Source of the DNA: Acidobacteriaceae bacterium
GTDB lineage: Bacteria; Acidobacteriota; Terriglobia; Terriglobales; Acidobacteriaceae
Assembly (NCBI GenBank): GCA_003139095.1
Contig: PLHW01000010.1
Coordinates: forward strand, 62,001 to 126,000
Length of the DNA: 64,000 nt
Direction of reading: 5' to 3'
A program made the translations under genes and the position numbers. Below the pieces are notes generated by a model. It was not told the origin of the DNA. It did no database searches and was given only the letters and a program-made list of their open reading frames with translations. The stretch's first letter is position 1. Each line of letters opens with the position of its first letter. Below are positions 1-64,000 of this stretch, piece after piece.

Positions 1-621
1 CTGTCTGTGATTCTTCACCATCCATTCCGCCAAAATGGACCCGCCGCGGCTCACGATCCCAGTGACACGGCCTGACGCCAGCGGGATATGCTGAACCAAT
101 ACGCCGGCGTGGATGGTCATGTAATCCACGCCCTGCTGCGCCTGCTCCTCGATTACTTCGAGCATCAGCGCCGCCGAGAGATCTTCAACACGACGCACCC
201 GGCTCAGAGCCTCATAGATCGGCACCGTACCAATCGGAACCGGCGACTCATCAATGATCGCCTGGCGGATGAGAGGAATGTCGCCGCCGGTGGACAGGTC
301 CATTACAGTATCGGCACCGTACTTGATCGAGTAGCGGAGCTTCTTTAGTTCCTCTTCAATATTGGATGTCGTGGCGGAATTGCCGATGTTCGCGTTGATC
401 TTGCAAGTTCCGGCAATGCCGATACACATCGGCTCGAGATTGCGGTGATTCACATTGGCGGGGATGACCATGCGCCCGCGAGCGACTTCATCACGGACCA
501 ACTCCGGGTTCAGCTTTTCTCGCTGTGCGACGTACTTCATTTGCCGGGTCATCATTCCGGAACGGGCGTGGTGGATCTGAGTGTGAATCGAGGTTTCCGC
601 GTCAGGCATTTTGCCGTTCAT
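1..621 (-). CDS. thiC: phosphomethylpyrimidine synthase ThiC, N-terminal part (cut by window edge)
   Basis: The leftward frame opens at ATG 621 ([12 protein letters not shown]) and runs off base 1 without a stop, giving about 207 residues. ThiC is a radical-SAM enzyme that rearranges aminoimidazole ribotide into the pyrimidine of thiamine. Family stretches are visible: [46 protein letters not shown] and IHAGVL. The iron-sulfur cysteines lie in the missing C-terminus. The protein starts directly at the catalytic domain, so it is the short ThiC form. Its start is 14 bp after thiG, so the two are co-transcribed. The radical-SAM paralogue BzaF looks similar, but the neighbour thiG favours ThiC. 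Confidence 0.9.
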
Positions 622-635
622 GTTTTTCGTTCTCT

Positions 636-1496
636 CTATTTGAGGCTGTATTCGTGCGACGGCAGACTTACCGGCGCGATCGTCGCCGGATTACTCAACC
701 CGTTCTTCGGACTGCTTGCATTGGCATATAGGAATCGCCCCATGCGTTTCGCTTCGAAAGCCAGTCTCCCTGCTATTACAGCGTGACCCATGGCGCGCGC
801 CATGGCGACACTGTCTTCTGCGGCCGCGACGGCCGTGTTGAGGAGGACTGCGTCGAATCCCAACTCCATTGCAATTGCGGCGTCTGACGCTGTGCCCACA
901 CCGGCATCGACGATCAGAGGAACGGATGTGATCTGTTCACGCAGAATCCGCAGGTTCGTCTGATTCTGGATGCCGAGTCCCGACCCAATCGGCGCCCCCA
1001 ACGGCATGACGGCCGCAGCGCCGGCATCAATGAGTTTGCGGGCATTGACAAGATCGTCAGTCGTGTAAGGCAGTACGACGAAGCCTTCCCTGGCGAGAAT
1101 GCCTGTAGCCTCGAGCAGGCCTTCGTTATCAGGAAACAAAGTCTGGTCATCTCCAATCACTTCGAGCTTGATCCAGTTGGAAAACCCGGCCTCGCGCGCC
1201 AAATGAGCGGTGCGCACCGCCTCGGTCGCCGTTCTGCATCCGGCCGTGTTCGGAAGCAGGAAATATGAATGGCCAGTCAGGTGGCTGAGAATGGAGTCGG
1301 ATTGGCGATCACCAAGGTTGACCCGCCGTACAGCCACCGTGATAATCTCCGCGCCGGATTCGTGGTGACAGGCGGCCATGATTTCCGGGCTGCGATACTT
1401 TCCCGTCCCGAGCATGACCCGCGAGCGGAAGCTGCGGTCTGCGATCGTGAGTCTCGTCGTTGCGGCGCTGTCCGTTGAGAATCCGTTGTCAGTCAT
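636..1496 (-). CDS. thiG: thiazole synthase ThiG
   Basis: ThiG builds thiazole phosphate from 1-deoxyxylulose 5-phosphate, dehydroglycine and ThiS thiocarboxylate. It is a TIM barrel. Visible are [10 protein letters not shown] near the N-terminus, the [13 protein letters not shown] loop, [10 protein letters not shown] with the lysine that forms the imine, and the phosphate-binding [14 protein letters not shown] 1496 (MTDNG) is chosen because the frame upstream has no family similarity. The 286-residue product is slightly long, with a C-terminal tail of about 20 residues. No thiS, thiF or thiH is nearby, so ThiS must come from elsewhere. About 100 bp separate it from pgl upstream, so it may have its own promoter. 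Confidence 0.92.
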
Positions 1497-1539
1497 GGCT
1501 GTTCCTGCCCCGTTCCTATCCTTATTAATACTGCTGTCC

Positions 1540-1551
1540 GTGGCACCTGTC
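1540..1551 (+). promoter_or_regulatory. possible weak copy of the TGGCANNTGAC motif upstream of thiG
   Basis: The bases TGGCACCTGTC lie about 45 bp upstream of thiG. They differ by one base from the copy at 57290 (TGGCACCTGAC). The match is weaker and closer to the gene than the other copies, so it may be chance. Confidence 0.15.
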
Positions 1552-1597
1552 CGGAGAATGGCAGTCATACCCTTCGAAGGCCAATCTTTGCATATAC

Positions 1598-2293
1598 TTA
1601 GGCCGGCACTTTTGTTGCTGCTTGATCAGAAAAGATCACCGCCCGCTCCTGATTAATCTTTCCTGCCGGAATCGACTGGTCGCCCTGGCGCAGGCGGGCT
1701 AGCATGATGGCTTTCTCACTGCCAGTAGCCAACCACAGGATCCGGCGGGCGCGATTGATAATCGGATAGGTCAGAGTCATTCGCCGCCTGTGCTGGTATT
1801 CACCTGTCAGAGCTACGTCAGCCTCGGTGATCTTGAGTACTGGATCTCCCGGCACAAGGGAGGCGGTATGCCCGTCCGGCCCCAGGCCCAAGTGGACCAA
1901 GTCCAGGACCGGCGGAGTCCCGGCAATATCACGCAAGGTTGCGGCATAGCGCGCGACTCCTGTTTCCAGATCGGGCGATTCCACCGGCATGGCGTGGATC
2001 TGCTCGGGACGAATCGGAGAGTGCGCGAGGGATTCCAGAAGATGCGTGAGATTTCGATCGGCGTCACCCGCGGGCGCTACGCGTTCGTCGACCTGCACCA
2101 CATGAATGTGCTCCCAGCGGAGAGCTTCCGTGGCCAGCGCGCGAAGCATGATCCATGGAGTACGACCCCCGCTAACCGCCATCACGAAGCGACCGCGCGC
2201 CACAACGGCGCTACGGGCTTCCGCGGCAATATACTTCGCGGCCGCTCGCGCGGTCGATTCGTCGTCGGAATAGGAATAGACTTCGATCCTCAT
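1598..2293 (-). CDS. pgl: 6-phosphogluconolactonase
   Basis: Hydrolyses 6-phosphogluconolactone, step two of the oxidative pentose phosphate pathway. The 231 residues match the DevB/SOL family in length. Visible are the N-terminal VMAVSGGRTP phosphate-binding loop, the VDERVAP motif, and HLGLGPDGHTASL, the signature around the proposed catalytic histidine. The start at 2293 follows AGGAAG at good spacing. It begins 9 bp after zwf, so it is translated from the same operon. The C-terminus (QERAVIFSDQAA) is complete. Confidence 0.94.
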   Translation of the reverse strand: MRIEVYSYSDDESTARAAAKYIAAEARSAVVARGRFVMAVSGGRTPWIMLRALATEALRWEHIHVVQVDERVAPAGDADRNLTHLLESLAHSPIRPEQIHAMPVESPDLETGVARYAATLRDIAGTPPVLDLVHLGLGPDGHTASLVPGDPVLKITEADVALTGEYQHRRRMTLTYPIINRARRILWLATGSEKAIMLARLRQGDQSIPAGKINQERAVIFSDQAATKVPA

Positions 2294-2302
2294 GTCACTT
2301 CC

Positions 2303-3715
2303 TCAAGCGGCTTTGGTGGCAGATGAAGGCTCCTGTCGGACAATTGGGTCGTGCCATCCGCCTGGAGGCGTCACTCGCTCGACTTCATTCGGTCCCCAGC
2401 ACTTTGGCTCGTACGGATAGACGGGAGTGCCTTTCTTCAGCACTGGATCCACAATTCTCCACGCTTCTTCCACGTAGTCTTCCCGCGCGAAGAGAGTGGC
2501 GTCCCCAGCCATGGCATCTCCCAGCACGCGTTCGTAGGCATCCATTTCCTCCGCGTTGGGCTGCTGGCTTGCGATCATCTCCGCCGACTCGCCAACCAAT
2601 TTCTCGCCCGGAGCCATGACCATCATGCCCATGGCGATTCCGACATCCGGGCTGATCCGGAAGCGGAGGTAATTCGATTGCAGCTCATCCGCGGGGATTA
2701 CGGTGGGAGGCTTGCGCAGCCGGCAGACGATTTCCGTGCAGGTCACGGGCAGATACTTACCCGCCCGGATGTAGAAGGGAACTCCATGCCAACGCCAGGA
2801 ATTGACGTCCAACCGGAGTGCGGCGAAGGTCTCCACTTTCGAGTTTGGAGCCACGCCTTTCTCATCGAGGTACCCGCGAAACTGGCCGCGCACAATATTC
2901 TTTTCTTCCAGCGCCGCAATCGCCTTAAGGACCTTCACTTTCTCGTCGCGGATGGATTCGCTGTCCATTCTCACCGGAGCTTCCATCGCCAGATTGCACA
3001 GCACCTGAAACAGATGGTTCTGGACGACGTCGCGTATCGTTCCGGTCTGATCGTAGAAGCCGCCGCGGCCCTGGACGCCGAAATCTTCCGCCATGGTGAT
3101 TTGCACGCTCTCGATGTAGTTGCGATTCCAGAACGCCTCCATGAAAGCATTGGTGAAGCGGAAGACGACCATATTGTGGACCGGCCGCTTCCCCAGGTAA
3201 TGATCGATTCGGAAAATCGAGGATTCATCGAATTTCCGGAGAAGGACCTGATTCAGATGTCGCGCGGATTCCAGATCGTGACCGAACGGTTTTTCAACGA
3301 TGATGCGGGCGTCGGTCGTGCAGCCGCAATGCGTTAGTTGTTCGAGCACAGCTTCGAACATGGTGGGCGGGATGGCAAGGTAGTGCGCCGGCCGTTGCGC
3401 CGTCTTCAGCTCCCGGCCCAGCGCCTTGAAGGTTTCCGCGTCCTGGTAGTCTCCATCCACGTAGCGGAGCAAACTGGAAAGCTTCTCGAACGCAGCCTGG
3501 TCCACGCCACCGTGCTTCTCGAGGCTATCGTGCGCCCGCGCCTTCAGTTGCTCCAGGTTCCAGCCTGCCTTGGCGACACCAACGACCGGCACATTAAGAT
3601 GGCCGCGCTTTACCATAGCCTGCAACGCGGGAAATATCTTCTTGTAAGCGAGGTCCCCGGTTGCCCCGAAGAATACGAGCGCATCGGAATGAGAATTGTT
3701 CACAGTCATCTCCAC
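2303..3715 (-). CDS. zwf: glucose-6-phosphate 1-dehydrogenase
   Basis: Oxidises glucose 6-phosphate to 6-phosphogluconolactone with NAD(P)+. The N-terminal Rossmann motif is VFFGATGDLAYKK. The active-site signature RIDHYLGKRPVHN and the substrate-binding EKPFGHDLESA are intact, and the 470 residues are family length. There are two possible starts. GTG 3715 directly abuts the gnd stop codon and has AAGGTGG five bases upstream. ATG 3709 is two codons later. I favour GTG 3715 on spacing. Tight coupling to gnd and pgl marks a single oxidative pentose phosphate unit. Confidence 0.96.
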   Translation of the reverse strand: MEMTVNNSHSDALVFFGATGDLAYKKIFPALQAMVKRGHLNVPVVGVAKAGWNLEQLKARAHDSLEKHGGVDQAAFEKLSSLLRYVDGDYQDAETFKALGRELKTAQRPAHYLAIPPTMFEAVLEQLTHCGCTTDARIIVEKPFGHDLESARHLNQVLLRKFDESSIFRIDHYLGKRPVHNMVVFRFTNAFMEAFWNRNYIESVQITMAEDFGVQGRGGFYDQTGTIRDVVQNHLFQVLCNLAMEAPVRMDSESIRDEKVKVLKAIAALEEKNIVRGQFRGYLDEKGVAPNSKVETFAALRLDVNSWRWHGVPFYIRAGKYLPVTCTEIVCRLRKPPTVIPADELQSNYLRFRISPDVGIAMGMMVMAPGEKLVGESAEMIASQQPNAEEMDAYERVLGDAMAGDATLFAREDYVEEAWRIVDPVLKKGTPVYPYEPKCWGPNEVERVTPPGGWHDPIVRQEPSSATKAA

Positions 3716-4747
3716 TTAAGCCACCTTTGTCTTGCCGTCAGATTTTTCCAGGTGTCCGCCAAACTCATACCGCATGGCCGACAACAGTTTGTTGGCGAAA
3801 TCAGCCTCGCCGCGCGAACTGAATCGCTCGTAAAGAGCCGTGGTCAGGACCGGCGCCGGTACGGCTTCGTCGATCGCCGCTTTAATCGTCCAGCGACCTT
3901 CGCCGGAGTCGGAGACTCGACCAGCAAATTTTGAGAGAATCGGATCCTGAGTCAGAGCGTTGGCTGTAAGATCCAGCAGCCACGACGCAATCACGCTTCC
4001 GCGACGCCAGACTTCAGCGATATCGCGCAGGTTCAAGTCGTACTGGTACTCTTCGGGATTACGCAACGGTGTGGTTTCAGCATCGACCGCGCCGCCCGCT
4101 TGCTTTCCAATGTTGGCGGAGCGCAAGATTCCCAGCCCTTCCGCGTAGGCGGCCATAATGCCGTACTCGATTCCGTTGTGCACCATCTTGACGAAGTGGC
4201 CAGCACCGTTTGGCCCGCAGTGCAGGTAACCCTGCTCGGACGTGCCGTCGACCTTCTCGCGGCCGAGTGTGCGTGGAATGTCGCCCATTCCCGGAGCGAG
4301 CGCGGCGAAGATCGGGTCGAGACGCTTGACGACCTCGTTCTCACCGCCGATCATCATGCAGTAACCGCGCTCCAGACCCCACACGCCGCCACTGGTGCCG
4401 ACATCCACATAGTGGATTTTCGGAGTGAGTTCCTTCGCGCGCCGTATATCGTCAACGTAATACGAGTTGCCGCCGTCGATGAGGATGTCTCCCGCGTCGA
4501 GCTGCGGCAAGAGATCGGCGATGGTTTGGTCGACAACCGCAGCCGGTACCATCAGCCAGATCGCTCGTGGCTTCGCGAGTTTTTTTACGAGGTCCGCCAG
4601 CGAAGACGCGCCCGTCGCCTTATCCTTCACCAGTTCGTTCACTGCTTGCGACGACCTGTCGAAGACCACACAGTTGTGTCCTTTGTTGATGAGGCGCCGC
4701 ACCATATTGGCGCCCATTCTTCCTAAGCCGATCATTCCAAGTTGCAT
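3716..4747 (-). CDS. gnd: 6-phosphogluconate dehydrogenase (decarboxylating), short form
   Basis: Converts 6-phosphogluconate to ribulose 5-phosphate and CO2. The nucleotide-binding motif [14 protein letters not shown] is at the N-terminus. The catalytic block [14 protein letters not shown] carries the lysine and the HNG signature. At 343 residues this is the short, GndA/YqeC-like form rather than the roughly 470-residue form. ATG 4747 is chosen over the upstream in-frame codon because GAGGAGA lies seven bases before it. The short form is often NAD-linked, but I cannot decide cofactor preference from the sequence. Confidence 0.94.
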
Positions 4748-4775
4748 TGATGTCTCCTCATGAAAGCAGAATTGT

Positions 4776-5471
4776 TTAAGCGCGCATGACACCCTGGCGA
4801 TGCGCAATGTTTCTCAGCCTGTCCATGGCCGCAGCCACTCCAGCTTCGTTGCCAAAGATGGACGACCCAGCCACAAGAACATCTGCACCGGCCTCGGCCG
4901 CCAGCGGCGCTGTTTCTTCGTCCACGCCCCCGTCCACTTCTACCTCACAGCTCAGTTTCATTCGTTCGACCATCCGACGAACGCGCTCAATTTTGGGCAG
5001 CGTGCTACGGAGAAAGTGCTGGTGTCCGAAACCCGGATTGACCGTCATGACCAACACTTGGTCCACCTCCGGCAGAATCTCCTCAAGAACTGCGGCAGGA
5101 GTTGCCGGATTGATGACAACCCCAGCGCGTTTTCCAAGTTCCTTGATCCGCCGCACAGTGCGATCCAGGTTACAGTTACCCTCCCAGTGGACCAGGAAGG
5201 AATCCGAACCGGCGGCGACAAATTCTTCCAGGAACAGGTCCGGATTGGTGATCATCAGGTGCGTCTCCAGCGGGAGCCTCGTGATACGCCGAAGCGATTG
5301 CACTACCGGCGCTCCCATCGAGAGATTCGGGACAAAATGTCCATCCATCACATCCACATGAATCCGGTCCGCGCCGGCCTTCTCCGCCTCCGCTACCTGC
5401 TCCCCCAGGCGAGCGAAGTCCGCTGCCAGAATTGACGGCGCCAGCTTTACCACATCTCCTTCTGTCTTCAC
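4776..5471 (-). CDS. rpe: ribulose-phosphate 3-epimerase
   Basis: Interconverts ribulose 5-phosphate and xylulose 5-phosphate, linking the oxidative and non-oxidative branches. This is a 231-residue TIM barrel with [13 protein letters not shown], the metal-binding [30 protein letters not shown] and the phosphate-binding [11 protein letters not shown]. The start appears to be GTG 5471 with AAGGA upstream; a second GTG six codons later is possible. The gap to gnd is 28 bp and to the DUF2090 gene 12 bp. Confidence 0.95.
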
Positions 5472-5483
5472 CTAGTCCTTCCC

Positions 5484-6413
5484 CTATGCGTGAACTGGTT
5501 TGTTTTGGGTTTCGAAGATTTCGACGAACTCCTGATAACGACGGGCAATCTCAGCTACCGCCGCATCCCGGGTGATCTTCTTGCCGCGCCAATCGACCAG
5601 CGGATCCCAAAAGCTGGTCCGGCCGACGGCAAAACCGATGAAGCCCGGCACGCCCGCCGCCGTGGTCAGCCATTCGCGGACTTTGCGGTCATCTTCGCCG
5701 CGTCCCAGGATGATGCAGCCGACCTGATTGCGGCCTCCCCGGCGGGCAGCAGCCACGATTTTCTTGCAGTCTTCCCGGCGATCGAGTCCTTCGATCTTCC
5801 ACACGTCCGGCTCGACGCCAGCGTCCTGCATCTGCTCGATCGCCTCAGCCATCAGCCGCGGACGAACCTGTAGGTCGTAAGCCTTCTTATCTCCCTTAAG
5901 CTGATCCAGTTGGGCCTTTTCCGCCGGAACCAGCAGTTCGAACATGAACCGGCTGCGGCTGTTGCTGTGCAGATATTCCGACAGGCGCTTGAGACGCGCC
6001 GACTGGCGTCGATTGAGGTCGGCATCGCCTTCGGGGTTGTAGCGAACCAGAACCTTGCAAAAGGTCGGATGAAACGCTTCAATGTGTTTGCCGAAGTCGT
6101 CGCCATATTCGAAATCAAACTCGTCCTGTCCGCTCTTCTCGGCCGGACATGCAGTCGAGTATCCCGCGGCACTTGCATCGCGCAGAATCGAGAAGCCGAA
6201 CTGCTCATCCACCAGGATGCCCGCCTTTTCTTTAGGCACACCCGCGTGGACGGCGGTTGTGAAAGCGTCATAGATGACGCGCTTGGCGGCGGCGATCTCC
6301 GCCGTCTGTTGCGGGCTCAATGCACCGTCCCATCCGAACATCTTCTTCTGGAACGAGCCCCGGTGATCAAACGGCAGAACGTAAAGTGGTTTGTCAAAGC
6401 CGAGAGTGGTCAT
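5484..6413 (-). CDS. free-standing DUF2090 protein, predicted sugar-phosphate aldolase
   Basis: This 309-residue protein resembles the C-terminal DUF2090 half that is fused to the sugar kinase in long IolC proteins; the kinase half is absent. The fold family is class I aldolase-like. Visible pieces are [66 protein letters not shown] and [11 protein letters not shown]. Lysines in KVLVRYNP and WKIEGLD are candidates for the Schiff base. Its ATG overlaps the pgi stop (ATGA). Its place between pgi and rpe suggests a sugar-phosphate aldolase working beside the pentose phosphate pathway. The substrate is unknown. Confidence 0.8.
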
Positions 6414-8068
6414 GCGGTCTCCTTGGATTTCCGGTAGTAAGTGATCAAGCTGTTGGTGGAACTGTCGTGGGCAAGCTTCGGTTCTGCTTTGCTTTCAAGT
6501 TCGGGGACGATGCGCTGCGCCAGGACTTTTCCTAACTCCACGCCCCACTGGTCGAAGGAGTCGATGTTCCAGATTGCGCCCTGCGTGAACACAGAGTGTT
6601 CATAGAGTGCCACGAGCTTGCCGAGCGTCTCCGGGGTCAGCCGTTCCGCAAAGATCGTGTTCGAAGGACGATTGCCCTCGAACACGCGATGAGGAACCAG
6701 CCAGTCAGGCGTGCCTTCGGCTTCTACCTGCTCGGCAGTCTTGCCGAATGCCAGAGCTTGGGTCTGCGCAAAGACATTGGCAAGCAGCAGATCGTGGTGC
6801 CGGCCGAGTGGGTTAAGCGGTTTTGAGAACGCGATAAAGTCGCACGGAATGAGGCGGGTCCCCTGATGAATCAGTTGGTAGAACGAGTGCTGGCCGTTGG
6901 TCCCCGGTTCGCCCCAGTAAACTGGCCCGGTTTGGTGGGCCACTCTTTTCCCGTCAAGAGTCACGTGCTTGCCATTGCTCTCCATTGTCAATTGCTGGAG
7001 GTAGGCAGGAAACCGTTTCAGATATTGCTCGTAGGGCAACACGGCCACGGTCTGTGCTCCAAAGAAATCGCTGTACCAGACGCCCAGCAGACCCATGAGC
7101 ACTGGCAGGTTGCGCTCGAAGGGCGCGGTGCGGAAGTGTTCGTCCATCTGATGGAGACCATTCAGCAGCGCGTAAAAATTGTTCGGACCGATGGCGACCA
7201 TCGTCGAGAGGCCGATAGCCGAGCTCATCGAGTAGCGCCCACCCACCCAGTCCCAGAACTCGAACATGTTGGCCGTATCGATGCCGAATTTCCGGACCTC
7301 GGCGGTGTTGGTCGACACCGCCACAAAATGCTTCGCGACTGATTTTTCGTCGCCGCCCAGGCCAGCGAGCGACCAGGTCCGGGCCGTTTGGGCGTTCGTC
7401 ATCGTCTCCAGCGTGGTAAAGGTTTTCGAAGAGATGATGAAAACCGTTTCCGACGGATCAAGGTCGCGGACGGCCTCCGCGAAGTCGGTGCCATCAACAT
7501 TCGATACAAAACGAAATGTCATGCTTCGATCGGCGTAGTACTTCAGCGCCTCGTAGGCCATGACCGGCCCGAGGTCGGAGCCGCCGATGCCGACATTGAT
7601 CACGTTGCGAATGCGCTTGCCGGTGTGCCCCTTCCATTCTCCGCTTCGTATCCGGTTTGCAAAATTGGCCATCCGGTCGAGCACGGCATGCACCTTGGGA
7701 ACCACGTTTTCGCCATCCACAACGATGGATGCCTCTCGCGGTGCTCGCAGGGCAGTATGCAAAACCGCTCGTTTCTCGGTGACGTTAATCTTCTCCCCGC
7801 GAAACATGGCGTCGATTCGTTCCCGTAGGCGCGATTCCTCGGCGAGTTTGATCAGCAGTTGAAGTGTCTCGCTGGTGATCCGATTCTTCGAGTAATCGAG
7901 ATAAAGGCCCAATGCTTCCACAGTCAGACGTGTCCCTCGCTTGGGATCGTCCGCAAAGAGCTGTCGCAGGTGTACTTCCTCGATCTCCTTATAGTGGACC
8001 CCCAGGTCCTTCCATGCCTGACGCTTGACCACCGGGCGCCTGACCGTTGCTTCCGCGCGTGCTGCCAT
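6410..8068 (-). CDS. pgi: glucose-6-phosphate isomerase
   Basis: Interconverts glucose 6-phosphate and fructose 6-phosphate. The 552 residues are full length. Present are [33 protein letters not shown], the PGI signature around [18 protein letters not shown] with MESNGK, and [14 protein letters not shown] carrying the glutamate and histidine region. ATG 8068 has AAAGGA upstream. The 5' end lies inside the extended 3' end of the ROK glucokinase gene (80-base overlap), and the 3' end overlaps the DUF2090 gene by four bases. Confidence 0.97.
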
Positions 8069-8786
8069 GTTCGTCGTCCTTTCGTGAACTCTGAGTACTT
8101 GAAATCGATCCTGTGGAAGTCAGAGGGTGCGGTTCGCTTGCTTCTTCCCACAAGCGAAAGCCTCCCTGGAACGCATTGCGGTTGTCGCCTAGCCTGCACT
8201 TTGGAGGCAGTTCTTTCAGTTCCTTCGCGTTGCCGCCTCCTAGAACCACCTCGTCCGGTTCAAGGGCGGCAGCCAATCCGGCAACCACATCCGCAACATA
8301 GTGGCGCCATCTTTTCTTGCCGAAGTTCAGGAGTGCCGCGTTGCCAACATAGCTCTCGTACGTTTCTCTCTTGAACGGGAGATGACCCAATTCCATGGGC
8401 TCCACAACGCCGTCCACAACCAGCGCTGACCCGAGTCCCGTTCCCAATCCCAGGAAGAGCATCTTCCCTTTTCGGTAGCTGCCCAAGCCCTGCATTGCTG
8501 CATCATTTACCAGCCTTACTGGACAGCCAAAGGCGGCCCGGTAGTTAAAGCCAACCCATCCGTTTCCAAGGTGGCGAGGTTCTGCAACTGGCCGGTTTCT
8601 TAAAACCGGTCCGGGGAAACCGATCGACACTGCATCGTACTTCCAGTCGTCGGTAACCTTCTTCACCCACGTCACCATTTGTTTCGCCGTCAGTGTGGGC
8701 CCGGAGGGAAACTTCCGTGGTTCTCGTTCGCCGGTGACGAGAACCTTGATGTGCGTGCCACCGACATCAACCACCAGTACATTCAT
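7989..8786 (-). CDS. ROK-family glucokinase (polyphosphate/ATP glucokinase type) with unusual C-terminal tail
   Basis: Likely phosphorylates glucose. [12 protein letters not shown] is the N-terminal phosphate loop. Also visible are [29 protein letters not shown] and ELGHLPF, as in polyphosphate glucokinases (PpgK). ATG 8786 is the natural start of the ROK core; upstream codons are unrelated. The conserved part ends near GGFRLWE. About 45 low-complexity residues then follow (rich in S, T, G, Q) and run 80 bases into pgi. Either the tail is real or a base change removed the original stop. I cannot tell the phosphate donor from sequence alone. Confidence 0.85.
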
Positions 8787-8838
8787 GTCAACCACTCTCT
8801 TATTCGGACGTGTGCGTCCAGCAGGTGAATCGCTTTTG

Positions 8839-9837
8839 CTAACTGAGTCCCGAGTTCTCCAGCCCACAGGCGGCCGCTCCCACTAATCCAGCCGGAGTAA
8901 CCACAACGTGCATCGGGATGCGCCCCAGGAGGTCTGCGAACCGTCCTTTGCGTTTAAAGCGCTCCATGAAGGCCGGCTGCCGGATGATTTGCAGAATGTG
9001 GGTGGCGACCCCACCCGCCACATAGACACCGCCAGTCGCGAGGAACTTCACCGCGAGATTGCCAGCCTCTGCGGCTAAAATCGAAACAAACATGTCAATG
9101 GTCGCTGTGCACAACTTACTCGTATTTTCAGGACTGACGGCCTGGTTGATGATCACAAACGAAGGATCAGCGGCCGATGCAACCAGCGCGGCCACTTCGG
9201 GCGTCTCGGGAATTCTTTCGGCGTCGCGCAGGAATCCATAGATATTCGGGATTCCGATTCCCGAGCACACATGCTCGAAGCTCACGTGATCGAACTTCTT
9301 GAACATGTATTCGAGCAGACGGACCTGCGTCGCGTCGGTGGGAGCGAAATCCGAATGACCACCCTCGGAACTATGTGCCTGGTAGCGGGCACCGTCCCAT
9401 GTGAGAAACGACTCGCCCAGCCCCGTACCTGGTGCGATCACCGCAATCGTGCCCTCTGGAACTGGTGCGCCGGCATTAAGGGTGCACACGTCGCTTGGCC
9501 GCAGGATAGGAACGGCACGGGCGATCGCCTCCAGATCATTGATCAGCTGAACCGCCTTAAGGTTTAAATTCAATTCCCGCGCAAGTGAGTTCTCTTCAAT
9601 CAGCCAGGGCAAGTTGGTGGTCTTCACCCGCCCGCCGATCACCGGCCCCGCCACCGCAAAGCAGGCTCGATCGACCGGCTTCTGAGACTTTGCCAGAAAC
9701 TCTTTCACAATCGCCTGCAAGCTCGGATAATCCGCGCTGTGTACCTTTGCTTCCGCGAGCGGAGCATGAGGTCCCGCTTCGTTCGAAAAGATCGCCAAGT
9801 CCGTTTTCGTGCCGCCGATATCTCCTGCGACTAACAT
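8839..9837 (-). CDS. glk: glucokinase, Glk family
   Basis: ATP-dependent glucose phosphorylation. The 332-residue Glk (non-ROK) protein has AGDIGGTKTDLAIF, NLPWLIEE, LINDLEAIARA, IAPGTGLGES, the SEGGHSDFAPTD substrate loop and a C-terminal GLVGAAACG. ATG 9837 follows CGGAGGA. It sits 21 bp after the transporter gene and 52 bp before a second, unrelated glucokinase, so the operon encodes two independent ways to phosphorylate glucose. Confidence 0.95.
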   Translation of the reverse strand: MLVAGDIGGTKTDLAIFSNEAGPHAPLAEAKVHSADYPSLQAIVKEFLAKSQKPVDRACFAVAGPVIGGRVKTTNLPWLIEENSLARELNLNLKAVQLINDLEAIARAVPILRPSDVCTLNAGAPVPEGTIAVIAPGTGLGESFLTWDGARYQAHSSEGGHSDFAPTDATQVRLLEYMFKKFDHVSFEHVCSGIGIPNIYGFLRDAERIPETPEVAALVASAADPSFVIINQAVSPENTSKLCTATIDMFVSILAAEAGNLAVKFLATGGVYVAGGVATHILQIIRQPAFMERFKRKGRFADLLGRIPMHVVVTPAGLVGAAACGLENSGLS

Positions 9838-9858
9838 ATCTATCCTCCGAGTGAACTC

Positions 9859-11175
9859 TTACGTTCTTGCGTAGCGCTCGCTATTCGGTTTCGATCCACT
9901 GAGGCCGTAGTACAGGATGTACAGGTAGCAAAGCACCGGCAAGATGAAGGCATGGTGAAGTCCCACATGGTCGGCAATAACGCCTTGGATGACGGGCAGA
10001 ATTGCCCCGCCCACGATGGCCATATTCAAAAGCCCGGAACCGTTCCCGGTCAAAGGCCCAAGTTCCGCTACTCCCAAGCTGAAAATAGTCGGGAACATGA
10101 TCGAATTGAAAAGCCCGACGGCGAGAATCGTCCACATCGCTGTGTGGCCACCCAAAAGCATGGAAGCGGCAACCAGGATCACGGCCACAGTCGCGCATAG
10201 AGCGAGCAAGAATCCTGGCCTGAACCGCCGCAGAAGTGGTGCGCCGAGAAAGCGCCCGATCATGGCGCCCCCCCAGTAGAACGAAACAAACCCTGCTGCG
10301 GTTTTGGCCGAGAGGTTTGCAATCTCGGGCAAACCGAAATAGTTCACCAGGAAGCTTCCGATGGAGACCTCTGCGCCCACATAAGCAAATATCCCAAGCG
10401 CACCCAGGAAAAGATTGCGATGTTTCCAGATCGAATCGTCAACTTTCTGTCCCGCGCTCCGCGTCGCGGTCTCGATCTTCGGCAGATGGAACGTGCCGAT
10501 CACAACCGCCAGCAACACCAGCGCCACCCCGATCACGGTGTATGGCATCTTGACCGACGCTGCTTCATGTACGCGGTACGCGTGAAGAGCTTGTGGCGCA
10601 AGTTGCCGTATCTGTTCCATGGCCAGTGGCGCTGCACTCAAAATAAGCAGGCCTCCGATTTTCGGGGCGATCGTGGTGCCAAGCGAATTGAAAGCCTGCG
10701 TCAGATCCAGCCGGCTCGAGGCCGTTTGAGGCTTCCCCAAAAGAGTCACATATGGATTGGCCGCGACTTGAAGACCGGTTATGCCTGCGGCAAGAATCAG
10801 GAGCGCGGTCAGGAACAGCGGATACGAAGCAGCAGATGCCGCAGGTAAGAACAGGAATGCTCCAAAAGCCATGGTGAGCAAGCCAACCACCATGGTCCGC
10901 TGGTAGCCAATCGCGTTCACAACCTTCGACCAGGGAATTGAGAATAGAAAGTAGGCCGAAAAGAAGGCAAACTGGATCAGCATGACCCGCGCATAACTCA
11001 GGTCAAAGATCGACTTCAGATGGGGTACAAGAATGTCATTCAGGCAGGTCAGAAATCCCCACATGAAGAACAGCGTGGTAACGACAGCCAGAGGACGCGA
11101 GTAGTTTGGCGTAACTGAAGCTGCTACCAGACTCGGTGCGGGTCTGGACTCCGCTGTAAGTTCTCGAGTTGCCAT
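9859..11175 (-). CDS. sugar:proton symporter, MFS FucP/GluP family
   Basis: Inner-membrane sugar uptake. The 438 residues form about 12 hydrophobic segments typical of the FucP (fucose/glucose/galactose/GlcNAc) branch. Signs are the first helix FFMWGFLTCLNDILVPHLK, LQVAANPYVTLLG after helix 4, SRLDLTQAFNSLGTTIAP, and GGAMIGRFLG before helix 8. GAGGTGAAA precedes ATG 11175. With two glucokinases downstream, glucose is the likeliest substrate. Fructose, galactose or N-acetylglucosamine remain possible. Confidence 0.9.
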   Translation of the reverse strand: MATRELTAESRPAPSLVAASVTPNYSRPLAVVTTLFFMWGFLTCLNDILVPHLKSIFDLSYARVMLIQFAFFSAYFLFSIPWSKVVNAIGYQRTMVVGLLTMAFGAFLFLPAASAASYPLFLTALLILAAGITGLQVAANPYVTLLGKPQTASSRLDLTQAFNSLGTTIAPKIGGLLILSAAPLAMEQIRQLAPQALHAYRVHEAASVKMPYTVIGVALVLLAVVIGTFHLPKIETATRSAGQKVDDSIWKHRNLFLGALGIFAYVGAEVSIGSFLVNYFGLPEIANLSAKTAAGFVSFYWGGAMIGRFLGAPLLRRFRPGFLLALCATVAVILVAASMLLGGHTAMWTILAVGLFNSIMFPTIFSLGVAELGPLTGNGSGLLNMAIVGGAILPVIQGVIADHVGLHHAFILPVLCYLYILYYGLSGSKPNSERYART

Positions 11176-11248
11176 TTCGTTTCACCTCATATTCCCAAAC
11201 GTCTGTCGTTGCTCGTTGCTTGGCTATAAGTGCTCATAGGAGCGGCCG

Positions 11249-13267
<2,019 letters not shown>

Positions 13268-13672
13268 ATGCAATTTGGCGATGGCGTACGGTCAACCCTT
13301 CCTGTCTCCAGCATCCTGCTCGGCTTCCTGTTCGCGGGCTTTTGGTGGACCCTGAACCGGGAACTCACCTTTAAGCCAGAAGAACGGCATTTCAAGTTAG
13401 GCATCGGACTCCAGTTGGTCGGCATGGTAATGCTGGCGGTCTTCGGAGTGGTGTTGCCCATGCGGTCGATCGCGTATACCAATCTGGGACTTCTTCTTGA
13501 CTATCGAGGAGTAGTCTTGGCGCTGATCGTGATCTTCGGATACATGCTGACCGATCTCGGCCACTACGGCGTCTTTAGGTGGCCGAAATACACAACTCGA
13601 CCCGAGAAGTTGCTTTTCGCGGGTACGCTGCTGGCAGTCCTTGCCCTGATCGCGAAGTGGTCTTGCTTCTGA
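13268..13672 (+). CDS. small four-helix membrane protein of unknown function
   Basis: I do not recognise this 134-residue protein. It has an excellent ribosome site (AGGAGG, eight bases before ATG 13268) and four hydrophobic segments: about residues 14-28, 46-64, 79-97 and 113-130. Charged loops lie between them. A basic RWPKYTTRPEK stretch precedes the last helix. It stands alone between divergent and convergent operons and reads towards atpC. The strong ribosome site and clean helix pattern support a real gene. Confidence 0.75.
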   Translation: MQFGDGVRSTLPVSSILLGFLFAGFWWTLNRELTFKPEERHFKLGIGLQLVGMVMLAVFGVVLPMRSIAYTNLGLLLDYRGVVLALIVIFGYMLTDLGHYGVFRWPKYTTRPEKLLFAGTLLAVLALIAKWSCF

Positions 13673-13798
13673 TCGCCCCTTTGAGCGCAATCGGAACGAT
13701 GCGAACTCTGCAGCGTCAGAGGCCCCGACGCAGGCCTAATCGCTAACGCCGCAGGCGCACGCTATTCAACGACGATGCGGACCTTGTCGCCTGATTGC

Positions 13799-14212
13799 TC
13801 AGGGTCTGCGATGACGTCTCTTCACGGACAACTGCGCCAGTGAGCGAGCTAAGCTTGCGTTAACTGACGCGAGGTCCTGAGAAGATAGTTGTTCCTGAAG
13901 CCGCGCCGCGGCCCGTTGACGCGCTTCTTCGGCCTTTGCCTCGTCGATGTTCTCGGCGCGCACCGCCATATCCGTCAGGATGGCCACACGGTCGTTCGTG
14001 ATTTCAACCAGCCCTTCCCCAACCGCCAGAAAATCATCGTGGCCGCCCTTTTGCGCCACCATTTCCCCCGGCATCAACTGCGTCATCAGCCGGACGTGTT
14101 GAGGGTAAATCCCCATCTCACCCTCAACGCCCTCGAGAGTAACCATCTCCACGTCTTCGGAGTACACCGTCGCATCCGGTGTCACAATTTCGAGCTTCAA
14201 AGTGTTGGCCAT
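13799..14212 (-). CDS. atpC: ATP synthase F1 epsilon subunit
   Basis: Regulatory stalk subunit. The 137 residues show LKLEIVTPDATVYSEDVEMV, the beta-sandwich loop GEMGIYPQHV, and the ALG-type helical tail (EEARQRAAARLQE). ATG 14212 (MANTLK) is chosen; the in-frame upstream residues are unrelated. It is the last gene of the atp operon, 35 bp after atpD. A basic end (VKRRHRRP) follows the helical domain. Confidence 0.94.
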   Translation of the reverse strand: MANTLKLEIVTPDATVYSEDVEMVTLEGVEGEMGIYPQHVRLMTQLMPGEMVAQKGGHDDFLAVGEGLVEITNDRVAILTDMAVRAENIDEAKAEEARQRAAARLQEQLSSQDLASVNASLARSLAQLSVKRRHRRP

Positions 14213-14247
14213 AGGTTTCGGTGTTCGAGGGCAACAAGGAGCCGGCT

Positions 14248-15690
<1,443 letters not shown>

Positions 15691-16557
15691 TTACTCCGTC
15701 TGGCCACCAGCGATTTCCAGCAATTCCTTTGTGATATTGCCCTGCCGCTGCTTGTTGTATTCGAGTGACAAATCGTGGATCAGATGGTTGGCGCTATCCG
15801 TGGCGTTTTTCATCGACACCATGCGCGCACTCTGCTCGCTGGCCTTGGCATCCAGCAACGCCTGATGAATGTATAAATTGAGGTAGTGCGAGAGCAGATA
15901 CGCGACTACCGTCTCCGGATTGGGCTCAAACAGGGACTCGGCCTCGTCCGCCTTCAGCTCTTCCTCCGATTCCATGCCCGGAATTTTCAACTCGGTAATT
16001 GCACCCACGGGAAGGTAGTCCAGGGCGATCGGATCCTGTGTGAGGGTGTTCACGAAGCGGGTAGCTACCACCTGCACTTGATCCACCTCCTTCCTTAGAA
16101 AGAGGTCACGGGCGCAGGCTGCAATCGCTGCCGAATCGGAAAAGCGAGGAGAGTCGGCATATTCGAATTTCGCGGCCAGCTGACGGCCGGTTCGAGCGAC
16201 GAATTGCGCCGCTTTGCGTCCGGCCGTGATGAAGACCGTCGATTGAAGATCAAACCGGGAAGCCACACGGAACACATTGCCGTTAAGTGCTCCGCACAAA
16301 CCCTTATCGGCAGCAATGAGAATTACTGCTCTCTTGCGAACATCCCGCTTTTCCAGCAATGGATGGCTGAACTCTCCCAAGCGGGTTGTCGCTTCCCGCT
16401 GTATACGGTACAGAAGGTATGCAAAGGGGCGGCCAGCCAGCGCGGACTGCTGCGCTTTTCGCATTTTCGACGCTGCCACCATCTGCATGGCTTTCGTAAT
16501 CTGCGCCGTGCTACTGACGGACCGGATGCGGCGTCGTAAGTCGCGGATACTGTGCAT
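15691..16557 (-). CDS. atpG: ATP synthase F1 gamma subunit
   Basis: Central rotor stalk. It has 288 residues: the N-terminal helix RRRIRSVSSTAQITKAMQMV with KMRKAQ, ADKGLCGALNGN in the Rossmann-like middle, and the C-terminal helix signature SMKNATDSANHLI with NKQRQGNITKELLEI. It lies in the usual atpA-atpG-atpD order. Confidence 0.96.
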   Translation of the reverse strand: MHSIRDLRRRIRSVSSTAQITKAMQMVAASKMRKAQQSALAGRPFAYLLYRIQREATTRLGEFSHPLLEKRDVRKRAVILIAADKGLCGALNGNVFRVASRFDLQSTVFITAGRKAAQFVARTGRQLAAKFEYADSPRFSDSAAIAACARDLFLRKEVDQVQVVATRFVNTLTQDPIALDYLPVGAITELKIPGMESEEELKADEAESLFEPNPETVVAYLLSHYLNLYIHQALLDAKASEQSARMVSMKNATDSANHLIHDLSLEYNKQRQGNITKELLEIAGGQTE

Positions 16558-16588
16558 AAATCAATAGTCCCAGGAGCTGTTCAGCCGC

Positions 16589-18121
16589 TCATTTCCAGGT
16601 CTGTTTGAACTCCTCCGCCGCAGCCTTCAAGTCGGCTACGACGGCACTGCTGACAGCTTTTTCAGTTTCGATTTTCCGGAGTAGTTCGATCTTGCGGGTA
16701 GTCAGGAACTCCGTCAGCTTTGCCTGGAAATCCTTGATTCGGCCGACCGGAACATCGCTCACGTAACCGTTCTGCACAATCCAGAGAACTGCCACCTGCA
16801 CCTCAACCGGGATCGGGCTGTATTGCGGCTGTTTGAAGATCTCGATGATGCGTTTGCCTCCGTCAATCTTGGCTTGGGTCTTGGCATCCAACTCCGAGCC
16901 GAATTGCGCAAACGCCGCCAACTCCCGAAATTGAGCAAGGTCACCCTTGAGCTGGCCGGCAACCTGCTTCATGGATTTGAGCTGCGCTGCGGAACCAACC
17001 CGGGACACCGAGAGGCCGACCGAAATCGCGGGACGGACGCCCTGGTAGAACAAGTCCGTTTCCAAATAGATTTGGCCGTCCGTGATCGAGATGACGTTGG
17101 TGGGAATGTACGCGGAAACATCGCCGGCCTGCGTTTCAATAATCGGCAAAGCCGTCAACGATCCGTTGCCATATTTTTCACCGACACGCGCAGCGCGTTC
17201 GAGCAAACGGCTGTGGAGATAGAACACATCGCCCGGATACGCCTCACGGCCCGACGGCCGCTTCAATATCAGCGATACTTGCCGGTAAGCCACCGCGTGC
17301 TTGGACAAATCGTCAAAGACAATGAGCGCGTCCATGCCATTGTCCATGAACCATTCGCCCATGGCCGCTCCGGCAAAGGGAGCCAGGTACTGATTCGTGG
17401 CCGAATCGGCAGCGGGAGACGCAACGATGATGGTGTAGGGCATCGCCCCGGCTTGTTCGAGCACCGCAATCGTCCGCGCAATGCTCGACTGCTTCTGGCC
17501 AACCGCGACGTAAATGCAGTAGAGCGGACGGTAATTCTTGTCGCCAGCCGCCTCAGCCGCATGGTTGAGACGCGCCTGGCTGATGATGGTATCGACACAG
17601 ATGGTCGTCTTGCCTGTCGAACGGTCACCGATAATCAATTGGCGCTGACCGCGCCCGATGGGGACCATCGCGTCAATCGCCATGATGCCTGTTTGTACCG
17701 GCTGACTGACGGGCTGACGCCGGATGATCCCGGGAGCCATTTTCTCGACTGGATATGCGACACCGCTCTGGATGGGACCCTTGCCATCCACGGGCTCTCC
17801 CAACATATTCACAACGCGCCCTAGGAGACCCTTGCCGACCGGCACCTGCAGCAGCTTGCCGGTGCAGCGCACTTCGCCCCCCTCCTCGAGTTGGGTGTAG
17901 TCTCCCAGAACCACTACGCCGACTTCGGTTTCGTCGAGATCCAACGCCAGGCCGGTGACACCGTGGCCAAGATCCAGCATCTCGTTCAGCATTGCATCGC
18001 TAAGGCCTTCAACTCGGGCGACACCGTCGCCGACCTCGCGAATGATACCCACGTTCTGCCTGGCCGCCGTGGCCTTCGCGCCTGCAATTTGCTCTTCAAT
18101 TTCCTGTAAAAGGTCAGCCAT
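16589..18121 (-). CDS. atpA: ATP synthase F1 alpha subunit
   Basis: Non-catalytic nucleotide-binding subunit. Walker A is [15 protein letters not shown], where most homologues have GDRQTGKT. The conserved [20 protein letters not shown] and [18 protein letters not shown] follow, then the signature [20 protein letters not shown] 18121 (MADLLQEI) is preferred to the GTG four codons upstream because AAGGG precedes it. Length is 510 residues, standard. Confidence 0.96.
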
Positions 18122-18184
18122 GTTTCCCTTCACTTCGGTCGCTCCAAGTCAACTGCAATTTCTTTAAGACCAGTACATCCCCTG

Positions 18185-18577
18185 TCACAAACTCTTCTGC
18201 AGCACGTCCAATCCAGCTCGCACGCTGCCGTCATAAACATCACTGCTTACCCGGATGCACATTCCACCGATCAACGCCGGATTGAGCACGAACGAGGTGC
18301 TGATGCCTGGTCCATACAAGCGCTCAAGATTCGTTAACACGCTTGCTTGTAGGGCAGCCGGCAAAGACGCGGCGCTCGCAACTTCGGCGGTGTGCCGCGA
18401 GCGCTCCAGTTTCAGTAACCGCCGGAAGTAAGCCAGCAACGCGAGATGGCCACGACGTTTGGCTTCGAGGACTTTTCGCACCGCTTCGCGAACCCGCGCC
18501 TCATCCCGCACTCCTCCGACCATGCAAAAACGGAACAACTGCTTGGCTTCCCGCTCGATTTGTTTAGCCTTCATCAT
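18185..18577 (-). CDS. atpH: ATP synthase F1 delta subunit, short form
   Basis: Peripheral-stalk subunit that joins F1 to the b subunits. At 130 residues it is clearly shorter than the usual 175-180. The C-terminal beta part (STSFVLNPALIGGMCIRVSS then DGSVRAGLDVLQ) is typical. The N-terminal helical bundle is reduced: RVREAVRKVLEAKRRGHL aligns to the middle of the family. There is no frameshift sign; start and stop fit tightly between atpF and atpA. Position and tail make the call safe despite weak similarity. Confidence 0.88.
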   Translation of the reverse strand: MMKAKQIEREAKQLFRFCMVGGVRDEARVREAVRKVLEAKRRGHLALLAYFRRLLKLERSRHTAEVASAASLPAALQASVLTNLERLYGPGISTSFVLNPALIGGMCIRVSSDVYDGSVRAGLDVLQKSL

Positions 18578-18595
18578 TTTCGGTTCGCCTCGTGT

Positions 18596-19141
18596 TCATG
18601 CTGTCAATTGCCGGGCGGTCTCTTCGGCTAACCGTTGCTGATCTTCCGGCGTCAGAATCTTGCCGGTGACTTTGGCAGTCGCGTCGACGAGCAGCCGGCC
18701 GAACTCCCTCTTGAGCTCCGCCAGCATGCGCGTACGTTCCTGTACCGACGCTTCTCGCGCCTTCACCATTACTTCCGCCGCGGCGGCGATGGCTTTCTGG
18801 GTTTCCTGCTCTTGTACGCGAGCCGCAGCGGCGCGGGCTTCTTCGATCAGTTTGTTCGCCTGGACATTGGCCTGGTCGAGCATTTCCTTACGCCGCTCCT
18901 CGGTTCGGGACAACTCTGCCTTGATCTGCTCGGCGTTCGCCTTCCCTTGCGCGATTTGTTGCCTCCGCTCCTCCAGGATTTTGAGAACGGGTTTGTAGGC
19001 GAATCGCTGAAGAAGAATGCAGACGATACAGAAGCTGATCATCTGCGCCACCAGATGAGTCCAGTCCACGCCAAACGTCCTGGCGATCTCTTCGATCTGT
19101 CCGCTGCCGCCCGCAGTTACCAGCATTACCACTGCATGCAT
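18596..19141 (-). CDS. atpF: ATP synthase F0 b subunit
   Basis: Peripheral stalk. One membrane helix (HLVAQMISFCIVCILLQRF) is followed by YKPVLKILEERR and a long charged, Ala/Glu/Lys-rich coiled coil to the C-terminus. It has 181 residues from ATG 19141; a GTG two codons upstream is possible. About 30 residues before the helix are longer than usual and mildly hydrophobic (HAVVMLVTAGG). Confidence 0.93.
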   Translation of the reverse strand: MHAVVMLVTAGGSGQIEEIARTFGVDWTHLVAQMISFCIVCILLQRFAYKPVLKILEERRQQIAQGKANAEQIKAELSRTEERRKEMLDQANVQANKLIEEARAAAARVQEQETQKAIAAAAEVMVKAREASVQERTRMLAELKREFGRLLVDATAKVTGKILTPEDQQRLAEETARQLTA

Positions 19142-19211
19142 AGTCACACTCTCATCTCAGCGGGACGCGTGGCCGTGCCTGCTCGGCGCCCCGAATTTCT
19201 CCTCCTGATGC

Positions 19212-19400
19212 TTACTTAACCAAAAAGAGGGTGTAGAAAACGATCGCTTCCGCGAAGGCAATGGCCAGAATCGACTGGACCAGAACTTTCGTAGATGCCA
19301 CCGGGTTGCGCCCCACCGCATCCGAAGCTTTCATCCCGATAATGCCAACGGCAATGGCCGCTCCGAATGCAGCAAGACCTACGTGCAGATTTCCCGTCAT
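19212..19400 (-). CDS. atpE: ATP synthase F0 c subunit, very short
   Basis: Proton-translocating ring subunit. Only 62 residues from ATG 19400, with GGGGAAG upstream; the usual length is 70-90. Helix one carries GAAIAVGIIGMKASDAVG, then the polar loop RNP. Helix two carries the essential carboxylate in AIAFAEAIVFY. The residue after the glutamate is alanine, not the serine or threonine of sodium-binding rings, so proton use is likely. The N-terminal arm is almost missing. The frame stays open upstream into atpB, but that extension is an artefact. Confidence 0.93.
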   Translation of the reverse strand: MTGNLHVGLAAFGAAIAVGIIGMKASDAVGRNPVASTKVLVQSILAIAFAEAIVFYTLFLVK

Positions 19401-19462
19401 ATGACTTCCCCTTTTTTTGTCGCCGACTTGTTCGGTGCGATGAGTCTTGTCGGCGGAATGTA

Positions 19463-20455
19463 CTAATCGATCTCGTGTGCCGCCGCTGGCTCCTCTTCGT
19501 GCTGGCAAATCAGCAGGGTGAAGACAGCGGTCAGCAACATGAACACCAGGGCCTGAACCAGGCCCACCAGCAACTCCAGAAAATAGAACGGAATCGGCAA
19601 CAGCCAGCCAAGTCTGGGAACCAGCGTAGACATGGCCTCCAGCATGTTTTCTCCCGCGAACACGTTGCCGTAAAGGCGAAAACTCAGCGAGACCGGCCGG
19701 AACAGGATAGAGATAATTTCCAGGCAGCCGGAGGCGAAGAACACGACCACCATCACGACCTTCATCAATCCGTCTGCATCGCCTTTGGGCGCGAAGAGTT
19801 CCTTGAGAAATCCAACCGCGCCGTCCTCTTGCAGGGCCCAGATAATCCAGCAGGCGAAAAAAACCAGAGCCATCGCCAGCGTCAGGTTGACATCGGCGTT
19901 GGCGCCTCGGAACAACGGCTGATCGATCTTGAATCCATGCGCGCCCTGGTGTCCCCAGCCAATGGTGCCCACGCCCGGTATCAGTCCCATCCAATTCGCA
20001 GAGAGAATAAAAATGAAAATGCTCGCAAAGAACCAAAACGTTCGCTCCACCAGGTGCGAACCAATGATGCCTTCCAGAAATGTGTAGAGCCCTTCTACCA
20101 GCCATTCCCAGAAATTCTGGATCCCCTCCGGGATCGCCTTCATGCGCCGCGTCGCAACTTGAGCGAACACGATGAGCGCCACAGCAACCATCCAGGTGAC
20201 GACCATCGAGTTCGTAATCGGAAAGCCAAATGGCCTGGCAATCTCTAACGCCTTTTGCGAAAGACCCGGTTCATCCTGCTCGGGCGCCATAGCGCTTGGT
20301 CCTGCTGATCCGGCGGCGACGGCCGATATTGCGGAACTATTTGTCAGCTTCACGTCCAAGGCAAATGCGCACGTGGCGGCCAGGCACAGGAACACGGACG
20401 CTAAGAAGAGCGCGCTGAGCGGGCTTCGACCCAGACCTCGCAATCTCGTCAGCAT
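19463..20455 (-). CDS. atpB: ATP synthase F0 a subunit with signal-peptide-like N-terminus
   Basis: Forms the proton half-channels. The essential arginine is in SLSFRLYGNVFAGE. Five to six hydrophobic helices follow FPITNSMVVTWMVAV. The C-terminus is LVQALVFMLLTAVFTLL. ATG 20455 is chosen with GGGAA upstream. The first about 30 residues (LRGLGRSPLSALFLASVFLC to CAFA) look like a cleavable signal peptide, followed by some 45 periplasmic residues. It is the first gene of the atp operon; no atpI is seen upstream. Confidence 0.94.
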   Translation of the reverse strand: MLTRLRGLGRSPLSALFLASVFLCLAATCAFALDVKLTNSSAISAVAAGSAGPSAMAPEQDEPGLSQKALEIARPFGFPITNSMVVTWMVAVALIVFAQVATRRMKAIPEGIQNFWEWLVEGLYTFLEGIIGSHLVERTFWFFASIFIFILSANWMGLIPGVGTIGWGHQGAHGFKIDQPLFRGANADVNLTLAMALVFFACWIIWALQEDGAVGFLKELFAPKGDADGLMKVVMVVVFFASGCLEIISILFRPVSLSFRLYGNVFAGENMLEAMSTLVPRLGWLLPIPFYFLELLVGLVQALVFMLLTAVFTLLICQHEEEPAAAHEID

Positions 20456-20795
20456 CCGGTCATTCCCTGAGTCCGCACAGTCCCTCGCGTTTTGATAGTC
20501 CACTGCAACTTAGATCTAAGCAGCTAGGATTCCAATCCAAGAACGATTGCCGGAGTCGAATGCATATCTACCAGACAGAGGAAGTTAACTGTCCTCGGTG
20601 GCGTGAGATGTACTTCGCTGCGCTTGCGGCGAGCGTGGCTGATGACAGCAATTTTGGCAGCTGACCGGCACGTTACCAATGCCCCGCCAAGGGATTGGGA
20701 AGCGCTTCGTCGGGGTAGAGGATCAAATTGCACTCGGCGACGTCGAAGAGACCGGCTAGCGGATCGCGGGGTTGAAAAGGCTGCTTCGATTTACT
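20456..20795. other. 340-bp intergenic region upstream of the ATP synthase operon
   Basis: It lies between marC (ending at 20796) and atpB. It should contain the atp promoter; I see no clear -35/-10 pair. It holds copy F of the repeated motif at 20653-20665. No ORF here looks coding. Confidence 0.55.
20653..20665 (+). promoter_or_regulatory. TTTGGCANNTGAC motif, copy F
   Basis: Perfect match (TTTGGCAGCTGAC) continued by CGGCA, so it also matches copies B and D in the extended form TGACYGGC. It lies 198 bp upstream of atpB. Confidence 0.45.
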
Positions 20796-21473
20796 TCAGT
20801 GAGGCATCCCAGGACCCGCGATCTGTGGCAGCGATCTCAGCAACTGGCTCACGCCGTTCCAGACAATTTGTACGCCTATGCAGACCAGGAGGAACGACGA
20901 GAGTTTTACGATCACGTTCATTCCGGTCGGTCCCATAACTGCGGCTAACCGGTCCGCAAACGCATAGCAGAGATAGATAGATGCTGCTAAAAAAGCAGAG
21001 CCGATTGCGGCCGCCAGAATCGCCAGCAGACCGGCCCCGATGTGGTGCGGTTCGTTTGCCCCCAGCGTGATGGCAATCGAGATTGAGCCGGGGCCGATCG
21101 TCAGGGGCAGGGTTAACGGGTAAAACGCATCGCGCAGGACATCCGTACTGCTCACGGTCCGCCCGACCGCGTCGCGATCAGTTTCATCTTTCTTCTTCAA
21201 CAAAGCCCAACCCGCGGCGACTACGATCATGCCTCCGCCGACCTGCACCACCGGCAGCGAAATCCCAAAGAAAGAAAGCACGTGCGATCCAATGGCGAAG
21301 GACGCTACCAGCAAGATAAAGCTGTTGATCGCTATGCGACGGGATAGCAGCTTCCGCGTTTTCGTGTCGTAATTGAGCGTGAGAGAAAGAAACACCGGGC
21401 TCCCGCCGATCGGATCCACGATCGGAAAGAGAGCGCTCGCCACCAGGAGAATGCTCTGCGCAAATTGAAGCAC
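20796..21473 (-). CDS. MarC-family integral membrane protein
   Basis: UPF0056/MarC membrane protein with six hydrophobic segments. Family signs are LFPIVDPIGGSPVF in helix one, the helix-three block VVQVGGGMIVVAAGW, FYPLTLPLTIGPGSI, and the C-terminal GVQIVWNGV. The physiological role of the family is not settled, and the old link to multiple antibiotic resistance is disputed. GTG 21473 is preferred because GGAGG sits seven bases upstream; the alternative TTG at 21506 has none. It is 39 bp after malQ in the same direction. Confidence 0.88.
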   Translation of the reverse strand: MLQFAQSILLVASALFPIVDPIGGSPVFLSLTLNYDTKTRKLLSRRIAINSFILLVASFAIGSHVLSFFGISLPVVQVGGGMIVVAAGWALLKKKDETDRDAVGRTVSSTDVLRDAFYPLTLPLTIGPGSISIAITLGANEPHHIGAGLLAILAAAIGSAFLAASIYLCYAFADRLAAVMGPTGMNVIVKLSSFLLVCIGVQIVWNGVSQLLRSLPQIAGPGMPH

Positions 21474-21544
21474 AGCGTCGTCCTCCGAGGGAAGCCCGGC
21501 CGACAATTGCGCCCCTTGCTTCCCGACTGTTTGGAACTCCGACC

Positions 21545-23146
21545 CTAGACTTGAGGCATCGTCGCCTGCTCAAGATCGGTGCCTTCCATCGTCAACTGCG
21601 GACCGATTGCCGCAATCGAGCGTCTTGAACGGTCCGTCAGTTCCTTCAACCATTCAAAGGCAGGGAGCGACAGCATATCTCCATGGCAGCGCCAACTCCA
21701 GTTTCCATCGACGCGGCCGGGTACATTCATCCGACTCTCGGCGCCGAGGTTGAGCAGATCCTGCAACGGAGCGATCGCCAGTGCTGCCTGCGATGACCAC
21801 GCCAAATCCATGAGTGCTGGAGCAGCTTCCGCATTTCCGCCCGGCGGGCGTTTCAGATAACTCCAGAAGTTCTGCCGCTGGTAGTCGGGCAACTCCTCGT
21901 ACCACTCTCGGGTCGGGGCGTTGTCATGCGTGCCCGTGTATACGACCGTGTTGGAAACAAAGTTGTGCGGCAGATACGGGTTATCGGAATGGCCGTCGAA
22001 GGCAAACTGCAAGACCCTGGTCCCAGGAATTTGAAATTGGTCGCGTAGTGCGTATACGTCCGGAGTAATAAGACCGAGATCCTCGGCGATGAACGGCAGA
22101 CCGCCCAGCTCTTTGTGTACCGCGTCAAAGAAGCCGGCGCCGGGTCCCGGGACCCACTGCCCGGACTGAGCCGTCGGTGCGCCTGCCGGAACGTGCCATG
22201 CGGCCGCAAACCCGCGGAAGTGATCCAGGCGAATCGCATCCACATGAGCCAGCAGGGCACGCAGGCGATCGATTGACCAGCGATAGCCGGTTGCGCGCAG
22301 AGCGTCCCAGTTGTAGACGGGATTGCCCCACAACTGTCCCTGGGCGCTGAAATAGTCGGGTGGAACGCCGCCGACGAAGCGGGGCTGCTTATGTTCGTCG
22401 AGCAGGAATAATTCTGGTTTCGCCCAGACATCGCTGGAATCGGGCGAAACAAAGAAGGGCAGATCGCCAATCAAGCGCACACCTCTGGAATTCGCGTGCT
22501 GCTTAAGTTGATCGCTCTGCCGGAAAAGCAGGAATTGCGCAAAGCGGACCTGGTCAACCTGATCGGCCAACTCTCGGTGTGCACTCGCCAGAGCGTCTTC
22601 GTTGCGCTGCACCACTTCTGTCGGCCACTCGAGGTAATATGCGCCGTTGTACTTGGCCTTCAGCGCCCGGAACAGCGCATAGTCCTCCAGCCAATGTTCC
22701 TGCTGAACGCAGAACTCATCGTAGTCAGGCCGCAGATCCTTGCGCTCTCCGGCTTTAAAATTCGTCCACGCCGTTTCCAGCAGACGGTTCTTGAATGGAA
22801 TAACAGTTTCGTAGGCGACGCTATCGCACGGAAAGCTGGCGTCACAATCCGTAGCCTCGATCAGCCCGTCCAAGATCAGGCTGCCGGGACTGATCAGCAT
22901 TGTATTTCCGGCAAACGACGACATCGGCTGATACGGAGAATTCCCGTAACCCGTCGGACCGAGCGGCAGCGACTGCCACCATCTCTGGCCAGCATCATGA
23001 AGACGATCCACCCAGGAGTAAGCAGCCGATCCCAGATCACCAATGCCATACGGCGACGGCAGAGACGTAACATGCAGTAACAAGCCCGAACCACGGTAAT
23101 CCGCCACGAATGGAGGACCACTCGCGGAGCCGCCGGTACCGCTCAT
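21545..23146 (-). CDS. malQ: 4-alpha-glucanotransferase (amylomaltase, GH77)
   Basis: Disproportionates maltodextrins left by phosphorylase. The 533 residues carry [31 protein letters not shown], the nucleophile region [10 protein letters not shown], the acid/base [13 protein letters not shown] and the [13 protein letters not shown] motif. The start overlaps the pgm stop by four bases (ATGA), so translation is coupled. The short bacterial GH77 form lacks the N-terminal extension of E. coli MalQ. Confidence 0.95.
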
Positions 23147-24837
23147 CGCCCTGCCCCGGAGCCCAGTGCATTGTTCACCATTTTCTGTGCTTCACGGAGA
23201 ATGGCCTTCAGATGTGACTCGCTCTTAAAGCTCTCCGCGTAGATCTTGTAGATGTTCTCCGTGCCGGAGGGCCGGGCCGCGAACCAGCCGCTGTCTGCTA
23301 AGACTTTCAGTCCGCCAATCGGAGCTTGATTACCTGGGGCTTTCGTGAGCTTGGCGGTGATCGGTTCGCCCGCCAGTTCCGCCTCCCGGACTGCATCCGG
23401 AGAGAGCTGCTGCAATTTCGCCTTCTGTTCCGGCGTGGCCGGGGCGTCGATACGCGTGTAATAAGATGTGCCGAATTCCGCGGTTAGTTCGCGGTAATGC
23501 TCGCCAGGATCCTTCCCTGTGCGGGCGGTAATCTCGGCGGCCAGCAGGTCCATGATTGGCCCATCCTTGTCCGTCGTCCACACGGTACCGTCCAGGCGGA
23601 GAAAACTTGCCCCCGCGCTTTCTTCGCCACCGAAACAGAATGAGCCGTCTACCAGTCCTGGCACAAACCATTTGAAACCTACGGGCACTTCACACAGCTT
23701 GCGTCCGAGCTTGTCAACAACGCGGTCGATCATGCTGCTGCTTACCAGAGTCTTCCCCACAGCCGAATCGTGACGCCACTTCGGACGGTGCGTGAGCAGA
23801 TATTGAATCGCCACCGAGAGGTAATGGTTCGGATTCATTAAACCCGCGATGGGCGTGACAATCCCGTGCCGGTCGGAATCGGGATCATTGGCGAAAGCCA
23901 CCTGGTACTGATCTTTCAGCCCAACCAATCGCGCCATTGCATACGGACTGGAACAATCCATGCGGATCTTGCCGTCGTGGTCCACCGTCATGAATGAAAA
24001 GGTCGGGTCGATGATTGGATTGACAACAGCGACGTCCAGCCCGTAAATCGAGTTGATCGGCTCCCAGTACGGCCGCGCCGCGCCGCCCAGAGGATCGACG
24101 GCGAGCTTCAGCTTGGCGCCGCGAATGGCGTCGATGTCCACGACATTCTTGAGATCGCGCACGTAAGGCAGGACGAAGTCTTCCTGGTGCGTGCTTGCGG
24201 CTCGAATCGCTTTATCGTAGGGGATGCGCTTTACGTCTCTGTTTCCTGCCCGCAATAACTCATTCGCGCGATTTTGCACCCACCCGGTTACGTCCGTATC
24301 CGCAGGCCCGCCGTTTGGCGGGTTGTACTTGAAGCCTCCGTCCTCGGGCGGATTGTGGGATGGCGTAATGACGATGCCATCCGCAAGATGGTCTTTGCGA
24401 CCGCGGTTGTAAACGAGAATCGCTCGGGAGATAACTGGCGTCGGCGTTACACCATCGTTCTCCTGGATGATGGTCTCAACGTTATTAGCCGCCAGCACTT
24501 CGAGTGCAGTGCGCTGTGCCGGGGCGGAAAGCGCATGCGTGTCCTTCCCCATATATAAAGGACCGTCGATCCCCTGCCCCTTGCGGTACTCGCAGATGGC
24601 CTGCGTAATCGCCAGTATGTGCGCTTCATTGAAAGCACCGTGCAGCGAAGACCCACGGTGTCCGCTCGTGCCAAACGCGACGAGTTGATTGCGGTCGCCC
24701 ACGTCAGGCTTGCGATCGAAGTACTCTTTCTCCAAACGCGCTACGTCAACCAGCAGTTCCTTCGGCGCTGGCTTGCCGGCCAACGGCGAGATTGCCGGGC
24801 CATCGGCCCCGGACTGTTTTCCTAAGGTATGGGGCAT
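23143..24837 (-). CDS. pgm: alpha-D-glucose phosphate-specific phosphoglucomutase
   Basis: Interconverts glucose 1-phosphate and glucose 6-phosphate. The active serine loop is [17 protein letters not shown]. The metal loop is [13 protein letters not shown]. The sugar-binding [12 protein letters not shown] and the phosphate-binding [13 protein letters not shown] are present. At 564 residues it is the Pgm rather than the PMM/PGM type. The start overlaps glgP by 16 bases. It passes glycogen-derived glucose 1-phosphate into the pathways encoded around it. Confidence 0.96.
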
Positions 24838-27350
24838 GGCTCCGCCTTCCAGATTTCCGTTGCATATTCGTGAATGGTACGGTCGCTCGAAAACTTGCCG
24901 GAGCTGGCCACGTTCAGGATTGCCTTCTGCGCCCAGGCGCCGGGGTCGCGATACAGTGCCCCGAGGTGTTCCTGCGCTTGGACGTATGAGGTCAGGTCCG
25001 CCAGGTGCATATAGCGATCGCCGAAGAGCAGCAGTGTATCGTGCAGCGGAGCGAATATTCCCGGTTCGTAACGGCTGAAGTAATCAGAGAAGATAAGGTC
25101 CAGTGCCGCCCGCGTCTCCGGTTCGTGCTCATAGTGCCAGTTTGGACTGTACCAGGAACGGCTGTTCTCGACTTGTTCGACAGTCAGTCCAAACAGGAAC
25201 ATGTTTTCTTCCCCAGTCTCCTCTGCCATCTCGATGGTCGCACCATCCCGCGTGCCGACAGTCAGAGCCCCATTCATCATGAACTTCATGTTGCTGGTTC
25301 CGCTGGCCTCATAACCGGCAGTCGAAATCTGATTGGAGACATCGCTCGCCGGAATCAGTCGTTCCGCCAGCGAAACATTGTACTCAGGGAGAAAAACAAC
25401 CTTGATTCGCCCACGCACCGCAGGGTCACCGTCAATCGTGCCTGCCAGGTTGTTGATGAATTTTATGATCAGTTTCGCCAGGCGATAGGCCGGTGCCGCT
25501 TTACCGGCGAAGAAGAATGTGCGCGGCACCATCTCCATATCGGGATTTTCCCGCAGCCGGTTATAAACAACGACGATCCGCAGAGCGTTCAGCAGTTGGC
25601 GTTTGTATTCGTGAATGCGCTTGATTTGGCAGTCGAAAATCGTGTCCGGGTCCACGACCTGCCCTGACGTCCCCTTAAGCCAGTCGGCAAAGCGTACCTT
25701 GGCCTCCCGTTTTGACTTGAGAAAAAGGTCGCGAGCGCTCGCGTCCTGAGCGAATGGCTTCAACTCGTTGAGTTGGCCTAGGTCAGTAATCCAACGATCA
25801 CCGATGACTTGCGTGATTGCACCAGCCAGCGCAGGATTGGCTTCCAGCAGCCAGCGCCGCGGTGTCACTCCATTCGTTTTGTTGCTGAAGCGTTCCGGAA
25901 ACATCTCCGCCAGATCCTTGACTGTCATCGTCCGCAGTAGCTTCGAGTGGACGGCGGCGACTCCATTGGTGCTGTGCGTGCCTACGATAGCGAGGTTGGC
26001 CATGCGAATCTTGCGCGAAGGCTTTTCTTCCACGAGACTAACGCGCTCGACGCGCCCCTCGTCGCCGGGGAAGCGAAGACGCACTTCGTCGAGCAAACGC
26101 CGATTAATTTCGTAAATGATTTCCAGATGCCGGGGGAGTAGCACCTCGAACCAGGCAGCCGGCCATTTCTCAAGGGCCTCAGGCAGTAACGTGTGATTAG
26201 TATAGGCGAGAGTCTTTTTCGTCAGATCCCATGCCTGGTCCCACCCAAGGTGCGCATCATCCAGCAGGATGCGCATCAATTCCGCGACGGACATCGAGGG
26301 ATGTGTATCGTTAAGTTGGATCGCGACCTTTTCCGGAAGTTGGTTCCAGTCGGTGTTGTGGCGCTGAAAGCGGCGAATCAGGTCGGCCAGCGAGCAGGCA
26401 ACCAGGAAATACTCCTGCACAAAACGCAACCCCTGCCCCACGGTCGTGGAGTCGTCAGGATACAGTACGCGTGTTAGCGATTCTGCTTCGAGAGTCTGGC
26501 CGAGCGCGCCTACGAAATCTCCGGTGCCGAATTCCTCGAAGTCGAAGTAGTCGGGCGCTGCCGCGGCCCAGAGCCGGAGAGTATTAATCGTCTTTCCTCC
26601 GTAGCCCACAATCGGGCGATCAAAAGGTATGCCGATCAGGCTCGAAGGCCGGCCGGGAATGACCTTAAAATTGCCCCCTCGCAGCACGAAGGAACAGTTC
26701 AGCTTCACTTCCACCTTCTCGTGCGGGCGGGCGATCTCCCAGGGATCGTCAGCGCGTAGCCAATTATCGGGGTTCTCTTGCTGCCAACCGTTCGTAAATG
26801 ACTGCCGAAACATACCGTATTCGTAGCGCAGTCCATAACCTGTGGCGGGCAGTTGCAGAGTGGCCATCGAGTCGAGGAAACACGCCGCAAGACGGCCCAG
26901 CCCGCCGTTCCCGAGACCTGCATCCGGTTCCTGCTCGATCAATTCCAGCCAGTCAATTCCTTTCTCCTGAATCGCATGCTGGGCCACGGGATCAAGCAGG
27001 AGGTTCGTGATGTTGTTGGCCAGCGAACGGCCGAGGAGAAATTCCAGAGAGAGGTAGTAAATACGTTTAGCGTTCTGCTGCTCATACGTGGTTTTCGTCA
27101 GCACCCAACGCTGCGCCAGGATGTCACGCACGGAATGGGCAATTGCCTCGAATTTCTCCCGGGCGCTCGCTACCTTCGGGTCAATCGCCCGATCAAAAAC
27201 TAGATGCCGTTCATAGAATGCGTTTTCCGTCCCCACAAATGGAATCGGTCCGCACCCGTACCGACGGAGAAGCTGCGAAACACTGGCTGAGTTTGTTGTC
27301 ATCGGAACGACTTTTGCGGAGTTTGGGCGCACCACACTCTCTGTACTCAT
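24822..27350 (-). CDS. glgP: glycogen/maltodextrin phosphorylase
   Basis: Releases glucose 1-phosphate from alpha-1,4-glucans. At 842 residues it is full length. Signs are [40 protein letters not shown], the catalytic [12 protein letters not shown], and the pyridoxal-phosphate lysine in [17 protein letters not shown] 27350 follows AGAAGGA. It is 21 bp after the histidine phosphatase gene and overlaps pgm, so these are one transcript. Confidence 0.97.
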
Positions 27351-27371
27351 TCGATATCCTTCTCGTCTGAT

Positions 27372-28031
27372 TTATCTGTGAACGGTGTTGCCCACAAGAG
27401 CCGCCAGCCCCTCGCCGGATAAGTGCGTCGACTCATTGACTACGTGGTGATCGTCATTCCAGAGCCGGATCACTGGCCGGGACAAATTGTGTTCATAACT
27501 GAGCGCGCTCAGGCTCGCCGGACTTAGAAGAAAATACCTTCCCCCAGTTCCCGGGCCCAAAGCCAGCCAACGCGCGGTCAACACGCGAATGAAGTGTCCG
27601 CTCGAAAACAGCAGTACATCCCCTCGGACGCTACGGACTCGCTCGACGACGCGATCCGCCCGTGCGCCGATTTGTTCTGGCGATTCTCCTCCTGGGGCGC
27701 CCTCGCGAAATAAATCCCAGTGGGGGTTCACTCGGAGAATTTCGGCCGAGGTCAGTGCTTCGTATTTTCCGTAGTCCCATTCCACTAGGTCGGGATCGCT
27801 GATGGCCCCCGCTCCAAATCCAGATAACTGACAGGTTCGCGCGGCACGCTGCAAGGGACTGGTAAACACTTTTGCAAATGTCATGCCCTTCAATCGTTCT
27901 CCAAGCCGCACGGCGTTGTGTTCGCCATCAGGTGTAAGAGGCAGATCGGTAAGTCCAGTATGCTGGCCAGAGCGAGTCCAAGCCGTATTCCCGTGCCGCG
28001 CTATATACACCACTGGAAGTGCGTCGCTCAT
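27372..28031 (-). CDS. histidine phosphatase, SHB17-like (candidate sedoheptulose-1,7-bisphosphatase)
   Basis: This 219-residue protein belongs to the phosphoglycerate-mutase-like superfamily. The phosphoenzyme histidine is in YIARHGNTAW and the second histidine in LLFSSGHFIRVL. The stretch SGQHTGLTDLPLTPDGE closely resembles yeast sedoheptulose bisphosphatase Shb17, as does DLVEWDYGKYE. The role is therefore more likely sugar bisphosphate hydrolysis than glycolytic mutase. Linkage to glycogen and pentose phosphate genes agrees. ATG 28031 has GAGGAG upstream; about 75 in-frame codons before it overlap ackA and are not used. Confidence 0.82.
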   Translation of the reverse strand: MSDALPVVYIARHGNTAWTRSGQHTGLTDLPLTPDGEHNAVRLGERLKGMTFAKVFTSPLQRAARTCQLSGFGAGAISDPDLVEWDYGKYEALTSAEILRVNPHWDLFREGAPGGESPEQIGARADRVVERVRSVRGDVLLFSSGHFIRVLTARWLALGPGTGGRYFLLSPASLSALSYEHNLSRPVIRLWNDDHHVVNESTHLSGEGLAALVGNTVHR

Positions 28032-28134
28032 GCTTTCTTTGCTCCTCTTGGACACTGGGCATTCACAGTTCCACATGCTTGCCCGCCGAATGCCTAGTCC
28101 ACACGTCCCCTTTCGCTCGGCGGCTGACCAGAAA

Positions 28135-28147
28135 TTTGGCAGGTGAC
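28135..28147 (+). promoter_or_regulatory. TTTGGCANNTGAC motif, copy B
   Basis: Perfect match TTTGGCAGGTGAC, followed by TGGCG. It is 104 bp upstream of the SHB17-like gene that opens the glycogen-use operon, in the gap after ackA. Confidence 0.45.
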
Positions 28148-28197
28148 TGGCGCGAGCCCGACACAGAGCCGCCGTTCCGTACGCGTACTTCGATCGT

Positions 28198-29430
28198 TCA
28201 GCTTGCTGTACCGACTGGCGCGGCAGCGTGCAAGAGCTTCCAGCATTCCGCCGCAATGGCCCAGTCCTCCTCCGCCCGGATTACAAGGACACGAACCCGG
28301 GAATCTGCCGCAGCAATGTCGCAATCGATGAACGGCCGCGCGTTCAGTTCGCGGTCAAGTTTGAGGCCGAGGAATTCCAATGTGCTACACGCTGCCGCTC
28401 GCACTTCGGGAGAGTTCTCGCCCACTCCCGCGGTAAACACCAGAACGTCCATTCCTCCCAACACGGCGGCCATAGCGCCGATCGCTGCCCGCAATCGGCA
28501 TATATAGATGTCAAACGCCAACTTTGCTCTCGGGTGACCTCCTTGCACACCTGCCAGGATGTCGCGCATATCGCCCGAGAGACCCGAGATTCCCAGCAGC
28601 CCAGACTCCTGGTTCAGCACGTGGTCGATCTCTTGACCATCGAGCTGGCCTTGACGCATCAGGAAAGTTAGAATGCCGGGATCTACCGAGCCCGATCGTG
28701 TTCCCATCATCAGGCCCTCTAAAGGAGTAAACCCCATCGTGGTATCAACGCTGCGGCCTCCCTGAATTGCCGTCACGGAGCATCCATTGCCTAGATGGCA
28801 AGTGACAATTCTTAGCGAATTCGTGTCCTTACTCAGCAGTTGAGCGGCGCGGCCGGCGCAATACTGATGATTGATCCCGTGGAATCCGTATCGCCGGATT
28901 CCCTTCGCGATCCACTCATATGGGCCGGGATAAATCGCAGCCGACTCTGGCATTTGGCGATGAAAGCCGGTATCGAAAACCGCAACCTGAGGAACAGCGC
29001 CGAGAACACTTCCGACGATTTCCACACCCTCGAGTTCAGCGCGAATATGCAGGGGCGCGAGAGGGGAGACGCGGGCAATCGCAGAGCGCACCTCGGGCGT
29101 GATGACCACGGGATCCTCGAAGTGGGGGCCACCATGGACTACGCGATGCCCCACCGCGTCGATCTCGGAGACAGAAGCAATAGCGCGCGTGTTTCCGTCC
29201 CGCGCCGTGCGCAGCAAATGCCTGACAACTTCTTCACGTGAAGAGACTGGGAGTTGTTCTTTGAGAGTCGCCCCCGCAGCGTTCTTCGCCGCAATCGTCG
29301 CGGTGTCGCCCCCAAACTCGATTTTTCCTTCCCACAGGCAACGCGGCGGATGATCCGGCAGAGTTCCGTCTATTTCGTAAATGCACGCCTTTTGGCTGCT
29401 GGAACCCGAATTGAGCACGAGGATCTTCAT
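28198..29430 (-). CDS. ackA: acetate kinase
   Basis: Makes ATP and acetate from acetyl phosphate. The 410 residues have LVLNSGSSSQKACIYEI, GHRVVHGG, FDTGFHRQMPESA, YGFHGINHQYC, the TCHLGNGCSV block, and VFTAGVGENSPEVR near the C-terminus. No phosphotransacetylase or phosphoketolase is in the window. The insert around EIDGTLPDHPP is a little longer than usual. There is no good ribosome site before ATG 29430. The stop is 167 bp before the next operon. Confidence 0.95.
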   Translation of the reverse strand: MKILVLNSGSSSQKACIYEIDGTLPDHPPRCLWEGKIEFGGDTATIAAKNAAGATLKEQLPVSSREEVVRHLLRTARDGNTRAIASVSEIDAVGHRVVHGGPHFEDPVVITPEVRSAIARVSPLAPLHIRAELEGVEIVGSVLGAVPQVAVFDTGFHRQMPESAAIYPGPYEWIAKGIRRYGFHGINHQYCAGRAAQLLSKDTNSLRIVTCHLGNGCSVTAIQGGRSVDTTMGFTPLEGLMMGTRSGSVDPGILTFLMRQGQLDGQEIDHVLNQESGLLGISGLSGDMRDILAGVQGGHPRAKLAFDIYICRLRAAIGAMAAVLGGMDVLVFTAGVGENSPEVRAAACSTLEFLGLKLDRELNARPFIDCDIAAADSRVRVLVIRAEEDWAIAAECWKLLHAAAPVGTAS

Positions 29431-29555
29431 GTCTGGGCTGGATTTGGGCTTCTCCGTTTCTTGGCTATCTGGGGAGCAACCGACCTACCAAACGCGAAAG
29501 TCTCGCAGAATACGGGGATATCCAGGAATGCATACCCTACCGTCCTCGAAACGGT

Positions 29556-29634
29556 CGGTAAGTGACTGTCGAAAGCATGGCAAGTGACAAAATCGCCAAC
29601 TGCCGCTGCGATCACCTGTGAGTTGGCAAGTGCT
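29556..29634 (+). promoter_or_regulatory. three clustered GGYAAGTG elements upstream of ackA, including motif copy C
   Basis: Three same-strand elements lie within 80 bp: GGTAAGTGACTG near 29557, the main copy CATGGCAAGTGAC at 29576-29588, and TTGGCAAGTGCTG near 29623. They are 125-205 bp upstream of ackA and downstream of the Usp gene. The clustering suggests binding sites for one regulator; this is inference. Confidence 0.45.
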
Positions 29635-29649
29635 GTTCTGGTTTCCAGG

Positions 29650-30570
29650 CTAGTCAGCCCGCACCGTTAGTACTGGACATGGGGCACCGCATACCACTCG
29701 ATAAGAGTTCGTCGAGAGAAAGCGATTGGTAAACCGGTGGGCCGCTGGCACGGTAAGCACGATCAAATCGGCGGCAGCGCGCTCCGCCTCGCGCAGGATC
29801 AGGTCGCTCTGAGTGCCGATCTCGGGTGGCAATTGCGGAAGGTTGGTTATATTCCTCCCCAAAGCGGTGTCCCTCAACTCAGAATCGCGCCACTCGAACT
29901 GGGACACTCTTGCGAGTACGCGTCCGGCATGTTCTTCGAACACATGGGCGACGCTAAGCCGGGAGCTGTACTTCCGCGCGAGCGAAAAGGCGTACGATTC
30001 CGCCAGCTTGGAATGCGCGGAGGCATCGTAGGCAAAGAGAATGCTCTCCGGTCCGAATTGCTCTAGCCTGTTTCGATCCATGTACGGACCTACCACAAGC
30101 ACCGGACAAGAAGCATGATCCACAACCGTTTCCGCGACTGATCCGAGCGCCAGCTTCTTCCAGCCGGTTCGGCCGTGCGTGCCCACGACGATCAAGCCAA
30201 GATCGAGGGCGTGGGCCATATCCGGGAGGATGGTCGGCAGTTCTGCGACTTCCACTTGAAACTTGACATTGACATTCTTAGCCAGACCGCTGCAGCGTAG
30301 GTCCGAATCCAGTCGTTGCATGTCGCGCCAGGCAGCCTCGCGGGCTGTCTGCGCTGCATCGGGCGCCCCCATGTTGTAGGGTGTGGGGTCGATGCAATGA
30401 AACACGTGCAATGTGGCGGCGTACCTGACCGCGATCCCGAGCGCATAATTGAGGGCTCTCGCCGAACTTTTTGAGAAATCGGTTGCCAGCAAGACATTGC
30501 GCAGAGTCAGCGCATCAGCGCTGGCGGGTGACGATTCGAGCAGTTCCATCCGTGAGACCGTCTCCTTCAT
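29650..30570 (-). CDS. tandem universal stress protein (two Usp domains)
   Basis: Cytoplasmic UspA-type protein, 306 residues. Domain one (about 25-165) begins NVLLATDFSKSSARAL and ends with the ATP-binding pattern GTHGRTGWKKLALGSVAE. Domain two (about 175-303) starts ILFAYDASAHSKLAESY, but its nucleotide motif is degenerate: the Gly-x2-Gly-x9-Gly-Ser/Thr spacing is absent. AAGGA precedes ATG 30570. Co-location with acetate kinase is a common stress arrangement. The second domain may be structural rather than ATP-binding. Confidence 0.92.
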   Translation of the reverse strand: MKETVSRMELLESSPASADALTLRNVLLATDFSKSSARALNYALGIAVRYAATLHVFHCIDPTPYNMGAPDAAQTAREAAWRDMQRLDSDLRCSGLAKNVNVKFQVEVAELPTILPDMAHALDLGLIVVGTHGRTGWKKLALGSVAETVVDHASCPVLVVGPYMDRNRLEQFGPESILFAYDASAHSKLAESYAFSLARKYSSRLSVAHVFEEHAGRVLARVSQFEWRDSELRDTALGRNITNLPQLPPEIGTQSDLILREAERAAADLIVLTVPAAHRFTNRFLSTNSYRVVCGAPCPVLTVRAD

Positions 30571-30601
30571 ATCTTCCTTGGAGCCAATTCAGACAGCAAC
30601 G

Positions 30602-31426
30602 CTAATTGCCGCTAACCACGGCTCGTGCATGAGCCTCTTGCGAAGGCAGCGATACCTCTTTGTTTTGGGCGCCATTTACGACGTAATCCTGGTGGTCGAT
30701 GGTCAGGACCTTCTTGCCGTACAGCCGAACCTGCACAAACGTCTCGTCTCTTTGCGGCAGCCAGAATCCACCAATCTTCTGGTACTGCCGCACGAAGTCG
30801 GCTCGCTCGATCCAGAAGGAAAGCTTCCTGGCGGGATGGCCTTCGATCCGGACCACCGCGTAGTCGTCAACATCAATCCAAAGTTTGCCTTCAAACAGGT
30901 ACTTGTCTTTTCGTTTCGGCGTCGCTTGCAAGACAAAACAGCGGTAGGGTCCCACCTGTTGTTCGCCCAGCAAAGCAGCGCTGTAGTTGTCAGGGGTGAT
31001 GGCGCTGTCGTGATGCTCCTTGCCGGCGGCGGTTTCGATTTCACTGCTGATGAGCGGGTTCAGGGCGAGGTGTCGGATCAGTCCCGACCCCTTTTCGGAT
31101 GTGACGACAAATCTTTTTTTGTCGGGCGCACGGAACTCCATCCGCCCGGTCTCTTCGGCGTGCACTTTCCCCTTCAAATCGACGACCTGATAGGTTCTCA
31201 AGGCCGAGTAATCGGCCAGCGCTGTCTTTCGCAATTCGTTATGAGCCAGCAACTCCGCAAAAATCTGGCCTTCCGTAACCCCTGGCCGCAGGGGCTCGAG
31301 TGGAGTTGCGAGAGCTTGGTCGCTTTCCTGCCCAAGCTGCGCCATTGCGGACACTGCCGACGTTGTCAGGCCGATCAGAATCGCGGCGATGAAAACAGGT
31401 TTAATTTGGATTATCGGCGTTGCCAT
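30602..31426 (-). CDS. secreted LolA-like / outer-membrane lipoprotein-sorting type protein
   Basis: A 274-residue exported protein. The signal peptide is residues 1-29 (hydrophobic FIAAILIGLTTSAVSAMAQ). The mature part has alternating strands such as GRMEFRAPDKKRFVVTSEKG, LQATPKRKDKYLFEGKLWID and GFWLPQRDE, the layout of the LolA/LolB half-barrel that binds lipid. GGAGGGG precedes ATG 31426. The link to LolA is by fold pattern only. A lipoprotein carrier or an envelope-stress anchor are both possible. Confidence 0.72.
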   Translation of the reverse strand: MATPIIQIKPVFIAAILIGLTTSAVSAMAQLGQESDQALATPLEPLRPGVTEGQIFAELLAHNELRKTALADYSALRTYQVVDLKGKVHAEETGRMEFRAPDKKRFVVTSEKGSGLIRHLALNPLISSEIETAAGKEHHDSAITPDNYSAALLGEQQVGPYRCFVLQATPKRKDKYLFEGKLWIDVDDYAVVRIEGHPARKLSFWIERADFVRQYQKIGGFWLPQRDETFVQVRLYGKKVLTIDHQDYVVNGAQNKEVSLPSQEAHARAVVSGN

Positions 31427-31508
31427 GTCCCCTCCAAGCGCATTTCCTTCCCCTGCTTCAATCCTCGAAGCTGCGCACACCATGCCGGAACCTATTGTTG
31501 ATCACGAG

Positions 31509-32087
31509 TCACTGCGCACCCTGTGCCGGAACTGAGAGCGAGGGCTCCGGCAAAGCTGATTGTTTGATTGTATTGGCCACATTGCGGGCGAGGTTGTGGG
31601 TTGCTCGCAAGTTACTCCCCAGAAAACGGACATTACCGTCGACCGTGCGCTCCACGATGACCTGGCCGCCGCGAGTGCACAACTGGCTGCGCACGGTTAA
31701 CTTGGTTGCGCCGCTCACGGTGGTCACCGCGCGCCGAGTCTCGCTTCCCGCCGTGTACTTCTGCACAGTTGTTTTCAGAATCAATAGGTCGGAAACCTCT
31801 GTCGCATTTCGGTCACCCTCCCGAAGCACCTGCTTAAATTGCTTCGTCTTTCCCAGTTCCTGTAAGAGGCTCTCGTAGATGGCGATCTGAAAGGAGGGTG
31901 AGAGATTCACATCGCCGGGATCAACCTGGACCACTTGCACACTCCATTGCACGCCACCGGAACTGTCTCGACCGGAAGAGGATTTCGGCGTGGCGGCTTG
32001 AGCAGCCAGCTGCAGTGGATGTGCAACCGCCATCGCCACCATCGCTAGCGCCAGCAGGATCAATGAGACTCGCTTACTTGTGATCAC
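31509..32087 (-). CDS. secreted DUF4410-like protein, GTG start inside upstream gene
   Basis: A 192-residue exported protein of unknown function. GTG 32087 is chosen: GGAGG lies six bases before it and it opens straight into a signal peptide (VSLILLALAMVAMAVAHPL to AAQA). The mature domain (VQWSVQVVQVDPGDVNLSP, LLQELGKTKQFKQVLRE, SDLLILKTTVQKYTAGSETR) resembles DUF4410 proteins that look like outer-membrane assembly or curli-type lipoproteins. The first 14 bases overlap the end of the preceding gene, implying translational coupling. Confidence 0.7.
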   Translation of the reverse strand: MITSKRVSLILLALAMVAMAVAHPLQLAAQAATPKSSSGRDSSGGVQWSVQVVQVDPGDVNLSPSFQIAIYESLLQELGKTKQFKQVLREGDRNATEVSDLLILKTTVQKYTAGSETRRAVTTVSGATKLTVRSQLCTRGGQVIVERTVDGNVRFLGSNLRATHNLARNVANTIKQSALPEPSLSVPAQGAQ

Positions 32088-32664
32088 TTGAAACCTCCGC
32101 AGTGCTTTGCTTCGTAGCCTCGTCTTCGCTTTGGCGGACATGTGCTCCCCGGGCCACCAGTTCATCCCTGAGAGTTCCCCCTTGCCCTTTTTGTAACTGG
32201 AAGATCGCTCCGTGAACTCCCCCGTTTGCGTCAACGTACTCTAGGGTGAGAGTGTCGTACTTCTTGTGGGCAAAGAGGCTAACGACTCGTCCCCCACCGA
32301 ACGGAGTCGCAGCCTTTCCCAAAGTCATGGGCAACCCTCCGACTTGTCTACTCTGGTCGCCAGCAAAAACATCCTGGACAGAAGCAATACTCACTTCCAC
32401 CGCCGGCTTCCCATTCTTCTGAAACTGCAAAGCGCTACCTTGAATCGACAGTGTTCCGCCAGCATTGTTCGCTGCGCCTTCGAAGCCCATGAGATGTGTA
32501 ACCTGGGCACTGAATGGCGCAGTTACATTCGTTGGCGGGCTGGCGTTCTGGGCAAGCGCCGCGACAGCACACCCGATGAGAAGGATCAGATACGCCCAAA
32601 CCCGGTGCGGCATCGGCATGTAGCCGTGCGGCGTGTGCTCTGCTGGAACAATCCTGCGATTCAT
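32074..32664 (-). CDS. secreted protein of unknown function
   Basis: Not recognised. The 196 residues include a signal peptide (VWAYLILLIGCAVAALAQ) after a hydrophilic lead; a start at ATG 32619 (MPMPHRV) is an alternative. The mature part is beta-rich and glycine-rich (GTLSIQGSALQFQKNGKPAV, TLEYVDANGGVHGAIFQLQK), as in small PH-like or lipid-binding folds. It ends in a charged tail and overlaps the following gene by 14 bases. Confidence 0.65.
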   Translation of the reverse strand: MNRRIVPAEHTPHGYMPMPHRVWAYLILLIGCAVAALAQNASPPTNVTAPFSAQVTHLMGFEGAANNAGGTLSIQGSALQFQKNGKPAVEVSIASVQDVFAGDQSRQVGGLPMTLGKAATPFGGGRVVSLFAHKKYDTLTLEYVDANGGVHGAIFQLQKGQGGTLRDELVARGAHVRQSEDEATKQSTAEVSSDHK

Positions 32665-32830
32665 GTATGCTCTCCAATCCCTACCATCCGGAACTTCTTA
32701 ATCGTCGGCTAGACTCTGCCAAACTCTTACCTAATAACCTCAAGCATTCGAAGGTCCAGACCAGGAGTGTGGGCAAGCAAGAAGAAGCTGCGTTCGACCT
32801 GAACATCTTCACCGATCAAGTGACAAAGGT

Positions 32831-32843
32831 TTTGGCAAATGAC
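32831..32843 (+). promoter_or_regulatory. TTTGGCANNTGAC motif, copy D
   Basis: Perfect match TTTGGCAAATGAC, extended by TGGCA exactly as in copy B. It lies 167 bp upstream of the secreted-protein operon that starts at 32664. Confidence 0.45.
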
Positions 32844-32861
32844 TGGCAGACCCGGGCGAAG

Positions 32862-33215
32862 TTACTTGGTCTGTTTCGTGTCTGCAGCCGGTTTCCGGCT
32901 CACGATGGGTACCTCATGGGATTGGCCCAACAAATCGTTGTAGGTGATCGTTTGCTTTCCCACCAGCACAAGAATGTCGCGCCCCCCAGCGTACCGAACC
33001 GTTTTCATGCCGAGCGGCGGCGTGTACAAGAGTACGTAGACCGTGTCCGCCACCTTGACGCAAACGTCATAGCTGACGTCTTCGGAAGGGGTATTAGAGG
33101 CGGCCTGATGAGGCTTGACGCTAGTGATTGTGCCCACTTGATACTTCCCTGCGGACTGACACACCGCGGAAACTGCCGCCAGACCAATACAGATCGCGCA
33201 CAGTAGCTTAAACAT
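32862..33215 (-). CDS. small secreted protein of unknown function
   Basis: 117 residues with GAGGAG before ATG 33215. The signal peptide is LLCAICIGLAAVSAVCQ. The mature domain is short and beta-rich (GKYQVGTITSVKP, DTVYVLLYTPP, DILVLVGKQTITYND). It resembles the product of 35845-36177 in size and in the block D-I/V-L-V/L-L...ITY/ILTY, so the two may be distant paralogues. No known domain is apparent. Confidence 0.68.
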   Translation of the reverse strand: MFKLLCAICIGLAAVSAVCQSAGKYQVGTITSVKPHQAASNTPSEDVSYDVCVKVADTVYVLLYTPPLGMKTVRYAGGRDILVLVGKQTITYNDLLGQSHEVPIVSRKPAADTKQTK

Positions 33216-33247
33216 TGATCGCTCCTCTTACTCTAAGAATGGGGGGA

Positions 33248-33279
33248 AAGCAGGACGGTCTTGTGAAGCCTTCCTGCTT
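33248..33279 (-). terminator. candidate terminator after the OmpA-like gene
   Basis: An 8-bp perfect inverted repeat (AAGCAGGA / TCCTGCTT) with a 16-base loop lies just past the stop at 33294. On the minus strand it ends in TTTCCCCCC. The loop is long, so confidence is moderate. Confidence 0.5.
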
Positions 33280-33293
33280 GGTGCCGAGATGCG

Positions 33294-35036
33294 CTAATTC
33301 CCCATCCCCTCTTTCTCGGCTGCTGGTTCTACAGGGCGTGCTTTTCTCAGACCATTTCGATCAGCGAGCCTGGCGAAATCATCCGCATTGAACGGATATG
33401 CGCGTGCCGACTCTTGCCCGGTGGAACTCAAGGTGAAATCCACCCGGCGGTTATAAGCCAGGACTATGTTCCCGAGTTTCCGGATCACTTTTTGGCGGGC
33501 GTCACCACTCAAGCCGGCATCTTGGTTTAACAATTGTTTAACTTGATCGGCAGTCAGATTCTCTTGGTTTCCCAACGCCTTGGTCTCTATGCCCGCTTCG
33601 GGCACTCCCTGCTCTACCAGAAAGCGCTTGGCCAATTCCGCCCGCCGTTCCGACAATCGCTGGTTGTAGTCCTTTGGCCCTCGCTTGTCGGCAAAGCCAG
33701 TGAGCAGAAGACGTGCATCGGACTTGAAGGATAGATATTTCTTGAACTCTTCTGCGATGGTCTGTAGCGCTTGCCTCTCGCTGGGGAGCAAGGCGGCTTC
33801 AGACTTGAGAGATCCGGGCCGATCGGTTTGAAAGTAAACGCTGCGCATCGCGAGCGCTCCCGGTTCGATCGAGCCGACGATGTGCAAAGCGACGGTTTGA
33901 GTCTCGGCTCCGCCGCACTCATTGGTTGCTTTCAGAGTGTAGTTGACGGTCTCATCCACGGGCCCGAAGTCGCTCTTTTGAGGGGCCACGGTCAATGTGC
34001 GGCTCCCGCTCGCATCGACCGCGCCCAACGGATCGATCGCTACATTGGAAGCGTTCGTCGCGTTCCAATTCAAGGCGGCAGTGCTGTCCTCGACCACCTT
34101 GTCTCCCACGCGCTTATAGTGAGTCTCGGCGGATGAGAGGCTGAGATTTGCCTGGATGGCACTGTTCACGTTCACAGTGACGGTCGAAGTGGCCGTGCCA
34201 CCCGGCCCTATCGCGGTAAGATCGTAGGTGGTCGTATGCTTAGGCTGAACGGCCTGCTCTCCGGAGGCCGCGACCGCTCCAACCGGTTTGATTTCCACCT
34301 CCGGTGCGTCGGTGGAGTTCCACTTGAGTTGGGAAGAGTCTCCGCAATTGAGTTGCGCGGTTGTAGCTGCCAATTCTGCCGTAGGCTTCGCAACGGCCAC
34401 AGTAGCGCTGGCGACTCCTGCGGTGAAGCGTGGTGCCGTTCCGAGTTTTTCTCCGCGCGACCAGGGCACAGTCTTGCGGACACCTTTGGAGGCATCCACG
34501 ATCACCCGCTGGTTTACGGGAACGTCGACTGGGCCTGACCAGGCCTCCTTATCGCCGCTCTGTATGCTCACCTGATAGGTGCCAGGCGCGACGACCAACT
34601 CCTGCTTCCACCACAAGAAATCAGTATTGAATTCGTCGCCGTGCCCAACAAAGAAATCAGGGGTCTTCCCGTTTAACAAAACGGCGTCGCGGTCAACTCC
34701 CTCGATTGCGATCGCGCCGAACGGCCCGGCGACCTTTGCGGCAACTGCCTCCAAAGCGACTTCGAGGTTGGTCGTCTTTCCCGCTGTGATCGTGACAGTG
34801 CGGGTAACGGGCTGATAACCATAATTGACCAGTTCGACTTTATGTTCCCCAGCGCTCAGGCTCAGGGAGGGATGCTTGCTTGCTTCGCTGATGGCACGGT
34901 CGTCGACAAAGACGTAGGCCTGCTTCGGGGTGACACGAAGTTTGAGCTTGCCATTCTGCGCAAATCCCGAGATTCCGCTAGCCAAGAGAAACAGGCCAAT
35001 GAAGACAATACGTGATGCCGTACATTCAGATCTCAT
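33294..35036 (-). CDS. OmpA-family outer-membrane/peptidoglycan protein with PEGA and Ig-like modules
   Basis: A 580-residue envelope protein. In order: signal peptide to about residue 26; a PEGA-like module (about 28-80, AGEHKVELVNYGYQPVTRTV); a second strand-rich module (GTYQVSIQSGDKEAWSGPVD); two similar Ig-like repeats sharing KW/NWN-T-A and GAV-ASG (about 225-285 and 295-380); and a C-terminal OmpA domain (about 410-520) with LLLTGFADKRGPKDYN and NQRLSERRAELAKRF, which carries the peptidoglycan-binding Asp and Arg. AAGGAACT precedes ATG 35036. It probably tethers the envelope to the wall. Confidence 0.88.
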   Translation of the reverse strand: MRSECTASRIVFIGLFLLASGISGFAQNGKLKLRVTPKQAYVFVDDRAISEASKHPSLSLSAGEHKVELVNYGYQPVTRTVTITAGKTTNLEVALEAVAAKVAGPFGAIAIEGVDRDAVLLNGKTPDFFVGHGDEFNTDFLWWKQELVVAPGTYQVSIQSGDKEAWSGPVDVPVNQRVIVDASKGVRKTVPWSRGEKLGTAPRFTAGVASATVAVAKPTAELAATTAQLNCGDSSQLKWNSTDAPEVEIKPVGAVAASGEQAVQPKHTTTYDLTAIGPGGTATSTVTVNVNSAIQANLSLSSAETHYKRVGDKVVEDSTAALNWNATNASNVAIDPLGAVDASGSRTLTVAPQKSDFGPVDETVNYTLKATNECGGAETQTVALHIVGSIEPGALAMRSVYFQTDRPGSLKSEAALLPSERQALQTIAEEFKKYLSFKSDARLLLTGFADKRGPKDYNQRLSERRAELAKRFLVEQGVPEAGIETKALGNQENLTADQVKQLLNQDAGLSGDARQKVIRKLGNIVLAYNRRVDFTLSSTGQESARAYPFNADDFARLADRNGLRKARPVEPAAEKEGMGN

Positions 35037-35534
35037 GATCAGTTCCTTTTTAGAAAAATGTGTTCCGCTCACGGAGTTGGTGCAGGTACGTGCGTAGCGG
35101 CGTGGCTCCGCTCAACGCCGAAGATGCAAGCGCGATGCCAGATCCCCGAAGTGAATCAGGATTTGCTAAGCAGGTAGATTCTCAATCGATTTGCACGTGA
35201 AGGCTCTACACCCTGCCCACCGGAGGTCATGCCGCCCGCCGCGTAACAGTCCGTCAGTCGCCAAAAGCTTGCCAATGGTTTGACACGCAACGTGCCGGAA
35301 CTGCGCATTAACGTGTTCGGAGTTGGCATCGCGTTTGCAAGATCATGCACCGAGCGAGGCCGCAGCCGGTACAGGTGGCCCAGACGAACTCCGTAGCCAA
35401 CCAGCACGGAGCGCTTGAGAGCGACACATACCCGTTGTAAGTTAACCGTCGTACGTGGTCCTGGGCTGCGCCTCGCGTTTTGGCAACTCGGAGAACTTTC
35501 CGGGAGAAGCCTGCAGTGAGATAAGGAGGGTACT
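35037..35534. other. 498-bp intergenic region between OmpA-like and zinc-ribbon genes
   Basis: A divergent region that should hold promoters for both sides. There is a short GC hairpin near 35098 (AGCGG / CCGCT). A long minus-strand frame crosses it but has no ribosome site or family-like sequence. I see nothing else. Confidence 0.5.
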
Positions 35535-35744
35535 ATGAGGCGCATCGAGACAATGCCGGGAGAACCGAACGCGAGCGTGATTTCTTCGATCATCAATCTT
35601 GTCTGCCCACAGTGCGGCGGACACATGATGGACTTCGAATGCTGGGGCAGGTGCGGCAGGAACTGGCTCTCGGAATGGGAATGGGCAATCAACACTATGA
35701 GAAGACCCAGCGCCAGAGCAAAAAGTGCCGGTCCCAAGCGGTAG
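35535..35744 (+). CDS. small zinc-ribbon-like protein
   Basis: 69 residues with an almost ideal ribosome site (AAGGAGGG, four bases before ATG 35535). The core is a four-cysteine pattern: CPQCGGHMMDFECWGRC, giving CxxC-x8-CxxxC, followed by a conserved-looking NWLSEWEWAIN. Such a ribbon usually binds zinc. The C-terminus is basic (RRPSARAKSAGPKR). Function is unknown. It sits alone upstream of a small secreted-protein gene. Confidence 0.68.
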   Translation: MRRIETMPGEPNASVISSIINLVCPQCGGHMMDFECWGRCGRNWLSEWEWAINTMRRPSARAKSAGPKR

Positions 35745-35844
35745 TACTGTTTGTCGGCTCTGTACCTAGCGAACCCCTTCTCAAAAAGGGACATTCCGGC
35801 TTGAGTATGAACCTACGATCAAAACTTTCAGTTGAGAAACTGCA

Positions 35845-36177
35845 ATGCTGAGCAAACTCCTTCAGATAGTAACTTTGACTGCGTGTCTGACCCCAGCCTG
35901 GGGCAAAGCAACTTCGGAATTGTCCTTCGTCCGACAGCCCAATACCGTCTCAATCGTAGGACCTGGAACTGTTGTGTCCGTTCACCTTCTAGACTTACCC
36001 TTCATCAAGCCGTATTACGCGGTCAAATACAAGACGGACGGCGGAGAACTGATCGAAGTGTGTACTCCTGGGAAGGACGTTTTGCTGCTAGAAGGGATGC
36101 ACGGGATTCTGACCTACTCCACCCATCCTGAGAAGATCCTCAGCTTTCGCGTGGTCGAGCAAAAGTTAACGAAGTAG
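35845..36177 (+). CDS. small secreted protein of unknown function
   Basis: 110 residues with a signal peptide (LLQIVTLTACLTPAWG). The mature part is beta-rich: TVVSVHLLDLPFIKPYYAVK, DVLLLEGMHGILTYS. It resembles the product of 32862-33215 in length and in the last strand pair. A two-cysteine layout (one in the signal, one near residue 74) argues against a disulfide. No known domain. Confidence 0.65.
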   Translation: MLSKLLQIVTLTACLTPAWGKATSELSFVRQPNTVSIVGPGTVVSVHLLDLPFIKPYYAVKYKTDGGELIEVCTPGKDVLLLEGMHGILTYSTHPEKILSFRVVEQKLTK

Positions 36178-36311
36178 CGAACATGTTGTTCGGCTTGCAG
36201 ACGGGTGCTTAGGAAAGTCAGGCAGTGCGATCACGTTCGCTGCGAGTGCTGCTGGAAGTGTTTGTGCCGGACGATCCCGAGTTGTTCGTAGGTCTAAAGG
36301 AGAACCTTGAT

Positions 36312-37229
36312 ATGGACACACTCTCAGCGGTAGCAGAACTAGATCGCCGGTTTGGAATTCCGGGGCTCGCCAGTGTTGGCGTAGGCAATGGCGCGATGCC
36401 GCGAGTGCAGATTACTTCTTCTCTCTGCGAGGCCGAGATGTACCTGCACGGTGCACAGGTAACTTCCTGGAAGCCTGCGGGCAATAATAATGCCGAGGTG
36501 CTTTTTCTGAGCTCGAAATCGCGGTGGACGGATGGTCAGGCAATCCGAGGAGGGATTCCGATCTGTTTCCCGTGGTTTCGAGCCAAGGCCAATGATTCCC
36601 AGGCTCCGGCACACGGGTTCGCGCGCACGAAGGCGTGGCGGCTCGAATCCATTCTCGAGGAAGATGACGCGCTTGTCGTGAGCATGATGACGGAGAGCGA
36701 CGAGCACAGCCGACGCTGGTGGCCGGGAGAGTTCCAACTCGTTCACCGCGTTACTTTCGGTTCTCAACTCAAACTAGAGCTTGTTTGCACTAATACGGGG
36801 ACAACGACGCTGCGTTTCGAAGAAGCGCTCCACACCTACAACCGTGTGTCAGATATTCAGCATGTGAGTGTGCTGGGATTGGATGCCGTGCGCTTTCTGG
36901 ATAATACCGACTCGAACAAGGAGAAGGCACAACGAGGCGACGTGGTATTCACCTCGCAGACCGACAACGCCTACCTGAATACTTCGGACACAGTGGAACT
37001 TTTCGATCCCAACATGCGGCGTCGGATTCGACTGGCAAAGGCCAATTCGCTCACCACGGTCGTGTGGAATCCGTGGCGCGAGAAAGCCTCTGAGATGCGC
37101 GATCTCGGTAACGACGAATGGGCGCGGTTTCTGTGCGTCGAAGCAAGCAACATCCTGGACGACGCCGTCAACCTGGCGCCGGGGCAGGAGCACCGAATTA
37201 CTGCGATTCTCACAGTGGAGAGGCTTTAG
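36312..37229 (+). CDS. D-hexose-6-phosphate mutarotase (YeaD family)
   Basis: Speeds anomer exchange of glucose 6-phosphate. The 305 residues show IRGGIPICFPWFRAK, the histidine in PAHGFARTKAWRLE, FEEALHTYN, VVWNPWREKA and the catalytic glutamate in RFLCVEASN. ATG 36312 is chosen because AAAGGAG lies ahead of it; in-frame codons before that are not conserved. The product suits the glucose-6-phosphate traffic encoded elsewhere in the window. Confidence 0.92.
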   Translation: MDTLSAVAELDRRFGIPGLASVGVGNGAMPRVQITSSLCEAEMYLHGAQVTSWKPAGNNNAEVLFLSSKSRWTDGQAIRGGIPICFPWFRAKANDSQAPAHGFARTKAWRLESILEEDDALVVSMMTESDEHSRRWWPGEFQLVHRVTFGSQLKLELVCTNTGTTTLRFEEALHTYNRVSDIQHVSVLGLDAVRFLDNTDSNKEKAQRGDVVFTSQTDNAYLNTSDTVELFDPNMRRRIRLAKANSLTTVVWNPWREKASEMRDLGNDEWARFLCVEASNILDDAVNLAPGQEHRITAILTVERL

Positions 37230-37261
37230 GGTTAGACAAAAACCCGTTTCTTGGGTGGCGC

Positions 37262-37296
37262 AGCGCATTCAGCGCTCCGATTTGGCCTTTCTTTTC
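37262..37296 (+). terminator. candidate terminator after the mutarotase gene
   Basis: AGCGC-ATTCA-GCGCT, a 5-bp stem with a 5-base loop, followed by a T-rich run (TTTGGCCTTTCTTTTCTT). It lies between convergent genes. The stem is short. Confidence 0.4.
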
Positions 37297-37332
37297 TTCG
37301 AGGGCTTCAGCCCCGCGGCATCACACCTTGTT

Positions 37333-37836
37333 CTATTTAGCTTCTGCGGACGGTCCTGAAGCGGGCAAACTGACAACGACGGCTGTGTCCGACTCGCCAA
37401 CCCTGTGCGTGCGCTTAGCCCGAGCCGCCTCCTCAGCCACATCTTGCTCCAGCATGTCATGGAGTGCGCTGAGTACCTGATATTGCATCATGGCGACCTG
37501 GTATCTGTCCTCGATCAGATACTCCGCTTGTTCTCGAGAAATCTGATTCCCTTCCTGCGCCCGAGAGATATTCGCAACCTCGGCAGACATAGATACCGCG
37601 ATCAGAGCCATCGCCTGTTGGTATTCTTTGAGGACGTCGCTCGGGCCAAGCGGGAACTCCGGTTTGATGTCTATCAGATCAGCAAGCTGGGCGGCAGCCG
37701 GGCTTTTAGCGTTGGCAAGAATCTTCTCCAGCGCAGGTGGCTCCACATCTGTCCCCCTTCGCGCCGTTTGGGCGAGGGAGGTACCAACCATCACACCCAG
37801 TAACAACACGCCGCCGACAATCGATCGCCTTCTCAT
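37333..37836 (-). CDS. secreted helical protein of unknown function
   Basis: 167 residues. Signal peptide IVGGVLLLGVMVGTSLAQ. The mature part is helical and acidic: ALEKILANAKSPAAAQLADL, LKEYQQAMALIAVSMSAEVA, REQAEYLIEDRYQVAMMQYQ. It looks like a periplasmic helical bundle. No family is recognised. It is convergent with the mutarotase gene and 64 bp after a small cytoplasmic gene. Confidence 0.66.
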   Translation of the reverse strand: MRRRSIVGGVLLLGVMVGTSLAQTARRGTDVEPPALEKILANAKSPAAAQLADLIDIKPEFPLGPSDVLKEYQQAMALIAVSMSAEVANISRAQEGNQISREQAEYLIEDRYQVAMMQYQVLSALHDMLEQDVAEEAARAKRTHRVGESDTAVVVSLPASGPSAEAK

Positions 37837-37900
37837 TGCGTTCCTTTCCCACCCCGCCAGTCAATGTTGCGGCGTCCTAAATGGACTTGCGCCGCCGCTT

Positions 37901-38074
37901 TCAGACTCCTGACCACATTCCAGGAGGAGGCGACCTTTTTTCGAGAATAGCGCTGGCTAGATGTGCCACGTCTGGATCGCCGCACCGTAGTGCCCGAACC
38001 AGTTCCCGGCCCGCATCTTCGGAAGCGTATTGCGCCCACATCACTCCGCACAAGAAAACATAGTCGTGATTCAT
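37901..38074 (-). CDS. 57-residue protein resembling one HEAT-like repeat
   Basis: A short frame with a strong ribosome site (AGGAGAAGG before ATG 38074). It starts MNHDYVFLCGVMWAQYASED and continues with AGRELVRALRCGDPDVAHLA then SAILEK, the helix-turn-helix look of a single HEAT repeat. The open frame extends far upstream of this ATG, but that part is an antisense shadow. Unknown function; possibly a small adaptor. The helical pattern and ribosome site together make it credible. Confidence 0.6.
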   Translation of the reverse strand: MNHDYVFLCGVMWAQYASEDAGRELVRALRCGDPDVAHLASAILEKRSPPPGMWSGV

Positions 38075-38398
38075 TATCCTTCTCCTCACCTGCCACTTAC
38101 CGAACAAGCACTCGCCACGCCAATCTGACTCGGTGTCCGCATCTGACTGTTGCTCCTTTCGAAACAACCACTTGGACTTTTTCCAGCGGCGGCGCAGCGC
38201 GGCCTCTCCCATTCGGATACGAAATATCGCCAATTCTTTGACGAATGGCAGATGCATGTTCGCTGTACCCGCTGAGTATCCGCATGAATCTTGCCTATGG
38301 CGTCTGGCATGAAGCTTGCTGGTCAAGACGTGGATGAGTGGCAACGAGTTTGTCTTGAGACAAACCAAAGGCTGCCGGACCCCGACAAAGGAGAAGTC
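38075..38398. other. 324-bp divergent intergenic region
   Basis: It lies between the 57-residue leftward gene and the rightward glycine-zipper gene. A partial motif match (ATGGCAGATGCAT) occurs near 38245. No gene or clear promoter is visible. Confidence 0.45.
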
Positions 38399-39205
38399 AT
38401 GAGGAAGCTCTATCTGAAGTTTGGAATGGTCGTAGCGGTATTGCTTGCGGCATGGATTGCGCGGGCCGATTCCTTGGAGCTGAAGAACGGCAGCCTGATT
38501 AAAGGAAAGTTCACGGGCGGGACAGAGAGTGAGATTAGCTTCCGTGTGGACTCGTCTGTGCAGGAGTACAAGGTCGCCGACATCGTTGCGCTCAGGTTTG
38601 ATTCCGAAAAACCGCCGGACATGCCGACAAGGCCGACAGGTTCCTTCCGCGAAGGACCGGCAGCGGATGCCAGCGCGAAGACAGTGCGGTATATCACGAT
38701 CCCGGCAGGAACGCTTATTTCGGTGCGCACTATCGACCGCATCGATTCCACCAGGAACCACGTAGGAGATCGTTTTCAGGCTTCGCTGGAAGAACCGTTA
38801 ACGGTTGACGGCAACATCGTCGTCGCCAAAGGAGCCGACGTCTATGGCCGTCTGGCGGAGTCCAGGGAATCGGGGACGTTTACAGGCAGGTCGCAACTCC
38901 AGCTTGAGCTAACCGGGATTGTGATCAATGGGCAGACCATCCCGGTGGTCACGGGAGAATATGAATTAACCGGTAAGTCCCGCGGGGCGAGCACGGCTAA
39001 AAGAACGATAGGCGGAGCCGCGGTGGGTTCGATCATCGGCGCCCTCGCCGCCGGCGGCAAAGGAGCCGCGATCGGCGCCGGCGTCGGTGGCGGAGCTGGT
39101 GCAGGCTCGGAGATCATCACCAAGGGAGACCAGGTGAGAATACCGAGCGAGACCCTGCTTGATTTCACGCTGGAACAGGATCTGTCGATACCGCCCGCGT
39201 CCTAG
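38399..39205 (+). CDS. secreted glycine-zipper protein
   Basis: 268 residues. AAAGGAG precedes ATG 38399 (MRKLYLKF); earlier in-frame codons are not used. Signal peptide to about residue 22 (VLLAAWIARA). A short N-terminal module (LELKNGSLIKGKFTGGTESE) resembles those in many acidobacterial secreted proteins. A middle beta domain (TIPAGTLISVRTIDRIDS, GDRFQASLEEPLTVDG) follows. Near residue 205 a glycine zipper (GGAAVGSIIGALAAGGKGAA, then GAGVGGGAGAG) could cross or pack in a membrane. Envelope role inferred. Confidence 0.75.
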   Translation: MRKLYLKFGMVVAVLLAAWIARADSLELKNGSLIKGKFTGGTESEISFRVDSSVQEYKVADIVALRFDSEKPPDMPTRPTGSFREGPAADASAKTVRYITIPAGTLISVRTIDRIDSTRNHVGDRFQASLEEPLTVDGNIVVAKGADVYGRLAESRESGTFTGRSQLQLELTGIVINGQTIPVVTGEYELTGKSRGASTAKRTIGGAAVGSIIGALAAGGKGAAIGAGVGGGAGAGSEIITKGDQVRIPSETLLDFTLEQDLSIPPAS

Positions 39206-39374
39206 GTAACGAGGCCGTATATGGCGACTTCGACCGCAGGCGTAACGTCGGCACGCATCGGTAGTTGCACGAAACAGGAAAAGTCTTGCCAGAGATTAGA
39301 ACATCAGTTGTGAGATTCTGTTGAGCACGCGGCCGCATTACCTTAGACCCCATTCCCTCACCCTGGAGGCTTCG

Positions 39375-39932
39375 TTGGCCAATTTCCGCAGAATCTCACC
39401 TGCACTCAAGAGGCGTGCGAAGCAGATCGAACTGCTGCTCATGGACGTGGACGGCACGATGACGGACGGCGGCGTCACTCTCCTGTCACAAACCGACGGC
39501 ACCGCGCTTGAAATTAAGACATTCGACGCCCATGACGGCCAAGGCTTGACGCTCGCGCACACCGCGGGCCTGCGTACCGGCTGCATCACGGGTCGCGAAA
39601 GTGCCGCTCTCTTGCGCCGCGCCCAGGAAATGAACATGGAATTTATCTACATGAAGCAGCCATTGAAAATGCCGGCCTATGAGGAAATTCTGCGCAAGGC
39701 AGGCGTAGCGGATTCAGCCGTTGCCTATCTAGGCGACGATCTGCCAGACATTCCCTTGCTGCGCCGAGCCGGCCTCGCGATCGCCGTGGGCAATGCCGTT
39801 CCCGAAGTCAAACAGGCCGCCCATTACACCACGAAAGCCCTTCCCGGCCATGGGGCAGTGCGCGAGGCCATCGAGTTAGTTCTACGGTCGAAGGAGATCT
39901 GGGAGGCAATGATCGACAAGGCTCGTGCGTAA
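39375..39932 (+). CDS. KdsC-like HAD phosphatase (KDO 8-phosphate phosphatase type)
   Basis: 185 residues of the HAD subfamily IIIC. Motif I is LLLMDVDGTMTDGG with the nucleophile and acid aspartates. Motif II is CITGRES. Motif III/IV is LGDDLPDIPLLRRAG. GAVREAIELVL ends it. In lipopolysaccharide synthesis this removes phosphate from KDO 8-phosphate. No other KDO gene is nearby, so another sugar phosphate is possible. TTG 39375 is preferred because GGAGG is five bases upstream; an in-frame TTG 18 codons earlier is the alternative. Confidence 0.85.
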   Translation: MANFRRISPALKRRAKQIELLLMDVDGTMTDGGVTLLSQTDGTALEIKTFDAHDGQGLTLAHTAGLRTGCITGRESAALLRRAQEMNMEFIYMKQPLKMPAYEEILRKAGVADSAVAYLGDDLPDIPLLRRAGLAIAVGNAVPEVKQAAHYTTKALPGHGAVREAIELVLRSKEIWEAMIDKARA

Positions 39933-39950
39933 ACACCGCCTCTGGGTACT

Positions 39951-41552
39951 TTATGCGGTCAAGAAGGACGGTGCCGGCGTTTCTTCGATGCAGACTCGCG
40001 CCCGTCGGCTCGGCGCCTGCCGTCGACAGAAAACGTCACGATACAATTCGTGGGCAAACTCGTAACACTGCGAAATGGTCCCGTCCGGAAACCGACGCCA
40101 TCCCATCCGCCGCACGATATGCTGCCGGCGCGCCAGGTCTTCGCAAGTGCTTTCAAGCTTCTCCTGGTCCTGGGTCGTGCCGAGGTCGTTTGGGTTCGCC
40201 GTAAAAGACATGCCCGTAACGCTCGCCAGCTCCAGCACGCGCTGCTCGTCAGCGCTCAGTTTCTCAATCTGCAGTTCGATCATCCCCCGCAAACTCTCCG
40301 GCGTTTCCAAATGGATGCTCTCGATCGGCACCTTGATATGCCAGGTCCCGTTCTCGACGGCGATCACACCCCGGCCTTGCAGGTCGTCCAATATGCACAC
40401 CATGAACAAAGGATTGCCTTCGCTGTGGCGGTGGATCAGCGAAGCTAAACCCTGCGGCGCGGCTGCTTCCGGCGTCTCGATGGCCAGATACTCAGCCACT
40501 TCGCTTTCTGTCAGCGGCTCCAGAGCAATCTCCCGACATAGCTGATGCACCAGCAGATCCTGCTTCACCGCTTTCAACGGATGTTGCACGAGCGCGACGT
40601 CCACCGGTCGATAAGTGCCGATCAGCATCAACTTGCCGGCTGAGCGGCGGCGAGCCAGAGCGGAGATAAAATCCACTGTGGATGGATCCGCCCAGTGCAA
40701 GTCCTCGAACACCAGGAGCAACGGTTTTTCGGAACTGATCGTCTCCGTTGCTTCAATGATTTCGCGCAGCATGCATTCGGGCGTAGAGCGGGCAATCTGC
40801 CCCTGCCTCTCGCGTTGTTCACCTCTTACATGAGCGGGAAACTGCATCAGCACCGTGGGGGCTTGAACAGCGAGAGTTCGTGCCACGGCGTCTCCTCCGG
40901 AACCGTTACACAACTCCGAGAGCGCCTCCAGCACCGGATAGTACGCTTCCTTGCTTCCATAGCCCTCCACGCATTGTCCACGCGCAACGCGAACGCCCGG
41001 AAAATCTGTAGCGACCCCTCGTACAAACTCGTCGACGAGACTTGTTTTCCCAATGCCTGTCTCACCCGTGACAAAAACAACCTGGCGTTGCTGCGCCAAG
41101 CTCCTCTGCAGGCAATGGCGTAGTTCCTCCAATTGCGCGTCCCGGCCAACCAGTTTCCGGGAGGGCGGCGCATTCCCCAGGTCCACTTGGACGGTCACAT
41201 CCGCGATGGGAGCGATGAACTGATACCCCCGTCTCGGTAGCGTCTCAATAAACCGAGGATTCTTCGCATCGTCGCCAAGCGCATGGCGGACATCAAGAAT
41301 TTGGCTCTTGAGCACCTCGGGCTGGACATACGTATCCGGCCACACGGCTTCGAGCAGTTCGCTCTGCGTCACCAGCCGTCCGGGGTGGTCCACCAGATAC
41401 TGCAGGACGCCGAATGCCTTGGGCGTCAGCCGAATCCGCTCCTCGTCTCCATCATCGGAGCGGCGCCAGAGACATTCGTTGACCGTGTCAAGTCGGAACG
41501 GAGGGAACTCTTTCGTGCTTGCGCTGACTATGCTGGGGCGGGCTGCACTCAT
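39951..41552 (-). CDS. winged-helix/AAA ATPase transcription regulator, C-terminally truncated
   Basis: 533 residues. Residues 20-115 are an OmpR/CadC-type winged helix (RLTPKAFGVLQYLVDHPGRL, RHALGDDAKNPRFIETLPRR). Residues 135-400 are an AAA/ORC-like ATPase with Walker A VTGETGIGKTSLVDEF and Walker B LLLVFEDLHWADPS. Family members normally continue for several hundred residues of TPR repeats after YRDVFCRRQAPSRRAR; here translation changes to unrelated VCIEETPAPSFLTA and stops. The KdsC-like gene ends only 18 bp away, so the tail is deleted, not merely frameshifted. ATG 41552 has GAGG upstream. Confidence 0.85.
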   Translation of the reverse strand: MSAARPSIVSASTKEFPPFRLDTVNECLWRRSDDGDEERIRLTPKAFGVLQYLVDHPGRLVTQSELLEAVWPDTYVQPEVLKSQILDVRHALGDDAKNPRFIETLPRRGYQFIAPIADVTVQVDLGNAPPSRKLVGRDAQLEELRHCLQRSLAQQRQVVFVTGETGIGKTSLVDEFVRGVATDFPGVRVARGQCVEGYGSKEAYYPVLEALSELCNGSGGDAVARTLAVQAPTVLMQFPAHVRGEQRERQGQIARSTPECMLREIIEATETISSEKPLLLVFEDLHWADPSTVDFISALARRRSAGKLMLIGTYRPVDVALVQHPLKAVKQDLLVHQLCREIALEPLTESEVAEYLAIETPEAAAPQGLASLIHRHSEGNPLFMVCILDDLQGRGVIAVENGTWHIKVPIESIHLETPESLRGMIELQIEKLSADEQRVLELASVTGMSFTANPNDLGTTQDQEKLESTCEDLARRQHIVRRMGWRRFPDGTISQCYEFAHELYRDVFCRRQAPSRRARVCIEETPAPSFLTA

Positions 41553-41692
41553 GGTTTTTACCTCGCTCGTGGGATGCATTATGGAAATATTCCCCGCCCG
41601 CGGACAACCCTAGATGGGGTATGCGACAGCCTGCCCTGTGGAGATGGATGGTGACACCACTTTAGAGGGGGTTGGAGACAACCCCGGCGCGG

Positions 41693-42079
41693 TCAGATAT
41701 CGAGACGCTTCCGGCCAAAAAGGCGAGCGTCAATCGACCAACCCCCGGGTCCCAGGATTGCGAGAGCGATCCCCATTGTGGCCAATAGGACGGTGCCCCG
41801 CAGCTGGTCCGTACCGGTGAGAGCAATTCCGAACTCGGTCACCGCCAAAAGCACCCCGGCGACTGGCGTCCACAGACCGGCGAGTAGAAAGACTCCTTCG
41901 CCTGCCGCGATTACCTCCAGCCAAACCGATGCCGGGTGCGGCGTTCCCATCAGCCCGGCGATGCCGTCGTGAAGCAAGAGAGTTCCGACAACGAGCCGCA
42001 GTAGAAGAAGCCCACTCCCAGGCCAACCACGCGGGAACATGGAAAATAAGCGTTGCAATATGATACCTGTACCAGACAT
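41693..42079 (-). CDS. DoxX-family membrane protein
   Basis: 128 residues with four hydrophobic segments: LLLLRLVVGTLLLHDGIAGL, VWLEVIAAGEGVFLLAGL, PVAGVLLAVTEFGIAL and LLATMGIALAILG. The helix pattern and the RLVVG start resemble DoxX/DoxD-like proteins, whose members act in thiosulfate:quinone or thiol-redox membrane complexes, though many have unknown roles. Neither possible start (42079 or 42040) has a good ribosome site. The last residues (RLFGRKRLDI) are basic and cytoplasmic. Confidence 0.7.
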   Translation of the reverse strand: MSGTGIILQRLFSMFPRGWPGSGLLLLRLVVGTLLLHDGIAGLMGTPHPASVWLEVIAAGEGVFLLAGLWTPVAGVLLAVTEFGIALTGTDQLRGTVLLATMGIALAILGPGGWSIDARLFGRKRLDI

Positions 42080-42152
42080 AACAACAATAGAACGCGCTCA
42101 AGGGGATCCGACACCCCAAAGCCGGGGATTTCGGTACTACTCTTTCGGGGGG

Positions 42153-42785
42153 TTACAGTTCAATGATTCCGCGCTTCAGCGCGATGGTGACGGCGTGCGT
42201 TCGGTCGCTGGCGCCCAGTTTCGAGAGGATGTTCTTGACGTGACCCTTGACTGTGTCCTCGGTGATCCCGAGTTGATCGGCGACCAGCTTGTTCGCATTC
42301 CCCAGCGCAATCAGGCGCAGGACATCGATTTCTCGCGCGGTCAGGGCGTCATCCACCGCGTGGTCAGCGAGTTCAGCAGCAATCTCAGCGGGAATGCGCT
42401 TTTGTCCGGCATGCACCGCGCGGATTGTCTCCAGCAGTTCCTTCCGCAAAAGACCCTTTAACAAATAAGCCCGCGCCCCAGCCTTAAGAGCGCGCAGAAC
42501 CTGTACGTCCCCCTTATAGGTCGTCAAGACGATAATGCGGGCTTCCGGGAATTCGCTGCAAATGGCGCCCATCGCCTCGATGCCATCCATCTCCGGCATC
42601 TGCAAGTCCATCAATGTGAGGTCCGGCTTGTGCTTTCGGAACTGCTCAACCGCCTCGCGCCCAGTCGAGGCCTCAGCCACCAGCTTCATGTCGGGTTGAC
42701 TGGCGACCAACGCCGCGATGCCTTCCCGCAGCATCGGATGGTCGTCCACCGTCAGAATCCGGATCACGCTAGGACCGGTGCTCAT
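42153..42785 (-). CDS. NarL/LuxR-type response regulator
   Basis: 210 residues. The receiver domain (1-120) has acidic LTVDDHPMLREG, the phospho-acceptor in LTLMDLQMPEMDG and LLKG. The LuxR helix-turn-helix (LTAREIDVLRLIALGNANKL, GITEDTVKGHVKNIL) is at 145-210. ATG 42785 (MSTGPSVIRI) overlaps the 3' end of the adjoining sensor kinase by 17 bases. It is the only regulator beside two sensor kinases, so both likely signal to it. Confidence 0.95.
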   Translation of the reverse strand: MSTGPSVIRILTVDDHPMLREGIAALVASQPDMKLVAEASTGREAVEQFRKHKPDLTLMDLQMPEMDGIEAMGAICSEFPEARIIVLTTYKGDVQVLRALKAGARAYLLKGLLRKELLETIRAVHAGQKRIPAEIAAELADHAVDDALTAREIDVLRLIALGNANKLVADQLGITEDTVKGHVKNILSKLGASDRTHAVTIALKRGIIEL

Positions 42786-45700
42786 GATCTCGTTCCGTTC
42801 TCTTTCGGAAAAGCCGGAAGCCGCCACGCGCAGAGGACGCCTCGTAGGCAATAAGCCCCGGAATACTCAACTCTATCTCGGTCCCGGCTCCGAGTTCACT
42901 CCAGACCTCCAACTCCGCTCCGATCTGTTTCGCCCGCTCCCGCATTCCCGGCAAGCCCCAGTGCCGCGAACGTCCGCCGCGTTCCAAGACGTGCGGGTCA
43001 ATGCCCTTGCCATCATCGCGGAAACGCAAACGCAGCAGCGAGTCGCCATACGTGATTTCCGTCTCGATACTCCGGGCCTCCGCGTGCCGGAAGGCATTGC
43101 GCAACGACTCCCGCGCAATGCGATAGATATCGTCCTGCAGAATCGGAGACACACTTCGCGGTTTGCCTTCGACCAGCACACGAAACGTTACCGTCCCGCC
43201 GCCGCCTGCCGCACGCTCTTCGCTCAGGTCGGTCATCAGCGCCGTCATCGATTTTGCCAGGTCGTGACTTCCCACCGTGGACGCACGTATATCCGAGATC
43301 GCATCCCGCCCTTCGATGATTGCCTGATCCGCCCGCTCCAGAGCGCCTTCCAGCGCATCTTTTGCCTCCATCGGGCGTGTCGGAAGCATCTCATCCACGG
43401 TCTGAAAGCGGAGCATCAGTCCATGAAAGCTCTGCAACAGAGTGTCGTGCAGTTCCCGAGCAATGCGGGTCCGCTCGCTCACCCGCTCTTCCAGGCGCAT
43501 GTTGAACTGGTGCGCCAGTTGACGGACGCGAAGCTGGTAAACGGTCCAAATCAGCGTCAAAAGCGTGAGCACGCACAGCGCGCGGAACCAGTTCGTCTGG
43601 TAGTAAGCGGGCGCAATCGTAAAGTCCAGAGCTGCGCCTTCCTCGTTCCACACGCCGCTGTTATTGCAGGCGATCACACGGAAGCGGTAGTTACCGGGCG
43701 CAAGGTTCGAATACTGCACCTTTCGATCATTGATGACTTCTTTCCAGTCAGGATCTTGGCCTTCGAGCTTGTAACGGAAGCGAATTTTTTCGGGCAGGGC
43801 AAGGCTGAGAGCGGTGAATTCGATTTCCAGATCATGGATCCGAGGAGGGAGTTGGGGCTTCGAGGAAGCCGCGCCGGTCAAGTTTTGCCAATAAACCCTT
43901 CCATTCGCGGCGATTTGTTCGATGTGCACCGGCGGCGGAAGTTCATTCCGTAAAAGACGACGCGGATCAAAGACGCTGACTCCATCCCAGTTGGTGAACC
44001 ACAGCCTTCCATCTTTCGATTTAGTCACGATCGGCGCATAGCCGTAGGAAGGGCTCCAGCGGACCTGCACACCATCAGGATTATCGAAAATTGTTGCGGA
44101 AATCGTTCGGTTCGTGTCCGCAGCCCACGCCCCCAAGTCAGAACGTGGAATGCGCGCCAGCCCGCACCGCAGTAGTAACCAAAACGAGTGATCGTCATCC
44201 TCCCTTACCCACGAAACATGATTACAAGGCAATCCGTTCCTGGTCGTGAGAGTGGCCAGTCGGCCGTCTCTTAGCCGCACCAGGCCACTGTCCGTTCCTG
44301 CCCAGACGGTGCCCTCACCGTCAAGGTAAATATCATTCACCGGCGGCAAACCGTCGGCGCTGGTATACAGTTTTTGAACCAATCCGTCTTTGAAGTACGC
44401 CAGTCCATCTTTTGCGCCAATCCAAAGCCCACCACGTAGAGAATCCGCCGATAAAATGATGGTGCTTTCCTTGAGCCCCAGTCGCGACCTGGGAATGCGT
44501 TCTATCAGGCCACCGCCGAGCAACGATCCGATGCTCTGATTTCCCTCAAAATCCTCGCTGAACCAGAGCCGCCCCTCGGTATCTTCGGTAATGGAATGAA
44601 CCTGCCCGCTGATCTGCTCGTTTAAAGGAGTGAACCGCCCGTTACTGAAGTAGCTGAGGCCACCACTGGTCGAGATCCAGATGCGCCCGCGGTCGTCTTC
44701 AAAAAGTGATCCGGAATAATCCCCCAGTCCGTGTCCTTTGGGATAGACGGTAATCTGTCCGTTACTCATTCTGTGCAAGGCATCGTTGCTGCCAATCCAG
44801 ACGCTTCCATCTCGGGCACCCAGCACCGACCATACTTTACTGGTCGATAGGCCTTGGCTAACGGAGATCGTCGGAACCGCGAATTCTCGAAAACGGTCCA
44901 GTCCATCACGGGTAAGCACCCACAGATTCCCTTCACGATCCTCGAGGAGAGAGATAACATCATCACCCGAGAGCCCGTCAGAACGGGTGAAGCGATCTGT
45001 TCTTCCCTGGTGTATGTGAACCAAGCCGTGACTAACGGTTCCAATCCACAGACCACCATCTCGGTCGCGCAACATTGATGTCGTATCGGAGAGTTTCGGT
45101 AAATTCGGAAGGGGGTTGGGGAGTATCTTCCCATTGACGACTTGTGTGATCCCTTCGGGGATGGCGATCAACGAATGGCCCTGGTCGTTCACGCAAGCCA
45201 TGTTAGACAGGTGCCAGCCTTCCGGTTTTTGCACTTGCGACATGCGCACAGGAGCGGGCTTCCACTGCCAAAGCCCCGTTTCTGCGTACACCCAGAGGAG
45301 GTCGCCGTCATCGCACAACGACCTTACGTAACGACCCAGACTGCCATCCGTTCCGTAGCACCGAACCTTTCCACCTCGGACAGAGCAGATTCGGCCGCCG
45401 GGTTCCCAGGCGATGCCAACCCATACCGTTCCCCCCCGATCCTCAGAAATTGCAGAGACGCGATATCCTTCGAGTTCCTTGTACTCTGTCAGCACGCCGT
45501 TCTTCCAACTCGCTAGACCGCTCTCTGAGCCGATCCAAAGTGCTCCGTCACGGGTTGTGTGTATCGTCATCACATGCTTCGGAGTCGGTGGCTGCCACAG
45601 CACGGTACGCACACCATCGAAGCGAAGCAGCGTCCCGAGTTCCGTCGCCAGCCACAAATAGCCGTCGGGCGTCTGAGCAATTGAGTAGACGTTGCCTTTG

Positions 45701-45852
45701 GAAAAACCTTCGCGAATTCTCCACGCGGTGTGCGCGTATTGACTTATGTCGAGCGATGGATCCAACCCGAACGCAGAACAGCAACACACCAACACCACGC
45801 ACAACCTGACAACCAACCTTCGTCGTAGATGCGCCTTTGCGAATGTAGGCAT
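42769..45852 (-). CDS. Reg_prop sensor histidine kinase, copy 1
   Basis: 1027 residues. After a hydrophobic signal/anchor (VVRLCVVLVCCCSAFG) come about a dozen Reg_prop beta-propeller blades (pattern DGYLWLATELGTLLRFDG, GGLWIGTVSHGLVHIHQG). A Y_Y_Y domain follows near residue 690-760 (GNYRFRVIACNNSGVWNEEG), then a membrane helix. The HisKA_3 box is RIARELHDTLLQSFHGLMLR. The HATPase carries NAFRHAEARS, DDGKGIDP and GLPGMRERA. ATG 45852 follows the copy-2 stop by five bases. The propeller senses an external ligand, presumably a glycan or nutrient. Confidence 0.93.
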   Translation of the reverse strand: MPTFAKAHLRRRLVVRLCVVLVCCCSAFGLDPSLDISQYAHTAWRIREGFSKGNVYSIAQTPDGYLWLATELGTLLRFDGVRTVLWQPPTPKHVMTIHTTRDGALWIGSESGLASWKNGVLTEYKELEGYRVSAISEDRGGTVWVGIAWEPGGRICSVRGGKVRCYGTDGSLGRYVRSLCDDGDLLWVYAETGLWQWKPAPVRMSQVQKPEGWHLSNMACVNDQGHSLIAIPEGITQVVNGKILPNPLPNLPKLSDTTSMLRDRDGGLWIGTVSHGLVHIHQGRTDRFTRSDGLSGDDVISLLEDREGNLWVLTRDGLDRFREFAVPTISVSQGLSTSKVWSVLGARDGSVWIGSNDALHRMSNGQITVYPKGHGLGDYSGSLFEDDRGRIWISTSGGLSYFSNGRFTPLNEQISGQVHSITEDTEGRLWFSEDFEGNQSIGSLLGGGLIERIPRSRLGLKESTIILSADSLRGGLWIGAKDGLAYFKDGLVQKLYTSADGLPPVNDIYLDGEGTVWAGTDSGLVRLRDGRLATLTTRNGLPCNHVSWVREDDDHSFWLLLRCGLARIPRSDLGAWAADTNRTISATIFDNPDGVQVRWSPSYGYAPIVTKSKDGRLWFTNWDGVSVFDPRRLLRNELPPPVHIEQIAANGRVYWQNLTGAASSKPQLPPRIHDLEIEFTALSLALPEKIRFRYKLEGQDPDWKEVINDRKVQYSNLAPGNYRFRVIACNNSGVWNEEGAALDFTIAPAYYQTNWFRALCVLTLLTLIWTVYQLRVRQLAHQFNMRLEERVSERTRIARELHDTLLQSFHGLMLRFQTVDEMLPTRPMEAKDALEGALERADQAIIEGRDAISDIRASTVGSHDLAKSMTALMTDLSEERAAGGGGTVTFRVLVEGKPRSVSPILQDDIYRIARESLRNAFRHAEARSIETEITYGDSLLRLRFRDDGKGIDPHVLERGGRSRHWGLPGMRERAKQIGAELEVWSELGAGTEIELSIPGLIAYEASSARGGFRLFRKRTERDHEHRS
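42856..43490. repeat. near-identical kinase-domain repeat, unit 1
   Basis: This segment of copy 1 matches 45914-46548 of copy 2 at about 95% by eye, including one perfect stretch of roughly 140 bases over the HisKA_3 region. Similarity falls sharply on the membrane-helix side. Confidence 0.85.
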
Positions 45853-45857
45853 GCGGT

Positions 45858-48800
45858 TTATGTTTTCGCAGACAGCCACGTACGCCGCCGACCCGGAGCC
45901 ACATACGCAATGGACCCCGGAATACTCAACTCTACCTCGGTCCCGGCTCCGAGTTCACTCCAGACCTCCAACTCCGCTCCGATCTGTTTCGCCCGCTCCC
46001 GCATTCCCGGCAAGCCCCAGTGCCGCGAACGTCCGCCGCGTTCCAGGACGCGCGGGTCAATGCCCTTGCCATCATCGCGGAAGCGCAAACACAGCCGCGA
46101 GTCGCCATACGTGATTTCCGTCTCGATACTCCGGGCATCCGCGTGCCGGAAGGCATTGCGCAACGACTCCCGCGCGATGCGATAGATATCGTCCTGCACA
46201 ATCGGAGACACACTTCGCGGTGTGCCTTCGACCAGCACCCGAAACGTTACCACCCCTCCATCACCTGCCCCACGCTCTTCGCTCAGGTCGGTCATCAGCG
46301 CCGTCATCGATTTCGCCAGGTCGTGGCCTTCCACCGTGGACGCACGTATATCCGATATCGCATCCCGCCCTTCGATGATTGCCTGATCCGCCCGCTCCAG
46401 AGCGCCTTCCAGCGCATCTTTTGCCTCCATCGGGCGTGTCGGAAGCATCTCATCCACGGTCTGAAAGCGGAGCATCAGTCCATGAAAGCTCTGCAACAGA
46501 GTATCGTGCAATTCCCGAGCGATGCGGGTCCGCTCGCCCACCCGCGCTTCCACCGTCATATCGAACTGGTGCGCCAGTTGCCGGACGCGGAGCTGATACA
46601 GCCCCCACAGCATCGCCAGAAACGTCAGCCCGCACAGCGCCCGAAACCAGTTCGTCTGCCAGTACGCCGGATCAACCGCGAAGTCCAGCGCCGCGCCTTC
46701 TTCATTCCACACGCCGCTGTTGTTGCAGGCCATCACGCGAAAGCGGTAATGCCTCGGCGGCAGATTCGAGTACTCCACCCGCCGCTGGTTGACCACCTCT
46801 CTCCAGTCCGTGTCCTGCCCGTCGAGCTTGAATCGGAACCGCACCTTTTCCGGCGCGACAAGGCTCAGGGCCGTGAAATCAATCGAAAGGTCGCGGACGC
46901 GCGGGGGCAGACGCAGACCGGCAGTGGGATCATAGGCTTTTCCGTCTGCTCTGACCTGCTCGATGTGAACTGGCGGAGCAACTTTGTTGAGCCGGAGATT
47001 GCGTGGATCAACAACGCTGACACCGTCATTATGTGCAAACCACAGTTTCCCGTCGGGAGATTTTTTCACAACCGGACTGTAGCCGATGAGCATTGCATGT
47101 GATCTGAACCCGTCGCTGCCGTCAAACGCGGTGGCGTGGATCGCATGTTTCGCGTCTGACGTCCACGCCTGTAAGTCGCTGCGGTCAACGCGCAACAGTC
47201 CGCAGACTGTGGATAGCCACAGCGAAGAAGCGTCATCCTCGGTGACCCAGTGAACCGCGTTGCATGGCAGACCGTTCTTAGTGGTGAGTGTTGAGACGGT
47301 TCCATCCTTTATGCGGCTGAGGCCTCCTTCGGTTGCTGCCCAAAGTGTGCCTTCGTGATCCACATGGAGGTTCCAAACCAGGTTCGCACCCAAGCCGTTC
47401 TCGCTGCCGAGCCATTTGCTGACTTTCCCGTTGTTGAAGCGGGCGATTCCTGCATTGATTGATCCAAGCCACAGAGCGGAGTTCAGCGGGTCGGGAACAA
47501 TGGCAGAAATACGCGGTTCTTTCCCCTCGCTGGACCAAGGCCAGGGCTTGAACTGGTCAACTGTGCCATGGACGAGATGAAACAGCCCCCGGGTGGGATA
47601 GCTGATCCAGACACCATCGTGCTGATCCGCGATTATGGCGTTTGCAGACCCGTCGGGTAGCCCGTTGACGCGAGTAAACCTGCCGTTCTCGAATCGGGTA
47701 ACTCCCTTACTGGTCGTGATCCAAATGCGCCCACGTTTGTCTTCATAGAGCGAGCCTATGTTGTTACCCGGTAATCCCGGAGCGATTATTTCGCGTACCG
47801 AGCCGTCCACTGTAGTAGATTGACCGATTTGCCTTCCTGACGTACCGGTTGAGCGATAGGTGGTCAGTTGCCCCTGCCACCACCTACTAAGTCCATCAAA
47901 AGAACCGATCCACACGCTACCGTCGCGCGCTGGGAAAACTGACCAAGCGGGACTCGGCAATCCTTGGAAAGCGGAGAGTGTAGAAATGACGGGTTCGCTA
48001 AAGCGGTCAACACCACTAGTCGTGCCCACCCAAACAGAGCCTTCCCGATCCTCAAAAAGAGCGGTGACGAGATTGCCTGAAAGACCTTCGCCCATCGCAA
48101 ACCGAGAGGTCTTCCCCTGGTAAACGCGCAGGAGCCCCTGATCATACGTTCCGATCCACAGGGCGCCATTCCGATCACGCAGCAGACTTGAGGCGTTCAC
48201 CGCCCCGCGTATGCCCGGAACGGTGTATTCGGTTATCCTCTCTCCGGCAAGCTGCCACAGATCGTTCTTTACGCCGCTGATGAAAACCAGTTCGCCGGCG
48301 CGATCTCCCGCAACGACGGCTTGGTCCGCAATGAGTGGTTGCGGCATATAGCGCTTAGGGGTACCTGGTTTCCACCGCCAGAGTCCCATCCCGGTACCGA
48401 CCCAGAGGCGGTATTCGCTATCCTCATACATCGAACTCGCGGGTATCTGATCAGTGTAAAGGTAATGCAGGCCCGTGACCGAGCTTGTACTGTCGCCGTA
48501 GCACTCAATTTTCTCAGCCCGGATGGCGCAGAGTTTGCCAGAGGCTCCAACCCACACCGTTCCCTCGTGGTCCTCCAGGAGGACATGGGAACTGCCTCCA
48601 GCGAAATCGGGATATTGGGTCAGCTTGTTACGGTTCCAACTTGCCAGTCCGTCAAGCGTGCCGGTCCAGAGAGTGCCATCGCGCGCGGCCAGAAGCGTGT
48701 TGATATTTGTGCTCGGGAGGCTCTCGCCGAGAGGGGGCGTCCATGGTACAAAGTGAACTCCATCGAAGCGAACAATTCCAAATTCCGTGCCCAACCAAAG

Positions 48801-48995
48801 ATAACCGTCAGGCGTTTGGACGATTGACCGAGTGCTCCCCTTCAAACCGTCGAGTGCCGTCCATGCCCTATGCGTGTACTGGGTGAGATCGAGTGATGGA
48901 TCTGATAGATCCAACCCCGGAGCTCGCGGGCACGCCAACAGCAGCATACCTAACGTGCCAAGCACAATCCGGGCAATCGAAATTCTTGCTGGCAT
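45858..48995 (-). CDS. Reg_prop sensor histidine kinase, copy 2
   Basis: 1045 residues with the same order as copy 1: signal (ISIARIVLGTLGMLLLACPR), propeller blades (TPDGYLWLGTEFGIVRFDG), Y_Y_Y domain, membrane helix, HisKA_3 and HATPase. ATG 48995 matches the MPxx start of copy 1 and has ACGAGG six bases upstream. Copy 2 has an insert (RQIGQSTTVDGSVREIIAPG) not in copy 1. Its kinase end is almost identical to copy 1 at DNA level while the propellers differ. It is the first gene of the operon, divergent from the TonB receptor. Confidence 0.93.
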   Translation of the reverse strand: MPARISIARIVLGTLGMLLLACPRAPGLDLSDPSLDLTQYTHRAWTALDGLKGSTRSIVQTPDGYLWLGTEFGIVRFDGVHFVPWTPPLGESLPSTNINTLLAARDGTLWTGTLDGLASWNRNKLTQYPDFAGGSSHVLLEDHEGTVWVGASGKLCAIRAEKIECYGDSTSSVTGLHYLYTDQIPASSMYEDSEYRLWVGTGMGLWRWKPGTPKRYMPQPLIADQAVVAGDRAGELVFISGVKNDLWQLAGERITEYTVPGIRGAVNASSLLRDRNGALWIGTYDQGLLRVYQGKTSRFAMGEGLSGNLVTALFEDREGSVWVGTTSGVDRFSEPVISTLSAFQGLPSPAWSVFPARDGSVWIGSFDGLSRWWQGQLTTYRSTGTSGRQIGQSTTVDGSVREIIAPGLPGNNIGSLYEDKRGRIWITTSKGVTRFENGRFTRVNGLPDGSANAIIADQHDGVWISYPTRGLFHLVHGTVDQFKPWPWSSEGKEPRISAIVPDPLNSALWLGSINAGIARFNNGKVSKWLGSENGLGANLVWNLHVDHEGTLWAATEGGLSRIKDGTVSTLTTKNGLPCNAVHWVTEDDASSLWLSTVCGLLRVDRSDLQAWTSDAKHAIHATAFDGSDGFRSHAMLIGYSPVVKKSPDGKLWFAHNDGVSVVDPRNLRLNKVAPPVHIEQVRADGKAYDPTAGLRLPPRVRDLSIDFTALSLVAPEKVRFRFKLDGQDTDWREVVNQRRVEYSNLPPRHYRFRVMACNNSGVWNEEGAALDFAVDPAYWQTNWFRALCGLTFLAMLWGLYQLRVRQLAHQFDMTVEARVGERTRIARELHDTLLQSFHGLMLRFQTVDEMLPTRPMEAKDALEGALERADQAIIEGRDAISDIRASTVEGHDLAKSMTALMTDLSEERGAGDGGVVTFRVLVEGTPRSVSPIVQDDIYRIARESLRNAFRHADARSIETEITYGDSRLCLRFRDDGKGIDPRVLERGGRSRHWGLPGMRERAKQIGAELEVWSELGAGTEVELSIPGSIAYVAPGRRRTWLSAKT
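45914..46548. repeat. near-identical kinase-domain repeat, unit 2
   Basis: Partner of 42856-43490, offset by about 3058 bp in direct orientation. It suggests tandem duplication followed by gene conversion of the kinase module. Confidence 0.85.
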
Positions 48996-49210
48996 GTGCG
49001 GCCTCGTCCTCATAAGCGAAATATTCTGGTGCCCGGAGTTCCCCTCCTCCGCCGATGGCAGGTTCTTGCCGAAATTGGCGGCACATTTTGACGGATAATA
49101 GTACACTTTGTAGCTGTTCACGCGTCTCTCAACGTTGAAAGTCCATTCAATTGCAGTGGACGGCGACTTTCGTGTTCAGGGCGCATCTTGCCAGCGAGCG
49201 AGGGTCAGCG

Positions 49211-52200
49211 ATGGGGTCCCGCTTTGTCTTAACCTCACTTCTGTTGCTGTCAATCACCCGCATCTGCGGAACGTTATCTGCTCAAAGTGCTGCTACTGCA
49301 ACAATTGTCGGCCGCGTATCCGATCCACAAGGTGCTGTGGTTGCGAACGCACCGGTTACCGTCCGGGACAGGGATACTGGCACCGAACATCGGACAACCA
49401 CCACAGGCGACGGTCTTTATCGCTTTCCCAATTTGTCACCGGGTACGTACGACGTACAAGTAGCGGTTCCAGGATTTCGCCCATCAAGAATTGCGAGCCT
49501 CCTTTTGAATGTCGGCGACCAGCGCGACGCCGATTTCCGGCTTTTAGCTGCCGGTGCGGATGAAGCAGTGCTTGTCACTGACGAGGCGCCACTTGTCGAA
49601 AGCAGTAAAACCGACGTCTCGACCGTCATCGACGAGCGGGACATGACGAGCCTGCCGTTTACGAACGGCTTCAACGGAGGAGTCGGACCGAGTAACGATT
49701 ACGTGAACATGGCATCCCTCGCTCCGGGTGTACGGTTCGATTTCACTGGCGGCTCCACCGAGTTAGTTGCTCCTGGGGAATTCAATGGACGAGGCAACGT
49801 CTACAACATCGATGCTGCCAACATTACCGATCAGGTCACGAGCGGCCGTGATGCGCTAGGCGCTTCGATCGACGAAGTCAAGGAATTCCAGGTCATCACC
49901 AACAACTACGACGCTGAATACGGCCAAGCTGGTGGGCTCATTGTCAACGTCGTAACCAAGTCCGGGACCAACGGTTTCCACGGCGACGGTCACGCATATT
50001 TCCGTGGACGCAATCTCTCCGCGTCGAATTACTTTTACAACCTTGGGCTCATTGAGAACGGTTGCGGAGGTTCGGGTTGTTCAACGGTCAACGGAGAGCC
50101 ACGTGCGCCGTTTCAGAAACAGGAGTGGGGATTCACAGCGGGAGGCCCCTTCATTAAAGACCACACCTTCTGGTTCGGGAGCTTCGAAAAGACACACGTG
50201 GCTCAACCGCTCACCCTAACTCCTCCTTCAGGGGCTGTGACCGTCACGCAGCCCATCGACGAAATAATCTGGTCGGCTAAAGTCGATCATGTGCTGACCC
50301 AACGCAATCTCGTGTTTGTGCGATTCAACCAGCAGCGGCAATCGCAGGAGAATTTGCAGGTGGGTGTGCCTTCCACGGCCACGCCCGAGTCGCTGGATTC
50401 GTTTGTCGTTCACGATCACACCTTGAATGGCGCGCTCACTTCAACCATCACCCCTCATTCAGTGAACGAGGCCCGCGTCTTCTGGCACCGCTATTTCTTC
50501 CTGACATCCCCAAACAGCACGCTCCCTGGCCAGTTGGGGCCAAACTTCTACCACGGCGCGGATTCCTGTTGTCCTCAGGGGGGCGATCAGAACCGCTACC
50601 AGGGCCTGGATAACCTCACTTGGATCCGTGGCGCTCATACGCTGAAGACCGGAGTCTCCATCAGCTACATGCCCTACACTAGTGTTTTCCAGCAGTTTCA
50701 TTTTGGCCAATACGGCTCCTTTGGTCCCGATGGTTTGCCGACCGAGTTCACGGTGGGCGCCGGCCCAGGTAGGGTGCGATCCAAGGACAATATTTATGGT
50801 GTATACATCCAGGACACATGGAAGTTGACTCCCAAGCTGGCCATGAACTACGGAGTTCGCTACGACTATGAAGCGGGAGCCTTTAAAGGCGGCTACATAG
50901 GCTCTGGAGGTGGCTGCCTGCAAGGAAATGGCATCATACCGGCCTGTTCATCCGATAACAACAATATTCAGCCGCGGCTGGGTCTGGCTTACAGCCCGGA
51001 CAGCAAAACGGTCATCAGCGCTGGATTCGGCGAAATCACACAGTTGGCTTTCATGAACATCTCATTGGACTCCCTCAACTTCGACGGGGTCACGCTGTTC
51101 ACCGTCACGATCACCGATCCATCTGTGCTGGCATTTTTCCCCAATGCGCCTCCCGCAAACGTGCTCGCACCTTTCATTCCCCAAGTTCGCACGCAGTTCG
51201 GCCGCATTCGACCGATTGCCGACAACTTGCATAATCCCGAGACCCGCGATGTCAACCTCTCGATCAGGCGGCAAATCGGCAACACTTGGGTCGTTGGTGC
51301 GAGCTACATCGGCGCGTTCGGTTTTGGGCAATTCGGTGAACGCGATCGCAATTTCCCAGCGATCCTCGCGGATCCCGCCCACCCAGGCTTTTTCTACTTC
51401 GGCGATCGCCCCGACTCTCACTTCACGGCCGTACGCACCAACGAAAACAGTCGGACTTCGAATTACAACGGTTTGGTTGTACAAGCCAGCAAGCGCCTAT
51501 CGAACCACTTCCAATTCCAGACGAGCTATACCTGGTCGCATACGTTTTCCTCGACCGAGGACTTTTACGGCACCTCCGAGCCCGGCGACCCACGAAACAT
51601 TCGCGCGGAAATGGGCCCGGCCGAAAACGACATTCGCAACGCCGCAAACTTCACCTTTGTGGCAGACGCTGGCCGCCTGCTGAACAGCCGCTTTCTTCGC
51701 CGCATCGTGAACAACTGGTCGCTCGGTTGGGCAGGCACTGTCCAATCAGGCCGCCCGTATCCAATTTCGACCGGGACTGGGCCATTCGTTGGATCTGTGT
51801 TCCCAGGCTTGGGCAATGGCTCGGAAACCCAGCAGCGTCCGGATGTCCTGCCGGACGGCACCATCGTCGTTACGAACATTGCCTCGTCCGACGGCTCCAA
51901 CCTGCTGGTCGGCCCCGGAGGAGCGGCCATATGCCGCTGCCCGCAGACGACGTTCCTGGCCCCAGCCAGTGCCTCACCGTTAGGTACGGTGGACACGTTC
52001 AGCGGCGACATCGTGGATTTCCAATTCGTGAATGGGAATCTCCACCGCAACGCCGCCAACACCAGCGGCTACCAACGAGTAGATGTTTCGGTAAAACGCG
52101 AATTTCAACTGAATCCTCACAATGATGCGCTGCGGCTGCAACTACGCGCTGACTTCTTCAACTTGTTCAATCACACTAACTTCCTGTTCTACAACAGCAA

Positions 52201-52429
52201 TGATGTGCTGAACGTGATGCCGCCCTCTACCGATTCGAACTGCCGCGAGTGCTTGAACGCATTCACCGGTGAGTTCGTCGGCGCTGACGGCCATATCCTG
52301 CACCTTGGAGACCTGCAACACGGGCGGACCGGCACCGACTGGCTAAATCCTCGCTTCCTGGGACTGGGTATGCCGGCAGCAGCCGATAAGCCGCGCCAAA
52401 TTCAGCTTTCACTTGCTATACGGTGGTAG
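49211..52429 (+). CDS. Oar-like TonB-dependent outer-membrane receptor
   Basis: 1072 residues. Signal peptide to about residue 26 (LTSLLLLSITRICGTLSA). A carboxypeptidase-regulatory-like domain (about 30-110, VGRVSDPQGAVVANAPVTVR, GTYDVQVAVPGFRP). A plug region (IDEVKEFQVITNNYDAEYGQ, AGGLIVNVVTKSGTNGFHG). The large barrel follows, with repeated aromatic strands and a C-terminus PRQIQLSLAIRW ending in an aromatic residue. ATG 49211 has GAGGG upstream. No SusD partner is present. It is divergent from the sensor kinase pair, suggesting ligand-regulated import. Confidence 0.93.
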   Translation: MGSRFVLTSLLLLSITRICGTLSAQSAATATIVGRVSDPQGAVVANAPVTVRDRDTGTEHRTTTTGDGLYRFPNLSPGTYDVQVAVPGFRPSRIASLLLNVGDQRDADFRLLAAGADEAVLVTDEAPLVESSKTDVSTVIDERDMTSLPFTNGFNGGVGPSNDYVNMASLAPGVRFDFTGGSTELVAPGEFNGRGNVYNIDAANITDQVTSGRDALGASIDEVKEFQVITNNYDAEYGQAGGLIVNVVTKSGTNGFHGDGHAYFRGRNLSASNYFYNLGLIENGCGGSGCSTVNGEPRAPFQKQEWGFTAGGPFIKDHTFWFGSFEKTHVAQPLTLTPPSGAVTVTQPIDEIIWSAKVDHVLTQRNLVFVRFNQQRQSQENLQVGVPSTATPESLDSFVVHDHTLNGALTSTITPHSVNEARVFWHRYFFLTSPNSTLPGQLGPNFYHGADSCCPQGGDQNRYQGLDNLTWIRGAHTLKTGVSISYMPYTSVFQQFHFGQYGSFGPDGLPTEFTVGAGPGRVRSKDNIYGVYIQDTWKLTPKLAMNYGVRYDYEAGAFKGGYIGSGGGCLQGNGIIPACSSDNNNIQPRLGLAYSPDSKTVISAGFGEITQLAFMNISLDSLNFDGVTLFTVTITDPSVLAFFPNAPPANVLAPFIPQVRTQFGRIRPIADNLHNPETRDVNLSIRRQIGNTWVVGASYIGAFGFGQFGERDRNFPAILADPAHPGFFYFGDRPDSHFTAVRTNENSRTSNYNGLVVQASKRLSNHFQFQTSYTWSHTFSSTEDFYGTSEPGDPRNIRAEMGPAENDIRNAANFTFVADAGRLLNSRFLRRIVNNWSLGWAGTVQSGRPYPISTGTGPFVGSVFPGLGNGSETQQRPDVLPDGTIVVTNIASSDGSNLLVGPGGAAICRCPQTTFLAPASASPLGTVDTFSGDIVDFQFVNGNLHRNAANTSGYQRVDVSVKREFQLNPHNDALRLQLRADFFNLFNHTNFLFYNSNDVLNVMPPSTDSNCRECLNAFTGEFVGADGHILHLGDLQHGRTGTDWLNPRFLGLGMPAAADKPRQIQLSLAIRW

Positions 52430-52513
52430 CTGGGTTCAACTGCTTCAGCGAACCTCAACTTCGGTTCCGTCGCAACTGCCGAAGTAGCCCGCTGTTCGGC
52501 CACTTGACACAAA

Positions 52514-52621
52514 ATGCTAGCGAGCAGCCTCGGCTCCGGCGGCGCCAACGGAGGTTTCAACCCTCTCTACCAAATCGGCGGCCCGCGCTCGATCCAGCTA
52601 GCGCTCAAACTTCAATTCTGA
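52514..52621 (+). pseudogene. relic: C-terminal end of a second TonB-dependent receptor
   Basis: The frame ending at TGA 52619-52621 reads LGSGGANGGFNPLYQIGGPR then SIQLALKLQF. GGPRSIQLALKLQF is typical of the last strand of this receptor family and parallels the intact receptor's PRQIQLSLAIRW. A stop lies eight bases before ATG 52514, so no barrel precedes it. A further fragment-like string (NLNFGSVATAEVAR) lies in another frame at about 52450-52500. The rest of the gene appears deleted. Confidence 0.7.
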
Positions 52622-52656
52622 ATATCGATCTGAATATCGATCCGAAGCCCGAAACC

Positions 52657-52674
52657 GTGGGACCGTCCTCCCAC
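52657..52674 (+). terminator. small hairpin, possible terminator or repeat element
   Basis: GTGGGA-CCGTCC-TCCCAC: a perfect 6-bp stem with 6-base loop, 36 bp after the relic stop. The following sequence lacks a T-run, so it may instead be a dispersed palindromic element. Confidence 0.3.
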
Positions 52675-53090
52675 CCTTCTCCCAAAGAACGCAGGACCCG
52701 ATGGGGCATCGTCTTTTCCTTGGGGCTGCTTCCTTCCGACCTCTCATGCTTTCTCTTCGCAAATCTCGCCGAAAATTCCGATTCACCTGCATACCCTGTC
52801 AACTTGACAAAATCCAGCCGCAGGAACCCCCTCCCCCCAAAGTGAACCGAGTTCCAACCAATAAGTCCTTTACTCCCGGACACTTCGCTATAAGTGCTTG
52901 ATTCCAAAACCACGAAAAGAAAATCCCCGCTAACTCCAGCATTCTCATAGTTCAAGGCAAGGCCAAGCAAGGGCTGCCATAACCAAACAGTAAACATCCT
53001 ACTTACGAAAAATCCCCAATTCGGCCACTTTCACGAGACCCCAAATTCAAATTTATTTTTGCCCGGTCCGATTCGTATTTTCTTCGCCCA

Positions 53091-55061
53091 TCATTGGCAT
53101 GTCAAATGAGCAATTCGCGCGCCAACAAAATCGGCCTTGAGAAAAAGCACTCCCAGCGGAGGCAAGGTAAGCTCAAGAGAATAAGGGCGTCCGTGGATGG
53201 GCCGATCGGCCGCCTGAACTCCTCCAAGGTTTCCCACGCCGCTCCCCCCGTACTCCTTGGCATCGCTGTTCAACAGCTCTCTCCAGAATCCCCCTGAGGG
53301 AACCCCCAGGCGATAGCCCAATCGCGGCACCGGCGTAAAATTGCACACCACCACGATCCCGCCTTGCGAAGACTTCCCTTTGCGCAGAAGAGAAACTGTG
53401 CTGTTCTCGCTGTCGTTGCAGTCAATCCACTCGAAACCAGCCGGGTCGGTATCGAGCTCGTGCAGAGCCGGATATTGCCGATACACCCGGTTTAGCTGCT
53501 CGACCCATCGCTGTAACCCGCCGTGCATCGGGTGTTGCAGCAATTGCCACTCTAGGCTGCTGTCATGCGCCCACTCCCGCACTTGCCCAAACTCTCCGCC
53601 CATGAACAATAACTTCTTTCCTGGCTGCGCGTACATGTACCCGAACAGCAAGCGCAGGTTGGCAAACTTCTGCCATTCATCGCCCGGCATCTTTCCAATC
53701 AGCGATCCTTTGCCGTAGACGACTTCATCGTGCGAAAGGGGCAGCACAAAGTTTTCCGTGAACCCGTACTGCATCCGAAAAGTCAGCTTGTTGTGGTGGT
53801 ATTTGCGATGGATGGGATCGAGCTGAAAGTACTCCAGCGTGTCGCGCATCCATCCCATGTCCCACTTCAGGCCAAAACCCAGCCCGCCCACATAGAGCGG
53901 TCGCGAGACCATCGGCCACGACGTCGACTCTTCGGCAAAGGTCTGCACATCGGGATGTTCGGCGTATGCTTCCTGATTGAGCTGCCGCAAGAAATCAATG
54001 GCCTCCAGATTTTCTCGGCCGCCGAACTGATTGGGAAGCCATTCCCCCTGCTTGCGCGAATAGTCTAGATAGAGCATGGACGCCACGGCGTCCACCCGTA
54101 AACCGTCCGCATGATACTTATCCAGCCAGAACGTCGCGCTGGAGACCAGGAAGCTGCGGACCTCATTGCGCCCGTAGTTGAACAGGTAAGTTTTCCAATC
54201 CGGCTGAAACCCCTTGCGGGGATCTGCGTGCTCGAACAGGTGCGTGCCATCGAAGTATGCCAGCCCGTGCGCGTCGGATGGAAAGTGCGAAGGCACCCAG
54301 TCGAGGATCACGCCAATCCCGTGCTGATGCAGATAGTCCACCAGATACATGAAATCCTGCGGTGTGCCATAACGTGCCGTAGGCGCAAAGTACCCGGTGG
54401 TCTCATATCCCCACGAGCCGTAAAACGGATGCTCCATCACCGGCAATAGTTCCACGTGGGTGAAGTTCATCCGATTCACATAGTCGGCGAGGCGGGGCGC
54501 CAGTTCGTGGTAGGAGAGTGACCGATTGTTCTCCTCCGGCACCCGCATCCATGACCCCAGGTGCAGCTCGTAAATTGACATCGGGGCGGACAGAGAGTTC
54601 TTTGCCTTCCGCTTTTGCATCCACTCGTTATCCGACCACTCATACTCCAAGTCCCAAACCACCGACGCCGTGCGGGGCGGCTCCTGGTGTCGCACGCCGA
54701 AAGGATCCGCCTTGTCGATCACGTATCCGTTCTGCTGGGATCGGATGCGAAACTTGTACAAGTCTCCTTTCTTTGCCTCCGGCGAGAACCCCTCCCAAAT
54801 CCCCGAGTTTCCGCGAGGCTGTAGAGGGTGCGCGTGTTCGTCCCACTGATTGAAACTGCCGATTACACTGATTTCTCGCGCATTCGGAGCCCACACGCTG
54901 AAGCAGGTACCGCGCTCGCCACCCGCTTCCATCAGGTGAGCGCCCAGCTTGTTGTAAGAGCGGTAGTGGCGTCCTTCGTTGAAAAGAAAAAGATCCTGCG
55001 GGCTGAGCAGGCTGACATCAGAACGCGAGCCAGGCATCGGACTATCGGCCGTCTTTGTCAT
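53091..55061 (-). CDS. glgB: 1,4-alpha-glucan (glycogen) branching enzyme, GH13
   Basis: Adds alpha-1,6 branches to glycogen. About 656 residues. The CBM48 module ([20 protein letters not shown]) is at 55-140. The barrel has [19 protein letters not shown], nucleophile aspartate in [16 protein letters not shown], acid glutamate in [10 protein letters not shown], and [13 protein letters not shown]. It lacks the extra N-terminal N1 module of E. coli GlgB. ATG 55061 or GTG 55076 could be the start; neither has a strong ribosome site. The last 25 residues extend past the usual end. Confidence 0.95.
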
Positions 55062-55127
55062 CGTTATAACCAGCACAGTTCCGCGCAGAAACTTCTTCCT
55101 TGCTCGATGTTGGTCATTCTGCTTTCA

Positions 55128-55154
55128 AAAGGGAGGCCTCGCCGGCCTCCCTTT
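55128..55154 (-). terminator. strong rho-independent terminator
   Basis: A perfect 11-bp stem (AAAGGGAGGCC / GGCCTCCCTTT) with loop TCGCC. On the minus strand it lies 34 bp after the DUF1269 stop and continues TTTTG. The symmetry could work both ways, but the genes on both sides run leftward. Confidence 0.85.
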
Positions 55155-55187
55155 CGATTGTGTCAAGTCGGACCGTGGTGTTCCGCG

Positions 55188-55886
55188 CTACGACGCCTTG
55201 GCCGTTATCCCCGCTGCTCGTGTCTTGAGGATCTGGACCTTGGCCTGCGCCTGACGCTCCGCAGCCCCGCGTCTCGCTTTCGCCTGCTGCAATTGCGCTT
55301 GGATCTTGGTGTCGAGCTGGTTGATTTTCTCCTGAAGCTTCGCTTTGCGGTCGGCGTGAGCCTTGGCAAGCTCAGCCTTCATCTGGGCAAGATCGGACTT
55401 CATGGCATTGACGTTCTCTTCGTGAATTTCATGTTTTACATCCGCAAGAGCGCGCCGAAACACTATCCCTCCGATCGGCTCCATGCGGGTGTCCACTGGC
55501 GTCGTCCACTCCTCTTCGATTTCGGCGACCACTGCCACCTTGTTCGGCAGCAGTACTTTGCTGACGTCGTCTATGAAATCGAGGCCGATACGCGCGTTAT
55601 GCAAATCGGCGGCACTGCCGACGGCAAGACCTGTCGCCGCGCCGACCGCCAAACCTACGGGCCCTCCCAACAAGCCAATGAGGCTTCCAAGCGAAGTACC
55701 CACCAGAGTGCCGAGCGGTCCGGGCTCATCGCCTTGTTTTATCGTTGCGCTGCCATCCGCGTGCTTCGCGAGCACGGCGTAGGCGTAGACGCTGATGCTG
55801 CCTTCAGCGTCCAGTTGCAGAAGCGCCTTCTTCCCTTCGTACGCTTTGGTTTCATTGTCAAAAACCACTACCAGCATGCGATCCAT
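55188..55886 (-). CDS. DUF1269-family protein with coiled-coil tail
   Basis: 232 residues. N-terminal DUF1269 part: VVVFDNETKAYEGKKALLQL, VLAKHADGSATIKQ. A glycine-rich membrane-like stretch follows (GTSLGSLIGLLGGPVGLAVG, about 62-95), then VAVVAEIEEEWTTPVDTRM. Residues about 160-228 form a charged coiled coil (Lys/Gln/Ala rich). Family function is unknown, often stress-linked. AAGGAG precedes ATG 55886. The glycine stretch may insert into or pack against a membrane. Confidence 0.88.
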   Translation of the reverse strand: MDRMLVVVFDNETKAYEGKKALLQLDAEGSISVYAYAVLAKHADGSATIKQGDEPGPLGTLVGTSLGSLIGLLGGPVGLAVGAATGLAVGSAADLHNARIGLDFIDDVSKVLLPNKVAVVAEIEEEWTTPVDTRMEPIGGIVFRRALADVKHEIHEENVNAMKSDLAQMKAELAKAHADRKAKLQEKINQLDTKIQAQLQQAKARRGAAERQAQAKVQILKTRAAGITAKAS

Positions 55887-56092
55887 AAGTCATCTCCTTG
55901 TGCTGCGTATTGCGTGTGAGTGGCCCGTCCCGAGCGGTTCTTGCGCGAGCAGACCGATGAATTGCGGCAAGCGCGGACAGCCTCCAAATTCCTCTGGACG
56001 GATTCCCGCCCTGCGGGTTCTGGTTGGAAAGTGACGACTAGGAAGCGTATAGGCCACCGAGATGCATGCTCGGACCGTGTCATGGTTTCCAT
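55868..56092 (-). CDS. possible 74-residue ORF overlapping the DUF1269 start
   Basis: GGAGGAGG stands four to five bases before ATG 56092, an excellent ribosome site. The product (METMTRSEHASRWPIRFLVV...) is basic, has three cysteines and no recognisable domain. It ends 19 bases inside the DUF1269 gene. The codon pattern does not look strongly coding. It may be a leader ORF or chance. Confidence 0.25.
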   Translation of the reverse strand: METMTRSEHASRWPIRFLVVTFQPEPAGRESVQRNLEAVRACRNSSVCSRKNRSGRATHTQYAAQGDDLWIACW

Positions 56093-56222
56093 TTCAGCCT
56101 CCTCCGTTCGCCGTGTAGAATCCTGCTTCATGGGGCGCGTTTGCTGGACCGTCGAACAGTTTTCCGCGCCTCGTAGAGGCAGTTGTCAATCAGACAGTTC
56201 GGCACACGTCGAATCATGCAAA
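55887..56222. other. 336-bp intergenic region upstream of the DUF1269 gene
   Basis: It holds motif copy H (56023-56035), the doubtful ORF at 55868-56092, and a small hairpin GCCTC-GTA-GAGGC at 56168-56180 that could help end HdeD transcription. Nothing else is seen. Confidence 0.5.
56023..56035 (+). promoter_or_regulatory. TTTGGCANNTGAC-type motif, copy H (GTTGGAAAGTGAC)
   Basis: Two mismatches to the pattern, 137 bp upstream of the leftward DUF1269 gene, same orientation as the others. Confidence 0.3.
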
Positions 56223-56780
56223 CTAGGCAATCACAGCCGCCGCCTTGCGCACTGCCAGCGACAGCATCACCTGGGTAACGCCGCTGATGATCATGCTCAC
56301 ACCGACGAGAGTGCCGATCGCCCAGGCGGAACTCGACGGCCATTGCAGGTAGATCATTAGCCCCAACAGCAAAGTAATGATCCCGTCTACCAGCACCCAG
56401 CTTGATCCTCCCAAGGAGCGCATCTGGAAAAACAAGATGATGTCCAGGACACCTTCGATCAGGAAGAGCGATGCCAGCAATAACGTGAGCGATGCCACAC
56501 CCAGCACCGGATGCAGAATCAGGTAGACGCCGAAAAATAGGTACGCCAACCCGACCAGCACCTTCCAGATCATGCTGCCGGCTCCATGAGCACGAAAAGC
56601 GAGCATCAGGTGGACTACGCCTGCCAAGAGGATGAGCCACGCGATCACCACGCTGACCGCCACCGCAGCAAAGAATGGCGAAGCTACCGCCAGCATCCCG
56701 AAAACAATCAGCAAAACGCCCCACACAATGGAGAGGGTTGAAGCCTGCCGCACGATGTCGGACGGAATATTCTGTGCCAT
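56223..56780 (-). CDS. HdeD-family membrane protein
   Basis: 185 residues and six hydrophobic segments in three pairs, typical of HdeD (DUF308) proteins linked to acid resistance in enterics. Segments include WGVLLIVFGMLAVASPFFAA, WLILLAGVVHLMLAF, VLVGLAYLFFGVYLILHPVL and LLLGLMIYLQWP. AAGGAG precedes ATG 56780. It starts nine bases after a 64-residue gene in the same direction. A longer frame (56128-56844) over the same DNA is a shadow. Confidence 0.9.
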   Translation of the reverse strand: MAQNIPSDIVRQASTLSIVWGVLLIVFGMLAVASPFFAAVAVSVVIAWLILLAGVVHLMLAFRAHGAGSMIWKVLVGLAYLFFGVYLILHPVLGVASLTLLLASLFLIEGVLDIILFFQMRSLGGSSWVLVDGIITLLLGLMIYLQWPSSSAWAIGTLVGVSMIISGVTQVMLSLAVRKAAAVIA

Positions 56781-56789
56781 GGGATCTCC

Positions 56790-56984
56790 TTAAGAAGTCT
56801 GCCCTTCCTGGTCTTCTTTCTTTTTCGCTGATTCCTTCACACACTTCGACAAGAAGGTGAGCAGATCGGGCGCAGAGCGAAACTTCAGCTCCCGCCCAGT
56901 ATCCACCTCTTCCACCCAGCCCTCCACCCTGTCGTTGTCAGAGTCGAAATCTGGTGCGATTCGTAGGACAAATGCGCGTCGCAT
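56790..56984 (-). CDS. 64-residue cytoplasmic protein of unknown function
   Basis: Reads MRRAFVLRIAPDFDSDNDRV then EGWVEEVDTGRELKFRSAPD, LLTFLSKCV and a lysine-rich tail. The beta-beta-alpha look and paired acidic turns resemble short proteins found beside stress genes. AAGGG lies before ATG 56984. It is followed after nine bases by the HdeD gene, so probably co-translated. Not a known domain. Confidence 0.65.
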   Translation of the reverse strand: MRRAFVLRIAPDFDSDNDRVEGWVEEVDTGRELKFRSAPDLLTFLSKCVKESAKKKEDQEGQTS

Positions 56985-57457
56985 GGGGGCCCTTACTTTC
57001 TATGAATGGCCTTCCTGTACTTTCATGCGCTCTACCTTCTTGGAGTGCAGCTTAACGGTACTGCACCGCTTAGTCGGAACTGGTGATTTTCCAGTGGTTT
57101 TTCGGTAAAGAAACAGTGGCCGCTCCAGGTTCGGCTATATGACAGTTTTGGTCTCCCAAACGAGGACTGCGCGTGGTCTAGATCCTGCTCGGCGGGGGCA
57201 ACTCGGGCATTCAGCTTCAAAAAAACCGCACCGGAAAAGGCTATCGCCTTGACGCAGTGGCCTTTCCCGACGAATCGCCCATCGCCTTATCTGGCACCTG
57301 ACAACGTATCTCCTGGAGCCTCCCCAATCCTGTTTCTGATCACGATCCAATCGACGCTCTCGAACATCGTCCAGTCAGCGACTTAGGCGATCCTCCAGGT
57401 CTGCGCGTTTTGGGCCGACAGTTGCTTCTCCTACCGTGCGCAAGGCATTGGGACACT
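56985..57457. other. 473-bp divergent intergenic region
   Basis: It lies between the leftward HdeD pair and the rightward STAS-like gene. Motif copy G is at 57290-57302. Open frames here overlap on both strands without ribosome sites or protein-like features. Confidence 0.5.
57290..57302 (+). promoter_or_regulatory. TTTGGCANNTGAC-type motif, copy G (TCTGGCACCTGAC)
   Basis: One mismatch. It is about 306 bp upstream of the HdeD pair and 156 bp before the rightward STAS-like gene. Confidence 0.35.
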
Positions 57458-58138
57458 ATGCTAAAGATCACTGTCGTCGAAACCCCGTCTGAAAGGCGGC
57501 TCGTCCTGTACGGGAAACTCGTGGGCCCGTGGATCGGGGAGCTACAGAAAGTTTGGGAAGACCTGCGCCAGCAACTTGGCTCGCGGAGGCCCATAGTCGA
57601 CCTCAATGAGGTGACGCTGATCGACGAGGGTGCCGATCACCTGCTCGCTGCTATGTTGGAACAAGGCGCGGAGCTCTTGGCTAGCGGCGTGGCGAATCGC
57701 TGGCTGATTGAGGCTTTGAAAGCGGGAAAAACTCGAGTGGCCGTGAGAGTACTGCGGCCGCAGTCGGCGGTTCTTTCCCACACTGTGGACGCTGAACGCA
57801 ATGAGATGACCACGACAGCCGAAGGAACCGTCACTCTCGAAGAAGTGCGCGCTCACTTAAACCGGGAGAAGGGCGACTTTGCGCTGCCTTACCGGGAGTT
57901 GATCGATGCTCGCCAGGCAGTTGTCATGCTTTCCTCGTCTCAGCTTCAGGAGATTGTCGAATTGTTGCGCTCCCTTGCGCGCAGCCATCGTCTAGGCCGA
58001 ACCGCCGTCGTTGTATCGACCGATGTAGCCTACGGGATCATGAGAATGTTCCAGATTCTGGTTGAAGATGTCTGCGAAGTGCAGCCTTTCCGCGATTTGA
58101 CAAAGGCAACTCTCTGGCTAAGCGAAGCAACACGATAG
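57458..58138 (+). CDS. two-domain STAS-like protein
   Basis: 226 residues from ATG 57458 (MLKITVVETPSERR). The first about 85 residues match a STAS/SpoIIAA-like fold: LVLYGKLVGPWIGELQKVWE, RPIVDLNEVTLIDEGADHLL. The usual phospho-serine position holds aspartate/glutamate (TLIDEGADH). The second half (about 130-226) resembles another SpoIIAA-like domain: FALPYRELIDARQAVVMLSS, GRTAVVVSTDVAYGIMRMFQ. The join suggests an anti-sigma-antagonist or ligand sensor role. No anti-sigma kinase is beside it. Convergent with the AI-2E gene. Confidence 0.72.
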   Translation: MLKITVVETPSERRLVLYGKLVGPWIGELQKVWEDLRQQLGSRRPIVDLNEVTLIDEGADHLLAAMLEQGAELLASGVANRWLIEALKAGKTRVAVRVLRPQSAVLSHTVDAERNEMTTTAEGTVTLEEVRAHLNREKGDFALPYRELIDARQAVVMLSSSQLQEIVELLRSLARSHRLGRTAVVVSTDVAYGIMRMFQILVEDVCEVQPFRDLTKATLWLSEATR

Positions 58139-58150
58139 GTTCGCTATCCT

Positions 58151-59314
58151 TCAATCGGCAGCCGTTTCCGCGAGGTTGGATGGCGCTTCGGCGGTGAGCG
58201 CCGGATGGAATTGATAGTTTCCCTCTGCCTCAGCACACGCACTCCAAATCACCCGCATCGACGCCATCACAGGTACGGCGAGGTAAATGCCAACGATTCC
58301 TCCGACCTCGGCGCCGACCAGTACCGCGAAAATCGCCGCCAGGGGATGGATCGCCAGGTTTCGCCCCATCATCCGCGGCGAAGCGAAATAGTCCTGAATC
58401 AATCGCCAAATACCCAGCAATACAGCCATCCAGATCCAGTGGGAGTGATTGACGACACCAACGCTGATAACGGCGGCGAATGTGCTCATCCAGCCAAATG
58501 CCGGAATGAACTCCAACAATCCCCCCAACACTGCCAGGGCGATGGCGTGAGGAAATCGAAGAAGGAGCAGGGCCGAGGCATAGAAGACGAAAGAAAGCGC
58601 ACAGAGAAGGGCCTGGGCCCTTATGTATCGAGTGAGCATGAGGTGGAGTTCGTTGGCTATGCCCCGAATCCTCAAGCGCCGGTCCGCAGAAAAGAATATC
58701 TGGATCAGCACGTCGGCAATGTGGGCACCATCGCGCAAAAAGAAGATCGCCAGAACGGGAATCAGGAGCAGCAAGCCCAGCACTTGCGCAGCATGGGAAA
58801 GATAATGATCTACGACTCGCACCAGGCCTTGGACGTCCTCCTTGTGTCTCGCCAGGAAGGCCCGGAAGCGAAATTCCTGTTCCTCACTCCAACCGTATTT
58901 CCCTCTCAGTTCGGCAGCGATGTCACCGGTCGAAAGGCCGTCGAGCAAAACCGGCACTTCATCTACCAATTTGACGGTATTTCTGGCGACACCTGGCGCA
59001 AATGCATAGCCCACCAGCGCGATCAGCGTCACGAAGGCGAGATAGACTTCCACTACGGCAGGACCTCGCAAATTTCTGAAGAACAAGGAATGCCGCTGCA
59101 GGAACTTGACTACAGGATCAATTAAATAAGCAAAGAATACGGCAAGGATGAAGATCAGAATGATGCGCCGTGCGCTGTAGATGGCTGCGCACACCGCGGC
59201 CACGAACAGTATCGTCAGCAGGACGTCCGCGGTACGGCGATCAGGGAATGCCATCTGTTTTTGTCCGCGCGCGAAGAAATCTGCGAGGTCCTTCCCCGCA
59301 CCTTCAGCGCACAT
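58151..59314 (-). CDS. AI-2E/PerM-family membrane permease
   Basis: 387 residues, about eight hydrophobic segments. Family signs are VFFAYLIDPVVKFLQRH, LLIPVLAIFFLRDGAHIADV, RYIRAQALLCALSF, GGLLEFIPAFGWM and GIYLAVPVMASMRVIW. Members were proposed as autoinducer-2 exporters, but others are ion antiporters, so the substrate is unknown. ATG 59314 is preferred (AGG upstream); it lies ten bases after the metallothionein-like stop, so the two are co-transcribed. Confidence 0.88.
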   Translation of the reverse strand: MCAEGAGKDLADFFARGQKQMAFPDRRTADVLLTILFVAAVCAAIYSARRIILIFILAVFFAYLIDPVVKFLQRHSLFFRNLRGPAVVEVYLAFVTLIALVGYAFAPGVARNTVKLVDEVPVLLDGLSTGDIAAELRGKYGWSEEQEFRFRAFLARHKEDVQGLVRVVDHYLSHAAQVLGLLLLIPVLAIFFLRDGAHIADVLIQIFFSADRRLRIRGIANELHLMLTRYIRAQALLCALSFVFYASALLLLRFPHAIALAVLGGLLEFIPAFGWMSTFAAVISVGVVNHSHWIWMAVLLGIWRLIQDYFASPRMMGRNLAIHPLAAIFAVLVGAEVGGIVGIYLAVPVMASMRVIWSACAEAEGNYQFHPALTAEAPSNLAETAAD

Positions 59315-59324
59315 TCGCTTCAAC

Positions 59325-59483
59325 CTAGTCGAGTGCGCACGGAGTGTGTTTGCAATCACATTGAATTTCGGTCTCGCGCACGCCGTCGGCGTCGGAGCAA
59401 TAGTCACTGCAGTACGATTCCGGAGCCGCCACTGCACATTCGCACGCCGAGTAAGCGCACTTGTGTCGTCCTTGGGAATTCAT
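59325..59483 (-). CDS. metallothionein-like cysteine-rich protein
   Basis: 52 residues. GGAGG lies seven bases before ATG 59483 (MNSQGRHK). Cysteine/histidine pattern: HKCAYSACECAVAAPESYCS, DYCSDADGV, then QCDCKHTPCAL, giving nine cysteines and two histidines. The order C-x4-CxC ... YCSxxC ... CxCxHxxC is that of bacterial SmtA/BmtA metallothioneins, which hold zinc or cadmium in the cytoplasm. It is the first gene of a pair with the AI-2E permease. Easily missed because of its size. Confidence 0.85.
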   Translation of the reverse strand: MNSQGRHKCAYSACECAVAAPESYCSDYCSDADGVRETEIQCDCKHTPCALD

Positions 59484-59826
59484 TTGACCACCTCCAGACT
59501 TTCCTGAACTCACCGGAGTCGATGCAAGTCACCAGCCACTCGCTGAACGGTGACGCCGTGAACAACGTTTCTTGGAACCTCATTTCTAGTAAGTGCTTCC
59601 CTCCGAAGCCTCCTTAAGCATTCTTGGGTTACGTCCCAAGTTGTTCGCGTTTGACGAACACTTTGGCAAGTGACAAACCACCCAACCGATCCAGAATGGG
59701 GAAAACTGCTCTTGATCAATGAATTTTGGTCTTGGCACCGCGAATGCACTACGCCTCTACGCAGAGGGGTGGCGTTGCGCACCCACATGCTTCGGCAACT
59801 AGCCGCATCTCCAGAGGAGGTAGACC
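59484..59826. promoter_or_regulatory. 343-bp divergent regulatory region between metallothionein and efflux operons
   Basis: It holds two hairpins in a row: CTTGGG-TTACGT-CCCAAG at 59623-59640 and TGTTCG-CGTTTGA-CGAACA at 59642-59660, directly followed by motif copy E at 59662-59674. Such dyads next to an efflux operon may be repressor operators; this is inference. A strong ribosome site, GAGGAGG, lies before 59827. Confidence 0.5.
59662..59674 (+). promoter_or_regulatory. TTTGGCANNTGAC motif, copy E
   Basis: Perfect match TTTGGCAAGTGAC, continued by AAA as in copy C. It is 179 bp upstream of the metallothionein-like gene and 153 bp before the rightward HlyD gene. Confidence 0.45.
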
Positions 59827-61044
59827 GTGGCTCCAGAAGCTGCGAGTGCCATCACTACCGAACCCGCGAAGCCAACGCTTGCTCCTGTCCGAGCCGCTGA
59901 GCCTGACCATCTTCCGGTTCCACCCAGACCAAACTGGCTGAAGTATCTAACCCCGATTTTGGTGGTATTGCTGGCCGGCGCAATCCTATTCACGATCACT
60001 CGGAACTGGAATTCCTGGGAGGGCGGACGAATCGAGCAGGTCACAGACGATGCCTACGTTCGAGGCGATCTCACTCCGCTGAGCACCAAGGTTGCTGGCA
60101 TCGTTCGCGAAGTAAAGGTCTCAGACTTCCAAGCCGTGCACCGGGGGGACCTTCTGGTTCAACTCGACGATGACGATTACCGGGCGCAGGTAGCCCAGGC
60201 TGGTGCGGCTGTCGCGGCCGCGAAAGCTGCAATCGAGAATAACCGGCGCCAGAAACAACTGCAGCAAGCCAAAATCGACCGGGCACTCGCGGGAGTGTCG
60301 CAGGCGCAAGCGGAAATCTCGGCGGCGCAGGCGGGAATTGCGGCCGCTCAGGCCGACGTGGACCGCACGCTTCTCGAACGTCGCCGGCAGGAGGCTCTAA
60401 TAACGACCAACTCCACCACCCACCAAAAGGTCGAACAAGTGGTGGCCGACGACGAACGAGCACGCGCCCAACTGGTCAGCCGTCAGGCGTCGCTCGAACA
60501 AGCCAAAGCGATGCTTACCAGCAGTCAATCGGCAGTCGATGCCGAGCGGCGCGGACTCGATGTTCTGAATTCCCAGGAACTCCTGCTCATCGCCGACCTG
60601 CACGGCAGAGAAGCCGCGTTCACTGTTGCGCAAGTGAACCTCGGCTACACCAGGATTGAAGCTCCCGCGGAAGGCACCGTGGGCGAGAGGCAGGTTCGCC
60701 CCGGACAGCTGGTCTCACCGGGAACCCAGGTGATTCCCTTCGTTGACAAGACGAAATGGGTGCAGGCAAATTACCGCGAAACCCAGTTAACCAATGTCAA
60801 AGTTGGCGATCCAGCGGAACTCCGCATCGACGAATATCCCGGACAGGTCATCCATGGCAAGGTCATTGAAATTGCACCCGCTAGCGGATCGCAGTTTGCA
60901 TTGTTGCCGCCCGACAACGCTACCGGCAACTTCACCAAAGTCGTACAGCGCATTCCGGTAAAGATCGGTCTGGATGATGCCAGCTTAGCCGCCCAACTGC
61001 GACCAGGTCTCTCCGTAATTGCCACGGTCCGCACGCGACGATAG
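59827..61044 (+). CDS. HlyD/EmrA-family membrane-fusion protein
   Basis: 405 residues. GTG 59827 with GAGGAGG upstream. One membrane helix (YLTPILVVLLAGAILFTI, about 40-58). The biotinyl-lipoyl half-motifs are DAYVRGDLTPLSTKVAGIV and NLGYTRIEAPAEGTVGERQV. A long Ala/Gln-rich coiled hairpin lies at about 115-265. The beta-barrel (KTKWVQANYRETQLTNVKVG) follows. It bridges the inner-membrane pump and the outer-membrane channel encoded downstream. Confidence 0.93.
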   Translation: MAPEAASAITTEPAKPTLAPVRAAEPDHLPVPPRPNWLKYLTPILVVLLAGAILFTITRNWNSWEGGRIEQVTDDAYVRGDLTPLSTKVAGIVREVKVSDFQAVHRGDLLVQLDDDDYRAQVAQAGAAVAAAKAAIENNRRQKQLQQAKIDRALAGVSQAQAEISAAQAGIAAAQADVDRTLLERRRQEALITTNSTTHQKVEQVVADDERARAQLVSRQASLEQAKAMLTSSQSAVDAERRGLDVLNSQELLLIADLHGREAAFTVAQVNLGYTRIEAPAEGTVGERQVRPGQLVSPGTQVIPFVDKTKWVQANYRETQLTNVKVGDPAELRIDEYPGQVIHGKVIEIAPASGSQFALLPPDNATGNFTKVVQRIPVKIGLDDASLAAQLRPGLSVIATVRTRR

Positions 61045-61054
61045 CCGGAGCATT

Positions 61055-62719
61055 ATGGCTGCTACAACGATCACAGCTCGCCCACCTGCACCAGCGGAGA
61101 TTGCGCGCGCCACCGCGATGGCGATTCCCTCTGAGCTTTCCACCCGGCCTCTGTTAGGGATTGTCGGCGTCCTTATCGGCGCCGGACTCGTCACGCTCAC
61201 CGGTCGCATGCTTTCGCTGGGGATGGCAGATCTGAAGGGCCACGTCGGCATTAGTTACGACCAGGGTGCATGGCTCGACAGCGCCTATAACGCGGCCCTC
61301 ATGTTTATCGGGCCCTTCAGCGTCTATCTCGGGGGTTTGCTCGGACCAAGGCGCGTCCTTCTGTTTGCCACTGCATTATTTACAGTGACGTGCGCCTTTC
61401 TGCCGCTCATACACAACTATAGTCTGCTGGTTGCGGCACTGGTTGTCGCCGGGCTGACGTCAGGCACCTTTTATCCGCTCACCCTGACTTTTGCGCTTCG
61501 TATTAGCCCTCTGCGATTTCTCCCGATCACGATGGCGTTCTATGCAACGTTCATCGATGGCTCTGTCAATATTGCGCCGTCCCTCTATGGCTGGTACCGC
61601 GAACATCTTTCCTGGCACTGGATGTTCTGGAATTCAGCCCTGATCGCGCCGGTGATGCTGATCTGTATCTATTTCGGGATACCGAAAGCCCCGGCTCGAC
61701 AGAAGAGCGGCCCCGCGCCCAGTTTCGTCGGATTCCTGTACCTGAGCGCCGGATTGGCCCTGATGTTTGCCGCCCTCCAGCAAGGCCAGAGACTGGACTG
61801 GTGGCGTTCCGGCGTATTCAACGGCTTGTTTTGGTCCGGTGCGTTCCTCACACTATGTGCACTCATACGGCGACTACGGGGTCCCAACGCTCTGGTGGCG
61901 CTGCCTTATCTCTGGCGATGGAACACGGTCCTGCTGGGAAGTTTGCTTTTCTGGTTTCGATTTACGCTCACAGGCACCATCATCCTGATTCCGCAGTCGC
62001 TGGCTATTCGCGGCTTCGAAGCCTACCAGATCGGGCCGGCGATCATCTGGAGCGCTGCACCTCTCTTGCTGATTGCGTTAACTGCAGGGCTCCTGATGCT
62101 TTGGGGGCTGGACCCGCGTCTGCTGCTGGCTGCGGGCCTTACCTGCACGGCCTTCGCCGTCTACTTGAACTCTGAGTACACTACCGCCTGGTCGGCGGCC
62201 AACTACTATCGCACCGAGCTGCTTACGGGCGTTGGACAATCCGTTTCTCTGATCGGGCTGGTGGGTTGCATTATCTTGCAGGGCATATTCACGGGGGGGT
62301 TGGCTAAGCCTCCGTGGATTCTGACCTTCTCCGCGTTCTTCCATACGATTCGCTTGTTTGGGGGAACCGCGGGTGCCATCTACATGGCCCACTTCCTCGA
62401 CGAACGCGAGAAGCTGCACTCAAACCTGCTGGGGCTGCACGTGACCTCGGGCAACTGGATTACGAACGGGAATCTTAACGGCCTGGCTGCGGGCGTCTAT
62501 GCAAAATCGCCCGGCATGGCCGCGGCGGGCGCCCGAGCTGCAGGTCTAATCGGTGCCCGGCTGCGTCTGCAGGCCTATTCCCTGAGCCTCATTGATGGGT
62601 TCCTGTTGGTCGCGTGGACTTGCGCCATCGCACTTCTTTTCGTCGCCCTACTGCGCAAGTCACCATTGAACTATGGCGACCTCAGCACGTTGCAGCCAGT
62701 TAAGGAGACGCGTTCATGA
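61055..62719 (+). CDS. DHA2-family MFS drug/metabolite exporter (EmrB-like)
   Basis: 554 residues, about 14 hydrophobic segments. Motifs seen are ISYDQGAWLDSAYNAALMFI near helix 2, LGGLLGPRRVLLFATALF (motif A) and LVVAGLTSGTFYPLTLTFAL (motif B-like). ATG 61055 has CCGGAG upstream. The stop overlaps the next start (ATGA). It forms a tripartite pump with its neighbours. The basic motif A (GPRRVL) is kept. Substrate not predictable. Confidence 0.92.
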   Translation: MAATTITARPPAPAEIARATAMAIPSELSTRPLLGIVGVLIGAGLVTLTGRMLSLGMADLKGHVGISYDQGAWLDSAYNAALMFIGPFSVYLGGLLGPRRVLLFATALFTVTCAFLPLIHNYSLLVAALVVAGLTSGTFYPLTLTFALRISPLRFLPITMAFYATFIDGSVNIAPSLYGWYREHLSWHWMFWNSALIAPVMLICIYFGIPKAPARQKSGPAPSFVGFLYLSAGLALMFAALQQGQRLDWWRSGVFNGLFWSGAFLTLCALIRRLRGPNALVALPYLWRWNTVLLGSLLFWFRFTLTGTIILIPQSLAIRGFEAYQIGPAIIWSAAPLLLIALTAGLLMLWGLDPRLLLAAGLTCTAFAVYLNSEYTTAWSAANYYRTELLTGVGQSVSLIGLVGCIILQGIFTGGLAKPPWILTFSAFFHTIRLFGGTAGAIYMAHFLDEREKLHSNLLGLHVTSGNWITNGNLNGLAAGVYAKSPGMAAAGARAAGLIGARLRLQAYSLSLIDGFLLVAWTCAIALLFVALLRKSPLNYGDLSTLQPVKETRS

Positions 62720-64000
62720 GATGGAAATTACAGCTGTTGCAAATCACGCTGATGTTCTCCGCGGCCCTCGCCTTTGCGGGAGAGCCAGGCGATACTGCGG
62801 CCGCTCGCCACATTACCTTGCATGAGGCGGTGCAGTTGGCGCTGCAACGCAACCACAACGTCCATATCGCCGAATACAAAGTCGAGGAGAAGCAGCACGC
62901 CAAGGAGGCAGCGAAAAGCGCATATTTTCCCACCATTCGAAATGACAGCACCTTCATACACCTGACCGACACGCAGCTGATACAAATCTCCGCGGGTAGT
63001 CTCGGCGGGGTCGGAGGCAGCCCTGTTCCTCCTGGGACGGTGACCCTTAATCAGGGTGGGCGTGACCTGACGACCAGTGGCACCCAGCTGACACAACCTC
63101 TGACGACCCTGCTAAAGATCCGGCCCATGAATGACATGGCGCAAGCGGAACTGCGGTCCTCGCGACAGAGAGCGAAACAAACACAGAACGATGTCGCTCT
63201 AAAAGTTCATCAGCTCTACTACAGGGTTTTGATCGCCCAGATTCACCGTGCCGCGACCGAAGCCAGAATCAAAGCGTCGGAAGACCTGCAAAGCGAACGC
63301 GTCCAGCAGGTGAAATACGGCAGCACATTGGAAGAGAATCTGATCGAAAGCCGCGCGCAACTCCTGGAAGCAAAACAGGAGCTGCTCACTACCGACTTAC
63401 AGCTCTCCGACCTTAAGCTACAGCTCAACGACGCCATAGGACTTCCACTCACAACCGCGCTGGCTCTCGATCCCAACACAGCGGAAGTGGATTCGCCCTG
63501 CGCGCGAGAAACGTGTGTGACTGAGGCGCTCACATCCCATCCCGAGATCATCGAAGCGCGCAACGAAGTGGAGAAAGCCAAAGCCGGCGTTCGCCTGGCA
63601 AAAACGGACATCTACGTGCCGGACGTGGATGCCTTCGCTCGTTACAGCTACCAGAACAACGTTCCATTTCTGGCCCGCAATTTCGGTAGTTTCGGTATTC
63701 ATTTCGGCTACGACATCTTCGACTCGGGGCGCAAGCGTGCGGCCCTTCGCGAGCGCGAGTCTCAGCTGGCCCAGGCGAAAGAAAATCTTGCCCGGCTTAG
63801 TGATGAGGTCGAACTGGCAGTGCAGACCGCATACAACAAGCTGGAGAGGACCGAACAAATGCGGAAGGTATCCGAGGAACTCTTGGCCTTGCGCACCGAA
63901 TCCAGTCGAGTTCTGCATCAGCGACTCGTGCGGGGAGAGGCTCTCAGTTCCCAGGCCGATTTGGGAACTGCCCAGGAACTCGACGCCCAGACGCTGCTTC
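62716..64000 (+). CDS. TolC-family outer-membrane efflux protein, partial (cut by window end)
   Basis: 428 codons without a stop at base 64000. TAAGGAG precedes ATG 62716. Signal peptide LLQITLMFSAALAFA. The first OEP repeat begins ITLHEAVQLALQRNHNVHIA and the second TEALTSHPEIIEARNEVEKA, both with the usual long helices. The Gly/Pro/Val loop GGVGGSPVPPGTVTLNQGG is a surface insert. It is the exit channel for the HlyD-DHA2 pair. Confidence 0.92.
   Translation, partial: MRWKLQLLQITLMFSAALAFAGEPGDTAAARHITLHEAVQLALQRNHNVHIAEYKVEEKQHAKEAAKSAYFPTIRNDSTFIHLTDTQLIQISAGSLGGVGGSPVPPGTVTLNQGGRDLTTSGTQLTQPLTTLLKIRPMNDMAQAELRSSRQRAKQTQNDVALKVHQLYYRVLIAQIHRAATEARIKASEDLQSERVQQVKYGSTLEENLIESRAQLLEAKQELLTTDLQLSDLKLQLNDAIGLPLTTALALDPNTAEVDSPCARETCVTEALTSHPEIIEARNEVEKAKAGVRLAKTDIYVPDVDAFARYSYQNNVPFLARNFGSFGIHFGYDIFDSGRKRAALRERESQLAQAKENLARLSDEVELAVQTAYNKLERTEQMRKVSEELLALRTESSRVLHQRLVRGEALSSQADLGTAQELDAQTLL

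Follow-up and report, generated by a model that had tools for sequence, protein, structure and literature searches.

Kinase B, one of two adjoining sensor kinases encoded in the window (the whole 64,000-nt stretch of Acidobacteriaceae DNA analysed here), is probably a chimaera that arose by transmitter capture, a reading to which we assign a probability of roughly 0.7. In this reading, a sensor like that of a third kinase, C, is joined to a kinase end copied from the adjacent kinase A, in an apparent operon B–A–response regulator. New sensor kinases are thought to come from shuffling, but the event itself is rarely seen. In A and B the transferred piece retains 95% DNA identity, and there are parallel cases of different age. 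The edges of the tract coincide with the module boundary chosen by protein engineers when building chimaeric kinases, and transfer of the kinase end of A would connect a second sensor to one existing switch. Such cases allow tests of where natural sensor–kinase fusions work and of whether a common regulator selects matched transmitters.

Kinases A (42769..45879, minus strand) and B (45858..49121, minus strand) lie head-to-tail and have the same architecture in Pfam, with a Reg_prop propeller sensor, Y_Y_Y, HisKA_3 and HATPase_c, the last two above Pfam's cut-off in both. In A, HisKA_3 begins at residue 802 and HATPase_c ends at 1007; the sensor of B is a double propeller followed by the Y_Y_Y domain and a membrane helix. 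The B reading frame comprises 1,087 amino acids from a GTG, with the true start probably at an ATG further downstream. That of A comprises 1,036 amino acids from a GTG, although its likely start is an ATG at 45852, 5 nt past the stop codon of B, and translation of A may therefore be coupled to that of B. A single NarL-type response regulator (REC and GerE in Pfam; 42153..42785, minus strand), whose ATG overlaps the 3′ end of A by 17 nt, adjoins the two kinases, in agreement with the original prediction of one regulator for both. Next to the regulator is a small DoxX/DoxD-like protein (41693..42079, minus strand; the match is below Pfam's cut-off and the name tentative), and beyond it a Trans_reg_C and AAA_16 regulator (39951..41579, minus strand). 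Both sensors presumably respond to ligands, and the divergent gene for an outer-membrane β-barrel protein with CarboxypepD_reg and TonB-receptor-like matches (49151..52429, plus strand) is a candidate target that the system may regulate.

The two genes share a near-identical tract of 642 bp that coincides with HisKA_3 and HATPase_c (42856..43497, residues about 794–1008, in A; 45915..46556, residues about 855–1069, in B; both minus strand). It aligns without gaps at an offset of 3,059 with 32 mismatches (95.0% identity), and thus bears out a predicted tract of about 640 bp in both extent and position (A edge at 42856, B edge near 46548–46556). The longest perfectly shared run, predicted at about 140 bases, is 146 bp and falls within the DHp coding region (43298..43443 in A, 46357–46502 in B; minus strand); the second longest is 110 bp. 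A two-boundary fit to third codon positions places the tract at A residues 787–1008 (log-likelihood gain of 118), with third-position identity of 94% inside and 40% outside. Upstream, the edge has a support interval of residues 782–796, in agreement with the expectation of an edge before HisKA_3 at residue 802, but it is not fully sharp, as the flanking Y_Y_Y and transmembrane (TM) stretch is of intermediate identity. At the protein level the kinase ends are 93% alike, with differences at 16 of the 215 tract codons, and residues 802–869, the dimerisation and phosphotransfer stretch, encode identical amino acids at all 68 codons. Among all sequences found, each tract has the other as its nearest match.

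Synonymous divergence (NG86) changes markedly along the pair. The tract has a pS of 0.086 (dS 0.09), the Y_Y_Y and TM segment an intermediate 0.57, and the propeller halves, which are saturated or nearly so, 0.73 and 0.78, so that divergence is not uniform by domain and the propellers are, as predicted, far more diverged than the kinase ends. No other pair among 720 within-genome kinase pairs has a lower kinase-end pS. Because a dS of 0.09 adjoins near-saturated propellers, conservation alone is insufficient, and recombination-type homogenisation is supported: a bounded tract of low synonymous divergence lies between older paralogues, as in gene conversion or non-allelic homologous transfer. 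A kinase end held alike without recombination, by strong purifying selection or constraint at the codon level, could be argued from other pairs in which kinase-end pS is low relative to the propeller (L006/L010, 0.22 versus 0.62; L064/L065, 0.23 versus 0.54). However, the two values are close in L075/L071 (0.43 and 0.47), L066/L067 (0.62 and 0.70) and L012/L032 (0.68 and 0.79), so low values are not intrinsic to this region; the A/B tract has a dN/dS of about 0.4, which is not low, and neither kinase end exceeds 59% identity to any other found, with up to seven candidates scored per genome. Synonymous sites and these other pairs together refute constraint alone, to which we give almost no credence.

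Sensor and transmitter trees are in significant conflict across the junction, as expected of chimaeric kinases; the choice of groups to test was guided by resemblance in the other half of each protein. Kinase C lies about 91 kb from B, and the sensors of the two are 63% identical in amino acids. They are sisters in the sensor tree (100/100) with A placed elsewhere, and a clade of the A and B sensors is rejected (p-AU 5.7e-5). In the kinase-end tree, by contrast, A and B group together (100/99) as a lone lineage on a long stem. The output end of C consists of PAS repeats and HisKA in place of HisKA_3, and tblastn homology of the B frame to the C region runs out near B residue 852, approximately where near-identity to A starts. 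A paralogue of the Trans_reg_C and AAA_16 regulator (58% identical) is found near C, and the neighbourhoods of B and C thus look like old paralogous segments. The trees contradict the original view of A and B as one duplicated pair with specialising sensors, in that the sister of the B sensor is that of C. A recent tandem duplication of the whole gene followed by fast sensor divergence, which the common architecture and head-to-tail order would suit, is refuted by the non-sister sensors and by near-saturation of propeller synonymous sites against a tract dS of 0.09; its probability is negligible.

We propose that the propeller sensor, Y_Y_Y domain and membrane helix of B derive from the C lineage and that, from the start of the dimerisation domain onwards, B carries a kinase end recently copied from A. 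The transfer would have moved about 640 bp by non-allelic recombination and, since both genes survive, would resemble gene conversion. The direction was probably from A to B. Of 13 mapped stretches, 7 carry kinase, regulator and DoxX-like gene in this order (L061, the first locus of L096, L097, L100, L101, L103 and the second locus of L099, with L096 and L097 from the same genome as A and B), and A directly precedes its regulator and DoxX-like gene as in these relatives, which places A in the usual slot and makes B the extra gene. Exceptions are the kinases at L102 and L105, with no similar regulator alongside, and L060, where the gene after the regulator does not match the DoxX-like one. The reverse transfer, in which A took the kinase end of B, appears less likely; the tract has a GC3 of 0.702 in A and in B alike, which gives no polarity, and a search for a close outgroup kinase to polarise the transfer found none. 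The intermediate similarity of the Y_Y_Y and TM segment leaves room for an older, longer exchange, in which case B may have acquired HisKA_3 long ago and C may be the one that swapped its output end.

An alternative origin, in which A and B each received the kinase end independently from an outside donor lineage, would accommodate the long stem of their lone lineage and has some precedent in kinase-end and sensor histories that differ between genomes (L117/L118, L006/L010). It requires, however, that near-identical DNA was imported twice, each time into one of two adjoining genes, and no other donor was seen among 398 genomes of the family (best kinase end 59% in amino acids, with up to seven candidates scored per genome), nor was a third donor copy found in this genome, where the next kinase end is 57% identical; we regard it as improbable. 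With transmitter capture, the result would be an operon B–A–regulator, presumably co-transcribed, in which two different periplasmic sensors with the same phosphotransfer helices report to one NarL-type regulator. Phosphotransfer from both kinases to this regulator is predicted, and the identity of residues 802–869 makes a shared partner and A/B heterodimers, a possible route to it, plausible.

The original prediction held that gene conversion keeps the kinases matched. The homogenisation is borne out (dS 0.09 against near saturation), but an ongoing process is not supported, given the 16 differing codons and the dN/dS. A long-lived tandem pair with recurring conversion, in which the sensors diverge but the need to share a regulator selects for similar kinase ends, would explain the layered similarity of 95% tract, Y_Y_Y/TM stretch (pS 0.57) and near-saturated propeller. 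The 146-bp run is matched in just 140 of 20,000 shuffles of all sites, residues 802–869 show four synonymous and no replacement changes, compared with 10 and 18 in the remaining tract (Fisher p 0.028), and similar pairs elsewhere are of other ages (pS 0.21, 0.22 and 0.43). Against this, the longest third-position run is ordinary (matched in 4,816 of 20,000 shuffles), with mismatches not significantly clustered there, and a single event is enough. In G335, G365 and G249, where two tandem kinases adjoin a single regulator, the kinase ends are just 49–50% alike in amino acids, and those of a tandem pair in G094 (L124) are 36% alike, so neighbourhood does not force matching; moreover, C, the closest sensor relative of B, has another kinase type. 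We consider recurring conversion rather unlikely.

The pattern of A and B recurs in two further genomes, G094 and G225. The survey covered 154 sequences from 33 genomes or records, a chosen set and not a random sample, in which eight genomes are heavily sampled, 19 give within-genome pairs and two genes are partly represented twice. The pattern is occasional, in 4 of 720 within-genome kinase pairs and three genomes, A/B included. Across the four, sensors are 26–50% and kinase ends 84–95% identical in amino acids, with lowered kinase-end synonymous divergence: L082/L134 in G094 (sensors 47%, kinase ends 95%; pS 0.82 versus 0.21), L124/L132 in G094 (50% and 91%; 0.75 versus 0.22) and L163/L165 in G225 (26% and 84%; 0.74 versus 0.43). 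In three of the four, the break is no more than about 20 residues from where HisKA_3 begins (upstream edges at 782–796 in A/B and at 805–808 and 793–805 in two further pairs); L124/L132 breaks at residues 621–640, away from DHp. In G094, the sensors of L082 and L132 are sisters (100/100), yet their kinase ends each match that of a different sensor (p-AU 2.9e-60 and 2.4e-43 for sensors, 3.7e-5 for the kinase). The L165 sensor has a very long branch and an unsure tree position. Two older candidates, L064/L031 in G019 (sensors 30%, kinase ends 81%; pS 0.57) and L063/L087 in G129 (39% and 65%; 0.53), were set aside as too old to count, and the L064 kinase end is nearer to L065 of another genome.

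Four G094 sensors and two G225 sensors carry kinase ends of a single clade, and recurrence in these genomes makes the shared-output rationale more credible than a single locus would. At least one kinase has no adjoining regulator in three of the four pairs, so a shared partner is presumed there. Downstream (1.9 kb) of the G225 orthologue of the L082 regulator is a shorter kinase frame (386 amino acids), 57% identical to the kinase end of L082, and the partner of that regulator need not be L163 or L165. We tentatively suggest that propeller-sensor kinases of this acidobacterial family could exchange their kinase ends as a cassette, preferably joined where the dimerisation helix begins, and that within-genome copying might recruit extra, often regulator-less, sensors to a single regulator, giving networks with many inputs and one output, of which B and A would be an example.

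The pattern appeared unreported in the titles and abstract openings of a largely open-access collection. PMC4603909 and PMC8895600 describe domain shuffling, in which a new input is placed on an existing transmitter, as a source of new histidine kinases. PMC4603909 treats shuffling as rare and loss followed by gain as more probable than direct protein-to-protein shuffling; here, by contrast, a dS of 0.09 bears witness to a direct transfer between adjacent genes. Operons with several histidine kinases after duplication of one gene, joining several inputs to one output, are described in PMC8895600; unlike those, B is not a whole-gene duplicate, and its transmitter alone matches.

In stretches between residues 110 and 762, kinase A matches chains of PDB entries 4a2l, 3v9f and 3ott, which carry sensor kinase/response regulator names and which we take to be proteins of Bacteroides hybrid two-component systems (HTCS). 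A and B resemble these in their Reg_prop and Y_Y_Y sensor but have no receiver or DNA-binding domain of their own in Pfam, the NarL-type regulator being separate. The HisKA_3 and HATPase_c transmitter matches DesK and VraS chains and, with the REC and GerE regulator, recalls NarL/FixJ-type systems; NarQ, NarX and UhpB models give transmitter-only matches below cut-off. Unlike those systems (DesK, VraS, NarX/NarQ, UhpB), this locus has two nearly identical transmitters with non-sister sensors beside one regulator.

Kinases A (42769-45879, minus strand) and B (45858-49121, minus strand), both carrying Reg_prop repeats, Y_Y_Y, HisKA_3 and HATPase_c, lie head-to-tail, and a single response regulator gene (RR; REC and GerE domains; 42153-42785, minus strand) comes next after A, so the one adjoining regulator that was expected for both kinases is indeed present. 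The probable start codon of A lies 5 nt past the stop of B, and the RR ATG overlaps the 3' end of A by 17 nt, a spacing from which B-A-RR looks like one operon. Next to these genes are a small gene after RR (41693-42079), whose DoxX name is tentative because its Pfam matches fall below the cut-off, and a gene for a Trans_reg_C/AAA_16 regulator (39951-41579).

The kinase ends of A and B have 642 bp in common (42856-43497 and 45915-46556) at 95.0% identity, including two mismatch-free stretches, one of 146 bp and one of 110 bp, which matches the original prediction of a tract of about 640 bp with about 140 perfectly shared bases. A two-boundary fit to third positions assigns the tract to residues 787-1008 in the numbering of A (94% versus 40%; log-likelihood gain of 118); the support interval of its upstream edge, 782-796, falls slightly ahead of residue 802, at which Pfam begins HisKA_3, and a sharp edge had been foreseen at this place. 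Synonymous divergence is 0.09 in the tract (dS, NG86), whereas both halves of the propeller have reached or approached saturation (pS 0.73 and 0.78), confirming that the sensors are far more diverged, and in other family pairs kinase-end pS is close to propeller pS (for example, 0.62 and 0.70; 0.68 and 0.79). As protein function alone does not keep synonymous sites so close, we conclude that DNA was exchanged and that neither chance nor protein constraint accounts for the tract.

The sensor of B has a different relative. A third kinase, C, which lies on this contig at a distance of about 91 kb, has an output end of PAS repeats, HisKA and HATPase_c, unlike that of A and B; the propeller of B is 63% identical to that of C and 45% to that of A. 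In a sensor tree of 27 rows, B groups with C (support 100/100) and a forced A+B grouping is rejected (p-AU 5.7e-5), whereas the kinase tree joins A and B (100/99). This excludes A and B as diverged duplicates, and the expected picture of a duplicated pair with specialising sensors is not supported. When the B reading frame was compared with the C region by tblastn, homology reached approximately B residue 852, about the onset of the tract. From the conflict between the trees, the differing output of C and the end of homology, we consider it probable, at roughly 70%, that B is a chimaera of a C-like sensor and the transmitter of A. The next-best kinase end is 57% identical in this genome and 59% in the family (398 genomes, no more than seven candidates being scored per genome). 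The Trans_reg_C/AAA_16 regulator has a 58% paralogue near C (L092:5181-7346) that bears an additional receiver domain at its N terminus, and both B and C have a divergent neighbour encoding an outer-membrane barrel; these neighbourhoods fit an origin of B and C as old paralogous loci.

In a map of 13 stretches compared with the window's genes, a kinase, a similar regulator and a DoxX-like gene follow one another on seven (L061, the first locus of L096, L097, L100, L101, L103 and the second locus of L099), two of which (L096 and L097) come from the window's own genome; the recurrent DoxX-like protein has no Pfam assignment above the cut-off. Elsewhere, L060 has the regulator followed by a gene without a match to the DoxX-like gene, L102 and L105 have a kinase without a similar regulator alongside, the L104 kinase sits at the stretch end, and L092 holds C with only a distant regulator (30%); L098 showed no such regulator in the first map and, in a later one, a regulator and DoxX-like gene after its second kinase. 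By gene order, A fills the common slot and B is the extra gene, which together with the neighbourhoods of B and C makes transfer from A to B the likely direction; GC3, identical in the two tracts, gives no hint of it.

It had also been proposed that gene conversion keeps the kinases matched. The synonymous contrast upholds the exchange of DNA, but not its continuing upkeep: the longest perfect run is unusual over all sites (reached in 140 of 20000 shuffles) and unremarkable when third positions are taken alone (4816 of 20000), and tandem position alone does not homogenise kinases, as control tandem pairs next to one regulator (G335, G365 and G249) match by 49-50% in their kinase ends, at pS of 0.74-0.87. 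In a tandem pair of genome G094 (L124), beside which no regulator similar to RR was seen, the kinase ends are 36% alike. Five close tandem kinase pairs were seen, A/B included; the second kinase of the G249 pair is broken into three reading frames (L123:6610-9736). Within the tract, 16 of 215 codons encode different amino acids in A and B (dN/dS approximately 0.4), none of them among the 68 codons of residues 802-869. That stretch has 4 synonymous and no replacement changes, compared with 10 and 18 over the remaining codons (Fisher p 0.028). The phosphotransfer helices are thus protected, which fits a common partner for A and B, although several other kinase pairs also show slightly stronger conservation in the dimerisation/phosphotransfer domain.

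Comparable pairs recur. In a set of 154 related sequences, drawn from 33 genomes or records, we compared every pair for which sufficient codons aligned (11776, of which 722 within genomes, or 720 without two same-gene duplicates). Four of the 720 combine sensors 26-50% identical in amino acids with kinase ends 84-95% identical and pS below 0.45: A/B, L082/L134 and L124/L132 in G094, and L163/L165 in G225. Two further G094 pairs exceed 80% in the kinase but have pS of 0.53 and 0.54. The L082 and L132 sensors are sisters (100/100), and their kinase ends are nearest to those of L134 and L124, respectively. Grouping the sensors of L082 and L134, or those of L124 and L132, gives trees that the test rejects (p-AU 2.9e-60 and 2.4e-43), and a kinase tree that groups L082 and L132 is likewise rejected (3.7e-5). 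Homogenised partners are not always neighbours, as L124 matches L132 about 25 kb off rather than its own tandem neighbour, and L163 and L165 lie on separate contigs. In the numbering of A, the upstream edge again coincides with the HisKA_3 start in L082/L134 (805-808) and L163/L165 (793-805); the L124/L132 break lies at 621-640.

A regulator immediately precedes L082, and L134 begins 5.6 kb past the L082 end on the same strand; blastp with RR as query (E 1e-5) detected none beside L134, L124, L132, L163 or L165. The L082 regulator has one close G225 match (82%; next 62%), and kinase ends at least 80% identical to that of L082 number four in G094 and two in G225 (next 64%), suggesting a network of several sensors feeding one regulator. 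More tentatively, and at somewhat less than even odds, the propeller-sensor kinase end would be, in this family, an exchangeable cassette, joined preferentially at the dimerisation-helix start, whose copies recruit sensors to one regulator. A 386-residue G225 kinase frame, 57% identical to the L082 kinase end and 1.9 kb after the orthologous regulator, may be an alternative partner of that regulator; this kinase, and the loci where the regulator is missing from its usual place, lower our confidence in both the cassette and the chimaeric origin of B.

We infer that the two periplasmic propellers, whose sequences resemble those of hybrid-kinase propeller sensors with solved structures, would present differing binding faces and that both would use the same HisKA_3 dimerisation domain to reach a single NarL-type regulator, with mixed A/B dimers possible given equal dimer interfaces and the divergent outer-membrane gene as a candidate target. 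Modular shuffling of histidine kinases and two-kinase operons are described in earlier work (PMC4603909, PMC8895600), the former judging loss then gain likelier than direct shuffling between proteins. What appears new is that a recent transfer between adjacent sensors can be seen at DNA level and has parallels elsewhere; we found no report of such transmitter transfer in the open-access literature, itself weak evidence. The nearest named relatives found are the Acidobacteriota MAGs Bryobacterales RYN_18 and Solibacteraceae SbA4.

Between genomes, the apparent ages of sensor and kinase end differ in both directions (L006/L010, L064/L065, L117/L118). The sensors of L117:10914-14042 and L118:10577-13705 are nearly identical (pS 0.03) and their kinase ends less so (0.14), which points to a probable replacement of the kinase end in one or other of these two close genomes. 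L154 and L195, from two genera (G200 and G335), agree at 0.81 of third positions from residue 574 or so onward versus 0.32 in the rest of the gene, a putative exchange with another upstream edge than A/B. The sensors of L088 and L074 (G131 and G264) are 79-81% like that of L068 (G200), with unlike output ends (20% amino-acid identity over the kinase columns), which again points to modules having been exchanged between genomes. A PAS-HisKA propeller kinase of G230, divided between two frames, immediately precedes a HisKA_3 propeller kinase that has a regulator and DoxX-like gene alongside (L101:2511-6345); their sensors fall in one clade and their output ends are unlike, a mirror image of A/B.
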